Part shown: one piece after another, positions 1 through 42,923 of the stretch
Numbering within the stretch: position 1 is the stretch's first letter
Layout: every line of letters begins with the position of its first letter
From: Methanothermococcus sp. SCGC AD-155-C09
Lineage (GTDB): Archaea > AGJL01 > Methanococci > Methanococcales > Methanococcaceae
DNA length: 42,923 nt
Direction of reading: 5' to 3'
Assembly (NCBI GenBank): GCA_019561555.1
Contig: JAHEQB010000044.1
Span: 1-42,923, forward strand
Notes under the pieces: generated by a model
The model's input: the letters and a program-made list of their open reading frames with translations, nothing else
What the model was told of the DNA's origin: nothing
The model's database searches: none
Made by a program: the position numbers and the translations under genes

Positions 1-64
1 AATAAAAGTTCTTTAAATATATAAATTTTACGGTTTATGATTAATTTATTTCTTATTTAGAGTG

Positions 65-169
65 ATATGGTTTTGTCCCGTTAGAAGGGGAGAGTAGACT
101 AACTGTTTAATTATAATATGGAGCGATCTGAATAGAGATTAAATTGCAAGTTGACAGAACACCCTATAT
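65..169 (+). ncRNA. Candidate structured RNA of unknown class
   Basis: This stretch is visibly richer in G and C than the A/T-only DNA around it and has no open frame on either strand. On the plus strand TTTTGTC (71-77) pairs with GACAGAA (153-159), extended by ATATGG (65-70) against CC and ATAT (163-169) after a CA bulge. Inside lie GTTAG (80-84) with CTAAC (99-103) and GTTTAAT (105-111) with ATTAAAT (138-144). Together these form a three-way junction. The 3' part (AATAGA, then GACAGAAC) resembles the 3' conserved region of RNase P RNA, but no 3' strand of helix P1 follows and the enclosed segment is far too short for a complete RNase P RNA. The strand is assumed. The RNA could be an orphan sRNA or a degraded relic. 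Confidence 0.3.
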
Positions 170-375
170 AAAGAAATAAAATAATAAAAAAATTAAAAAT
201 AAAAATAAAAAATAAGGAATAATTAAAAAAATAAAATAAAAAAATAAAATTATTGTATAAAAAAAATTTAAAATATTCAAAAGGAAGTAATTTATACTAA
301 TCCAAGATAGAGATTTAAAATATTTTATATTGTTAATATTTAATTTCCTATATTTCATATTATTAAGTTTAGATT

Positions 376-800
376 ATAAGTTTAAAATATTATGTGTATG
401 ACTATAATCCTGTAAAGGGTTGCCCTTTCCCAATGTTCAGAAGCCTCTAAGGTAATAATGATAGGATTTCTATTTTTTATGGATTTACTCCCTTTTTAGG
501 TATTTTAAAATCTTAAATTTTTTTATGTTGTATTAATTTTTTATTTTATTTTTATGTTTTTTAAATTAATTAATCTATTGAAGTTTATAATATCTTAGGA
601 AGGATTTGTCTTTTACAGTGTTTAGGGGCATTAAGTGGATAATGGGATTTTTACTTTTATATTTTTGCTTTTTTTTATGTATTTTATTTTTTTAATTATA
701 ATTTTTAATTATTTTAAATTATTTTATTTTTTATAGGGATTCTTTATGGTTGTTTTACTATTATAATTTTTCTTAAGTCATTATTAAAAAATATGGATAA
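376..800. mobile_element. Degenerate MITE-family repeats left of GGGP synthase
   Basis: Positions 376-406 match the right terminal motif of the dispersed family (AAGTTTAAAATATTATG then ACTATA). Two core copies in G-tract orientation follow, at about 409-515 and 590-670. Each shows the block ending ATGGGATTT(C/T)TACTTTT or a close variant, and then a T-rich arm. No complete inverted-terminal-repeat pair can be drawn here, so these are truncated or nested copies. Positions 170-375 are A-rich and hold a fragment of the opposite orientation (near 270-320). I see no gene between the candidate RNA and position 808. Confidence 0.5.
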
Positions 801-807
801 ATATAAT

Positions 808-1584
808 CTAAATTCTCTTTAATTTTTCCCTACCTGCTTTTTTTATAGCCTCTCTCATATCCTTTATTTTATCTGGATCATCCTCTATAAGGGTTCCTGT
901 TACAATGGCATCTGCCCCACTTAAAACCTTTTGATAGGCCACCTCTGGGGTTCTTATGCCCCCCCCTACAATAATATTTATATTACTCATTTTTTTTGAT
1001 AGGCCTATTATTTCATCACTTACAGGGAATTCAGCCCCACTTCCAGCCTCCAAGTAGGCCCATCTCATTCCAAAGTATTTTGCAGATAAACAATACATGG
1101 CAACTATTTCAGGTTTTCTTTGGGGTATCTCATTTACCTCTCCTACAAAACCTACGGCCGTTCTTTTAATTGGTTCTATACCTAAGTAAGCCATAGGTAT
1201 TGCCTCTAAGGAATACCTTTTAATGGTAATTGCCCCCAGTGTGGGAGCCAAGGTTGTCCAATAGGTATTACTTGAGTTCATCAGAGACATAAAAAAAACA
1301 GCATCTGCATAGGGAGTTAATCCATCTATGTTCCCTGGAAATAAAATAATGGGAATATCTTTTACTGATTCCTTAATTTCCCTTGTTATTTCATCTAAAT
1401 TAGTTATACCAATACTACCCCCTATTATTATGGCATCGGCATAATCCTTTCCCTTACTTACTATTTCCTTAATATTTTTTTCCTCTGGATCCACAAGTAT
1501 AAAGTAAAGTACCCCTTCCTTCTTTAAGATATTATTTAATCTTTTTTCAACTTCTCCAATGGATATGGGTATATTATTTACCAT
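808..1584 (-). CDS. Geranylgeranylglyceryl phosphate synthase
   Basis: This enzyme joins geranylgeranyl diphosphate to sn-glycerol-1-phosphate, making the first ether bond of archaeal membrane lipids at the membrane surface. The 258-residue protein is full length for the family. It shows LVDPEEKN (30-37), IIGGS (53-57), FPGN (82-85), YLEAGSGA (177-184) and VGGGIRTP (206-213), the last two being the phosphate-binding loops of this TIM barrel. The ATG start is preceded by GGTG at good spacing. It lies 88 bp downstream of dehydroquinate synthase on the same strand. That gap carries a 29-bp copy of the dispersed terminal motif (1637-1665), so transcription may start there. The family is distinctive and the call is firm. 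Confidence 0.95.
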   Translation of the reverse strand: MVNNIPISIGEVEKRLNNILKKEGVLYFILVDPEEKNIKEIVSKGKDYADAIIIGGSIGITNLDEITREIKESVKDIPIILFPGNIDGLTPYADAVFFMSLMNSSNTYWTTLAPTLGAITIKRYSLEAIPMAYLGIEPIKRTAVGFVGEVNEIPQRKPEIVAMYCLSAKYFGMRWAYLEAGSGAEFPVSDEIIGLSKKMSNINIIVGGGIRTPEVAYQKVLSGADAIVTGTLIEDDPDKIKDMREAIKKAGREKLKRI

Positions 1585-1636
1585 TATTACACCAAAAAAA
1601 ATAATTTTATTTTTTTATTTTATTTTTTTGTTATTG

Positions 1637-1665
1637 TAGGCTAAGAAATTATGTTCTTGACTATA
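1637..1665 (-). promoter_or_regulatory. Solo MITE/IS terminal motif upstream of GGGP synthase
   Basis: Read on the minus strand this is TATAGTCAAGAACATAAT followed by TTCTTAG, a near match to the end of the IS630 element at 42224. No core or partner end lies beside it. It sits 52-80 bp upstream of the GGGP synthase start. It may be a relic end or a regulatory site; its function is inferred only from position. Confidence 0.45.
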
Positions 1666-1672
1666 TTATTTC

Positions 1673-2758
1673 CTACCTTTCAACTATTGTCTCCTTAATG
1701 GCCATTCCAAAATGTCGAGCATTTTCATCAAATTTTATTAATACCTTATATCCTTCCTTTAAATCCACTACAGATATTGGTTTTCCTTCCTCTCCAACTA
1801 ATCTTATAGTTTCAGCATTTTGCAAAATTGTCCTTAATAAATCCCCTTTATATTCTGCCTCAATAAGCATTAATGGCCTTTTTTCTATTTTTACCCTGCC
1901 AACAATACCTTCCCTTGTTGCCCCTGTCTTATTTACTATCATTACCTTATCTCCTGCCTTTAATTCACTTAAATATCTTGTTTTATTTCCTGGACAAAGT
2001 ATATAGGCATGAACTGGACCTGCATTTACCCTAAAGGGCCTTGTAGCAACATAGGGATTTTCCACAGTTTCAGCATGAACCAAAAACAAACCCCTTGAAT
2101 AGGAACCAATTAACATTCCCTCTCCCTCCTCCATAATGGAACAGGTATCTATACAAACCCTATCCCCACTGCCAATGGGCTCTACCCTCTTTATTATGGC
2201 ATAATCTAAATTTAATTTTTCAGAGTTTATACTCTCTATAAGTTTTGAAAATTCCCTAATATCATTCCTACTATGGGGGCGTAATAAAACCCCATCTACT
2301 CCCTTCTCAAGTATTTCATAGGCAGTTTTTCCTTCATCTACACTATCTACCACAGATACAATTTTTACATTTTCATTAAATAACTCTGCAATAAGGTTTT
2401 CCAGTGGGATTATAGTCCAATCCTTTCCCTCTAAGATAATATAATCCACATAATCGTATTTACTTACCTTGGCAGCATATTCTTCATCTTCTTTGCCCTC
2501 TATGGTGATATATACTCCTGTTTCCTTTCCAGATTTTTTTGCATTTAATAGTATGTTTAGATCATCCCCTTTATTTATAACTACAATATCCCCCTTTATA
2601 CTATTGGATATTACCTTTATATTACCTAATTCCTTAACCCTTTCAATATCCTCCTTTGGCACCATAACTGTGGAAAGGGAATTTTCAAGGGCATCCTTTA
2701 CAACTTCCTTTCTATCTTCCCAATTTTCATTATTTACAAATATCCATCCAAATTTCAT
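1673..2758 (-). CDS. 3-dehydroquinate synthase II
   Basis: This is the archaeal route into aromatic amino acids: the enzyme converts 2-amino-3,7-dideoxy-D-threo-hept-6-ulosonate to 3-dehydroquinate by NAD-dependent oxidative deamination and cyclisation, replacing the usual AroB. The 361 residues match the family's usual length. The conserved central block runs from VEPIGSGDRVCIDTC (192-206) through GMLIGSYSRGLFLVHAE (214-230), and RPFRVNAGPVHAY (240-252) follows. The N-terminus MKFGWIF is typical of methanococcal members. The start is ATG with GGAGAT about 10 bp upstream. It precedes GGGP synthase in the direction of transcription. I am confident of the family; the reaction is from established work on M. 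jannaschii. Confidence 0.94.
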   Translation of the reverse strand: MKFGWIFVNNENWEDRKEVVKDALENSLSTVMVPKEDIERVKELGNIKVISNSIKGDIVVINKGDDLNILLNAKKSGKETGVYITIEGKEDEEYAAKVSKYDYVDYIILEGKDWTIIPLENLIAELFNENVKIVSVVDSVDEGKTAYEILEKGVDGVLLRPHSRNDIREFSKLIESINSEKLNLDYAIIKRVEPIGSGDRVCIDTCSIMEEGEGMLIGSYSRGLFLVHAETVENPYVATRPFRVNAGPVHAYILCPGNKTRYLSELKAGDKVMIVNKTGATREGIVGRVKIEKRPLMLIEAEYKGDLLRTILQNAETIRLVGEEGKPISVVDLKEGYKVLIKFDENARHFGMAIKETIVER

Positions 2759-3303
2759 ATTTTATCCATCTCCATTATTTTATTTTTTTATTTTTTAATT
2801 AATTCATTAAATTTTTATTATTTATTTTTTATTATTCTAATTTTATTTATTTTATTATTTTTTTTAATTTTTATTTTTATATTATTTTTAATTATAATTA
2901 TTTTATTTTTTGTATTACTTGTAAATCTTTAAGTCTCTTTTCCATATTTCTTAGGTATAAATAGAAGGTTTTAAATTCCTATTATTCTGCTATTTTCTAA
3001 CACCCTTTCCTCTTAGAGAGGCCCTATAAATAAAGCCCTTTAAGGACTCTTATGTCTTTTTAATCTTATTTTTCTATCCCTTCTTCTTCTGTAGAATATT
3101 TTATGAATTTGTAAAATTTTTTTCATGTTTTTTATTCTTTTTATTTATTTTTATATGTCATCTATTCATTTTTATTATTTATAATATTTTTTAAAAAATA
3201 AATTTTTATTAATTTTATATTTTTATTATTTTTTTAATTAAATTATTAATTTTTTTATTTTTTTAATATTTTTTATTTTATTACAAATTATTTTAATTAT
3301 TCA
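2759..3303. other. Gene-free T-rich gap with a second repeat family
   Basis: No ORF here looks real. Most of the gap is T-rich low complexity. Positions 2971-3066 hold a less biased block that recurs, diverged, at 24737-24835. It has no IS630-type terminal motif and does not match the core of the main dispersed family. Both copies lie just beyond the 3' end of a minus-strand gene. Confidence 0.5.
2971..3066. repeat. Dispersed repeat family 2, copy 1
   Basis: The block CTATTATTCTG, TATTTTCTAA, CCTCTTAGAG, ATAAATAA aligns in order with 24737-24835 (CTATTACTCTG, TATTTTTTAA, CCTCTTAGGG, ATAAATAA). Function is unknown. Confidence 0.5.
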
Positions 3304-3858
3304 TTATAATAAATTACAATGGCGCTTTTTCATTTCCTCCTCAGTTATGCCCAACCTATTCATTAATAAATAAATAATGCCATCTAAAAATATAAACACA
3401 AGTTCCTCAAAGAGGGTACCCATTGGAAAATATTCCTCATTATGAGTTTTAATGTGTATATGGATATCAGATAACCTTTCAACTTCGCTATTCCTACTAC
3501 ATCCAATAGATATTATCTTAAAATCGTTTCCACTACTTTTAAGTTCCTTTACTCTCTTTAACATATTAACAATGGAATAGGTGTTGCCACTTCCAGATAT
3601 AATTATTAAAATATCTCCATCCTCCATGGAGGGAGAGTTTGGTTCCCCTACAAAATAAACATTAAATCCCAAATGCATCAATCTCATTGTAAAGGCCTTG
3701 GCAACATAACCACTTCTTCCAATGCCATATAAAAATATCTTGGTTTTTTTATCTTTAGAGGATATTATTTCATCCACTAATAAATTTATTTTATTACTGT
3801 CCATATCCTTTAATTTTTCTAAATTTCTGATAACTCCTTCAAAATAATTATGGAGCAA
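3304..3858 (-). CDS. 6-phospho-3-hexuloisomerase
   Basis: This isomerase of the ribulose monophosphate pathway interconverts D-arabino-hex-3-ulose-6-phosphate and fructose-6-phosphate. In methanogens lacking a classical pentose phosphate pathway it is thought to supply ribulose-5-phosphate together with hexulose phosphate synthase. The 184 residues form one SIS domain, with GIGRSG at 45-50 and GDILIIISGSGNT at 81-93 as the sugar-phosphate loops. The start is TTG; the only good ribosome binding site (GGGTGGG) lies 4-5 bp before it and no ATG fits better. It is 36 bp downstream of cofE and probably cotranscribed. The partner synthase is not in the window. Confidence 0.92.
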   Translation of the reverse strand: MLHNYFEGVIRNLEKLKDMDSNKINLLVDEIISSKDKKTKIFLYGIGRSGYVAKAFTMRLMHLGFNVYFVGEPNSPSMEDGDILIIISGSGNTYSIVNMLKRVKELKSSGNDFKIISIGCSRNSEVERLSDIHIHIKTHNEEYFPMGTLFEELVFIFLDGIIYLLMNRLGITEEEMKKRHCNLL

Positions 3859-3894
3859 AATCCCACCCTATTTTATTTATATATTTTACCTATA

Positions 3895-4677
3895 TTATTC
3901 ATTACCTTTATTCTCCCTAAAAATATCCTCCTCCTTTGGCCTAATTAAATCCTTCCCCTTGCCCTCTGTAAGGGGAACAGGAGCCCCTCTTATTATTACA
4001 ATGGGTATTCCCTCATTGGACTGACCCATCAATATTGATGCTGCTGCTGCCAATTCATCTCCAATGGCAACCTCTGTACTTTTAAGGGGTTTATTAAATA
4101 AATCCTTCTCTCCTTTCCTATCCCATAGGGCACATAATCCACTAACTCCTATTGCTATGCCACAGGAACCCCTTCTAAAGGGCCGCCCCATACTATCATT
4201 TATTATTACCCCTATTTTTTTTCCAGTTTTCTTCTCTATCATACTTCTAAGTAGGGATGCACTTCTATCAGGATCCTCTGGAAGGGGCTTTATGGCATCC
4301 TTAACATTACTCTCATCCACTCCACTGTTGGCACATACAAATCCATGTTTAGTTTCAGTAATAATAAATTTATCCCCTATCTTTACTATCTCCTTGGATT
4401 GATCCAATATTACCTGTAAAACTTCAGGGGATTTATCCAATTTTTCTGCCAATTTATGGGCCAAGGGTGTTGGCTTAACCTCCTCTTTTTTTATTATATT
4501 TCCCTCAAGTTTTGAGATTATTGTCTCGGCTATTACTATTATATCTCCATTTTTTAGAGGATAGGAGGATAGTAAGTCCCCAAGGTATTCCATTCCTAAG
4601 TTATTTTCCTCTGGTATTATTGGTATTTCAAGGCCAATGAGTTCCATTTTTCTTTTTTCCATTATGTGGTTTAACAT
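3895..4677 (-). CDS. cofE: Coenzyme F420:L-glutamate ligase CofE
   Basis: CofE adds L-glutamates to F420-0 with GTP, finishing the deazaflavin hydride carrier of methanogenesis in the cytoplasm. The 260-residue protein has the family signatures HGFVCANSGVDESN (111-124), LPEDPD (132-137), NDSMGRPFRRG (160-170) and GDELAAAASILMGQ (206-219), which hold nucleotide and metal ligands. Archaeal CofE is a stand-alone domain of about 250 residues, as here. The start is uncertain: codons 1, 6 and 11 are all ATG, and the third (MELIGLEIPII) aligns best with where the family usually begins, but none has a strong binding site. The divergent gap to 4861 holds only A/T-rich promoter-like DNA. Confidence 0.95.
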   Translation of the reverse strand: MLNHIMEKRKMELIGLEIPIIPEENNLGMEYLGDLLSSYPLKNGDIIVIAETIISKLEGNIIKKEEVKPTPLAHKLAEKLDKSPEVLQVILDQSKEIVKIGDKFIITETKHGFVCANSGVDESNVKDAIKPLPEDPDRSASLLRSMIEKKTGKKIGVIINDSMGRPFRRGSCGIAIGVSGLCALWDRKGEKDLFNKPLKSTEVAIGDELAAAASILMGQSNEGIPIVIIRGAPVPLTEGKGKDLIRPKEEDIFRENKGNE

Positions 4678-4860
4678 AGTAATCCCATAAAATTAATATA
4701 TATTAAAATATAATAAATTAATAAAATTAAATTTATTAAGGAAATTATAAAATATTAAAATAATGCTATATCTATTTATGTTATTATGTTATTATATTTT
4801 ATTTTTATTTTATAATAATTTTATATTAAATTTATTATTATTTATCCACTGCGTGATACT

Positions 4861-5400
4861 ATGGACATTAAAGAATTACTGAATTTAGTTTTAGAGGGAT
4901 ACCAGGGAGAGGATAAAAAATATAAGGGAATAGTATATTTTATATCCAACTTTACAAGTGCCTTGGTATTCTTTATAATACATCTAATAATTAATTCTTA
5001 TGAGGGTATTGTTGCATTAATGTTTATATCTATTTTAATTATTCTACTGGGAGCCATACTAATAGTAAGGCGGAGAAAATTAGGTAGAGATGCATATAGT
5101 TACTTTAATAAAATTACAGATGAAATAGTGTGCTATGGGCTAACATGTATCATAATATCCTCAATATCAGTATTTTTTATATACCCTCCCCTCTTAGGGG
5201 TTTTTATAGGTTCCATTTATGGTTTATTAATGTCTGTTGAAGGAGTACTTTTTAAATCCCTTATTCGAAAGTTTGGAGGCCTACTTTTAATATTATCCAC
5301 ATTGATTATGATAGTATATTTAGATTATCAGTTTTTAATATTGGGTATTGTGCAGATGATTATTGCAATTTTACATTTATTAGATTTCAAGAAAAATTAA
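4861..5400 (+). CDS. Uncharacterised multi-pass membrane protein
   Basis: I do not recognise this 179-residue protein with confidence; it may be one of the archaeal DUF2101-type membrane proteins. A charged N-terminal segment (1-23) is followed by about five or six hydrophobic helices, with a basic stretch RRRKLGR near 69-75 between the second and third. There is no signal peptide, catalytic motif or cysteine pattern. The ATG is preceded by GTGAT. It is 37 bp upstream of a winged-helix regulator, and the pilin genes follow on the same strand, so it may belong to a surface-appendage locus. That link is inferred from order only. Confidence 0.6.
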   Translation: MDIKELLNLVLEGYQGEDKKYKGIVYFISNFTSALVFFIIHLIINSYEGIVALMFISILIILLGAILIVRRRKLGRDAYSYFNKITDEIVCYGLTCIIISSISVFFIYPPLLGVFIGSIYGLLMSVEGVLFKSLIRKFGGLLLILSTLIMIVYLDYQFLILGIVQMIIAILHLLDFKKN

Positions 5401-5437
5401 ATTTTTTTATATTTATTTTTTTTAATTAGGGGGTATT

Positions 5438-5716
5438 ATGGATAGTATATTTAATTCAGAGGTGAGAGTTAAAATTTTGGCATTACTTTATGGAATGGAG
5501 TACTGTGAATATAACTACCTTTTAAAAAAACTTAATACTACACATGGGAATCTATGGTCCCATTTAAAAAAACTTGAAAAGGAGGATTATATTGAAATAA
5601 AAAAGTATCCCTTAAAAAAAGGAGTAAGAACAATAATTAAAATTAAAAATAAAGGTGCAGAAAAGTTTAGAGAATATTTAAATGATTTAATGGAATTTTC
5701 TAAGAAAAAAGTATAA
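5438..5716 (+). CDS. Small winged-helix transcriptional regulator
   Basis: This is a 92-residue single-domain DNA-binding protein. The N-terminal helix (SEVRVKILALLYG), the helix-turn-helix with recognition helix TTHGNLWSHLKKLEKEDYI (about 34-52) and the beta wing (IKKYPLKKGVRTIIKIKNKG) match the ArsR/MarR-like winged-helix class. No metal-binding cysteines or ligand domain are present. The ATG is preceded by GGGGGT. It lies between the membrane protein and the first pilin, 120 bp from the latter, making it a candidate local regulator. A perfect 12-bp inverted repeat in the pilin 1-2 gap is a possible binding site, but nothing in the sequence proves it. Confidence 0.8.
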   Translation: MDSIFNSEVRVKILALLYGMEYCEYNYLLKKLNTTHGNLWSHLKKLEKEDYIEIKKYPLKKGVRTIIKIKNKGAEKFREYLNDLMEFSKKKV

Positions 5717-5836
5717 TATTTTATTTAAAAAAATAATAAAAAATATATTTAAGGAAATATAAAATTAAATTAATAATAAAATATTAATTAAATATAATGT
5801 TGATGTATAATTATTTTACATAATCCTAATAAAAAA

Positions 5837-6070
5837 ATGAAAACTATGGTATTAGAAAAATTAACTTCTAAAAAAGGACAGATATCTATGGAGATGAGTA
5901 TCTTAGTTGCTGCCGCTGTTGCAGTTGCTTCCATTGCTGCATTTTTCTATGTAAAAAATGTTAGAAATAGTGTAAGTAGAGCAGATCAGGCTTCTACTGA
6001 TGTAATAAATAAAATAAGTGAAACTGCAAGTAATTATGCAGGGGCTATACCAACAGATCTTAATAGTTAA
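5837..6070 (+). CDS. Class III signal peptide pilin-like protein 1
   Basis: This short (77-residue) type IV pilin-like subunit has a basic leader ending KKG, then QISMEMSIL and a hydrophobic helix (VAAAVAVASIAAFFYV). The QxSxE motif is the archaeal class III signal, cut before Q by the prepilin peptidase EppA; the helix forms the filament core. The soluble part is only about 40 residues, small even for this family. Alignment with pilin 2 suggests the true start may be the internal ATG at 5846 (MVLEKLTSKKG). Two paralogs follow in tandem. The likely place is the cell surface, in a thin pilus or as a minor pilin. Confidence 0.88.
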   Translation: MKTMVLEKLTSKKGQISMEMSILVAAAVAVASIAAFFYVKNVRNSVSRADQASTDVINKISETASNYAGAIPTDLNS

Positions 6071-6077
6071 TATTATG

Positions 6078-6219
6078 TACTTTGTATTGCAAAGAAATAA
6101 TAAAGTATATATAATATTTTTAATGTATTATATATATGTAAAAATATCTATTATTTTATTTTATTTTGTCCTTTCAATAAAAAATTAAATTAATTATATA
6201 AACTCTACAATACAAAGTA
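6078..6219. repeat. 12-bp inverted repeat flanking the pilin 1-2 gap
   Basis: TACTTTGTATTG (6078-6089) and CAATACAAAGTA (6208-6219) are perfect reverse complements 118 bp apart. The left arm lies just after the pilin 1 stop. The right arm lies directly before the likely promoter of pilin 2. The arms could be paired operator sites or the base of a long RNA hairpin. Confidence 0.6.
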
Positions 6220-6240
6220 AAGGCAATATTTATATATTAG
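6220..6240 (+). promoter_or_regulatory. Probable BRE/TATA promoter of pilin 2
   Basis: AAAGGC followed by AATATTTATATATT is a good archaeal BRE plus TATA box. It sits about 50-65 bp before the pilin 2 start and just after the right arm of the 12-bp inverted repeat, which suggests pilin 2 can be transcribed separately from pilin 1. Confidence 0.45.
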
Positions 6241-6284
6241 TAGTTTTATATAATAAACCATAAATAATAAAATAGGTGAAAACT

Positions 6285-6527
6285 ATGATAATGGAAAAGT
6301 TAATGTCCAAAAAGGGGCAGATATCTATGGAGATAGGTATTTTAGTTGCTGCCGCTGTTGCAGTTGCTGCAATTGCTGCATACTACTACACAACAAGTGT
6401 TAAAGAGAGTGCAGAAGATGCAGGAAATAAAGCAGACGATACAATAAATACACTAGAGACAGCTACAGATACCTATAGAACTGGAATGGAGACTGAACTT
6501 ACTCTTGAAAGTTCTGGAGAAGACTAA
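6285..6527 (+). CDS. Class III signal peptide pilin-like protein 2
   Basis: The second tandem pilin has leader MIMEKLMSKKG, cleavage before QISMEIGIL, the core helix VAAAVAVAAIAAYYY, and an acidic C-terminus (about 80 residues in all). A GTG at 6276 opens the longest frame, but that GTG is part of the ribosome binding site AGGTGA. The ATG at 6285 is the right distance from it and aligns with the other leaders. The first 60 or so codons are nearly identical in sequence to pilin 1 around the signal, so the two are recent duplicates that have diverged in the tail. The likely role is a cell-surface pilus subunit. Confidence 0.9.
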   Translation: MIMEKLMSKKGQISMEIGILVAAAVAVAAIAAYYYTTSVKESAEDAGNKADDTINTLETATDTYRTGMETELTLESSGED

Positions 6528-6556
6528 TAATTTTATACTTATTTTTTTTTACTTTC

Positions 6557-6787
6557 ATGGGTTATTTTATGTCAATATCCAAAATACTCTCTAAAAAGGG
6601 GCAAGTATCTATGGAGATGAGTATTTTAATTTTTGCAGCCATTACTGTTTCAACTATTGCATCTTATTACTATATTACTCAATACTTAAACTCCAACCCC
6701 AATGCCCCAAGAGAGGCGGCAAATAAAACCATAAATACTCTACAAAATACTACTATGGAATATGCTAATTCTATGCCAACTCCATAA
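6557..6787 (+). CDS. Class III signal peptide pilin-like protein 3
   Basis: The third pilin is more diverged: leader ending SKKG, then QVSMEMSIL, and hydrophobic helix IFAAITVSTIASYYYI. The start may be the first ATG (6557) or the ATG at 6569 (MSISKILSKKG), which gives a leader length like pilin 2. The short tail carries two N-glycosylation sequons (NKT, NTT) that pilins 1 and 2 lack. The gene is 29 bp after pilin 2 and 13 bp before the large membrane protein, so it is probably cotranscribed with it. The sequons next to a GT-C-like gene hint at a glycosylated subunit, which is an inference. Confidence 0.88.
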   Translation: MGYFMSISKILSKKGQVSMEMSILIFAAITVSTIASYYYITQYLNSNPNAPREAANKTINTLQNTTMEYANSMPTP

Positions 6788-6800
6788 AAGCATGTAAAAA

Positions 6801-8633
6801 ATGGATATTTTTTATTTTGTTATAATATTAATTTTAATATATTTTATAAACCCATTAAAAAACCCTGAAAAATTATTTTTAACTCCACCTATTACTATAT
6901 CCTATATTGTAATAATTTCATACATATTATCAAATTTAAATATTCCAATGTATAAAATATTTTATTTAATACCTTTATATATAATGTTTTTATATAAACT
7001 TAGATCTATTAAAATTGAAGATGTAATACCAAATCTTGATTATAAAAAATATCTATATTTAATTTTAATACTACTTTTTGCCTTATACTTGGGATACTCC
7101 ATATTTCCAGAGAACCCTGGAAATACTACAGATATACAATTCCACTCCTATAAAACAAAGGCCATGATGGAAGATAATACTATTTTTTATAAAACAGATA
7201 AAATTCCCTACTGCACTTATGTATATTATCCTGCAGGAACTCATTCTATAGTTTATTTATTATCCTCGAAGGTAAGTGATATATTAGACTCCATACAATT
7301 TTTAAAATTTTATATATTACTACTCTTTGTATTAGGATACTACCTCCTTGGGGAAGGTATTAAAAAGGGCATGGGTACTTTTACAGCGTTATTTTTACCT
7401 TTGATTAATATGCCATATCTAATATTAAGTACTTTAATCCCCAATATGTTGGGCTATTCAATGATGTTATCCTCCATGTATTTTTTACTTCAATATATTA
7501 ATAATAAGAAAAAAATATATCTATTGTTTTTTATAATCCTAACCTCCTCCATAGCCTTGATCCATACCTTTCCAATTATCATATTATCCCTATTTTTATT
7601 ATCTCTAACCATATACTACTTAATAATAAAAAAATACAAATTAATAGTTTCCTGTTGGATCTCCTTTATAATATCTATGTTATTTGCCTTCACAATGGTA
7701 TTTACAAAAATGGCTAAAACTGTAGTTAGTTATGGTGCTTCCCTAAATATCCATCCAGAGCCCATGATTAAAATATTTCATAATATATTAGCAGGATTGG
7801 GAATTATATATTTATATATATGGCCTAATATATCAAAAGATCCTATAAATAATATAAATACCTTCTTAATATCCTTAGTATTTACTTTCCTCCTTGTTCT
7901 AGGAATATATAACTTTATAAAAAATAAATTAAACAATGGAATACCCTTTATAATTCTTTTAATTTTTTTAATTTTAAATATAATAGTTCTTAAAGTCCTA
8001 TGTATTCCAATACCTCTACCCTTCTTTAACCATCAGTACGACAGTGCAAGGATGGCCCTACACCTTCAGGCAATTATGCCCCTATTCTACGGCTCAGGAT
8101 TGTACTATCTATACAGAAGGGTAGAGTCTATAAAAAGTAATATAAACATATATAATCTATTAAAACCACTCTTTATAACATCTATAATATTATTCGCCCT
8201 TTTCTCTGCACATACGAACTATGAGATACTAAAGGAGAGAGGAAAAAACATCTATGTTATGCATAACAACGATTTAAAGGTATTTGAGTGGATAAATAAT
8301 AACAACATCTCAAACCAAAGAATTCTCAACTTTGGAGAGGATGCAGGGCAGTATTTACCAATATATACTACTAATGAGCCAGTTTATACCTTCTACAGAT
8401 TTGCAAGTGGAAACTCAACATTTGGAGGGCTATCCTTTGATAATTTAACATCCTCAGTGGATAATAAAAACTATACAAAATTCATAGAGGCCTGTAGAAG
8501 GGAGAATATAACCTATATCTATCTATCAGAGAAGATGGGAAGGTATGATGGAGGGTTCTTCAACAATAGTAAATACTTTGAGATACTATATCAGGTAGGA
8601 AATGCAAAGATAGTAAAAATAAAAAGGGATTAA
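6801..8633 (+). CDS. GT-C-like polytopic membrane protein
   Basis: This 610-residue protein has about a dozen hydrophobic helices up to roughly residue 470 and a soluble extracytoplasmic C-terminal domain (about 480-610). The first large loop after helix 4 holds TTDIQFHSYKTKAM, a D...H motif like that placed in the first external loop of GT-C lipid-linked-sugar glycosyltransferases. The C-terminal domain (VFEWINNN, then TYIYLSEK) also resembles such enzymes. I cannot name a family. It follows pilin 3 by 13 bp, so it may modify or assemble the pilins. It overlaps the convergent DHH gene by 4 bp at the stop codons. Alternatives are a DUF6541-like protein of unknown function or a flippase-like component. 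Confidence 0.6.
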   Translation: MDIFYFVIILILIYFINPLKNPEKLFLTPPITISYIVIISYILSNLNIPMYKIFYLIPLYIMFLYKLRSIKIEDVIPNLDYKKYLYLILILLFALYLGYSIFPENPGNTTDIQFHSYKTKAMMEDNTIFYKTDKIPYCTYVYYPAGTHSIVYLLSSKVSDILDSIQFLKFYILLLFVLGYYLLGEGIKKGMGTFTALFLPLINMPYLILSTLIPNMLGYSMMLSSMYFLLQYINNKKKIYLLFFIILTSSIALIHTFPIIILSLFLLSLTIYYLIIKKYKLIVSCWISFIISMLFAFTMVFTKMAKTVVSYGASLNIHPEPMIKIFHNILAGLGIIYLYIWPNISKDPINNINTFLISLVFTFLLVLGIYNFIKNKLNNGIPFIILLIFLILNIIVLKVLCIPIPLPFFNHQYDSARMALHLQAIMPLFYGSGLYYLYRRVESIKSNINIYNLLKPLFITSIILFALFSAHTNYEILKERGKNIYVMHNNDLKVFEWINNNNISNQRILNFGEDAGQYLPIYTTNEPVYTFYRFASGNSTFGGLSFDNLTSSVDNKNYTKFIEACRRENITYIYLSEKMGRYDGGFFNNSKYFEILYQVGNAKIVKIKRD

Positions 8634-9649
8634 TTAGAAGAATATAACTTCTCCTTAAAAATATCATAGCAGAGATCCAAAACCTCCCTTATAACCTCAT
8701 CCTTACTTTTACCCTTATCATACTGGGCATTTAGCCCTGCAGCCTCTCTATGTCCTCCTCCCTCTCCATCTAACTTATTAGCCACTTCTTCCATTATCTC
8801 CCCCATATGTATTCTTTTAGACAAAACTTTTCTACATCTTCCACTGACTCTTATTTCCCTATTTTTTTTTCTAACGGCCACAACAAAGGATATATCTGCC
8901 CCAATGGATACTAAGGTCTTTGCACAGGATGCCTCATGGGAACTTACATGGGACAGTGCCACAATATATCCTTCAACCTCCCTTATTTCCATCCTACTGC
9001 AGGCCTTTAAGTGGGCTATCCTCTTACTTTCATCCATATCCTGAGTAAGTAAATATAGTATCCTTTGGAAATTAATATCCCTTATGAGCCAGGCTATTAT
9101 TTGAAAGGTTTCCTCCTTTGCAAGTTTTAGATGTTTTGTATCATAGAGTATTCCACATAGTAAGGCTACCCTAATGTCCTTTGGAGGGCATATGTTCATT
9201 CTTCTGAATATTTCAGAGACTATTTCACAGGTGGAGGTGGCACCTTCATCTACAATAGATAGACTACAGAGATGGGATAGATCTGTTTTTTTATGGTGAT
9301 CTACCATTACTAAGATGGAATTCTTTAACTCTTGAGTATTCACTGTTATCTGGTTCAAAGAGGAGGTATCTACAAAGAATACTACATTCAATAACTTAGG
9401 ATATTGAACAACTTCAATACTTTCCCCAAGTTCCTCAAGTATGTTTTTGGATAATTTACTTACTGAATCTGCAGATATCCTAAGATTTTTATCCTCTGAT
9501 TTATTTAAAATATTTGCAAGGTACTTTAAAGCAATTGCTGCCCCAATGGCATCAGGATCTGCGTTATGATGGCATAGGAATAATATATTTTTATTTTCCT
9601 TAAGTATTTTTTTTAAAAAATTAATATCCTTGCTATCTATTTTTATCAT
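8630..9649 (-). CDS. DHH-DHHA1 family phosphoesterase
   Basis: This is a RecJ/NrnA-type single-strand nuclease or small-oligonucleotide phosphoesterase. Counting from the chosen start (339 residues), the metal motifs are HHNADPDAIG (27-36), D94 in FVDTS, DHH (117-119) and D170 in LYDTKH, followed by the substrate-binding GGGH (297-300) of the DHHA1 domain. All catalytic residues are present. The longest frame starts at 9661, but GGTG (inside that extension) lies 6 bp before the ATG at 9649, which I prefer. It has no operon partner: it converges on the GT-C-like gene and its upstream side is repeat DNA. Substrate (DNA, nanoRNA or cyclic dinucleotide) cannot be told from sequence. Confidence 0.88.
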   Translation of the reverse strand: MIKIDSKDINFLKKILKENKNILFLCHHNADPDAIGAAIALKYLANILNKSEDKNLRISADSVSKLSKNILEELGESIEVVQYPKLLNVVFFVDTSSLNQITVNTQELKNSILVMVDHHKKTDLSHLCSLSIVDEGATSTCEIVSEIFRRMNICPPKDIRVALLCGILYDTKHLKLAKEETFQIIAWLIRDINFQRILYLLTQDMDESKRIAHLKACSRMEIREVEGYIVALSHVSSHEASCAKTLVSIGADISFVVAVRKKNREIRVSGRCRKVLSKRIHMGEIMEEVANKLDGEGGGHREAAGLNAQYDKGKSKDEVIREVLDLCYDIFKEKLYSSN

Positions 9650-9661
9650 AATTAACACCAT

Positions 9662-10320
9662 TAACTTTACATTATACTTTTAAAAATTATTTATAATAAA
9701 TATAAAATTTAAAATCCCATTAAGAATAAAAAAATATGTTTTTAAAATTATTAAAATAATTAAAAAGATAAGGTAAAAAAATAGTAATTAAAATAAAAAG
9801 ATTAATTGAGATTTTAAAATACCTAAGAAAAGGAATAAAAACATAAAAATTAAAAATTCTATCGTTATTTTCCCTTAAGATCCTGAATAATAAAGGAAAG
9901 AATACTAATTTACAAACCCATTATAAAATTATACTAATCTAAAATAGAATTATAATTATTTATATTTTAATATTTTATTATGGTTATTTATTTTTAATTT
10001 TAAAATAATATGTTTAAAATATTATGTATTTAACTATAAAAATAAAAAATATTATAATAAATTAAATAAATTAATTTAATTTTAAAACATCTAAAAAAAA
10101 TAAAAACATAATAAGTAAAAATCCCCTTATTATCCTTTAATACTCCTAAGAACTAAGGGAAAGGATATTTTCTTAATAGCACTGACATTATAAACCTTAG
10201 TTTAAGTAAGGTAGAGATATATTTTTACAGAAATAATGCTCTTTATTATATCATCTTTTTATTATAAGATATTTTTAATTGTAAGTTTAAGAAATTCTGC
10301 ACTTAAATATATATTTTTTT
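9662..10320. mobile_element. Two degenerate MITE-family copies upstream of cdhD
   Basis: Two core copies in C-tract orientation lie at about 9820-9960 and 10080-10225. Each opens with TTTTAAAA(T/C)A(C/T)CTA(A) and then an A-rich arm; the second has AAAAATCCCC and ACTCCTAAG. Right-end motifs follow at 10011-10038 (TGTTTAAAATATTATG, then AACTATA) and, weakly, at 10281-10311. Left ends are not recognisable. I see no gene anywhere in 9662-10649. Confidence 0.55.
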
Positions 10321-10550
10321 ATATTATTTTTATTTTTATTTATTTTAAATTTTTATCTATTTTTATTGCTAATTTTTTATTATGTTATAAATCAAAATTA
10401 AGGTTATATATTTAACTATACACAAGGCATTTTATTCAATTACTGCCTAAATATTGAGTTTTTCATTAACAACAATTAAAAATAGTTTTAATAATATAAA
10501 AAATAATTTTAATTCCCTAAATTCAATTTTAAAAGTAAAGTAATGTTATT

Positions 10551-10600
10551 CAAAAACTTTATATAATATTATCAACAAGGATTTATAATGATTTATAATG
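10551..10600 (+). promoter_or_regulatory. Probable cdhD promoter and tandem 10-bp leader repeat
   Basis: CAAAAACTTTATATAA (about 10551-10566) is a good BRE/TATA. The transcript start would fall near 10590, giving a leader of roughly 60 nt. ATTTATAATG is repeated head to tail at 10581-10590 and 10591-10600, right over the expected start site, so it may matter for start-site choice or regulator binding. Confidence 0.4.
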
Positions 10601-10649
10601 ATAATTTTTTTATGATATTTTATAATTATATTTATTTTTTGGTGATTAT

Positions 10650-11843
10650 ATGATGGATTTTAAGGAATTAATTAAGTTGGTGGAAAAAACAGGACGTGTT
10701 AAAATAGATGATATAAAAATAACTGCCGATGAGATAGCAATAAACATACCTACTGCTCCCCCCCTAAAAATACCCCAAACCCCTGCAATGAAAAGGGGCC
10801 TTATGAGATCCAAGCCTCCTGAGGAATTGAAAATAGAAATTCCAGAGGTTGATTGGGAGGTTCCAATAAATAAATATAATGGATACATAAGAGAGGTACA
10901 ACTTGGAAGGCCAAAATCAGAGGGAGGACGGGGAAAGGTAATAAAAATTGGAGGCCAAAGGGCACTATATAGATTTGAGGATGTTCAGCCAAATGCCCCT
11001 GTGGTAACCTTTGATATTTTTGACATGCCTATGCCAGGATTACCTAAGAATATTAGGCAGTACTTTGAGGATGTAATGGAGGATCCTGTTGAATGGGCTA
11101 AAAAGTGTGTAAAGGAATTTAATGCTGACATGGTGACTATACACCATATCTCAACAGATCCAAAGATTAAGGACACTCCAGCAAGGGAATCTGCCAAGTT
11201 AATGGAGGATCTACTTCAGGCTGTGGATGTGCCCTTTGTTATTGGTGGTAGTGGAGACCCTAAAAAGGATCCCCTTGTACTTGAGGCCTGTGCTCAGGTT
11301 GCAGAGGGAGAGAGATGTCTATTGGCCTCTGCAAACCTTGATTTGGATTATAAGAAAGTAGCAGATGCTGCCATTAAGTACGATCACAATGTACTATCCT
11401 GGACAATTATGGATCCTAACATGGCCAAGGATTTAAATAAGAGGTTAATATCCCATGGCCTTGATGGAAATAGAATAGTAATGGATCCTACAACATGCTC
11501 CTTAGGGTACGGTATAGAGTTTTCCATAAATGCCATGACAAGGCTAAGGTTGGCAGGTTTAAAGGGAGATGAAATGGTAAATATGCCCATGTCCTCAGGA
11601 ACAACAAATGCCATTGGTGCAAGGGAGGCCTGGATGGTTAATCCAGAGTGGGGAGATAGAACCTATAGGCTCCCATTATGGGAAATTACAACTGGTTTAA
11701 CTATGTTATTAAGTGGCGTAGATATATTTATGATGCTTCATCCCCTCTCCATATCCATAGTAAAGGAATTTGGTAAATTATTGACAAGTAAACCCAAGTA
11801 TATGGAAACAAACACGGACAACTATCAATGGATAAGGGCCTAA
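10650..11843 (+). CDS. cdhD: Acetyl-CoA decarbonylase/synthase delta subunit (CdhD)
   Basis: CdhD is the small subunit of the corrinoid iron-sulfur protein of the CO dehydrogenase/acetyl-CoA synthase complex. With CdhE it carries the methyl group between tetrahydrosarcinapterin and the acetyl-CoA synthase centre, in the Wood-Ljungdahl route of autotrophic carbon fixation. The 397-residue TIM barrel shows family blocks such as PNAPVVTFDIFDMPMPGLPK, EDPVEWAKKCV, FVIGGSGDPKKDP and NMPMSSGTTNAIGAREAWM. GGTGAT precedes two consecutive ATGs; the second (10653) has the better spacing. It is followed by 1 kb without genes before cdhE. The catalytic subunits (CdhA, B, C) are not in this window. Confidence 0.96.
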   Translation: MMDFKELIKLVEKTGRVKIDDIKITADEIAINIPTAPPLKIPQTPAMKRGLMRSKPPEELKIEIPEVDWEVPINKYNGYIREVQLGRPKSEGGRGKVIKIGGQRALYRFEDVQPNAPVVTFDIFDMPMPGLPKNIRQYFEDVMEDPVEWAKKCVKEFNADMVTIHHISTDPKIKDTPARESAKLMEDLLQAVDVPFVIGGSGDPKKDPLVLEACAQVAEGERCLLASANLDLDYKKVADAAIKYDHNVLSWTIMDPNMAKDLNKRLISHGLDGNRIVMDPTTCSLGYGIEFSINAMTRLRLAGLKGDEMVNMPMSSGTTNAIGAREAWMVNPEWGDRTYRLPLWEITTGLTMLLSGVDIFMMLHPLSISIVKEFGKLLTSKPKYMETNTDNYQWIRA

Positions 11844-12849
11844 TAAGTTAAAATAAAATTTAAAAATTAAAGGATAATTGGATTTTTTGTTTTTATTTAT
11901 GATATTATATTTAATCTCAAAAATAACATATTAAATCTAATAAAAAATAAAAAAAATAATAATTAAAAAAAATAAAATTAAAAAATAAAAGATTTTAAAA
12001 TATCAAGGAAAATAAAAACACAAAAAGGTAAAAATCATAAAAAAATTAAAAATAAAATTAAAATAGAATTTTATAATTAAATAAATAATAATTTAAAGAT
12101 TTTAAAATATTTAAAAGGAAAATAAAATATAAAAAAATAAAATCCTAAGAATTATCCCCCTTATACTACAAAACACAAAAAAACACAAAAAAGAATCTTT
12201 ATAATTAAATTAGAGTGATAAAAACTTAAAGTATTTCTCTTATTAAAAAATAAAAATAAATAAAAAAAATTAAAAAATAATTTAAAAAATTAAAAATTAA
12301 AATAAATAAAATAACCTAAAAAAATAATAGAATTAATCTAAATCTTAAGATATAAGGAAAAAAATAAAAAAATACTTAAAGATATAGGAGAAAAAAAAAC
12401 TTGGAAAGTAGAAATCCCATATTAATCCTCCCCTTATTCCCATATACTCCTAAGCACTGGAAGTACAGAGGAAATCCTTAATTATTGGGTTATTACATTT
12501 ATAATAAGTTTAAAGCACCATATTCATTACTATTAATTAGATTAAGGAATTATATAAACTTAAAATAAAAATAAAAGATTTTAAAATATTCAAAAGGAAA
12601 ATAGAAATAATGAAAAGTAAAAATCTTAGAATTATCCTCCTCAGACACTCCTAAGCACTGGAAGAGCAAATAAAACCCTTTAAAAGAACTATTATACTAT
12701 TAAATCTATTAAATTAACCAAGATGAACTTAAGTATTATTTATCTCACTTTATTATTTATCCTTTATTTTTTATAATCTATGGAAGTACAATTGAGGTTT
12801 AACTATAATTATCTTTGTTTATATTATTTACCTTTATCATGGTGATAAG
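11844..12849. mobile_element. MITE-family repeat block between cdhD and cdhE
   Basis: This 1-kb gap holds no gene. It is built of A-rich arms and cores of the dispersed family, all in the C-tract orientation. The clearest core is 12395-12500 (AAAGTAGAAATCCCAT, CCCATATACTCCTAAGCACT, GTACAGAGGAAATCC), ending in a right terminal motif at about 12501-12533. A second core is at 12570-12690 (ACTCCTAAGCACTGGAAG). Decayed cores are near 11992-12050 and 12105-12200. A short end-like motif (GAGGTTTAACTATAATT) lies at 12793-12809, about 45 bp before cdhE, where its promoter should be. Confidence 0.6.
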
Positions 12850-14316
12850 ATGGCAAAAATAAGTGCTATGGATATTTATAAACTTCTGCCAAAAACCAAC
12901 TGTAAAAAATGTGGAGAATCCTCCTGTATGGCCTTTGCCACAAAACTTCAAAATAAAAAGGCCACTGTTGAGGAATGCCCTATTTTAAAGGCCCCAAAAT
13001 TTGAAGAAAATAGAAAAAAACTTGTTGAACTTCTCTCCCCCCCTGTAAAGGAAGTATGGTTTGGATATCCTGATAAAAAAGCCATCTTAGGGGGAGAGGA
13101 GGTAATGTATAGATATGAACTTACCTTCTTTAACCCCACAGCCATAGGTATAGATATTTCTGACAATCTACCTGAGGAGGATATAAAGAATAGGGCAAAG
13201 TTTGTTGAGGATTTTGTATTTGAAAGAACTGGGGAAAAGTTAAAGTTAGATTTTATAGCCCTAAGAAATGCCTCAGGAGATCCTGAGAAATTTAAAAAGG
13301 CAGTGGATATTATCCAAAAAAATACCAAAATGCCCATTGCATTATGTTCCTTGAATGTGGAGAGTATAGAGAGGGCATTGGATACCATAAAGTCCAAACC
13401 TATGATATATGCAGCAACGGAGGATAATTTCTCTAAGATGCTCAATATGTTAATATCCAAAAAAAATAATAAAAGGGAATTTGCACTAATATTATCCTCA
13501 AATAATATTAAAACATTAAAGGGTATGGTAAAGGCATCCTTAGAACAGGGTATTGAAGATTTAATCTTGGATCCCTATACAAAACCTGAAAATATATCTG
13601 ATACCCTTGATAAGTTTGTAATGATTAGAAGAAGTGCAATAGAAAAGGGAGATAAACTCTTAGGATATCCAATACTGGGCCTTCCAATAAACACCTATAT
13701 GTATGTATTAAATGGCAACAATCCAATAAAACAATTTATTGAGGAATTGGATAAGGCGGCAGGAATGATGGAGGCAAGAACTGCAAATGCAATGTTGAAT
13801 AGGTATGTAGATGCAATAATCCTTCACGGCACTGAGGCATGGGAGTTAATGCCCATACTAACCCTTAGGCAGGCAATATACACTGATCCAAGGAAACCCC
13901 AAACTGTTGAACCTGGACTATACCCAATTGGAAACCCAGATGAAAATAGTCCTGTAATTATGACAACAAACTTCTCCCTAACATTCTATACAGTAACAGG
14001 AGATTTTGAAAAGGATGGAGTCACATGTTGGCTCCTATCCATGGATACTGAGGGAAAGGCCGTGGATGTTGCAGTGGCAGGAGGGCAGTACTGTGGAGAT
14101 AATGCCAAAAATCTATTGGAGGAGACAGGAGTTAGGGATAAGGTAAATCATAGGATTATAATACTTCCAGGATTGGCTGCCCCTGCAAGGGGGGATATTG
14201 AGGAAAAAACAGGTTGGACCTGTGTAGTTGGGACAAGGGATTCCTCTCAGGTAGGGGAATTTCTAAGGAAAAACTGGGATAGAATACTATCAGAATGGAA
14301 GAATAATAATAATTAA
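12850..14316 (+). CDS. cdhE: Acetyl-CoA decarbonylase/synthase gamma subunit (CdhE)
   Basis: CdhE is the large corrinoid iron-sulfur protein subunit, binding the B12 cofactor and a low-potential 4Fe-4S cluster that keeps cobalt reduced. The cluster ligands are C18, C21, C26 and C43 (CKKCGESSC, then EEC). A TIM barrel takes the middle, and the C-terminal corrinoid-binding domain begins around residue 320 and includes DGVTCWLLSMDTEG and GLAAPARGDIEEKTGW. The length (488) is normal. GGTGAT is 4 bp before the ATG. In many methanogens cdhD and cdhE are neighbours in one operon; here they are on the same strand but 1 kb apart, so cdhE probably needs its own promoter. Confidence 0.96.
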   Translation: MAKISAMDIYKLLPKTNCKKCGESSCMAFATKLQNKKATVEECPILKAPKFEENRKKLVELLSPPVKEVWFGYPDKKAILGGEEVMYRYELTFFNPTAIGIDISDNLPEEDIKNRAKFVEDFVFERTGEKLKLDFIALRNASGDPEKFKKAVDIIQKNTKMPIALCSLNVESIERALDTIKSKPMIYAATEDNFSKMLNMLISKKNNKREFALILSSNNIKTLKGMVKASLEQGIEDLILDPYTKPENISDTLDKFVMIRRSAIEKGDKLLGYPILGLPINTYMYVLNGNNPIKQFIEELDKAAGMMEARTANAMLNRYVDAIILHGTEAWELMPILTLRQAIYTDPRKPQTVEPGLYPIGNPDENSPVIMTTNFSLTFYTVTGDFEKDGVTCWLLSMDTEGKAVDVAVAGGQYCGDNAKNLLEETGVRDKVNHRIIILPGLAAPARGDIEEKTGWTCVVGTRDSSQVGEFLRKNWDRILSEWKNNNN

Positions 14317-14380
14317 AATAATTAAAATAATAAAATGACTTATTTAAATATTTTTTTATATAAATCTAAAAATTATAGAA

Positions 14381-14392
14381 AAGTATATATAT
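14381..14392 (+). promoter_or_regulatory. Probable TATA box of tRNA-Gln
   Basis: GAAAAGTATATATATT ends about 40 bp before the mature tRNA 5' end, which is normal BRE/TATA placement for an archaeal tRNA gene with a short leader. Confidence 0.45.
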
Positions 14393-14433
14393 TACAATAG
14401 CATTATTAGATTTTGCTCAAATTGGGTTAAATT

Positions 14434-14506
14434 AGCCCGGTGGTGTAGTGGCCAAGCATCCTAGGCTTTGGACCTGGGGACTGCGGTTCGAATCCGCACC
14501 GGGCTA
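14434..14506 (+). tRNA. tRNA-Gln (anticodon TTG)
   Basis: The 7-bp acceptor AGCCCGG pairs with CCGGGCT, with A73 at 14506. The anticodon stem CTAGG/CCTGG closes the loop CTTTGGA, giving TTG at 14468-14470. The T arm GCGGTTCGAATCCGC is intact. CCA is not encoded. There is no intron. In methanogens this tRNA is charged with Glu and amidated by GatDE. It is followed 73 bp later by the DUF166 gene; a frame that seems to begin inside the tRNA is not the real start of that gene. Confidence 0.97.
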
Positions 14507-14578
14507 CTTTTATTTTATTCAATTACATTCATATATTTAAATATATATAGATACACCATATCATACAGGTGCCATTAT

Positions 14579-15265
14579 ATGGAATTAAATAATAACCTAT
14601 CCATTGCCATCCTTTCAGATGGAAAATATGGACATAGGGCTAAAAACACCATTAAAAAGAAATTTAATTGTGAATTATTTAAAATAGAATATAGTGGCGA
14701 TTTTGAAAATATTAAAATAAATGAGGATCTATTGAATAAAATAATAAATTTTCATATTATAATTACCTACATAAAGGATCCTGATTTAACATATACATTC
14801 ATTGAAAAAATAAATGAAATTAATAGAAATTTAAATAAAAATATCTTTATAATAGTAGGAGCATGGAAAGGAGAGGGATTTAAAAGGCAGATAGAATCAT
14901 TTAAAAATGTATTTTGCCCAGATTTTATGTGTAATCTAAAGGAGTGCCACCTTAAGGATAAATTAAAAGATTATCCTCAATTAAAAGAATTTTTAAAATA
15001 CTTTGGAAGGCCCATTGTTAATATTTATCTTAATAATAATATTATTGAAAGTATTGATATACTTAGAGAATCCCCCTGTGGTATCTGTTCTAAGGCATTA
15101 CCTGAGTTTATTGGAAAAACCATGGAAGAAAAAACTTTAAAAAATATTGGATTGCGGGTTCAACACTTCTGTAATGCCAGTAAATTGAGGATCTTTGTTG
15201 AAAAGGAATGTAAAAAAGTTAAAGCAGGAAAAATACTATTGGATGGGATAAATATTATAAAGTAG
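14579..15265 (+). CDS. DUF166 protein, putative thymidylate synthase-like
   Basis: This 228-residue protein matches the archaeal DUF166 family as I know it. A member from Methanothermobacter was once linked to thymidylate synthase activity, but the role is not settled. Six cysteines stand out: C113 and C118 (FCPDFMC), C123, C167 and C170 (SPCGIC), and C198 (QHFCNASKL), a spacing that suggests metal or Fe-S binding. The frame is open back into tRNA-Gln, but AGGTG lies 5-6 bp before the ATG at 14579, which gives the normal family N-terminus (LSIAILSDGKYGHRAKN). It stands alone, convergent with TFS. No other thymidylate synthase is seen in the window. Confidence 0.75.
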   Translation: MELNNNLSIAILSDGKYGHRAKNTIKKKFNCELFKIEYSGDFENIKINEDLLNKIINFHIIITYIKDPDLTYTFIEKINEINRNLNKNIFIIVGAWKGEGFKRQIESFKNVFCPDFMCNLKECHLKDKLKDYPQLKEFLKYFGRPIVNIYLNNNIIESIDILRESPCGICSKALPEFIGKTMEEKTLKNIGLRVQHFCNASKLRIFVEKECKKVKAGKILLDGINIIK

Positions 15266-15285
15266 TTAAAAAATTAAAAAATAAA

Positions 15286-15603
15286 TTAATCATACTCCCT
15301 CCAAGTATATCCACATTTTTTACATTTATAGAACCTTGTTTCAGGTTCATCTGCACATCGAGTTTGCTGAAGCCACCAATAGGCCTCCATGTTTCCACAT
15401 TCTGGACACTCTATTCTTGTTGTAGGCAATGTATTTACATTTTCAATTACTACAATTTCCTCTTTTTTAGATTCTATTTTTTCCTTTAATTCAAATGTTT
15501 CATTACTTTTTCCAAGATCCTTTTCAAAGGAGCATACAGTGCATACTAATTTACCATTTTTTGGGAGCATTATATTATTACACTTTTGACAGAATTCCAC
15601 CAT
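15286..15603 (-). CDS. Transcription factor S (TFS)
   Basis: TFS is the archaeal TFIIS/RPB9-like protein that stimulates transcript cleavage by stalled RNA polymerase. The 105 residues hold an N-terminal zinc ribbon (C5, C8, C21, C24), a linker, and a C-terminal zinc ribbon (C66, C69, C94, C97). The invariant acidic pair D85-E86 sits in TRCADEPETRFYKC and reaches the polymerase active site. The frame extends to a GTG at 15612, but that GTG belongs to the ribosome binding site GGTGA, so I start at the ATG at 15603. It is directly downstream of the Nudix gene (about 14 bp) and is certainly in one operon with it, an arrangement also known in M. jannaschii. Confidence 0.95.
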   Translation of the reverse strand: MVEFCQKCNNIMLPKNGKLVCTVCSFEKDLGKSNETFELKEKIESKKEEIVVIENVNTLPTTRIECPECGNMEAYWWLQQTRCADEPETRFYKCKKCGYTWREYD

Positions 15604-15617
15604 AAATTTCACCTTTT

Positions 15618-16046
15618 TTAATATTGTCCTAACTTGAATTTTAAATAATCCTTAAAAATAGATTTATGATCAAAGGCTAAATTCATATTCTTTATATCCC
15701 CTATACTGAAAAATTTAGCCTCCTTGGCATCATCTGAGCCCTTGGGGGAACCTTCAATGTATTTTAAAATATAAACTATGGAAACCACATGGCCCCTTGG
15801 ATCTCTATTGGGATTGGAATATACCCCTAAAAGAGATTCTATCTCAGTTTTTAATCCACTTTCTTCAAAAACTTCTCTTATTATGGCGTCCTCTGTAGAT
15901 TCTCCATAATCCACAAAACCTCCAGGAAATGCCCAAAAGTCCTTAAATGGAGGATTTTTTCTTTTTATTAATAATAACCTATTGTCAATATTTACAATCC
16001 CATCCACAGCCAAGGCTGGGGATTTATATTTTTTATTATATTCCAT
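15618..16046 (-). CDS. Nudix hydrolase, ADP-ribose pyrophosphatase-like
   Basis: This protein has 142 residues with a complete Nudix box, GFVDYGESTEDAII then REVFEESGL (about 42-64), matching Gx5Ex7REUxEExGU. The following NPNRDPRGHVVSIVYIL is typical of the methanococcal ADP-ribose pyrophosphatase studied in M. jannaschii, which splits ADP-ribose to AMP and ribose-5-phosphate. It sits immediately upstream of TFS on the same strand. The ATG start has only a weak upstream binding site. The exact substrate is by analogy. Confidence 0.9.
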   Translation of the reverse strand: MEYNKKYKSPALAVDGIVNIDNRLLLIKRKNPPFKDFWAFPGGFVDYGESTEDAIIREVFEESGLKTEIESLLGVYSNPNRDPRGHVVSIVYILKYIEGSPKGSDDAKEAKFFSIGDIKNMNLAFDHKSIFKDYLKFKLGQY

Positions 16047-16249
16047 AGTATCCTCAAAAAAATTTATAAATCTATAAAAAAAATTTATATTTAAAAAAAT
16101 TAATATATCTATAAAAAATAAAATTTAATTTATTATAGGATTTTAAATATTTTAAATAAGTGGATTTTAATGCTATATATAATTTACTATAAAAAATTAA
16201 AAGTATTTTAAATATTTATTAATAATTTAAAAAAATAAATTTTAATATA

Positions 16250-17098
16250 TTAATTTTTTTTATTAATTATAAATAGTATAATTCCAGCAAATATAATTAA
16301 TGCACCTACAAGTATGAGGATTTTAAGGAATATTCCTCCACCAGGGGCTTCAAAGAAGTTAGCAGGTGGAGTGTATTGGAGGACTTGATTTTTGTATGGT
16401 GTATCTCCAGATATATTATATATAATAGCGTTAGACCCGTTAAATGGAATTATTCCACTGTAATATACACTTCCTATCTCTTTATAGGGCATTTGTAATT
16501 CCCAGGTAGAATTTGTATTTAAGTTTTGGAAAACAAAGGATAGGTTATGATGATAAAAACTATTTTGATAGGTATTATTAAAGTTTATTCCATTTTCTGA
16601 TATATTTATATCCCAATGTCCATCTACATAGTTATCATCATTATAATTATCGTTCATTCTCAGTTTAATCTGAGATCCTACAGGTATTTCTGTAATGTAT
16701 GGTAGAGGAGTTATATTATATGTATGCCGCTCCCTTTGTCTAAATATTGAATATGTTGTTCCATTTGGTGCCGTCCAGGATAATACTACAGTAGGTGCCG
16801 GACTTGTGGTTCCTTTGTTGTCATTTAATTTAATCACCTGTCTTATTATCACTCCATTATCCAACTGATAGTTTATAACAGCATATCTATAATCTGGGCC
16901 TGAATATGAACTTTCTCCATCAAAGGTATTTCCTAAGGGATCGTAATAGGTATTGTTATATTTATATACTCCCAACCAGGCCTTTACAACCTTTGGATTC
17001 CCCCCCTGTATTTGTAATGGCATTAGGATTATTGTTAAAACTATTATTATCATTATTATCAATAATGGCTTTAATAATTTATTTACTATATTTACCAC
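16250..17098 (-). CDS. Secreted, membrane-anchored surface protein
   Basis: This protein of about 280 residues has an N-terminal hydrophobic signal (LLIIMIIIVLTIILMPLQ), an extracellular beta-rich domain with many N-glycosylation sequons, a short PGGG hinge and a C-terminal membrane helix (about 255-277) followed by NKKN. The domain is clearly paralogous to the one at 27968-29335: both open NPKVVKAWLGVY and share YYDPLGNTFDG, RQVIKLNDN, SENGINF and FYSGIIPFNGSNA or close forms. I cannot name the family (DUF3344 is a guess). The start is odd: the paralog's ATG aligns with ATA here, leaving GTG at 17098 or an internal ATG as alternatives. Confidence 0.8.
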   Translation of the reverse strand: MVNIVNKLLKPLLIIMIIIVLTIILMPLQIQGGNPKVVKAWLGVYKYNNTYYDPLGNTFDGESSYSGPDYRYAVINYQLDNGVIIRQVIKLNDNKGTTSPAPTVVLSWTAPNGTTYSIFRQRERHTYNITPLPYITEIPVGSQIKLRMNDNYNDDNYVDGHWDINISENGINFNNTYQNSFYHHNLSFVFQNLNTNSTWELQMPYKEIGSVYYSGIIPFNGSNAIIYNISGDTPYKNQVLQYTPPANFFEAPGGGIFLKILILVGALIIFAGIILFIINKKN

Positions 17099-17343
17099 CT
17101 TTTAGGACATTACCCTATAAATCAATATTTAATGTATATTATATTCAATTTACAAATATATATTTAATGTTAATTTATAAATATATTCTTTTCAATTATT
17201 ATTTATATTATTGTCAATAAAAAAATAATGATCAAAAAAATTTATTTAAATAATTCCGAAATAATAATATAAATTAAATACCAAGATACCAAAGAAAAAG
17301 GGGATAGATAGTAATAAAATAATCCAATACTAAATATCACCAT

Positions 17344-17670
17344 TATAGTCAAGAACACAATTCCTAAACTATCTAAATATAAAAAACAGAGATAATAAAA
17401 AAATAATTTAAAAAAAAAATTTTAAAATATTAAAAAATAAATTGAAATATAAAATAACCAAAAATAATAATAAAATAACCTAAATCTAAGATAAAAAGGG
17501 AAAAAATAAAATACTTAAAGATATAAAAAAATAAATACTTAAAGAGTATAAATTCCATAAAACTGCCCCATTCCCCCATATTCCTAAGTACTGAAAGTGC
17601 AGAGGAAATTCTTTAAGCATCAGAATTACTATATTTATAATAAGTTTAAAATATCATGTGTTTTACTATA
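17344..17670. mobile_element. MITE (IS630-type ends), copy upstream of pyrH
   Basis: This 327-bp non-coding element has ends TATAGTCAAGAACACAAT on the left and, reversed, TATAGTAAAACACATGAT on the right, both followed by a TTTAAAC-like or TAAAC block. The left half is an A-rich arm. The core (17540-17640) reads ACTTAAAGAGTATAAATTCC, CCCCATATTCCTAAGTACTG, GTGCAGAGGAAATTC. The right end is only 26 bp from the pyrH start codon, so the pyrH promoter must lie inside the element. There is no coding capacity. The rest of 17099-17696 is A/T-rich with no gene. Confidence 0.75.
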
Positions 17671-17696
17671 ATTAAATCCAAGGAAGAGGTAATAGT

Positions 17697-18383
17697 ATGA
17701 AATTAGTTTTTGCATTGGGTGGTTCTGTGATTATGCCAAAAGAGGGACCATCCTTAGAAAATATTAAAAAGTATGCCGAAGTATTTAAAAAAATAAAGGA
17801 CTTGAAACATGATTTATGTATTGTAGTTGGGGGGGGATACACTGCCAGAAACTACATATCCATTGCTCGGGAATTTAGTAATGAGGCATTCTGTGATGAA
17901 ATAGGTATATTATCTACAAGAATGAATAGTATGGTTCTAATATCTGCCCTTGGGGATTATTCCATAAAAAAAGTTCCAGAGAACTTTAAAGAGGCTGAAT
18001 TAATGTTAAATTTAAATAAAATTGTTGTTATGGGGGGCACTCATCCTGCCCATACCACAGATGCTGTTGCAGCCTCTTTGGCAGAATATATAGATGCAGA
18101 TCTACTAATTATAGCCACCAACGTAGATGGGGTATATAATAAGGACCCCAATAAATACAACGATGCAAAAAAGATAAAAACTTTAACAAGTAAGGAGTTA
18201 TTAAATATTACAAGTTCTTCCTCTATAAATGCAGGTTCTTCCTCAATAGTGGATCCTTTAGCCTCTAAGATAATAGATAGGGCAAAATTAAAAACAATTG
18301 TCATCAAAGGAACTCCTGAAGAGATATTAAATTCCTTAAGTGATAGGCACAATGGTACAATTATATTGCCTGGGGAGGATTAA
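17697..18383 (+). CDS. pyrH: UMP kinase (PyrH), archaeal type
   Basis: PyrH phosphorylates UMP to UDP in pyrimidine synthesis, as a hexameric amino-acid-kinase-fold enzyme. The 228 residues show ALGGSVI (6-12), VVGGGYTARNYI, the archaeal GGTHPAHTTDAVAASLAEY segment and ATNVDGVYNKDP for nucleotide binding. The archaeal form lacks the bacterial N-terminal extension. GAGGTAA precedes the ATG. A likely TATA (TTTAAAATAT, 17645-17654) lies in the right end of the adjacent MITE, at the correct distance for a transcript start near 17675. It is followed after 43 bp by the DUF2116 gene, probably in one transcript. Confidence 0.95.
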   Translation: MKLVFALGGSVIMPKEGPSLENIKKYAEVFKKIKDLKHDLCIVVGGGYTARNYISIAREFSNEAFCDEIGILSTRMNSMVLISALGDYSIKKVPENFKEAELMLNLNKIVVMGGTHPAHTTDAVAASLAEYIDADLLIIATNVDGVYNKDPNKYNDAKKIKTLTSKELLNITSSSSINAGSSSIVDPLASKIIDRAKLKTIVIKGTPEEILNSLSDRHNGTIILPGED

Positions 18384-18426
18384 ATATTTATTTAATATAT
18401 ATTAAGTAAAAAAAAGGAGGTTTTTT

Positions 18427-18612
18427 ATGGAAAAACATAGACACTGTTTAAACTGTGGAATCTCTATACCTCCAGAAGAAACCTTTTGCTCTGAGAGATG
18501 TAAGGATGAATATGTTAAAAAAAGAAAGAAAATAATAAGAAGTCAGCAAATAATTTTCTTTATAGTATTTGCAATTCTGGCAATTTATATAGGGATAAAT
18601 ATATTTAAATAA
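18427..18612 (+). CDS. DUF2116-type zinc-ribbon membrane protein
   Basis: This 61-residue protein has a zinc-binding head (C7, C10, C21, C25 in CLNCGISIPPEETFCSERC), a basic segment (KKRKK) and one C-terminal membrane helix (about 40-58). This matches the archaeal DUF2116 family, whose function is unknown. The ribosome binding site GGAGGT is perfect. It probably shares a transcript with pyrH. The architecture suggests a membrane-tethered zinc protein facing the cytoplasm, perhaps an adaptor for a secretion or membrane complex; that is inference. Confidence 0.85.
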   Translation: MEKHRHCLNCGISIPPEETFCSERCKDEYVKKRKKIIRSQQIIFFIVFAILAIYIGINIFK

Positions 18613-18625
18613 TTTAAATAATTAT

Positions 18626-19963
18626 TTAGAAAATATTTTGTAAATAACTTAATATTACTGTTGTTAATATTTTAATGAGATCTAAGATGGAGTTAATTTT
18701 ATCAAATATGCTCTCATTGTTATTCTCTATATCTATATTATATTCCTTTAATACATAATACCCAGATTTTGATACCTCAACAATTATTTTACTGTTATTT
18801 TTATCATATTTGTAAGGTATATTTACCCATTTTTCAAGATTGTTATCATAATGTAAAACAGTAATACTTTTATCATCGGATAGATTGTAGAATACCTCCA
18901 AGGTTAGGGGCTTACTAAACTCGGCATCCTTTGGGAATATATAGTATGCCAAGGTAGTATTTGAAATATTTACCTCCTTTATGGATACATCTCCTCTTTT
19001 GCTAATCTTAGTGCCGTAATGAATTGTTAACATGGCACTTTTAATATTTTTTATAATTGTGCCATCTATTATATTTTCTTTGTTTGGAGGTTTAAGGGAT
19101 ACATCATTGGCAGTATTTTTTTGATTATCTAAGGGAGGTGGTACCCTAACCACCACTAGTTGGGAACTGTTATTGGGTTCATTATTATTTAAAGTATCTT
19201 CAGGTATATTTTCATTATTATTGGAACTATTTATAACTTCAATAGGATTAACTACTATTTTGGAGTTGTTATTGGCACTGGGTTTATTGTTATTGTTATC
19301 ATCGCTATTATTGTCATTATTATTGTCATTGTCGTTATTATTATCATTTGAAGTATCTTCAGGTGGGTCTACAGGTGGAGGGGCAGGTATGCTCCCTTCA
19401 ATTAATATATCTTTTTTTACACCTCCAATGTCCAGATGGACTACTGTCCCTTCAGGTATATTATTTATTTTATAGGAGTACTTAAAATTACCATTTTCAT
19501 CTGCCTTTATCTTAGTTGATGCGAATATTTTTAATTTTACAGGTTTTTCTGGATCTTTTATAGTTCCCCTAATTTCAATATCATAGGTACCTTTAGGGAT
19601 GTTGGATTTAGAAAATACTGCCACACCCTCTTGATTTGCATCTCTTTTCTTAGTAATCCACATACCCATTTTTATAAATATATATAGTTTATTTTTTACA
19701 TTTTCTGCAACAATCTTGAAACTGTTAGGGGTGATAGGTATTTCCACGTCGTTCATGATGTATTTGTATTTAGGAGGATTAACAGATGGATAGACCTCAA
19801 ACCAGATCTGGCAGTTTATCTCCTCGTTAGGATTAGCCTTTCCAGTTATTACTATAGTATCTCCAACCTTTGGATTTGAGGGGGTAATTGTTGAATTTGA
19901 TACTCCATATACTGGAGAAACTATTAGGATTAACCCTAAGATTATAAAGAGTAATTTTTTCAT
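18626..19963 (-). CDS. Secreted surface protein with Asn/Asp linker
   Basis: This 445-residue exported protein has a signal peptide (1-20), one or two Ig-like domains (about 22-195, opening SNSTITPSNPKVGDTIVITG), a low-complexity Asn/Asp linker (about 203-235), and a C-terminal domain (about 310-420, with LAYYIFPKDAEF and VSKSGYYVLKEY) resembling the PGF-pre-PGF type of archaeal surface domain. It ends in an amphipathic or weakly hydrophobic segment (ILDLIKILTTVILSYLQNIF). The linker is built from AAT/GAT/AAC codons and so is prone to length change by slippage. GGTGAC precedes the ATG. A terminal-motif copy (19980-20009) lies 17 bp upstream. The role is probably S-layer-associated or adhesive. 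Confidence 0.78.
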   Translation of the reverse strand: MKKLLFIILGLILIVSPVYGVSNSTITPSNPKVGDTIVITGKANPNEEINCQIWFEVYPSVNPPKYKYIMNDVEIPITPNSFKIVAENVKNKLYIFIKMGMWITKKRDANQEGVAVFSKSNIPKGTYDIEIRGTIKDPEKPVKLKIFASTKIKADENGNFKYSYKINNIPEGTVVHLDIGGVKKDILIEGSIPAPPPVDPPEDTSNDNNNDNDNNNDNNSDDNNNNKPSANNNSKIVVNPIEVINSSNNNENIPEDTLNNNEPNNSSQLVVVRVPPPLDNQKNTANDVSLKPPNKENIIDGTIIKNIKSAMLTIHYGTKISKRGDVSIKEVNISNTTLAYYIFPKDAEFSKPLTLEVFYNLSDDKSITVLHYDNNLEKWVNIPYKYDKNNSKIIVEVSKSGYYVLKEYNIDIENNNESIFDKINSILDLIKILTTVILSYLQNIF

Positions 19964-19979
19964 TATAAGTCACCTTTTC

Positions 19980-20009
19980 ATAGTAAAGAACATAATATTT
20001 TAAACTATG
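19980..20009 (-). promoter_or_regulatory. Solo terminal motif at the promoter of the 19963 gene
   Basis: On the plus strand this reads ATAGTAAAGAACATAAT, then ATTTTAAACTATG, a close match to the IS630/MITE end. On the minus strand it gives TTTAAAATATTATG about 25-30 bp before the expected transcript start of the surface-protein gene, where a TATA box belongs. No core or second end is adjacent. Confidence 0.5.
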
Positions 20010-20243
20010 ATTGTTAAATCTCCAAAAAGATTAGAAGTCCATATATCATTTGAAAGGAATTATTTATACATTTTTAGAGGATAAGTTCAAGGAATTATGT
20101 GCTTGAATATAAATATTATATTATTATTTAAATTTATTAAAACTTTTTTGTCCAGGAACTAAGGTAAATTTTAAAATAATTATTATAAATAAATTTAAAT
20201 TTTTAAATATTAATATTAAAAAAATAATAAAAATATTAAAGAT

Positions 20244-22226
20244 TTAATTATTTATTTTTTGAGATTGTATAGCAACAATCTTTTTATCTACTGTATCGTA
20301 GGCTATTGCTACTAGGTAACTGTTTTCTATATACATTAAGACGAGATTTTCTGAAGCATTCTTCGTAGGAGTTTCAGTATAATCTGAAGCAGCATCATCA
20401 TCATATATAGTTCCAATTATCTCACTCACTTTTGATCTGTTTAACTTTATGAAGTCGTTATTGGCTACAATCTGTGACTCTTTACCCTCTCTAACGATAG
20501 ACACGTTGAACAGGTTGTTGTTTGGATTGGTTCCTGTTATATTCAATATTATTTCTACATCTTTGTCTATCAATACTGCTCCATATCTAATTTTATGATC
20601 CGGTATACTGTTTAGTTCTATAGCTACATTTACTGTATCACTATCTGTTTCATATTCTATACTCATATTATACTTCACTACCTCGAATCCACCCACTGCC
20701 AATACCCTTACATTATTTGCATCTATTGGAACTCCATTTCCTTCAGTGATTATTACTATGTGCTCTCCACAGTCAGATGGATTGTAGGTGAATACAACCT
20801 CGCCATTATCAAGCACTGTTCCAATATTTTCATGACTTTCATTTAATGTCTTGATCAACCCTGTAGCATCTCCATCTAATAAACTATTTACATTATTTCT
20901 GAAGGTTTTCCTAGTGGTTATCACATGAAGTGAAACATCCTTACCCTTCATATCTGGGTTGTTGTAGGTTATTTTTACATTGCTTCCATTGTATGCCACT
21001 ACATTGAAGTTGTTCATTGCCTCCACTATTGATGCTACAGATTTGTTATCTCTAAAGTCAATAGTTATGTTATGAGTATCATCTTCTTTATCCACCACAT
21101 TTACAACTGCCTTTATCTTAGGTATATCTATTGTATAGTTTCCAGTGATTTTTAAGGTATTTTTATCCTGCCCTTCAAATACTATAGTTTTTCCATCTGC
21201 AACAATTTTCACTGCAGGACCTGTTGGAGTTGGTGTAGAAGGTGGCCTACTTCCTCCACCACTCCATCCACCACTACCTCCACCACCACTCCATCCAGAG
21301 GTGGAGGTTAATGAAACTGATACAGGTCCTAAGTTCTGTGCGATATTTTTTATTTTCTCAGATATTGTTGGATTATCACTATTTACTGAGATTGTAGTGG
21401 TAATTTCTATGACTTTTGAGAGTATTTTATTCAATACCCCTTTATCTGTTGATGATAGGGATACTATCATACCAGTGTAGCCTTCAACAAAATTTACTAT
21501 TGCATTTAGTATTGGATCCTTGGTTTTTTCTGTATAAACTACTGAGGCCCCTTTATTTTTAGCATCTGGGTTTATCTTTTCAACGTAGGATATTGCAGTT
21601 CTTACAACATCATCCTCGGAACCACTTGCAATGAAGGTACTCTCAGAATTTTTTGATGCTGTATTCACAATACCCTTTGGAACATTTTTTCCTAAAACTA
21701 CTGCATTTTTTGGTTTTATATCCCTCAATATCTCCATAACTTTTTCATCTTTGTTTAATCCATAGTATAACACAGGAGCTTTGAAACTAACAGCCACTGG
21801 TGATACTTTTTCATTGAATCCATTGGTAATTACAATATTATCAATTAATTCTGGTTTATCTTTCTTAATTAATTTATACACCTCTATGGAGGTTTCCACT
21901 CTTGTCTCTCCCCAAACCCTCTCAGTTTTTATATTTAAGTTCTTAATTTGATTCTCAACTGTGGTGCTAACTGCCACTGGACCTCCAACTATTATAACCT
22001 TATCATAACCTCCTGTTGTAAGTTCCCTTTCAGCACCTGTTGATAACCTACTGGTAGGGGTGTATATTAATTTATATCCCATAGCCTTGGCGTATGGGGC
22101 TGCGACAATTGCATCTGCTGGAGTGGATACAACAACTGCCACATTTTGTGGGGATTCTGAGGCCAATCCTAACGGCAATGCCCCCAAAATCATTATTAAC
22201 GATATTAGTATATTACGCAATTTCAT
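20244..22226 (-). CDS. Secreted protein with cell wall binding repeat 2 domain
   Basis: The 660-residue exported protein has a signal peptide (1-22). An N-terminal region (about 27-200) has the alternating AVVVSTPADAIVAAPYAKAM, YDKVIIVGGPVAVS and KNAVVLGKNVPKGI segments of the CW_binding_2 (PF04122-like) fold. A Gly/Ser/Trp-rich hinge (GGSGGWSGGG), a Pro/Thr stretch and a long beta-rich C-terminal half with many sequons follow. No membrane anchor is seen at the C-terminus. The domain binds wall polymers in bacteria; methanococci have only an S-layer, so here it may bind S-layer glycan. GGAGGG precedes the ATG. Codon use is more balanced than in neighbours, as in highly expressed surface genes. 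Confidence 0.82.
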   Translation of the reverse strand: MKLRNILISLIMILGALPLGLASESPQNVAVVVSTPADAIVAAPYAKAMGYKLIYTPTSRLSTGAERELTTGGYDKVIIVGGPVAVSTTVENQIKNLNIKTERVWGETRVETSIEVYKLIKKDKPELIDNIVITNGFNEKVSPVAVSFKAPVLYYGLNKDEKVMEILRDIKPKNAVVLGKNVPKGIVNTASKNSESTFIASGSEDDVVRTAISYVEKINPDAKNKGASVVYTEKTKDPILNAIVNFVEGYTGMIVSLSSTDKGVLNKILSKVIEITTTISVNSDNPTISEKIKNIAQNLGPVSVSLTSTSGWSGGGGSGGWSGGGSRPPSTPTPTGPAVKIVADGKTIVFEGQDKNTLKITGNYTIDIPKIKAVVNVVDKEDDTHNITIDFRDNKSVASIVEAMNNFNVVAYNGSNVKITYNNPDMKGKDVSLHVITTRKTFRNNVNSLLDGDATGLIKTLNESHENIGTVLDNGEVVFTYNPSDCGEHIVIITEGNGVPIDANNVRVLAVGGFEVVKYNMSIEYETDSDTVNVAIELNSIPDHKIRYGAVLIDKDVEIILNITGTNPNNNLFNVSIVREGKESQIVANNDFIKLNRSKVSEIIGTIYDDDAASDYTETPTKNASENLVLMYIENSYLVAIAYDTVDKKIVAIQSQKINN

Positions 22227-22543
22227 AATTACCCTCCATTTACTGTGTCATAGTAGGTATATTGTATATAATATTTAATAATATATTAATTTATAATATA
22301 TATTTATTTATTGTAATTATTTATTATAATTATTATTTATATTCTGTAATGAATTTATATATAAACTTTATTATAAATTTATTAATTATCAATATATTAA
22401 ATATATTATATTCATATGGTTTTTTAATATGATAATAGTTTGTATTTTGATTTATAATTAAAATCATAAAATAAATAACTAAAAATGTAGAAAAATATAT
22501 AAATTATAAATAAATATTTTATAAAAATTATATTATGTTTTGT
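22227..22543. promoter_or_regulatory. Divergent promoter region, surface gene and tRNA-Sec
   Basis: This gap is A/T-only with many TATA-like strings and no gene. Minus-strand TATAATATTT-like sequence near 22265-22280 suits the 22226 gene. AAAAATATATAAATTATA (about 22490-22508) suits tRNA-Sec. No MITE core is present. Confidence 0.35.
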
Positions 22544-22632
22544 GGCGCCAGGTGCTGTACCTGGTGGTACAGGGCGGACTTCAGATCCGTCAAGTTCTTA
22601 TGAACTCGGGGTTCGATTCCCCCCTGGCGCCG
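22544..22632 (+). tRNA. tRNA-Sec (anticodon TCA)
   Basis: This selenocysteine tRNA decodes UGA. All archaeal hallmarks are visible. The acceptor is a 9-bp GGCGCCAGG against CCTGGCGCC. The D stem is a 7-bp CTGTACC/GGTACAG with a 4-nt loop (22555-22572). The anticodon loop CTTCAGA has TCA at 22581-22583. The long variable arm is AGTTC-TTAT-GAACT, the T stem is short, and G is the discriminator. It is charged with serine, phosphorylated by PSTK and converted by SepSecS. A T-rich run at 22633-22657 should terminate it. No selenoprotein gene or SECIS element was recognised in the window. Confidence 0.98.
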
Positions 22633-22657
22633 TTTTATTATTTTTTTTATTTTTTTA
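22633..22657 (+). terminator. T-rich terminator of tRNA-Sec
   Basis: TTTTATTATTTTTTTTATTT directly follows the discriminator base on the coding strand, the usual archaeal oligo-T terminator. Confidence 0.5.
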
Positions 22658-22694
22658 AGCATTAACTATATTCTATTTTAAAACACGGGAAATT

Positions 22695-23645
22695 ATGAAA
22701 AGGATATATTCAAAATTGGGCAACCTATCTAACCTTAAAGAGGCCATAGATGACTTAGATAATTTCACTGGACTTATAAAAATAGATCAGGGTATTTTGT
22801 TATATAGCAATTCAAAATTAATACTTTCACTTTGGAACAATAAGCCTGAAGATATAAAGAATATTTTAAAAGTTTTACCTAATGAATTTTTAATTGAGAT
22901 ATACAAATGCTCCAAGGATGAATTAGATGAGTTTATAAAGAATAATTCAAAAAATATTAAATCTTCATCAATAGAATATGTAATATTATCTTTAAAAAAG
23001 GCAAATACCCCCCTGAATAATAAATATAACTTAAGTGGTGAGATAATACTGGATAAATATAATTTAATATATAACTACATAGGCCCCCATAAGTATGAGG
23101 TAATTTTAATTCCCAGGAAGTATAGTCAAGATAAGGGAGTAATACTTTTTAATAACTATGAGGAAATGTTCTCAATTTACCAAAGTAATAATAAAATAAT
23201 TGAGGGAAAAAAGGCCCTCAATAAAATAAAAACAATATTTGCAGTTAGTGATGTTAGAATATCCTTTAAAAAAATATCTTCTGAAAGATTTAATGAATAT
23301 ATTGAAACCTATCCAGGGGGCCTATTAAAAATTTTTGTTTCCTTTGATGAATTAGTAAATAAAATAAAAAGTAAGGGGCCTATTAAAGTAATAAATAACG
23401 ATTCTTTGATAAATATTCTAACTGATGAACCCTCCTTAATGGAGATAGATAACAATATGTATATAGTATCCTACAAAAAAGAAGTTATTTATGCCTTTTT
23501 TAAGAATTATGAGGGAGATAAAGCCTACAGATATATAAAAAATCACTGTATATTTAATAATGTTGAAATTAAAATATATCCAATAGATAATGAAACATAT
23601 AAATTATTTAGGGAGTTTAAAGGAAACAGAGTTAAAAATAATTAA
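22695..23645 (+). CDS. Uncharacterised archaeal protein, possibly DUF2226
   Basis: I do not recognise this 316-residue soluble protein for certain. It opens MKRIYSKLGNLSNLKEAIDDLDNFTGLIKIDQGILLYSNSK (about 1-41, broken here only for naming), a pattern in which a short helix pair precedes a strand that reads out an expressed value; this recalls archaeal DUF2226 proteins. It contains a repeated alpha/beta pattern (ILLYSNSKLILSLWN, VILFNNYEEMFSI and MYIVSYKKEVIYAFF look like diverged copies of one motif). There are no cysteine clusters or nucleotide loops. It starts 62 bp after tRNA-Sec, but there is no evidence of a role in selenium use. Confidence 0.5.
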   Translation: MKRIYSKLGNLSNLKEAIDDLDNFTGLIKIDQGILLYSNSKLILSLWNNKPEDIKNILKVLPNEFLIEIYKCSKDELDEFIKNNSKNIKSSSIEYVILSLKKANTPLNNKYNLSGEIILDKYNLIYNYIGPHKYEVILIPRKYSQDKGVILFNNYEEMFSIYQSNNKIIEGKKALNKIKTIFAVSDVRISFKKISSERFNEYIETYPGGLLKIFVSFDELVNKIKSKGPIKVINNDSLINILTDEPSLMEIDNNMYIVSYKKEVIYAFFKNYEGDKAYRYIKNHCIFNNVEIKIYPIDNETYKLFREFKGNRVKNN

Positions 23646-24032
23646 TTAAGTAATAAATAAAAAAATAAAATTATTGACCTTAAAAATTAATTATACTAAA
23701 AAAATTACCATAAAGATTGTAATCTTAAATAAATCTATATATAATAAATAAAAAACTTAATATTAAAAGCGTCCAGTAAAAAAATAAAAAATAATTTAAA
23801 ATAAATAATAAATAAAATATAATCTAAAATTTTAAAACATTTAGAAGAAAAAAATAAATAAAATAAAAAAAGTAAAAATCCCATTATTTTTCTTCTCAAT
23901 ATCCCTAAGCACTCTAAAAAAAGGATATCTATAGTTAGGTTAAAGAAAATATACTATTAACAGTATTTTCTTATATTTAAGTATTTCTCTTTATTACTTA
24001 ATATTTATACTTTTATTATTTAAACTGCACAA
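23646..24032. mobile_element. Degenerate MITE-family copy before the broken gene
   Basis: A C-tract-orientation core lies at about 23826-23940 (ATTTTAAAACATTTAGAAG, AAAGTAAAAATCCCATTAT, CCCTAAGCACT). The ends are not recognisable. The remainder of this gap is A/T low complexity. Confidence 0.45.
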
Positions 24033-24585
24033 ATGGGTTATAAATTATATATAATAAACCCTATTTCCCACCAAAAACAATATATACTAACCACTAACTT
24101 ACATAAAAATCATGATGCTAATAGAAAAATACACAAAAGAAATAAAAGAATAAGAGAATTAATAAAACCAGTTATAGATGAACACTATCCCTCTAAGGCC
24201 AATAGGAAAACAATATCCCTGCATGATTTTATGACTTTTAATTCCTGCATCTGCACTTCAATGGAGTTATAAAACATGCTTATACTCACTTTATTGAAGA
24301 GAAACTATTCCCAAAATTAGATATAATAAATTACTTTACATAAGTACTGGAAAAAACATATTAACTATTCTCAAGGAAAAAAGGATTTTACTAAAAGGTT
24401 AAAAGAAGAAACTACCATAGGTATAAAGGATACATTGAGCAGGGAGTTCTCTAAAAAAATGAAGAAAAAGGATGTTACATTCATTACAGTGAAAAGAGAG
24501 AACATTATTGAGAGTTATAAGGAGCAGGAGTATTATGGATTTCTTTCTAAACTGAGAAAGAAAAACATTTTTCTCAGTTGTAGAT
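24033..24585 (+). pseudogene. Broken gene in three frames, family unknown
   Basis: The first frame (24033-24272) gives 79 residues ending in a stop. A shift of frame near 24260 continues as NGVIKHAYTHFIEEKLFP and stops at TAA (24340-24342 region). A further shift continues from about 24345 as YWKKHINYSQGKKDFTKRL to a final TAA at 24585. The three pieces are all lysine-rich and look like parts of one protein of roughly 185 residues. The N-terminal part (ANRKIHKRNKRIREL) and the repeat-rich setting would suit a decayed mobile-element protein, but no transposase motif can be named. The internal stops are TAA, so selenocysteine read-through does not explain them. Confidence 0.55.
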
Positions 24586-24589
24586 AATT

Positions 24590-24988
24590 TCAGATTGATA
24601 TATATACGGGCCGTAAGTAGAAGGGGTCTATTTGTTAAGATTATTCTTAGTTTTATAATCTTTTAATTTCTATCCTTAATAGGTGATGGGAACTAGGTAT
24701 TTATATTTTATTTATAATTTTAAAATTAGCCTTATCTTATAACTCCTATTACTCTGTTATTTTTTAATGCCTATCCTCTTAGGGATTGTTAATAAATAAT
24801 GCCTTAGAGTTTTTATCTCTTTTTATGGAGTTCTATCTTTGTATGTGGTTCTTCTTAAATATTTTATATTTATAATACTTTTTTACCATATTTTTTATAA
24901 CTTTTTATTAGTAAATATTTTTTTAAGAAATAAATTTTATATTATTCTATATATTTTATTTTTTTTAATTTTTTATAAATTATATACC
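24590..24988. other. Gene-free gap with repeat family 2
   Basis: The gap starts with a short less A/T-biased stretch (ATACGGGCCGTAAGTAGAAG, 24605-24624) of unknown meaning. It then holds the family 2 repeat at 24737-24835 and T-rich low complexity up to the RIO2 stop codon. No gene is visible. Confidence 0.45.
24737..24835. repeat. Dispersed repeat family 2, copy 2
   Basis: This block aligns in order and without large gaps with 2971-3066. Like that copy it lies just past the 3' end of a minus-strand gene and is followed by a long T-rich tract. Confidence 0.5.
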
Positions 24989-25888
24989 CTATAAATTACA
25001 TTCTTTTCCATCTATAACATATTGATAAACATTATTTAAATCCTCCTCTATACCATACTTTCTAAAATACCTTAAGACATTTTCCAAATCCCTTTTTAAA
25101 TAAAATTCCTTATCAATTTCCAATTCTAAGGGTAATTTATCTATTTTTATTATTTTGGAGTTATCCTTTATTTGTAGAGCCTGAGGAAAGTCAATTATTA
25201 AAAAATCTCCCTTTTCATTAATTAATATATTAAATTCACTTAAATCACCATGGATATATCCAATCTCATACATTTTTTTTATTTCCTCAATTATATCCCA
25301 AAATAGTTTATCAATATTAATATTAAGGGAATTTAAATCTACCCTTTTTAACTCCACACCATCCAATTTCCCCATAATAATACAGTGCCTATTTTGCTCT
25401 ATTGGTTCTGGAACCTTTACAATGGGAAATAAATCATTTAATACCTGAAATTCCCTTTCTGCCGTTAGCCTGGAGGCATACAACCAACTAATATGTCGCT
25501 TATCTGCCAGATAACCCCTATATCTTTTTCCCCTTGTAAAGCATGTCCTCCCCAATTTATGAAATTTTAAAACAGCCTCTCTGTTATTACTCAATAGAAC
25601 ATTATAAACGTCCCCCTCTTTACCTACACCAAGTTTTCCCCCTATTGCCTTTATAACCTCCCTTTTGATAAAGGCATTTAGTGCCAATCCATCATATCCC
25701 TTATGGGACAATCTATATCCATAGGAACTTCTATTTATTAATTTAAACCTGTCTAATATCTTTAGCCTATAATGTATCTCCCCATCCTTAATTTTTGTTT
25801 TTTTAATTATTTCATCTAAGGGCACCCATTCATAATGTCTCATTAATACCTCTATAATCTTTAAAACCTTCCAATCCTTTTCCTTCAT
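24989..25888 (-). CDS. RIO2-type atypical serine kinase
   Basis: Rio2 acts in late maturation of the small ribosomal subunit and is conserved in archaea and eukaryotes. The 299 residues show an N-terminal winged helix (about 1-85) and a RIO kinase domain with P-loop GVGKEGDV (87-94), ATP lysine K108 (AVLKFH), catalytic HGDLSEFN (213-220, with D215 and N220) and the metal-binding IDFPQ (232-236). All key residues are intact. The length is normal for archaeal Rio2. The ATG has no clear ribosome binding site. It lies 73 bp downstream of the NIL-ferredoxin gene on the same strand. Confidence 0.96.
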   Translation of the reverse strand: MKEKDWKVLKIIEVLMRHYEWVPLDEIIKKTKIKDGEIHYRLKILDRFKLINRSSYGYRLSHKGYDGLALNAFIKREVIKAIGGKLGVGKEGDVYNVLLSNNREAVLKFHKLGRTCFTRGKRYRGYLADKRHISWLYASRLTAEREFQVLNDLFPIVKVPEPIEQNRHCIIMGKLDGVELKRVDLNSLNINIDKLFWDIIEEIKKMYEIGYIHGDLSEFNILINEKGDFLIIDFPQALQIKDNSKIIKIDKLPLELEIDKEFYLKRDLENVLRYFRKYGIEEDLNNVYQYVIDGKECNL

Positions 25889-25961
25889 TTTTTGAATGGT
25901 ATTAATTAAGTCTAAGATTGTTGCACCTCCTCCATTATATATGGATTATGATTTTATAAAT

Positions 25962-26363
25962 CTAATAAATATCAAAGACATCTATTGCCTTAACTGGGCA
26001 TATTTTAACACAATTTTTACATCCAATGCATTCCTTATCATCAAATATTACATTGTACTTTCTATCTTGGGATATGGCCTTAACTGGACAGTGTATTACA
26101 CAGGCTCCACAGTCTATGCATTTATCATCCTTTCTCTCTATTATTTTTGGAATATCCTCAATTTCACCATAGCGGTTTAATATATCCATGGCTTCATTTA
26201 TCTGATTTTTATTTCCATTTAATTCAATAATTAAGAAACTTTCCTGAGGCATGATCTTTGCCATTAGTATATTTATCATAATCTTTGTTTTTAGAATTGC
26301 CTCTGAAATTATGGGCTTATCTATATACTTTTCATCCACCCAATAGTACATTCTCTTTTTCAT
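25962..26363 (-). CDS. NIL-domain ferredoxin of homocysteine biosynthesis
   Basis: This 133-residue protein has an N-terminal NIL domain (about 1-75) and two 4Fe-4S clusters: C82, C85, C88, C92 (CIDCGACVIHC) and C112, C115, C118, C122 (CIGCKNCVKIC). It is the partner of the DUF39 protein at 29489-31027. In Methanosarcina the pair is needed to make homocysteine from aspartate semialdehyde and sulfide, the ferredoxin probably supplying electrons or holding sulfur. GGTGA precedes the ATG. In M. jannaschii the two genes are neighbours. Here 3.1 kb, with repeats and a surface gene, lies between them. Confidence 0.9.
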   Translation of the reverse strand: MKKRMYYWVDEKYIDKPIISEAILKTKIMINILMAKIMPQESFLIIELNGNKNQINEAMDILNRYGEIEDIPKIIERKDDKCIDCGACVIHCPVKAISQDRKYNVIFDDKECIGCKNCVKICPVKAIDVFDIY

Positions 26364-26576
26364 GGTTTCACCAGGATAAAAAAATATATATTGTTATCAT
26401 TCTATTTTAAATCTTAGATTATTATTTATATTTATAGATTTATTGTTTTTTTATTTTTTATATATAAAATATTTATTTTTTTAAGGTTATATTCATATTA
26501 TGAAGTTATTAGGACGTTCCATTTAAATAAAAGCCATTACTTTGTTTATAATAAGTACATAATAATATTTTAGATT

Positions 26577-26919
26577 TATAGTTAAGAATATAATTTCTTA
26601 AACTCATATTATAGTATAAAAAATAAAATTAAAAAATAAAATTAAAATAATCTAAAAAAATAATAAAATTAATCTAAATCCTAAGACATAGAAAAAAATA
26701 ATATTTAAAGAGATAAAGAAAAATAAATATTCAAAAAGTAGAATTCCCCACCATCATCCCTCTCTTCCTACACCTCAAACACTGTACTTAAAAAGTAGAA
26801 ATCATATACTATTACTATTCTCCTTCCCCCTACACTCAAGCACTAAAGTGCAGAGGAAATTCTTCAAGTATTGGGATTACCCCATTATAATAGGTTTAAA
26901 GTATTATATGTCTTCTATA
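26577..26919. mobile_element. MITE with duplicated core, left member of a head-to-head pair
   Basis: This 343-bp element has left end TATAGTTAAGAATATAAT and right end (reversed) TATAGAAGACATATAAT, each followed by a TTAAAC-like block. The core occurs twice (about 26735-26780 and 26790-26880); the second copy reads CCTTCCCCCTACACTC, AAGCACT, GTGCAGAGGAAATTC. It abuts the next element in the opposite orientation, sharing the TATA at 26916-26919. No gene is present. Confidence 0.7.
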
Positions 26920-27174
26920 AATAGTTACCTTTCGTTATATCTTTAGGGGTTTCCTCTGGACATCCAGTGCTTAGGAGTGTAGGGGGAAGGGGGGTAGGTT
27001 ATGGGATTTCTACTTTTTAAGTATATACTTTTCTTTGTTTTCTTTAAATATTTAATTTTTTCTTATATTAGGATTTAGGTTATTTTAATTTTATTTATTT
27101 TTAATTTTTAATTATTTTTTTATTTATTTTTTATATTTAAATTATAGTTTAAAAAATTATGTTCTCAACTATAT
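26916..27174. mobile_element. MITE, right member of the head-to-head pair
   Basis: This element of about 259 bp lies in G-tract orientation. The core (26945-27040) reads TTTCCTCTGGACATCCAGTG, CTTAGGAGTGTAGGGGG, ATGGGATTTCTACTTTT. A T-rich arm leads to a clear right end (GTTTAAAAAATTATGTTC, then AACTATA at 27168-27174). The left end is eroded. With its neighbour it forms an inverted repeat nearly 600 bp long. Confidence 0.7.
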
Positions 27175-27299
27175 ATTTAATACTATAAAATAAAAAGTCC
27201 TATTAGGAGGAAAAATTGTCCTTCTCTATAAAAAAATATTTTTTATTAAAAAAATAATTTAAAATAAAAATAAAAAAATAATTAGAAAATAAAAATAAT

Positions 27300-27604
27300 T
27301 ATAGACAAACACATAATATCTAAACTTATAATATATAATAAAGAGAACAAAATGCCAATAAAGAGAAGTACTTTAAGCCCTATTTCATTTTTTGAGTATA
27401 ATTCCCATAATAAACCCTATAAAGAAATTCTACATCTCTCCAGTGCTTGAGAGTATTACGGAGAATAATTATGGGATTTCTACTTTTTTAAATATTTATT
27501 CCTTTTTAGATATTTTAAAATCTTAGATTATTTTTTATTTTATTACTTTTAATTTTTTAATTATTTCTTTATAGTTTAGTATATATAGTTTTGTTTAGGA
27601 CTAT
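27300..27604. mobile_element. MITE, G-tract orientation
   Basis: The 305-bp copy has left end TATAGACAAACACATAAT (27300-27317) followed by CTAAACTTATAAT, core 27400-27490 (CCAGTGCTTGAGAG, ATGGGATTTCTACTTTT), a T-rich arm with TATTTTAAAATCTTAG, and a weaker right end closing GGACTATA (27597-27604). It has diverged more than the copy at 31356. Confidence 0.65.
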
Positions 27605-27819
27605 AATCATAATCGAAGATATAATCTTAAATAATTCCTCAGACTATAAGAATAAAAGAGAATAATAAAGAAAGATACTTTAAATCCCTACCTATTGAGT
27701 ATAACTTTCATAATTTATCCTGTAAGAAATTCTTCCTATTCTCTTTTAGTACTCAGAGTATCAAGGAGAATAATAAGGGACTTTACTTCTTTTTGGATAT
27801 TTTAAAATCTTTTATTTTT
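27605..27819. mobile_element. Truncated MITE copy next to an IS630 remnant
   Basis: The core at about 27725-27810 (CCTGTAAGAAATTCTTCC, GTACTCAGAGTAT, GGGACTTTACTTC, TATTTTAAAATCTTTTA) lies in G-tract orientation. Its left end is barely recognisable near 27602-27632. Its right arm is cut at 27820, where the IS630 end fragment begins. Confidence 0.5.
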
Positions 27820-27945
27820 TATAGTTAAGCACATAACCTTAACCCATCTCCTAAAAATTTATAATAACTACTTGCAAATGAGGATATAGATTCTGTAATT
27901 TTTTAAAATTCTAGTAATTATAATTTAAAACATTTATTCTTTGGT
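27820..27945. mobile_element. Remnant of an IS630-family element end
   Basis: Starting with TATAGTTAAGCACATAA, this stretch follows the sequence at 42224-42340 nearly base by base: CCTAAAAATTTATAATAACT, CTTGCAAATGA, ATATAGATT, TGTAATTTTTT. At 42224 the same segment is the terminal repeat plus the last codons of the transposase. Only about 125 bp survive, with indels, so this is a dead end left by a lost IS copy. Confidence 0.7.
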
Positions 27946-27967
27946 TTTTATCTATCAATTTAAATCC

Positions 27968-29335
27968 TCATTTTAACATCTCCTCCAACTCACTTACATC
28001 ATAACCTTCTTTTTTCCATTTTTCCACTTTTGATCTAAATTCTTTCATCTTTCTTTCGTCGTATTCTTTTTTTCTTTTTCTAGATGTATAATAATTTACT
28101 GCCAATATTAGTATGATTGCAATTATAATAGAGTAGATGTAGTAGTTGTTTATGTAAGGTGCAAAATCTTCTTCATTTGGAATACTATCCTGATCTATAT
28201 CTAAGGCTAGGGATTTTGCCTCTAAAGCAGTTTTCTTTGCTTTAGAGTAGTCTCCCTTGTTAAATGCCTCTTCAGCTTGAGATAGTAGAGATTCTGCTTC
28301 TTTTATATTGTATTTTGATTTTATCTGGGAGATTGTTGATTTGGCGTCTTTTATTATCCCATCAACAGTTTGTGCCTTCTCTTTTATTTTTATTGCCGTA
28401 TCCTTAGCATTTAGAGCAAGTTCCTTTGCTTTAGAGTAGTCTCCCTTGTTAAATGCCTCTTCAGCTTGAGATAGTAGAGATTCTGCTTCTTTTATATTGT
28501 ATTTTGATTTTATCTGGGAGATTGTTGATTTGGTATCTTCTATTGTCTTTTCAGCTTCTTCAGCCTGATAATCCATTTCAACAGTCTTTTCCTTAGATTT
28601 CGAAGCACTTCCACCAGAGGATTTAAAGAGTTCAGTAGGTGGAGCAAACTGTAAAATCTTGCCTGCATATGGAGTATCACCATGTATATTATATATAGTA
28701 GCATTGGATCCATTAAATGGAATTATTCCACTGTAGAAGACTCTACTTGCAATAGTATTTTTATTTTTATATGGCATTTGCACTTCCCAGATAGAATTTG
28801 TATTTAAGTTTTGGAAAACAAAGGAGACATTATGATAATAACAACCATATTGACTGGCTTCAATAAAGTTTATTCCATTTTCTGATATATGTACTATCCA
28901 AATCCCATTTCCATAAGCAGTACCAGCATAATTATCAGCCATTGATATTTTAATCTGAGATCCTACTGGTATTTCACTCTCATATTTGTTTATCACAGTC
29001 TGATTAGGTAAATTATGTACTACCCAATTTTTATCATTCCAATATAATACTGTAGTGGCTGCAGGGTCTGTAGTTCCGAGATTATCATTTAATTTAATCA
29101 CCTGTCTTATTATGTCTCCGTTACTCAACTGATAGTTTATAACGGTATATATATAGTCTGAACCCTCAAATGAACTACTTCCATCAAAGGTATTTCCTAA
29201 GGGATCGTAATAGGTACCGTTATATCTATATACCCCTAACCAGGCCTTTACAACCTTTGGATTTTCTCCATATACCTGTAATGGCATTAGGATTATCACT
29301 ATTATCAACAATAATTTTAATAAATTATTTATCAT
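27968..29335 (-). CDS. Membrane-anchored surface protein with coiled-coil repeats
   Basis: The protein has 455 residues: signal peptide (1-23), an extracellular domain (26-230) paralogous to the 16250-17098 protein, a Ser/Lys-rich hinge, a helical stalk (about 245-372), one membrane helix (about 385-405) and a charged cytoplasmic tail. The stalk contains two 63-residue units, each with TISQIKSKYNIKEAESLLSQ and AEEAFNKGDYSKAK. At DNA level 110 bp (28235-28344 and 28424-28533) are identical, including silent positions, so the duplication is recent or kept uniform by conversion. The period is 189 bp, in frame. It lies between the DUF39 and NIL-ferredoxin genes on the same strand. Adhesion or surface display is a guess. 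Confidence 0.82.
   Translation of the reverse strand: MINNLLKLLLIIVIILMPLQVYGENPKVVKAWLGVYRYNGTYYDPLGNTFDGSSSFEGSDYIYTVINYQLSNGDIIRQVIKLNDNLGTTDPAATTVLYWNDKNWVVHNLPNQTVINKYESEIPVGSQIKISMADNYAGTAYGNGIWIVHISENGINFIEASQYGCYYHNVSFVFQNLNTNSIWEVQMPYKNKNTIASRVFYSGIIPFNGSNATIYNIHGDTPYAGKILQFAPPTELFKSSGGSASKSKEKTVEMDYQAEEAEKTIEDTKSTISQIKSKYNIKEAESLLSQAEEAFNKGDYSKAKELALNAKDTAIKIKEKAQTVDGIIKDAKSTISQIKSKYNIKEAESLLSQAEEAFNKGDYSKAKKTALEAKSLALDIDQDSIPNEEDFAPYINNYYIYSIIIAIILILAVNYYTSRKRKKEYDERKMKEFRSKVEKWKKEGYDVSELEEMLK
28235..28533 (-). repeat. Exact 110-bp in-frame direct repeat within the stalk
   Basis: Copies at 28235-28344 and 28424-28533 are identical over 110 bases, spaced 189 bp (63 codons). The first mismatch on each side is immediate. 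Unequal recombination would add or remove whole 63-residue stalk units without breaking the frame. Confidence 0.9.
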
Positions 29336-29385
29336 AATTATCCCCTTTCGAGTGTGTCTATGTAATTTTTTGAAGGCTCTGGTAT

Positions 29386-29414
29386 TATAGTTTAAACATT
29401 AATGCTTAACTATA
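29386..29414. promoter_or_regulatory. Solo terminal-like motif upstream of the 29335 gene
   Basis: On the minus strand this reads TATAGTTAAGCATTAATG, then TTTAAACTATAATACC. It is 51-80 bp before the surface-gene start and has no core beside it. The TTTAAACTATA part could be a TATA element. Confidence 0.4.
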
Positions 29415-29488
29415 TTTATTTTTGTTTTTTTAATTATGAATTATTTTTTAATAAATTTTATAGTATTTTTTTATTTTTTTTTTTGGAA

Positions 29489-31027
29489 TTAATGTTTTTT
29501 ATATCCCAATAATTTTGAGAGATCCTCTGCAGTTACCATTCCTATGATCTTTCCATTTTTATCAATTACTGGAACCCCTGATATGTTATATTTGCTCATT
29601 TTTCTTGCTACAACATCAATGGGCTCATCTAAGGTTGTACTTATAACCTGCCTGGTCATTATATCAAATATTGAGTTAATATTCTGGGCCACAGCCCTTG
29701 CAATATCCCATGATGTTAAAATACCCACTAATTTATGATTGTTATCTACAATAGGTAGGTGATTTATGTTCTTTTCAATAAGTATTTTTGAGGCCTCAGT
29801 TATGGATATATCTGAAGTTGCCACAATAGGGGGTCTGCTAATAATATCCCTTACCAATTTTGCTATTGGTTTCATAGGTTTATTTGAGCCCCTTCCCAAA
29901 TTATCCACTGGTTCAGATAGGGTAAATTCCCCTTTTAATATCCATCTTTTAAGTTCCTCGGCAACTTCAATGGACTTTTTATAACTGGAAACAGATGCAG
30001 TTTTTATGGTTTTTTCTATTACCTTACCTGTTTCATCCTCCCTAATTTCAATAGTAATTTCACCAGTCCTAAGATCTTTATAATTTGTTTTGGATACAAT
30101 GGGCCTATCCCTTCTTGGAACACCATAATCCACAATGGGAACCATAATTTCCTCATCCCTTATACCACAGGCCCTTGCAATGTCCTCATTTAAAATAGGT
30201 ATTGGAACCCCAATTCCAATAAATAAAGTACTTCCATACTTTGGTATAGTAGCCCCTCTAAGGAAATTACGATTCATTGTTTTTAAATCTCCCTTTACCA
30301 TCAAAGTTCCAAAGGCTCCCTCGGGATCATGCTGGGTACCCTCTCCTATGATGTATCCAATACCTCCTCCAAGGAATATTTTAGTACCAATTCCTATGGT
30401 ATTGTAGGATTTATTTTTTATATTGTAGTCATTTTGAAGGGGATTTAATTGTCCTGCTCCAGAATAATTTATATTGGAATACTCAGGAAGTAAAGCCCCC
30501 ATATAGGTATATATTTTTTCCTCTCTACTATTTGTGGCGGCTCCATAGGTTTGATAACAGTTTCTTGGATTCAATAGTATGGCCTGGTTTAAGTCCTCTA
30601 TTGTTATTGTGGTAGAGGCTCTTTTTCTTGGATAGCAATCTGTGGTATAGCCCTCTGCAACAAGTTGGATTTCCTTGCCTGCTACAAGATCCTCAATAAC
30701 ATGACCTCCCCCATAGTCAATATCAATATCAACATCAGAGTTAGGTTGGGCGGCTCCCAAATATGCATCCACTGCTGCCAATCCAGAGTAGGCCTCCACT
30801 CCATTGAGATAGGTTTTCATCATCTTTATAGGTGGATCAGCATGGCCAAAATTTAAAAATACTCCACTGGAACACATTGCACCAAAGGTACCTGTTGTAA
30901 CAACATCTACCTCCTTTGCCCCATTCTTTGGCCCTATATCCTCCACCACATTGATCATTTCTTCGGCAGTTAAAACTACGGCATCTCCATTCTTTATTTT
31001 TTCATTTATGTCCTTAATGGTTTTCAT
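29489..31027 (-). CDS. DUF39-CBS L-aspartate semialdehyde sulfurtransferase
   Basis: This enzyme builds homocysteine directly from aspartate semialdehyde and a sulfide-derived persulfide in methanogens that lack the usual route. The 512 residues comprise a DUF39 (COG1900) domain (about 1-375) and two C-terminal CBS domains (about 385-508; HLPIVDNNHKLVGILTSWDI and SGVPVIDKNGKIIGMVTAED), which may sense adenosyl compounds. C52 (GAMCSSGVFLNFGHADPP) and C131 (YTTDCYPRKR) lie where the family's two important cysteines are expected. GGGGG precedes the ATG. The partner ferredoxin is at 25962-26363. A MITE begins 329 bp upstream of the start. Confidence 0.9.
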   Translation of the reverse strand: MKTIKDINEKIKNGDAVVLTAEEMINVVEDIGPKNGAKEVDVVTTGTFGAMCSSGVFLNFGHADPPIKMMKTYLNGVEAYSGLAAVDAYLGAAQPNSDVDIDIDYGGGHVIEDLVAGKEIQLVAEGYTTDCYPRKRASTTITIEDLNQAILLNPRNCYQTYGAATNSREEKIYTYMGALLPEYSNINYSGAGQLNPLQNDYNIKNKSYNTIGIGTKIFLGGGIGYIIGEGTQHDPEGAFGTLMVKGDLKTMNRNFLRGATIPKYGSTLFIGIGVPIPILNEDIARACGIRDEEIMVPIVDYGVPRRDRPIVSKTNYKDLRTGEITIEIREDETGKVIEKTIKTASVSSYKKSIEVAEELKRWILKGEFTLSEPVDNLGRGSNKPMKPIAKLVRDIISRPPIVATSDISITEASKILIEKNINHLPIVDNNHKLVGILTSWDIARAVAQNINSIFDIMTRQVISTTLDEPIDVVARKMSKYNISGVPVIDKNGKIIGMVTAEDLSKLLGYKKH

Positions 31028-31355
31028 AGTGGCCCCCTAATTTAATATTTAAAAATAAAAAAATATTTATTTTAAAATTATTTTTTAATAATAATTATTA
31101 AAACTTTTTTATATTAATTACCTAACATTAACATTTATAGGACTTTAAAAAAATGATAAAAGTTTTTTAAGGATCTATGCCTTTTTATAGATTTTTAATT
31201 TCCTAAATGGTTCATTTTCTAAAATGTTTTATTTATAAATTCCTTTTTTTAATTATTTTATTTTTATAATAATTTTTTAAAAAAATAAACTTTTATATTA
31301 TTTTAATTTTAATTATTTCTATATTTTGTTTTTTTAATTATACTTTTATTTTAAT

Positions 31356-31674
31356 TGTAGTCAAGGACATAATAATTTAAACTTATTATGGATATAGCAT
31401 CCATACTTAAAGGGTTTTCTCTGGACATCCAGTGCTTAGGGGTGTAGGGGGGAGGGGGGTATGTTAAATGGGATTTCTACTTTTTAAGTATTTACTTTTT
31501 TATTTCTTTAAATAATTAATTTTTTCCTATATTTTAGGATTTAGGGTATTTAATTTTATTATTTTTTAATTATTTTTATTTTTTTAATTATTTTAATTAT
31601 TTTTATTTTTTTAATTTTTTTATTTATTTTTTATATTTGGATTATGGTTTAAAAAATTATGTTCTTAACTATAA
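31356..31674. mobile_element. Best-preserved MITE (IS630-type ends)
   Basis: The element is 319 bp. Its left end is TGTAGTCAAGGACATAAT then AATTTAAACTTATTATGG. Its right end, reversed, is TATAGTTAAGAACATAAT then TTTTTAAACCATAATCC. These ends match each other and the IS630 end at 42224 (about 28 of 35 positions for the right end). The core (31405-31510) has CTCTGGACATCCAGTGCTTA, the G-tracts GGGG/GGGGGG/GGGGGG (31439-31459) and GGGATTTCTACTTTTTAAG. A T-rich arm fills the rest. There is no reading frame of note. Confidence 0.8.
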
Positions 31675-32108
31675 TTATTATTTATTTTTAAGTTTTAACT
31701 ATTTTTAAATTATTTTATTTTTTATTACAATCCTTTAAAATTATTTATTATTTTTTAAATCTTAATTCTCATATAATAGTTAATAATAAAAACTCCAAAA
31801 AATAGTAGTCTTAACAGTTAGATCTTTTTCCTGCAAATTTCTATAAATCTAATAAATTATATGCAAGAAAACAGGTGTTTATATCTTCTTTTTCTTTGGA
31901 TCTTATGATATTATCTTCCTAAGTATTTTTAGATGGAAATTATTCTTCCACAATAATATTAACTTTATTAATTTCCTTATCCTTTATTTTATTTTTTCAA
32001 TGAATTTTAATTTTTTTTATTATAATTTTATTTTTTTATTAGGATTTAATTATATTTGATAAGAAGGAGTATTTTATTTTTTATATATTTTATTTTTAAA
32101 TGACTTAT
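31675..32108. other. T-rich gap, no gene seen
   Basis: Between the MITE and the stop of the COG1107 gene I see no gene or clear repeat core. ACTCCAAAAAATAG and CCTGCAAATTTCTATAAATC (31791-31855) faintly recall the IS630 end but are too diverged to call. The interval 31028-31355 is likewise A/T-rich and empty, holding the DUF39 promoter. Confidence 0.35.
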
Positions 32109-34388
32109 TTAGCATTTCATTTCCTTTATTATTTCTATGAACCTAGTTAATACCCTATCCCTTAATCCCTCAACAAATTTAAGGCTTCCAGCACATTCAT
32201 GGCCTCCCCCATCTAAGGAGGCCTCAGGAATTTCCTCTATAAGTTGTTCAACTATCAGGTTTAAATTAAAATTGAATTTTTCACTAACAGCATCTGTGGC
32301 TCTAACTACCCCAAAATCTGGACCATAGGCTATTGTTATTATAGGTTTATCCTCCCCATACTTCTGAACAATGCTATCATGGGCAAAACCACAGGTTTTT
32401 CCAGGGGCAGGGAATGTAAATTTATGGGCATACTTTTCCACATTTAAGGTATTTAATATTATTCCATTATCAAGTTTTTCAGTTTTTAGGGCAGGTAGAA
32501 CAGCCTTCATCTGTCTATCTATCATTTCCATGGCTCTTTCATATAGTATATCAATTAATTTTTCATGCCTGTATATTTCCCTTTTGTTTGTGGCAAGTAT
32601 CTCCTCTACAATTCCCCTTCCATTCATAAATCTTAAATAGAAGGCCTCAAAATCCATACATAGGGCAATTTTATGTAAATCCTCCACAGTGTATTCCCTT
32701 CCACTACCATACTTCCTGCTCATTTCTGTTAAATCCCTTAGGGCTATTTTTATGTATTCCTCCACCTCTCTGCCCTTTGCATGATCTCCCACCACGGCTA
32801 TACCAGGAATATGGCATATTTCAGGGGTAACCTCCTCATTTATCATTCTTGCCACCTCTGTTGCCAGTACCCCTGCTGTTAAATTACTGTCCCCTCCAAC
32901 AAGGTAGGGATTAACATGGCCACTTATGTAGTCATCAACCTCTACTTTGCCATTTATTACCTCTCCAGGGTAGTGGTGATCTATTACAACCACATCCATA
33001 CCATAGGCCTCAGCCTGAGATAGTGCAGGAACATCTTCATCTGTACTTCCATTGTCAGTAAGTACTATCAATGGCATCTTTTGGCCAAATCTCAATTTAT
33101 CCTCTAAGGAATATACTAAATCCTTAGTTATATCCTCTAACTCGTAAAATGGAGCCTTTGAAGGACTTCTTCTAAAGTAATGCCACTGTGCATCAGTATC
33201 TATTGAGAATTCACTTAATATTGGAAGTATGGCTCTCTCCAGTGCCAATCCTGCACAGTATCCATCGGTGTCAGCATGGTGTCTTATTATTATGGGCTTT
33301 CCATCCAATATGGCCCTTCTTATTTTCTTTGCCACATGGGCCATTTTAGGCCTTAACTTTTCCAAAATAGGGCTATCCACAAGGAATTTAATATCACTGT
33401 AGGGCTCTGATTTTTTATCCAACTCCTTTTCTATGTTTTCTTTTACTTCCTCTGCTTCTTCCCCTTCCAACTTTTTTAACTTTATTCTTTCAATCTGTAA
33501 TTTTCCATCCCTTATGGACACAGAGCCTACAACATCCACTATATCTCCAACCATTATTTCAGGATGGGCCCTTAAACCTGCAATTTCAAAGGCTGCAACC
33601 CATGCAGTCTCTGTTCCATCTGTTAATGTAAAGATAGTAGGTCCTGGAGTCTGAGTAATCTGGATAATTTCCCCCCTAACATGTACTATTTCATCTCTCA
33701 TCTCCAATATTCCCTTATCTACAATATCCTTTATGGAGGTTAAGGGCACACTTTTTTCCAATTTTTCAATGGAATAGTTTGTAATGGGAATATATCTAAA
33801 ATCCACCTCTCTCCTTTCAGGCTTTAGTTCTGAAACCTGGACAATAACCTCATCCCCTATTTTAAAATCACTAAGTCTTTTTCCAACCATCTCACGGGAT
33901 CTAAGTAATCCCCTGGTTTGCTCATTTAGGGAAATAAATACTCCATACTTCTCAGTCCTTGATACCTTACCTCTGTAAAATTTTCCCTCCTCTAAATCTC
34001 CCATATTGCATAGATTATCTAAAACATATACCCTTTTTAAGTTTTTACGCCTCTCTTCCTCCTCCTTTTTACACTTGGGGCATAGTGATTTATCCTTACT
34101 TTGAGGGTATTTTCCAATATACTTGCCACACTTATCACATTTTATAACCTTTCCACTTCCTCCACAGGAATCACAAATATCATAAACAGGTATTTTTCCA
34201 GTACCATCACAGGTTGGACAGGGTACCTCTGCCACATCTAAATCATATTTTGAACCTTTTGAGGCCCTTTTAAAGTGGGATTTTGTATTAAATTCCTCTA
34301 TAAATCCTGTTCCATCACATTCATCACATGGCTTATATCTCACAATTTTTTTTCCAGATCCCCTGCAAATTGGACATTTATCAATCAT
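32109..34388 (-). CDS. COG1107-type RecJ-like DHH protein with DnaJ zinc fingers
   Basis: This archaea-specific nucleic acid enzyme is about 759 residues. In order: a DnaJ-type zinc-finger region with repeated CxxCxGxG units (about 1-110; CPICRGSG, CDECDGTG, CPTCDGTG, CDSCGGSG), an S1 RNA-binding domain (about 128-200), an OB domain (about 225-305; VHVRGEIIQI), then a DHH phosphoesterase (HHADTDGYCAG, LTDNGSTDEDV, VIDHHYPGE) and a C-terminal GGGHECAG motif. All metal ligands appear present. The frame opens at a GTG at 34397 that belongs to the binding site GTGAT; I prefer the ATG at 34388. Single-strand exonuclease activity is inferred from RecJ relatives; RNA substrates are possible given S1. 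Confidence 0.9.
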   Translation of the reverse strand: MIDKCPICRGSGKKIVRYKPCDECDGTGFIEEFNTKSHFKRASKGSKYDLDVAEVPCPTCDGTGKIPVYDICDSCGGSGKVIKCDKCGKYIGKYPQSKDKSLCPKCKKEEEERRKNLKRVYVLDNLCNMGDLEEGKFYRGKVSRTEKYGVFISLNEQTRGLLRSREMVGKRLSDFKIGDEVIVQVSELKPERREVDFRYIPITNYSIEKLEKSVPLTSIKDIVDKGILEMRDEIVHVRGEIIQITQTPGPTIFTLTDGTETAWVAAFEIAGLRAHPEIMVGDIVDVVGSVSIRDGKLQIERIKLKKLEGEEAEEVKENIEKELDKKSEPYSDIKFLVDSPILEKLRPKMAHVAKKIRRAILDGKPIIIRHHADTDGYCAGLALERAILPILSEFSIDTDAQWHYFRRSPSKAPFYELEDITKDLVYSLEDKLRFGQKMPLIVLTDNGSTDEDVPALSQAEAYGMDVVVIDHHYPGEVINGKVEVDDYISGHVNPYLVGGDSNLTAGVLATEVARMINEEVTPEICHIPGIAVVGDHAKGREVEEYIKIALRDLTEMSRKYGSGREYTVEDLHKIALCMDFEAFYLRFMNGRGIVEEILATNKREIYRHEKLIDILYERAMEMIDRQMKAVLPALKTEKLDNGIILNTLNVEKYAHKFTFPAPGKTCGFAHDSIVQKYGEDKPIITIAYGPDFGVVRATDAVSEKFNFNLNLIVEQLIEEIPEASLDGGGHECAGSLKFVEGLRDRVLTRFIEIIKEMKC

Positions 34389-34964
34389 ATACATCACTTA
34401 ACTAATTTTGTAAATTTGAATATATATTCCTATGGAATTTAATTTATAGATTATAAAAAGTAGTAAAATATTAATTTATAAAGTATATAAAAATTATTAA
34501 TTAGATATATAAAATTGTATATAATTAAAGGTTATCTTAAAAAATATTTATTTATTAAATATAAAAAAATTCAATTTTTAGTAGAAATTCAATAAAAAAT
34601 ATGATAATAACATAAAATTAAAAATATAATCTAAAAATAAAAAAATAATTAAAATTAAAATAAATTATTAAAAATAAAATAATAAAATAAATAATAGTCT
34701 AAGATTTTAAAACACCTAAAAAAAATAAAAACTAAAAAGTAAAAATCCTTTATTCTTTAGATGCTACACCTAAACTGAAGGAGTATGTAGAATTTCTATA
34801 CAGAACCAATTATAAAAGTCCATATTAATTTAAGGTGGAGGATTAGAATATTCTTTTATTAATATATTATTTTTTTATTAATTTTAATTTTTTTATACTA
34901 CATAATTATAATTTAAAATATTTATATTTTTTTAATTAAAATATTATTTATTATTAGTTATATC
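34389..34964. mobile_element. Degenerate MITE-family copy, C-tract orientation
   Basis: The core at about 34695-34850 includes GATTTTAAAACACCTAAAA, AAAAGTAAAAATCC and GTAGAATTTCTATACAG. An A-rich arm precedes it (34620-34700). It then ends in the alternative tail CCAATTATAAAAGTCCATA, which also occurs near 9920-9950. No clear terminal motif remains. No gene is seen in this gap. Confidence 0.45.
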
Positions 34965-35900
34965 CTATTGATCTTTATTCCCTTCTTCTTCCTCCATCTT
35001 AGGGGAAACATAAAATCTTCCATATTCCTTCTGATTCTTTTTACTCATTAACTTATCTATTGATAATTTCATAATTGTGGCGTAGATGTCTATTAGATCC
35101 CTGTATTTAACCTCTGGTAATCCTGTATATATAAATAGTATCTTTTTAACTATTTTTTCCATACTGTTATTTACGAAATACGTTGAGAGAGCCTCTGCTA
35201 AAGGTTCAATTGGTGGATACCCCATTCCTAAGGGCATTCTCTTTTTATATACTCTACTTCCATGTTTAATACTTATTACCTGAGAGAACCTAATATGTAT
35301 CATATCCTCGGATATTTTATCCATCCTCTCAAGGATATTTAACCACCATTTAACATCAGCCCTTTCAGATGCCTCCATTAAATCATCACTTTCATAGACT
35401 CCCAATTCATTCAAAAATATATTCTCTAACTGTAGGGAAGGTATTATTTTTATTCCCTCCTCTTTTGCAGCAATAACAAGTTCTTCAATCTCGTCCAAGG
35501 TACCAAACTCTCCTTCGTTGGTGGCAGGTTCTGGAGAATACACCATTTCACTATTTACATCTCTAAACTTTTTCAGAATCTCTAATTGGACATTTATATC
35601 TCCTGCCCCTATTTTCTTCCCAAGATGGTAGTTATATATCTTAGCCCCACAAAGTGTAGCCCTTTCTATCGCAGTAAGATGGGCCTTCAATCCCCTCTCA
35701 GATGTTAAGTTGTAGTAGGGACCATGTGCTAATATGAGTGTAAAGTAATCCTCTCCCATCATCTTGTAATTTTCATAGTAATCTTGTGATATCCTCCTAG
35801 ATAGTATAGCAGGAGGGATCTCTGTGATTCTTGTACCCAATAGTGCAGCCTGTTTAAGTGTAGATAGTGCATTATAGGTACCCCATTCAAATAGTATCAT
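34965..35900 (-). CDS. TIM-barrel protein of the AP endonuclease 2 / xylose isomerase fold
   Basis: This 311-residue protein is probably an (alpha/beta)8 barrel of the endonuclease IV or sugar-isomerase superfamily. Visible metal-ligand-like positions are LAHGPYYNLTS (His after the second strand), NYHLGKKIG, SPEPATNEGEFGT and IHIRFSQV. The canonical endonuclease IV ligand set is incomplete, so DNA repair activity should not be assumed; related methanococcal proteins are uncharacterised. The longest frame begins at a GTG (35909) within the binding site GGGGTGAT, so I start at the ATG at 35900. A charged C-terminal tail (EEEEGNKDQ) ends it. It is divergent from bioW. Confidence 0.72.
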   Translation of the reverse strand: MILFEWGTYNALSTLKQAALLGTRITEIPPAILSRRISQDYYENYKMMGEDYFTLILAHGPYYNLTSERGLKAHLTAIERATLCGAKIYNYHLGKKIGAGDINVQLEILKKFRDVNSEMVYSPEPATNEGEFGTLDEIEELVIAAKEEGIKIIPSLQLENIFLNELGVYESDDLMEASERADVKWWLNILERMDKISEDMIHIRFSQVISIKHGSRVYKKRMPLGMGYPPIEPLAEALSTYFVNNSMEKIVKKILFIYTGLPEVKYRDLIDIYATIMKLSIDKLMSKKNQKEYGRFYVSPKMEEEEGNKDQ

Positions 35901-35990
35901 AAATATCACCCCTTAATTTTTAATAGTAATTATATATAATTCAATTATACTTTTTATATTTTTATGGTAAAAATTATCTAGGGATAGAGA

Positions 35991-36704
35991 ATGTACAGTA
36001 TAAAGATGAGAGCCTCAAAAAATGATAAACATATTTCAGGAGCAGAAACCATAGTTAAAAGGGAAGAAATAGAATCAACTGTCAATAAATTTATAAAAAG
36101 AGCCCTTTCCCATGAGAATGGAACTCCAAATTTTATAAATGTAAAGATTGAAGAGATTAGAGAAACTATAAAATATATAGATCCTCTACCTATTAAAACC
36201 ATAGAATGTAATAACAAAGAAAAAGCGAGAGAAGTGGCAAAAAATATTCTAAGAAATCAGGGGATAAAAGAAAATATTATAGAGGAGGCCTTTAAAATAA
36301 TAGATAAGGGCAACATGAGAGGGGCAAGTTTATTAAATTTAGAGGGCCATAGATTGGAGCCTAATAGGGATAGGGGAGTAAGGGTAAAATGTATATCAAC
36401 ATCAGAGGAATTAAAGGAAAAAATATTAAAAAATAACATTGGAACAGAGAGAACCATAGATGCCATAGCAATAGCCACCAAGGTTATTGATTTAGGGATT
36501 ATTGCTGAATTATGTTTATCAGATAATCCAACCTATACCACAGGCTATGTTGCTACAGGGGATGGATATTATAGAATTACTAACTTGAAAAATAAGGGAG
36601 AGTCTGGAGGTAGAGTATTTTTTGTAGATATAAATAAGGGAGATTGTGAAAATATAGGGAGATTAATAAGGGATTTAGAGAATAAACCCTATATTATTAA
36701 ATAA
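35991..36704 (+). CDS. bioW: 6-carboxyhexanoate-CoA ligase BioW
   Basis: BioW activates pimelate to pimeloyl-CoA for biotin synthesis. The 237 residues show family signatures YSIKMRAS at the start, HISGAE (14-19), [14 protein letters not shown] and [14 protein letters not shown]. The size fits archaeal and Bacillus BioW. Other biotin genes (bioF, bioD, bioA, bioB), which cluster with bioW in M. jannaschii, are not beside it here, so the cluster is broken or lost. It ends by overlapping the convergent cbiB gene by 8 bp. The ATG follows GGGATAGAGA. Confidence 0.92.
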
Positions 36705-37641
36705 TAATTTTTAAGAGGTAGTACAGTATAATATAAAAGAGAACAAATGCAATCACTGTAGCATCCACTGCCTTTAATGAATTGTAGGCCTTTTTTAGAT
36801 CTATTTTTCCCCTTCCCAATTTATAGTATCCCTTTTTTTCAAGGGTCATATTTAAACTGTTGGCCACTGTTGCCATAGTATAACCTGAATTTGGAGAGGG
36901 GGTTTTTGAACCTTCCTTTAAAAATCCATAAAATGCCCTCTTTATACTTCCACCATAGAAGGGAGAGGTTATTATTAGTAGTAATCCTGCAATACGGGAG
37001 GGTACTATATTCAATATATCATCCAAGAGGGCAGCAAGTTTTCCATAGTACTCGTATTTTTCATTTCTATAGCCTATCATGGCATCTAAGGTATTTATGG
37101 CCCTATATACAAAACCTCCAGGCAATCCAAATATAATGCAATAAATTAAAGGGGCTATAATACTATCGGTTATATTCTCAGATAAACTTTCAATGGAGGC
37201 TGAGAGAACATGCTCTTTATCCAATTTTGAGGTATCCCTACTTACAATGCATTGCACATATTTTCTTGCACTATGTAGATCTCCATTTTTTATATAGTTT
37301 ATAGGGGCCTTTGAAAAGTCTATAAGTGATTTATAGCCGATTACTGTTGAAAGTATTAGGGAATATAAAATATACTTTAAAATAACATATTCTGTAGGTA
37401 TTTTATTAAGAATTATTTCGATGTAATAGGATATTAAAAATACTAACAATACTATAATCAATGTGGTAAGGGATCCAAAAATAAAATCTCTAACTTTATT
37501 TTTTGAATAGGTGGATTTAAATAATTTTTCAAGAAAATTTATTCCCTTACCAATCCATACCACTGGATGTATTTTTTCAGGGGGCTCTCCAATAAGTTTA
37601 TCAAATATTAGGGCTCCTAATATTATAATAGGGTTTATCAT
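36697..37641 (-). CDS. cbiB: Adenosylcobinamide-phosphate synthase (CbiB/CobD)
   Basis: This membrane enzyme attaches the aminopropanol arm to cobyric acid in B12 synthesis, a cofactor the methanogen needs for the corrinoid protein (CdhD/CdhE) and methyl transfer. From the chosen ATG the protein is 314 residues, the normal size, opening [20 protein letters not shown] then [12 protein letters not shown], the family signature. Further motifs are [12 protein letters not shown] and [13 protein letters not shown]. The open frame runs 63 codons further upstream to 37830, but that part is A/T low-complexity and merely reads as hydrophobic residues, so I exclude it. It is convergent with bioW. Confidence 0.92.
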
Positions 37642-38134
37642 AATTCCACAGGCATTTAAGGATATATTATGTAGATTAGAAATTAAAAATAATATGAGAT
37701 AATTACAGATATGGAAATATATAAAAATTAATATAAAAATAAAATATATAATAATATCTAAAATATAAAAAAATAAAAATAATTTAAAATAATTAAAAAA
37801 ATAAAGGATAATTAAGATAAAAATAGGCAATTTAAGACTTTAAAAATGTCTAAAAAGAAATAAATAACAAAAAGTAGAAATCCTACATTTATATTCCATG
37901 TATGTCCAAGTATTGGGGAAAAGAGTACTTCTTGACAAGACTGGCAGAACCTTAATTTAGGGGGTAAAGGTATATTTATAATATAATTTTATATTGGGTT
38001 TTATATTTTATTTTTTATTCTATAATTATTATATTTTACTGAATATTCTAATAATTTCTTTTTATTTTTTTTATTTTATATTTTTTTAAATTTATAATAT
38101 CTTGATAGTTTTTTATTTATCATAGTATCAGATA
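37642..38134. mobile_element. Degenerate MITE-family copy between cbiB and DUF530-like gene
   Basis: The core at about 37825-37945 lies in C-tract orientation (GACTTTAAAAATGTCTAAAA, AAAAGTAGAAATCCTAC, TGTCCAAGTATTGGGG) and ends in the alternative tail (CAGAACCTTAATTTAGGGG). No terminal repeats are recognised. The rest is T-rich and no gene is visible. Confidence 0.5.
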
Positions 38135-39580
38135 CTATAGCTTGCCAAGGGCCCCTAAGAATTTTTTTGTTCTCTCCTTTTTTATAGAATTATATTCCTC
38201 TAATTTTTTTAAGTCTATATTATTTTTCTTTAAAATAGATTTTATTTCATCTATTGGGGCTATGCTACTTAATATTTCCTCAACTTCTTTCTTAGTATAG
38301 TTATATCTTTTAACCACATCCCAATCATGCACTAAATAAAGGGCTGCCCCCCCAATGTTCTTTAAGGTAATATTATACTTTGGTAATTCCCTTTCAAATA
38401 AAAACTTTATATCTAAAACATCTAAGGGATTTATCCCCTCAATTCTCATCCATTTTAAATTAACCCGAGAGGGATTAATAAGTATGGTAGGAAACATATT
38501 GGATCTGGCTCTTTCATCGGGGGTATTGTAGAGGTAGTATTCAAAAATATCCTGAGAAATATACTTTATAATTATATCAAAGGAAAGTTTTTCAGATACT
38601 TCCCTTTCAATATTGAGGGATTTCTCCAACTCAGGGATTGGCCGTCCCTCAACATATAACCCCAATTTTTCCAATTTCTCATTCATCTTTATTCTTTTTA
38701 CTTTTAACTCCTCCATAATCCTAATATCAATTATTCCTCCCTCTACTTCACCTTCTTCAAAGTCCATTATTGTGTTTTTATATTTATCAATTAAACTTCT
38801 TTGATGTTCTGATAATTCATTCTTTAATTTTTTTTCTATTTCATACTCCACTTCCTCCCAGTAGGCCATTAGATAGGCCAAAGACAGGGTTTTCTTTACA
38901 TGACTATCAGTTAATAGTTTATTCTTAGAATAGTTTTTCTTTAATGAGGTTATTAGGGCATCTCCATAGTTTTTCTTAATATATCCTTCGTAATCCTCAT
39001 CCTCTATTTTTACCCTTTTAAAGGTTTTTTTTCCATTATTCATTATAATAAGGGTCATGGTAATAGAACTTAATATTCCCTTTCCCTCGGATTCAAGGAC
39101 ATTTAAAAGTTTTTTATAGGTTTTAATACATAATGGAGACATGTTAGATAATAATTCCTTATTTGAGCCGTCATAGGGTAAAAAATAAATTAATCTTTTA
39201 TTCCCTGCAGGATCCTGTAAGTGTCCTAATGCTATTTTATGGGCAATTATGGCATACTTTACCCTTTCCAATACTCCTTTTTTTTCATCAACTATCCTTC
39301 GGAGATAGGAGGAATAGGATTTTATCTCATAGAGATCTCCCTCATCACATCCCTTTAATTTACCCACTCCAACATAGGGGGTATCAAAACCTTGCAATTC
39401 CATTTTTTCCTTTAATTCTTCCAATACTTCTAAATTTTTATTTAGTGTTTCTATAAGTTCATTATATGTGGCGTTATCTAAGTTAGTATTCTTTGAAAAT
39501 TTTAAGGAAATTTCTTCTCTAAATTTTAATAAATCATCTAAAAATTCGTTGCACTTTTTTATTAGAAGGCTACTATCCAT
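38135..39580 (-). CDS. Uncharacterised DUF530-like methanogen protein
   Basis: This is a 481-residue soluble, largely helical protein with charged coiled-coil-like segments at the N-terminus (LNKNLEVLEELKEKMEL) and C-terminus (IDEIKSILKKNNIDLKKLEE). I place it by overall character with DUF530, a family restricted to methanogens, without certainty. Features worth noting are LQDPAGNKRLIYFLPYDGSN (about 121-140), FPTILINPSRVNLKW and GGAALYLVHDWDVV. There are no metal clusters or nucleotide-binding loops. A weak TGTGAAAT precedes the ATG. It is the last gene of the minus-strand run that starts with aIF2-alpha and nop10, separated by 100 bp. Confidence 0.6.
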   Translation of the reverse strand: MDSSLLIKKCNEFLDDLLKFREEISLKFSKNTNLDNATYNELIETLNKNLEVLEELKEKMELQGFDTPYVGVGKLKGCDEGDLYEIKSYSSYLRRIVDEKKGVLERVKYAIIAHKIALGHLQDPAGNKRLIYFLPYDGSNKELLSNMSPLCIKTYKKLLNVLESEGKGILSSITMTLIIMNNGKKTFKRVKIEDEDYEGYIKKNYGDALITSLKKNYSKNKLLTDSHVKKTLSLAYLMAYWEEVEYEIEKKLKNELSEHQRSLIDKYKNTIMDFEEGEVEGGIIDIRIMEELKVKRIKMNEKLEKLGLYVEGRPIPELEKSLNIEREVSEKLSFDIIIKYISQDIFEYYLYNTPDERARSNMFPTILINPSRVNLKWMRIEGINPLDVLDIKFLFERELPKYNITLKNIGGAALYLVHDWDVVKRYNYTKKEVEEILSSIAPIDEIKSILKKNNIDLKKLEEYNSIKKERTKKFLGALGKL

Positions 39581-39680
39581 AATTTCACATGGGAAATATT
39601 GTAATCAAAGAAACTACACTGAGGGCCCCATAATTTTATCTTAAAAATTATTAAATTAGGGATTTATGTGATTTAAAATT

Positions 39681-39842
39681 TTATGTATTTTTTAAAGATT
39701 TTTTTAACATCCTTCTATATTTTCCATATCTATCCTCTAAGGAGAATCTTGGAGGTTTAATAGTTATGGTTTTTTCATTACAAAGGTTGCAAAAATTCTT
39801 TAAGGTATATCTATTACATTTTGGGCACTTTCTCATTCTCAT
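39681..39842 (-). CDS. nop10: Nop10, H/ACA ribonucleoprotein subunit
   Basis: This 53-residue gene is easily missed by length filters. The product reads MRMRKCPKCNRYTLKNFC, then PRFSLEDRYGKYRRMLKK. C6, C9, C18 and C21 form the archaeal zinc ribbon, and the PPRFS.EDRYGKYRR tail is the family signature. Nop10 binds Cbf5 in the H/ACA RNP that makes pseudouridine in rRNA. The ATG at 39842 is followed two codons on by another ATG; no strong binding site is seen. It lies 131 bp downstream of aIF2-alpha on the same strand, a linkage conserved in many archaea. Confidence 0.95.
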   Translation of the reverse strand: MRMRKCPKCNRYTLKNFCNLCNEKTITIKPPRFSLEDRYGKYRRMLKKSLKNT

Positions 39843-39973
39843 AATATTCCTTTTGATATTTTAGGGATTTATTTAATTTATTAATCATTTTTTAATTATT
39901 ATTTACTTTAGTATTATTTTATTATTTTTTAGTATTATTATTTTTAATTATTTTTTCATTTTATTCCTTTAAA

Positions 39974-40765
39974 TTAATTGTATTCCCTAACAAAACTACC
40001 CTTGCCACCCTTGTATTTTTTAATGTAATCTATGGCCGCATTTGCAACAGTTTTCAATACTTCTTCCCCACTTTTGTAATCAGGGGAGATAATTTCAATT
40101 CTATATTTAGGGGCTCCAATATATCTTATATCCACTGTAACATCCTCATAGGGATTGGATTTTAAGGCCCTTCTAAGGGCATTTTTTATAATTTTAATTC
40201 CACTTGGTTCTGTGGTAGTTAAGGTTAATACTCCATCTACTTTAACATTTGTTAGTTCTATATTCTCCTTTGCTACCTCATACAATGCATTGGCCCATTC
40301 CTCTGAAATACCTAATTCATATAAAACCTCTTTACCCTCAATAACTATGTATTCCAAAGATTCATAAAGTTCGCCAAATTCCTCTTCTAATATGCTTCCA
40401 ACTTCTTTCATAGATTCTTCAAGGGATTTTCCAAGTTTTTCTCCTGCAAATTGAAGTAATTTCTCGGCCCTTTGGAACCTTTTCCATTCCTGAATTTTAG
40501 CCTTCTTCTGCTGATCTGTAACTCTCTTTAGAGACAAATCAATCTGTCCCTTGCGTTTATTTACTCTCATCACTTTGGCCACAACTCTCTGGCCCTTTTT
40601 AACATAATCCCTTATGCTCTTTATCCATCCAGAGGATACCTCTGAAATATGGATCATTCCTTCCTTCTTAGGATAGTCCAATAATTCCACAAAGGCACCA
40701 AAGGGCTTAACATCTATAACAGTACCAATAACTATCTCTCCTTCTTCAGGAAAATCTTTTCTCAT
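39974..40765 (-). CDS. Translation initiation factor aIF2 subunit alpha
   Basis: This is the alpha subunit of the archaeal aIF2 trimer, which brings initiator Met-tRNA to the small ribosomal subunit. The 263 residues comprise an N-terminal S1/OB domain (about 9-85; GTVIDVKPFGAFVELLDY, HISEVSSGW), a helical domain (about 88-175) and a C-terminal alpha/beta domain that contacts the gamma subunit. The eukaryotic regulatory serine loop is replaced as usual in archaea. GGTGAGAT precedes the ATG. It heads the aIF2-alpha/nop10 pair; the ribosomal genes L44e and S27e that often precede it are not present upstream here. Confidence 0.96.
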   Translation of the reverse strand: MRKDFPEEGEIVIGTVIDVKPFGAFVELLDYPKKEGMIHISEVSSGWIKSIRDYVKKGQRVVAKVMRVNKRKGQIDLSLKRVTDQQKKAKIQEWKRFQRAEKLLQFAGEKLGKSLEESMKEVGSILEEEFGELYESLEYIVIEGKEVLYELGISEEWANALYEVAKENIELTNVKVDGVLTLTTTEPSGIKIIKNALRRALKSNPYEDVTVDIRYIGAPKYRIEIISPDYKSGEEVLKTVANAAIDYIKKYKGGKGSFVREYN

Positions 40766-41311
40766 AATCTCACCATAATTTATTATGTGCTTTTTGCTTT
40801 TTAAAATCTATAATTTTAAATATTTTATTTATTATTTTAAGAATAATATCAATATTTTATTAAATATAATTAAAAATATTTTAAAAAATAAGAAAAAATG
40901 TTTATAAATATGATGATGTTAAAATAATTAATATATAATCAAATACATAAACTTATCTTTTAAGGGTTTTAAACAATAAAATGGTATAGATTTTATTACT
41001 TTTAAATTTAATTTTATAATTCCTTTTATATTAGAAGAGGGGGTGGAATCTTATATTTGCTATGATTGGTGGTAATGTTCTGCCATTAGTTTGGAAATCC
41101 TTTTTTATAAATATTTAAGATAAAATTTTATATTAATTTTATATCTATTTTCTAATAATTAATATTATTTTATTTTAATTATAATTTTATTAATTACTAC
41201 AAATGGTTTTAACATAAACAAATAATATAAAGTAAATTAAATATATAAAAATTATATATAAAGTTTATTAAATTTATTTTTTTTATATAAATAAATACCT
41301 ATGGTGATATT
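40766..41311. other. A/T-rich divergent gap with a weak terminal-like motif
   Basis: A weak match to the dispersed end motif occurs at 40934-40963 (TATAATCAAATACATAAAC). A less A/T-biased stretch, 41034-41110 (AGAGGGGGTGGAATC, then GATTGGTGGTAATGTTC), includes an ATG at 41062 that opens only 18 codons. It may be a decayed repeat core, a small RNA or nothing. Promoters of aIF2-alpha and of the fumarase gene must lie in this gap. Confidence 0.3.
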
Positions 41312-41917
41312 TTGAAATTGAAAACCCCTATTTCAAAGGAGGATCTTTATAAATTGAAGGTTGGAGATATGGTATATTTAAATGGAACAATATATACAGG
41401 TAGAGATGAGGCCCATATAACAATTATAGAAGAGTTTAAAGGGGAGGGGGATAATAACAGTAATATTAAAGAAATAGTGGAAAAATTAAAAAATGGAGTA
41501 ATATATCACGCTGGGCCAATAATGAGGAAGGAAAATGAAAAATGGAAATGTGTGGCAATAGGTCCCACAACATCTGCAAGGATGAATGAGGTAGAGGCTG
41601 ATTTTATAGATATAACAGGAATCTCTGCAATAGTGGGAAAAGGAGGCATGAAATCAGAATTATTGGATACTTTTAAAAGGCATGGGGTAGTTTATTTTGC
41701 CGCACCAGGGGGTTGTGCCGCATTACTCGCAAATTCCATAGTGGATGTAAAAAATGTATATCTATATAAATTAGGCATGCCTGAGGCTATATGGGAACTT
41801 GAGGTTAAAAATTTTGGTCCTTTGATAGTTGCAATGGATTGTCATGGGAATAGTTTATATGAAAGGGTAAATAAAAATGTAATAAAAAGATTCAAAGAAT
41901 TAACAATGAACTTATAA
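41312..41917 (+). CDS. Class I fumarate hydratase, beta (C-terminal) subunit
   Basis: This is half of the two-subunit 4Fe-4S fumarase, which interconverts fumarate and malate in the incomplete reductive TCA pathway of methanococci. The 201 residues show the family blocks YHAGPIMRK, GPTTSARM, GKGGM and FAAPGGCAALLA in order. The start is TTG, supported by GGTGAT six bp upstream and by the family N-terminus (LKTPISKEDLYKLKVGD). The alpha subunit carrying the cluster is not in the window, as in M. jannaschii where the two genes are apart. Confidence 0.92.
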   Translation: MKLKTPISKEDLYKLKVGDMVYLNGTIYTGRDEAHITIIEEFKGEGDNNSNIKEIVEKLKNGVIYHAGPIMRKENEKWKCVAIGPTTSARMNEVEADFIDITGISAIVGKGGMKSELLDTFKRHGVVYFAAPGGCAALLANSIVDVKNVYLYKLGMPEAIWELEVKNFGPLIVAMDCHGNSLYERVNKNVIKRFKELTMNL

Positions 41918-42223
41918 TTATAAAAAGTCATAGAAGTATAAAAGAGTATAATTATATTCAAGAACATATCCCTTAAATTATATTTACAATATAAAAAATA
42001 AAATAAATAAATTAAAATTAAAGGACATATTCCAGATAAGATATATAATATTAATATAAAGTATAATAAAAAAAATATTAATGCCCTTAAATAAGAATTA
42101 AAAAAATAACTATAAAAAATAATAATTTATATTAAATAAAAAAATTTAAAGAGATTTTTAATTTTAAATTTATTTTAACTATTTGTCTTTCTTTTTATTA
42201 TAATAATTTTTATATTTTTTGAT
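41918..42223. other. A/T-rich gap with one terminal-like motif
   Basis: TATATTCAAGAACATAT and then CCTTAAATTATA (41953-41982) match the dispersed end motif in left-end orientation, about 270 bp from the IS630 end. The intervening sequence is A-rich at first and then T-rich, without a recognisable core. No gene is seen. Confidence 0.4.
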
Positions 42224-42923
42224 TATAGTCAAGAACATAATTCTCTAAACTCATAACCTAAAAATTTATTAATAACTCCCTGCAAATGATATAGATTTTG
42301 TTAATTTTTTGAAAGATTTAGATATTATTTCCTTTAATTTTTTTATATTCAATGGGGATTCCTCAGAAATGTATCTTTTAACACTTTTCCAAACATATTC
42401 TATAGGATTCAAATCTGGAGAGTAAGGAGGGAGATATACTAACTGGATATCCAGTTTCTCAGATTCTTCTTTAACCTTCTTTGCATGATGAGTTTTAAAA
42501 TTATCTAAGATAATAACAATTCTCTTCTCAGGATTAACCTCTCTTATCTTCCGGAGAAAAGATATAAAGTCTTCAATCCTGTTACTATCTGGGAAATCCA
42601 CCACACCCTTTCCATTTAAAGGATAGAATCCTATAACTTTAACTTTAAGATAAGTAGCAACTTTTCTAAGGATCCAGTCCTTCCAGAATCTTGTTCTATT
42701 TACATTTCCTTCAACTGCCATCTCATCGATGAATCCAACTATTATATCATTGATTTCTACATTATTCAAGTTTTTTTTAAAATCTCTTAGCATTATCCCT
42801 TTTCTATAATCTTTCTGATAGACCTTAGTATATTTCATGCCAAAAGATCTTAGAATCCTTCTGACATATGGTATAATGAGTATTTTATTCCAAATTTTTC
42901 TCTAATTAACTTCTGTATTTCTT
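42224..42923 (-). mobile_element. IS630-family insertion sequence, partial (runs off the window)
   Basis: The element begins at TATAGTCAAGAACATAAT (42224-42241), then CTCTAAACTCATAACC. The transposase stop codon follows 27 bp later, so this is its terminal inverted repeat. The terminal TA fits TA-target insertion typical of IS630/Tc1. The other end lies beyond 42923. This end is the reference that ties the dispersed MITEs to a transposase. Confidence 0.75.
42269..42923 (-). pseudogene. IS630-family transposase, frameshifted and partial
   Basis: The readable C-terminal part (189 residues) is the DDE catalytic domain: FIDEMAVEGN (first Asp region), IVIILDNFKTHHAKKV (second Asp) and LPPYSPDLNPIEYVWKSVKR (Glu), the IS630 signature. 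Upstream of the apparent ATG at 42838 the frame continues as YVRRILRSFGMKY, but the rest of the N-terminal helix-turn-helix (EIQKLIREKFGIKYSLYH) is in another frame. The two join cleanly if the AT in CATATGTC is an extra dinucleotide. So this copy is probably dead, unless the element uses programmed frameshifting. The protein's N-terminus lies outside the window. Confidence 0.82.

Follow-up and report, generated by a model that had tools for sequence, protein, structure and literature searches.

An IS630-family MITE upstream of pyrH and other core genes of a Methanothermococcus genome, and a possible promoter role for its right end

Main finding

The element immediately upstream of pyrH in this genome reads as a non-autonomous IS630-family MITE inserted at a TA dinucleotide, and the best single reading of its placement is that the right end of the MITE (R end; the left end is the L end) donates a promoter to the gene that follows it. 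We assign this reading a probability of about 0.5; both the promoter activity and the start site are what we infer from sequence. The reading is drawn from the orientation of the ends relative to genes, the lineage-specific insertion, the leader that was kept and the ancestral box that is missing at pyrH. Its main rival is read-through of the A-rich strand of the element from a promoter further upstream.

Genomes and samples

The window, which is the whole 42,923-bp stretch of DNA that was analysed, is contig C44 of an archaeal assembly of 1.73 Mb (G000). Gene calling covered 743 kb of G000 DNA, with 235 kb from G002 and 243 kb from G007; for G005 and G004, samples of 400 kb each were used. 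A hold-out sample comprised 253 kb, and the test to be applied to it was fixed before the sample was looked at. G000 is gene-sparse, with 67% coding DNA versus 78% in G002, 77% in G007, 79% in G005 and 82% in G004 (samples, own gene caller). Among named records, the best match to pyrH is 'Methanothermococcus okinawensis' isolate SZUA-1385 (96%). Ends were located with a terminal-repeat profile of 28 positions and 31 bits.

The MITE at pyrH and its family

The features at pyrH, together with the second full copy of the MITE in the window, are as follows.

17344–17670, plus strand: MITE copy upstream of pyrH, L end to R end with the R end towards pyrH; TA-flanked, 327 bp
17344–17371, plus strand: left terminal inverted repeat, 22.4 bits
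17563–17622, plus strand: G+C-richer conserved core of the MITE, from the alignment of copies
17643–17670, minus strand: right terminal inverted repeat (R end), reading outward towards pyrH, 32.7 bits
17645–17654, plus strand: TTTAAAATAT within the R end, a candidate TATA element some 47 bp upstream of the ATG; putative promoter role, profile score at background
17671–17696, plus strand: 26-nt leader that includes a ribosome-binding site and is homologous to the pyrH leader of G002
17697–18383, plus strand: pyrH, archaeal UMP kinase (TIGR02076, 282 bits)
31356–31673, minus strand: second full MITE copy (31350–31675 in the genome match list), ends of 31.8 and 37.9 bits

Both terminal inverted repeats at pyrH were scored, and the right edge of the element lies 26 bp before the ATG at 17697, as an earlier note on this DNA had stated. 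The copy carries no transposase gene, is shorter than about 500 bp and belongs to a multicopy family, as expected of a MITE; no open reading frame of at least 80 residues lies wholly within its 327 bp. The family is large, with at least 73 matches to the pyrH copy in its own genome (40 of 552 first-look candidates scored). The profile detected 14 ends of at least 16 bits in the window and 233 ends of at least 20 bits in the 743 kb of sampled G000 DNA, and zero matches of at least 14 bits in block-shuffled sequence. TA occupies positions 1–2 in about 96% of the profile ends; the left flank at pyrH is not alignable to G002.

Alignment of 39 G000 copies shows an A-rich left half, followed by the G+C-richer core and then by the R end, which reads outward as ATAATAAGTTTAAA(T/A)TATTATG..ACTATA. 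A structured RNA in the core was considered and rejected, the RNAalifold consensus having 0 pairs for 35 copies (4 of the 39 were excluded as divergent). Searching the window against Rfam at the gathering threshold returned two tRNAs only; the tRNAs of the window, at 22544–22631 and 14434–14506, comprise a selenocysteine tRNA and another tRNA.

The terminal inverted repeats are common to the MITE and to a full IS630 copy of G000 (L124:1595–2708), the ends of which score 38.0 and 33.1 bits with the same profile. The transposase of this IS630 copy is encoded in two overlapping frames that are split at an A run, likely a programmed frameshift. The TTTAAA(A/T)TATT string belongs to the R end of the MITE; the IS630 ends and the L end of the MITE have TTCAAGGAATTATG, TTCAGAGAATTATG or TTTAAGAAATTATG instead.

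Other ends in the window

The remaining features of the window that concern us here are the following.

42224–42923, minus strand: IS630 copy cut by the contig end, with a terminal repeat at 42224 (37.6 bits)
42269–42838: C-terminal half of the transposase of the cut IS630 copy (NF033545, 122.8 bits; PF13358)
19979–20111, minus strand: two-ended 133-bp IS630-derived mini-element, ends of 33.0 and 31.8 bits, R-type end towards the gene at 19963
18626–19963, minus strand: gene for a putative surface protein without a Pfam or NCBIfam family
1638–1665, minus strand: left-type end, 33.5 bits, outer edge 7 bp past the stop of the upstream DHQS-II gene (1673–2758)

The earlier note had placed such ends as promoters at five genes of the window (at cdhE as a possibility), and an end with its outer edge towards the gene was found at two of them, pyrH and the surface protein gene at 19963. 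At the latter, the R-type end upstream of the gene was confirmed; it is not a solo end as had been proposed, since it belongs to the two-ended mini-element, and its edge is 15 bp away from the gene rather than 17 bp. The end reported near GGGP synthase exists (33.5 bits), with its interior rather than its outer edge facing that gene. Nothing of at least 3 bits was found either at 29386–29414, assigned to the 29335 gene, or at 12793–12809, assigned to cdhE; read by eye, 29386–29414 looks like a terminal repeat that has lost 2 bases, arranged interior-first.

Most copies of the 131-bp IS630-derived mini-family (L371–L385) terminate in TTCAAAGTATTATG, and the start-adjacent copy (window 19979) in TTTAAAATATTATG. 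This mini-family was tried as a control for T-runs and was dropped as uninformative, with 1 of 13 distinct copies within 60 bp of a start. Two further surface-protein genes of the window (16481–17032 and 28766–29296) share stretches that are 80–82% identical over 210–259 bp, which suggests a recent duplication or conversion.

Orientation of the ends relative to genes

The ends were typed in four ways. Typing by position 19 of the terminal repeat (A for an R end, T for an L end) was applied to 253 ends with a neighbour gene in the sampled DNA of three genomes. Within 60 bp before starts, 17 ends are R, none is L and two are untyped, whereas only 5 of the 34 ends within 60 bp after stops are R (Fisher 1e-7). 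Log-odds typing, for which ends remote from genes served as training data and ends too near a contig edge were dropped, gave R:L ratios of 15:1 before starts and 2:32 after stops (9e-10). More than 100 bp before starts the same ratio falls to 52:42, as expected if only insertions in the promoter-leader zone matter.

The other two typings gave weaker results. When the element body was used instead of the end (92 of 315 ends ambiguous), 7 R and 4 L ends were counted before starts (p=0.55 for this side alone) and 3 R and 23 L after stops (Fisher 0.003); clear matches only gave 6 R and 0 L before starts, with 3 R and 14 L after stops. Typing by the nearest reference, which is crude and poor for ends with indels, gave 12:4 before starts and 10:23 after stops (0.005) and weakens the result. 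The hold-out sample contained 50 ends. Only 7 of them lay within 60 bp of a gene, one R and one L at starts and two R and three L at stops, which is too few to be decisive; the one L end near a start is of the IS630 type. Because of the weaker body and reference typings and the small hold-out, the orientation bias before starts is graded as likely, and the bias after stops is firm.

The bias also appears in whole elements. In total, 76 end pairs were found, 54 of them oriented with both neighbours, and co-directional elements are arranged as stop-L..R-start in 30 cases versus 9 in the opposite sense (p=0.001), or 12 to 0 with the gene within 100 bp. The gene upstream of the near-start R ends is divergent in 6 cases, co-directional in 9 and unknown in 2. 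In the divergent settings, where there is no co-directional upstream gene, an R end faces the start in 6 of 6 typed cases, with one further case untyped.

Among these observations, several bear on the read-through rival, according to which the R end carries no promoter. On this account the L-to-R strand, being A-rich and free of U-tracts, would let transcripts from upstream pass, whereas the reverse orientation would terminate them. Runs of five or more T residues number 1.0 per element in the L-to-R direction versus 7.0 in the other direction (54 elements), and termination in Methanococcus maripaludis is described as dependent on U-tracts (PMC8716108). Read-through accounts for the stop-side bias as well, needs no promoter and fits with the observation that right-facing elements remain co-directional even when the next start is far away. 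It is less easily reconciled with the bias in divergent settings or with T5–T6 runs in the sense strand 50–66 bp before several near-start edges, which read-through transcripts must cross. With the state of the pyrH upstream region described below, read-through is on balance less probable than promoter donation.

Distance of the ends to starts and stops

Compared with random intergenic TA sites, ends are not enriched close to start codons in G000: 7 ends lie 0–30 bp before starts versus 6.3 expected, and 22 lie 0–30 bp after stops versus 7.3 expected. In the sampled G000 contigs (L112–L151), 14 ends, mostly L ends, lie 0–15 bp after stops versus 4.0 expected, an excess of about threefold. TTTAAA occurs in 14% of the 30-bp intergenic windows of G000 outside the ends. 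As the near-start counts are at the random level and TTTAAA is a common background string, the sequence alone gives no support for a TATA box. At pyrH, argB, acnX and dtd the insertions lie 26, 22, 20 and 27 bp before the ATG respectively, always with the R end first. Of the 19 near-start ends, 5 are part of two-ended elements.

These counts are what would be expected if TTTAAA were only that part of the terminal repeat to which the transposase binds and the near-start insertions were neutral events in AT-rich DNA. The genes would then be driven by promoters that went unrecognised in what is left of the intergenic DNA, and the bias would stem from the mechanics of insertion or from antisense effects where genes end. 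The conservation of the terminal repeats at both ends for transposition is also in keeping with neutrality. Such insertions, however, should show equal orientation near starts, where 17:0 or 15:1 was seen, and in the closest cases only about 11–27 bp separate the edge from the ATG, which is too short for a TATA box plus start. Neutral insertion is an improbable account.

Comparison with relatives

The comparison of the pyrH upstream region with relatives lacking the insertion, which the earlier note had suggested, was made by eye for 11 relatives. The insertion is lineage-specific and is absent in the closest relative, G002, in which pyrH is 96% identical, has no MITE and retains the same leader (attaaatc-aagaagaggtaatagt type). 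In 7 of the 11 relatives (G002, G005, G004, G008, G001, G010 and G006), a TATA-like stretch with TTACGATAA is present at −49 to −73 of pyrH; the upstream regions of the other four (G003, G011, G012 and G009) are without this box. In G000 the TTACGATAA box is absent from the 1200 bp that precede pyrH, and the sole one-mismatch match in this DNA spans the edge of the MITE (0.5 expected by chance). The ancestral promoter-like box is missing at pyrH in G000, and it does not lie upstream of the MITE, which counts against read-through. The arrangement of a TATA-like stretch followed by TTACGATAA in the seven genomes (L032–L036, L039 and L040) may also represent a pyrH-specific operator or melting region.

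The left flanks of the MITEs were compared with the upstream DNA of G002, and no homology above that of shuffled sequences was found (298, 283 and 148 of 500 shuffles were as good for pyrH, argB and acnX respectively). This result for three genes also argues against read-through; the G002 upstream DNA may itself have changed, since another repeat core is found there. This second repeated core (TTCTTCTTAGGTGCTCC..AACACTAAGGA-like) lies upstream of two G002 genes (L032, pyrH; L257, acnX) and beside a G000 MITE (L024 flank), and is possibly another MITE family.

Orthologues of PriS, argB, dtd and acnX are present in 12, 10, 10 and 11 of 12 genomes, and 12, 10, 9 and 11 upstream regions respectively were compared (for dtd, the split gene in G010 was excluded). 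In the 190 bp upstream, no end of at least 12 bits was found for argB, dtd or acnX outside G000, and for PriS such an end is present in G000 and G007 only. By eye, dtd is apparently located directly behind another reading frame in G005, G004, G001, G008 and G006. The MITE insertions at pyrH, argB, dtd and acnX are lineage-specific. Older, decayed insertions are common to the orthologues of three genes, namely PriS, pyrF and the one at L116:17331. For the polyferredoxin gene (L151) the end is missing in G002, and in the L178/L125 pair, which has a shared end, the TATA-like string is not conserved.

The R motif could in principle be a class of promoter native to the genus that only looks like a MITE end, and the old near-start ends common to orthologues, as at PriS in G000 and G007, would agree with this. 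The earlier note had named a motif conserved as a promoter in genomes without the MITE as an outcome that would contradict it, and the orthologue comparison for PriS, argB, dtd and acnX, with ends confined to G000 and G007 (the latter for PriS), shows no such conservation. The G005 and G004 samples contain only 3 and 2 ends of at least 20 bits respectively, and two-ended elements account for some of the near-start ends. A native promoter class is thus largely refuted and has very little probability.

Tests for a promoter signal in the R end, and proposed mechanism

Scored with a BRE–TATA profile built from 17 tRNA promoters (CCGAAAAGTTTATATATTA type), R ends are not above random intergenic sequence (p=0.09), and the same profile also fails to separate the upstream regions of protein genes from 3' flanks (p=0.23). 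R ends are more promoter-like than L ends by this profile (p=2e-8), yet at background level. In the near-start ends, conservation of the TATA-like half does not exceed that of the tip (p=0.59), i.e. this half bears no signature of selection. An EM search for a TATA motif of protein genes in G000, G002 and G007, and in the MITE-poor G005 and G004, returned only AT periodicity or strings expected by chance, none of which peaked clearly at any position; it therefore yielded no independent promoter model for protein genes. The contention of the earlier note that the TATA box of pyrH must lie inside the element therefore goes beyond these results, and read-through from an upstream promoter offers an alternative to it.

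Donation of a promoter by the R end, our preferred reading, would proceed as follows. The MITE would insert at a TA that separates the native promoter from the ribosome-binding site, at pyrH as well as in front of a few further core genes; nearly all the insertions observed there turn the R end to the gene. A promoter of the BRE/TATA type would then be provided by the terminal ~50 bp of the R end (ATAATAAG-TTTAAA(A/T)TATT-ATG...ACTATA). Archaeal TATA boxes are reported about 28 nt upstream of the start (PMC8553660); a TATA-to-start distance of ~25–28 bp would place the start near the edge of the element and give a leader of ~20–30 nt. At pyrH, the candidate TATA element TTTAAAATAT is centred ~47 bp before the ATG and would direct a start near the edge, with a leader of 20–25 nt that has room for the ribosome-binding site, and the same may apply to argB, acnX and dtd. 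The R end would thereby replace the ancestral promoter of pyrH, and R-facing insertions would survive because the R end supplies transcription.

A wider version, which we put forward tentatively, is that the R end acts as a portable core promoter. Within one lineage it would have taken the place of native promoters of essential or core genes again and again, at pyrH, argB, acnX and dtd and, in older events, at PriS and pyrF; selection would filter the orientation, and the rest of the element would decay while the end stays.

If promoter donation is correct, the MITE would be an archaeal, BRE/TATA-based counterpart of promoter-donating MITEs, and the comparison of close species would show promoter turnover at core genes, with the state before insertion still to be seen. 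If read-through is correct instead, the orientation filter would show U-tract termination in archaea shaping which insertions survive. With only a few genes to examine and a close relative's genome free of the insertions, the question is resolvable.

Comparison with known systems

In the open-licence literature, no paper on promoter-donating MITEs of Methanococcales was found, which does not prove their absence. MITEs with outward promoters are described in bacteria, namely the Correia repeat elements of Neisseria, MITEAba12, BrickBuilt, QMITE1 and SonMITE_1 (PMC10969869). As described there, these elements are likewise small and non-autonomous, often lie upstream of genes and have reported promoter sequences; their promoters are of the sigma-70 type and some were experimentally tested (PMC10969869). 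In contrast, the MITE described here belongs to an IS630-derived family and has a putative archaeal BRE/TATA promoter at one end only. The candidate promoter end of the MITE consistently points towards genes, less clearly so with the body and nearest-reference typings; placement close upstream of genes is not above chance in G000 (7 versus 6.3).

The MITE resembles the IS630 family (IS630-Tc1-mariner) and its MITEs in its putative TA target and in terminal repeats that match the full IS630 of G000. It differs from that copy (L124:1595–2708) in its body, for which no homology was noticed (judged without alignment), and in the TTTAAA(A/T)TATT string, which the IS630 ends do not have. Mobile elements with adjacent transcription starts are also described in another archaeon, Pyrococcus furiosus, where antisense or bidirectional TATA promoters occur around IS elements (PMC6640164); as reported there, these starts are antisense to transposase genes and are not promoters of host genes, unlike the arrangement proposed here. 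Promoter-bearing MITEs are thus known in bacteria, and an archaeal case of the TATA type would be a variant of these.

Follow-up and report, generated by a model that had tools for sequence, protein, structure and literature searches.

Short repeats with the ends TATAGT(C/T)AAGnACATAAT lie between the genes of the 42,923-nucleotide contig analysed here (contig C44 of the Methanothermococcus genome G000; "the window" denotes this whole stretch), and the same contig runs into an insertion sequence of the IS630 family, which raises the question of what these repeats are and what has moved them. The answer that we regard as highly probable is that one family (A) consists of MITEs built on the ends of the resident IS630, that a second (B) is an older relative and that a third (C) is a deletion derivative of the IS630. 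The assembly of G000 comprises 1.73 Mb in 115 contigs and is about 90% complete, and it was compared with the sister species G002, G007 and G001, the genes of G000 and G002 being about 90-94% identical. The census DNA consisted of 755 kb of G000, the window included, and 579 kb of G002, taken by stretches.

Family A was established from 27 copies that could be delimited end to end and aligned, which carry paired ends in the form of terminal inverted repeats and measure 266-314 bp, with a consensus of 290 bases; for the family, the length was found to be 244-323 bp (median 290). The consensus starts with TATAGTCAAGGACATAATAATTTAAACTTATTATGG, contains a G-rich core, CACATCCAGTGCTTAGGGGTGTAGGGGGAAGGGGGGTAGGTTATGGGATTTCTACTTTTTAAG, followed by a T/A tract of variable length, and ends with TTTAAAAAATTATGTTCTTAACTATA. 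The two ends are distinguished by base 11, which is C or G in 41 of 43 left ends and A in all 43 right ends. No ORF of at least 60 aa was detected within 26400-27960. The identity between A copies has a median of 78% and exceeds 92% in no pair, which implies that the last burst of A was not very recent; young copies could also be hidden, identical ones having been lost in assembly. Several peculiarities were recorded in passing: at L029 1731-1881, the right end of an A copy forms four tandem repeats with a period of 44 bp; a 13-mer of the transposase gene, CTGGACATCCAGT (L032, near IS630 base 880), is likewise seen within the core in about one third of A copies, possibly by chance; and two ORFs (L011 446-1454 and L151 2587-3544) have their stop, TAG and TAA respectively, given by the end of an A copy. 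Elements supplied stop codons to genes in only 2 of 51 copies.

The dispersal of these elements is extensive. When 26560-27180 was searched against G000 itself, 232 matches were obtained, and the A profile gave 178 matches in the 755-kb G000 sample (113 above 50 bits, 49 covering at least 90% of the length; 3.8% of this DNA, most stretches of which had been picked for holding matches) and 33 in the 579 kb of G002 (18 above 50 bits; 0.8% of the DNA). The profile of family B, seeded by 27300-27604 and run after masking A, gave 146 matches in G000 (4.0%) and 42 in G002 (1.4%). Searching reversed G000 DNA with the same two profiles at E<=1e-6 yielded no match to either A or B. That the repeats are nothing more than intergenic DNA rich in A/T, alike by chance or composition, is practically out of the question: the outer third is indeed low-complexity T/A, and repeat finding without gaps groups A/T tracts that are unrelated, but the empty reversed control and the paired ends refute it, and the G-rich core and the empty sites described below likewise speak against it.

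Because many of the sampled stretches had been picked for their matches, the density figure was taken from the unselected contigs C1-C10, where A and B together occupy 6.8% of all bases and 22% of the non-coding ones. These 128.5 kb hold 11 A copies above 50 bits and 26 B copies, and by extrapolation the whole genome would carry about 150 A and about 350 B copies. The element bases fall, to 99%, outside ORFs of at least 110 codons. With the A/T-rich part left out of the search, strong A matches were restricted to G000, G002 and G007; G005, G001 and G016 yielded one or two weak matches, and B shows the same pattern plus a few marginal matches elsewhere. In other families of the order, the A consensus gave weak matches that were dismissed because nearly all of them vanish without the A/T-rich part.

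Three A copies of the window retain both ends. They are located at 17344..17670 on the minus strand (nhmmer 102 bits; blastn to other copies), at 31356..31673 on the plus strand (205 bits; 95% to the consensus over 3-135), the interval of which is empty in G002, and at 26577..26919 on the minus strand, where the core is duplicated in tandem inside the element, with ends read directly and two profile matches, one at 26577-26784 (model positions 75-290) and one at 26785-26911 (model positions 10-133). A further copy at 26941..27173 on the plus strand (180 bits; model 51-290) is without the left end, carries the right end AATTATGTTCTCAACTATA and is absent in G002 and G007. The remaining traces of A comprise a decayed copy at 12244..12534 on the minus strand (96 bits; empty in G002), the right end of which is not delimited, a core fragment at 12574..12683 on the same strand (31 bits), and a solo right-end fragment at about 1607..1665 on the plus strand, identified by blastn and by the exact end AATTATGTTCTTGACTATA at 1647-1665.

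Family B has the same left end and core as A and a different right end, ...AATTTTTTTAAGATTATA, which corresponds only in part to the inverted left end. Among 99 long B copies, the left end was recognised in 52 (2.6% in control places), the right motif in 56 (10% in the control) and both in 26. The full-length copy of the window, 27300..27604 on the plus strand (nhmmer 152 bits, and by sequence), begins with TATAGACAAACACATAAT and has a right end that reads inward TATAGTCCTAAACAAAAC. It is followed on the same strand by a decayed copy at 27648..27826, found by the profile, for which a B fragment is present in the matching gap of G002. The B profile further located fragments at 403..554 and 579..732 on the plus strand and, on the minus strand, a tandem pair at 9768..9995 and 10040..10266, both common to G002, a fragment at 12073..12243 that abuts an A copy, and copies at 23779..24028, 34665..34895 and 37782..38036. 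In G001, two MITE-like elements were observed, one (L056 1340-1606) combining a B-type end with an A-type right end around an unrelated body and the other (L189 1501-1758) having both B ends with another body between them.

Family C is shorter, at 130-133 bp, and the sample contains about six copies, of which two are found in the window: 19979..20111 on the plus strand (nhmmer 102 bits), which keeps the last approximately 105 bp of IS630, and 27821..27934 on the minus strand, found by the profile, which is decayed and has lost its left end. A sister copy matches IS630 1008-1114, the last 107 bp of IS630, at 78% identity, and judged by its sequence family C is a classical internal deletion of IS630. 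The preliminary description had recognised a dispersed MITE family, and the ends, core and spread are as claimed there; it had treated the elements as a single family, and this part gives way to three. The copy at 27300-27604, which had been included with the others, belongs to B by its different right end, and the roughly ten decayed copies are mostly of family B; 19979-20111 and 27821-27934 are C. The claim that elements fill most of the long gaps must be reduced from "most" to "much", because the share of A and B in the window's non-coding DNA is 24.7%. The statement that simple internal deletions do not account for the elements holds for A and B, but C, in the same window, is just such a derivative.

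The IS630 occupies the end of the window, where its 3' 700 bp (42224..42923, minus strand; Pfam DDE_3 9e-26, NCBIfam NF033545 1.9e-35) include the DDE part of the transposase at 42269-42838; this copy is decayed upstream and runs off the contig. Its end at 42224 reads TATAGTCAAGAACATAATT. The sequence of C78:1-609 overlaps this IS630 and is near-identical to it, so that the far end can very probably be placed at C78:591-609. About ten copies or fragments exist in G000, several of them cut by contig ends, and IS630-type repeats therefore also limit the assembly. Three copies are full-length (on C32, C102 and C79; 1114, 1115 and 1109 bp), with TATA at both ends. Membership of the IS630 family is indicated by the DDE transposase, which scores 122.8 bits against the NF033545 cut-off of 100, by the size of about 1.11 kb and by the TA ends; a DD34E spacing of 34 residues, from the second D (LDNF) to the E (NPIE), was read from the L032 translation. 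In the C32 copy (L032 959-2072), the transposase is divided between two overlapping frames meeting at TTTTAAAAAAAAC, and the A8 tract at this junction is conserved in C78 and C44, which makes it a candidate site of programmed -1 frameshifting, or else a result of decay. The nearest named relative found is 44% identical and comes from Methanoperedenaceae.

Among 12 genomes of the genus, DDE_3 transposases occur only in G000, and among them neither another transposase of this kind nor an autonomous partner with both B ends was detected. IS630 remnants are present in the two closest species, G007 (78% identical over 648 bp) and, as a fragment, G002; the simplest reading is that IS630 was carried by the common ancestor, decayed in G002 and G007 and persists in G000, which has the highest A load. 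The ends of A resemble those of IS630 at 35 of 42 positions on the right and 25 of 31 on the left, and the left/right difference is the same, IS630 base 11 being C in three of four left ends and A in all nine right ends. A as an internal deletion of IS630 was ruled out, given that the A consensus in blastn and tblastx matches the ends only; inside A, the matches to IS630 are of low complexity only.

The target site of A could be read from the flanks of 43 full copies, which show AAT before and ATT after the TA (AAT-TA-ATT), with TA at both ends in 38 of them. Two precise empty sites with a single TA were found, one for the G000 copy C92:10229-10522 compared with G002 C58 and a second for C34:36407-36697, where A is nested in a B element; the junctions were this exact in these two only, most others being blurred by A/T-rich drift. 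Junctions sought by joining flanks and comparing them with G002 proved to be mostly chance alignments of A/T-rich DNA and were discarded. The matching G002 interval contains an A match for none of eight young, bridged A copies and for three of 21 older ones, and a B match for eight of 17 B copies, and sharing with G002 thus forms an age series from young A through older A to B. One older A copy, L163:13665-13930, is common to G007. The preliminary description had held that the MITE ends match the resident IS630, as the end comparison bears out, and had looked to four further observations: many copies with matching paired ends, TA duplications, empty orthologous sites and an IS630 far end with the same motif. 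All four have been made, in the 27 aligned copies, in the TA target with its two single-TA empty sites, in the absence of all eight young A copies from G002, and in the far end, which carries the motif.

As the best-conserved part and one that is common to A and B, the core might instead represent a structured non-coding RNA or a cis-regulatory signal, the elements being kept for this function, and a hairpin with mostly G-U-compatible changes is possible there. Such a role is very improbable: the folding energy lies barely below that of shuffled sequences (mean z of -1.3 for A and -0.5 for B), the covariation score of 0.254 was reached by 54 of 500 shuffles, RNAalifold likewise gave no support, no Rfam match occurs in the elements, and the young copies are absent from the close relative. 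The elements lack coding capacity, and the best interpretation is that they are parasites which the host tolerates in the spaces between its genes.

How A has been mobilised can be proposed from its ends. The IS630 transposase would recognise the shared terminal sequences, TATAGTCAAGnACATAAT... on the left and TATAGTTAAGAACATAATT... on the right, cut the element out and insert it at a TA, mostly within AAT-TA-ATT, whereby the TA would be duplicated. It may still be able to move A today, although a working enzyme is put in doubt by the C32 IS630, which is divided between two frames, and by the window copy, which is decayed upstream. For A, this proposal draws on the shared ends with their left/right difference, the TA target, the dispersal, the empty sites, the age gradient and the partner IS, and family B was probably moved by an earlier IS630-type transposase. 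Counted against the explanation is the A body, for which no source was found beyond the IS630-like ends. It is also conceivable, albeit rather unlikely, that A (and B) owed their movement to another IS630-like transposase, one that has since been lost and with which the resident IS630 shares only the ends by descent, as might be suggested by the B right end being unlike the resident IS630, by the different joining of these ends in the G001 elements, and by the survival of A-like elements in G002 and G007, which hold IS630 remnants only. Against this stand the A ends, which over 31-42 bp are 81-83% identical to the resident IS630 and show its left/right difference, the highest A load where IS630 persists (3.8% in sampled G000 versus 0.8% in G002, which is without a transposase match), and the fact that IS630 is also the parent of family C. 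A further, tentative suggestion, somewhat doubtful in itself, is that the core is a module handed between sets of transposon ends, as the younger A and the older B share the left end and core but differ in the right end, and G001 has elements with other combinations of these ends; if true, MITEs would renew themselves by swapping an end onto whatever IS630 is active at the time.

In eukaryotes, Stowaway MITEs and their Tc1/mariner partners are characterised by a TA target, a body that is often unrelated to the partner and many copies. By description, A resembles them in these three respects and in its partner from the IS630-Tc1-mariner group, the partner here being a prokaryotic IS630 in an archaeon. 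A survey of archaea reported 18 new MITE families of 2-34 copies, one of them IS630-linked, and its table 4 lists for M. mazei an 89-bp MITE of ISMma9 (IS630 family) with five copies, Methanococcales being absent among the hosts in that table (PMC3852290). Family A is like those MITEs in being short and non-coding, with only its ends similar to a resident IS of the same family, and unlike them in its 290 bp and in the extrapolated 150 or so A and 350 or so B copies, as opposed to 2-34. The Sulfolobus elements SM1-SM4 number 25-44 copies each (PMC10969869), and SMN1 (320 bp) and SM3A are said to depend on ISC1733 and ISC1058, respectively (PMC3718332). These are likewise non-autonomous, rely on a resident IS transposase and vary in copy number between strains, but by their descriptions they are set apart by other IS partners and fewer copies. 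As far as these three sources show, the kind of element is known, and the family and its load are new. Several hundred elements make up roughly one quarter of G000's non-coding DNA, which shows that in a small archaeal genome MITEs can reach about 7% of the DNA, a load well above surveyed archaeal copy numbers. The young A, the old B, the deletion C and an IS630 that is kept in one species and decayed in two sister species provide a natural series for the birth and decay of MITEs.

Other features of the window deserve mention. Placement of the host in the Methanococcales is in keeping with the selenocysteine tRNA gene listed below and with its relatives, which are small and A/T-rich. In place of the segment 26396-29494, G007 has 43 bp and G002 has 225 bp, and the gene at 27968-29335 is absent from the matching place in both. 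This gene, which encodes a coiled-coil-like region and has a 189-bp internal duplication at 28215-28592, is related to the one at 16250-17098, with DNA stretches 80-82% identical; both are function-unassigned, and similar stretches occur in C33, G004, G005 and others. A duplicated small gene pair at 5837-6070 and 6276-6527 resembles TIGR04205, the class III signal peptide associated with archaeosortase D, at a score below the cut-off of that model, and a selenocysteine tRNA gene is located at 22544-22631 (Rfam RF01852, 68.9 bits).
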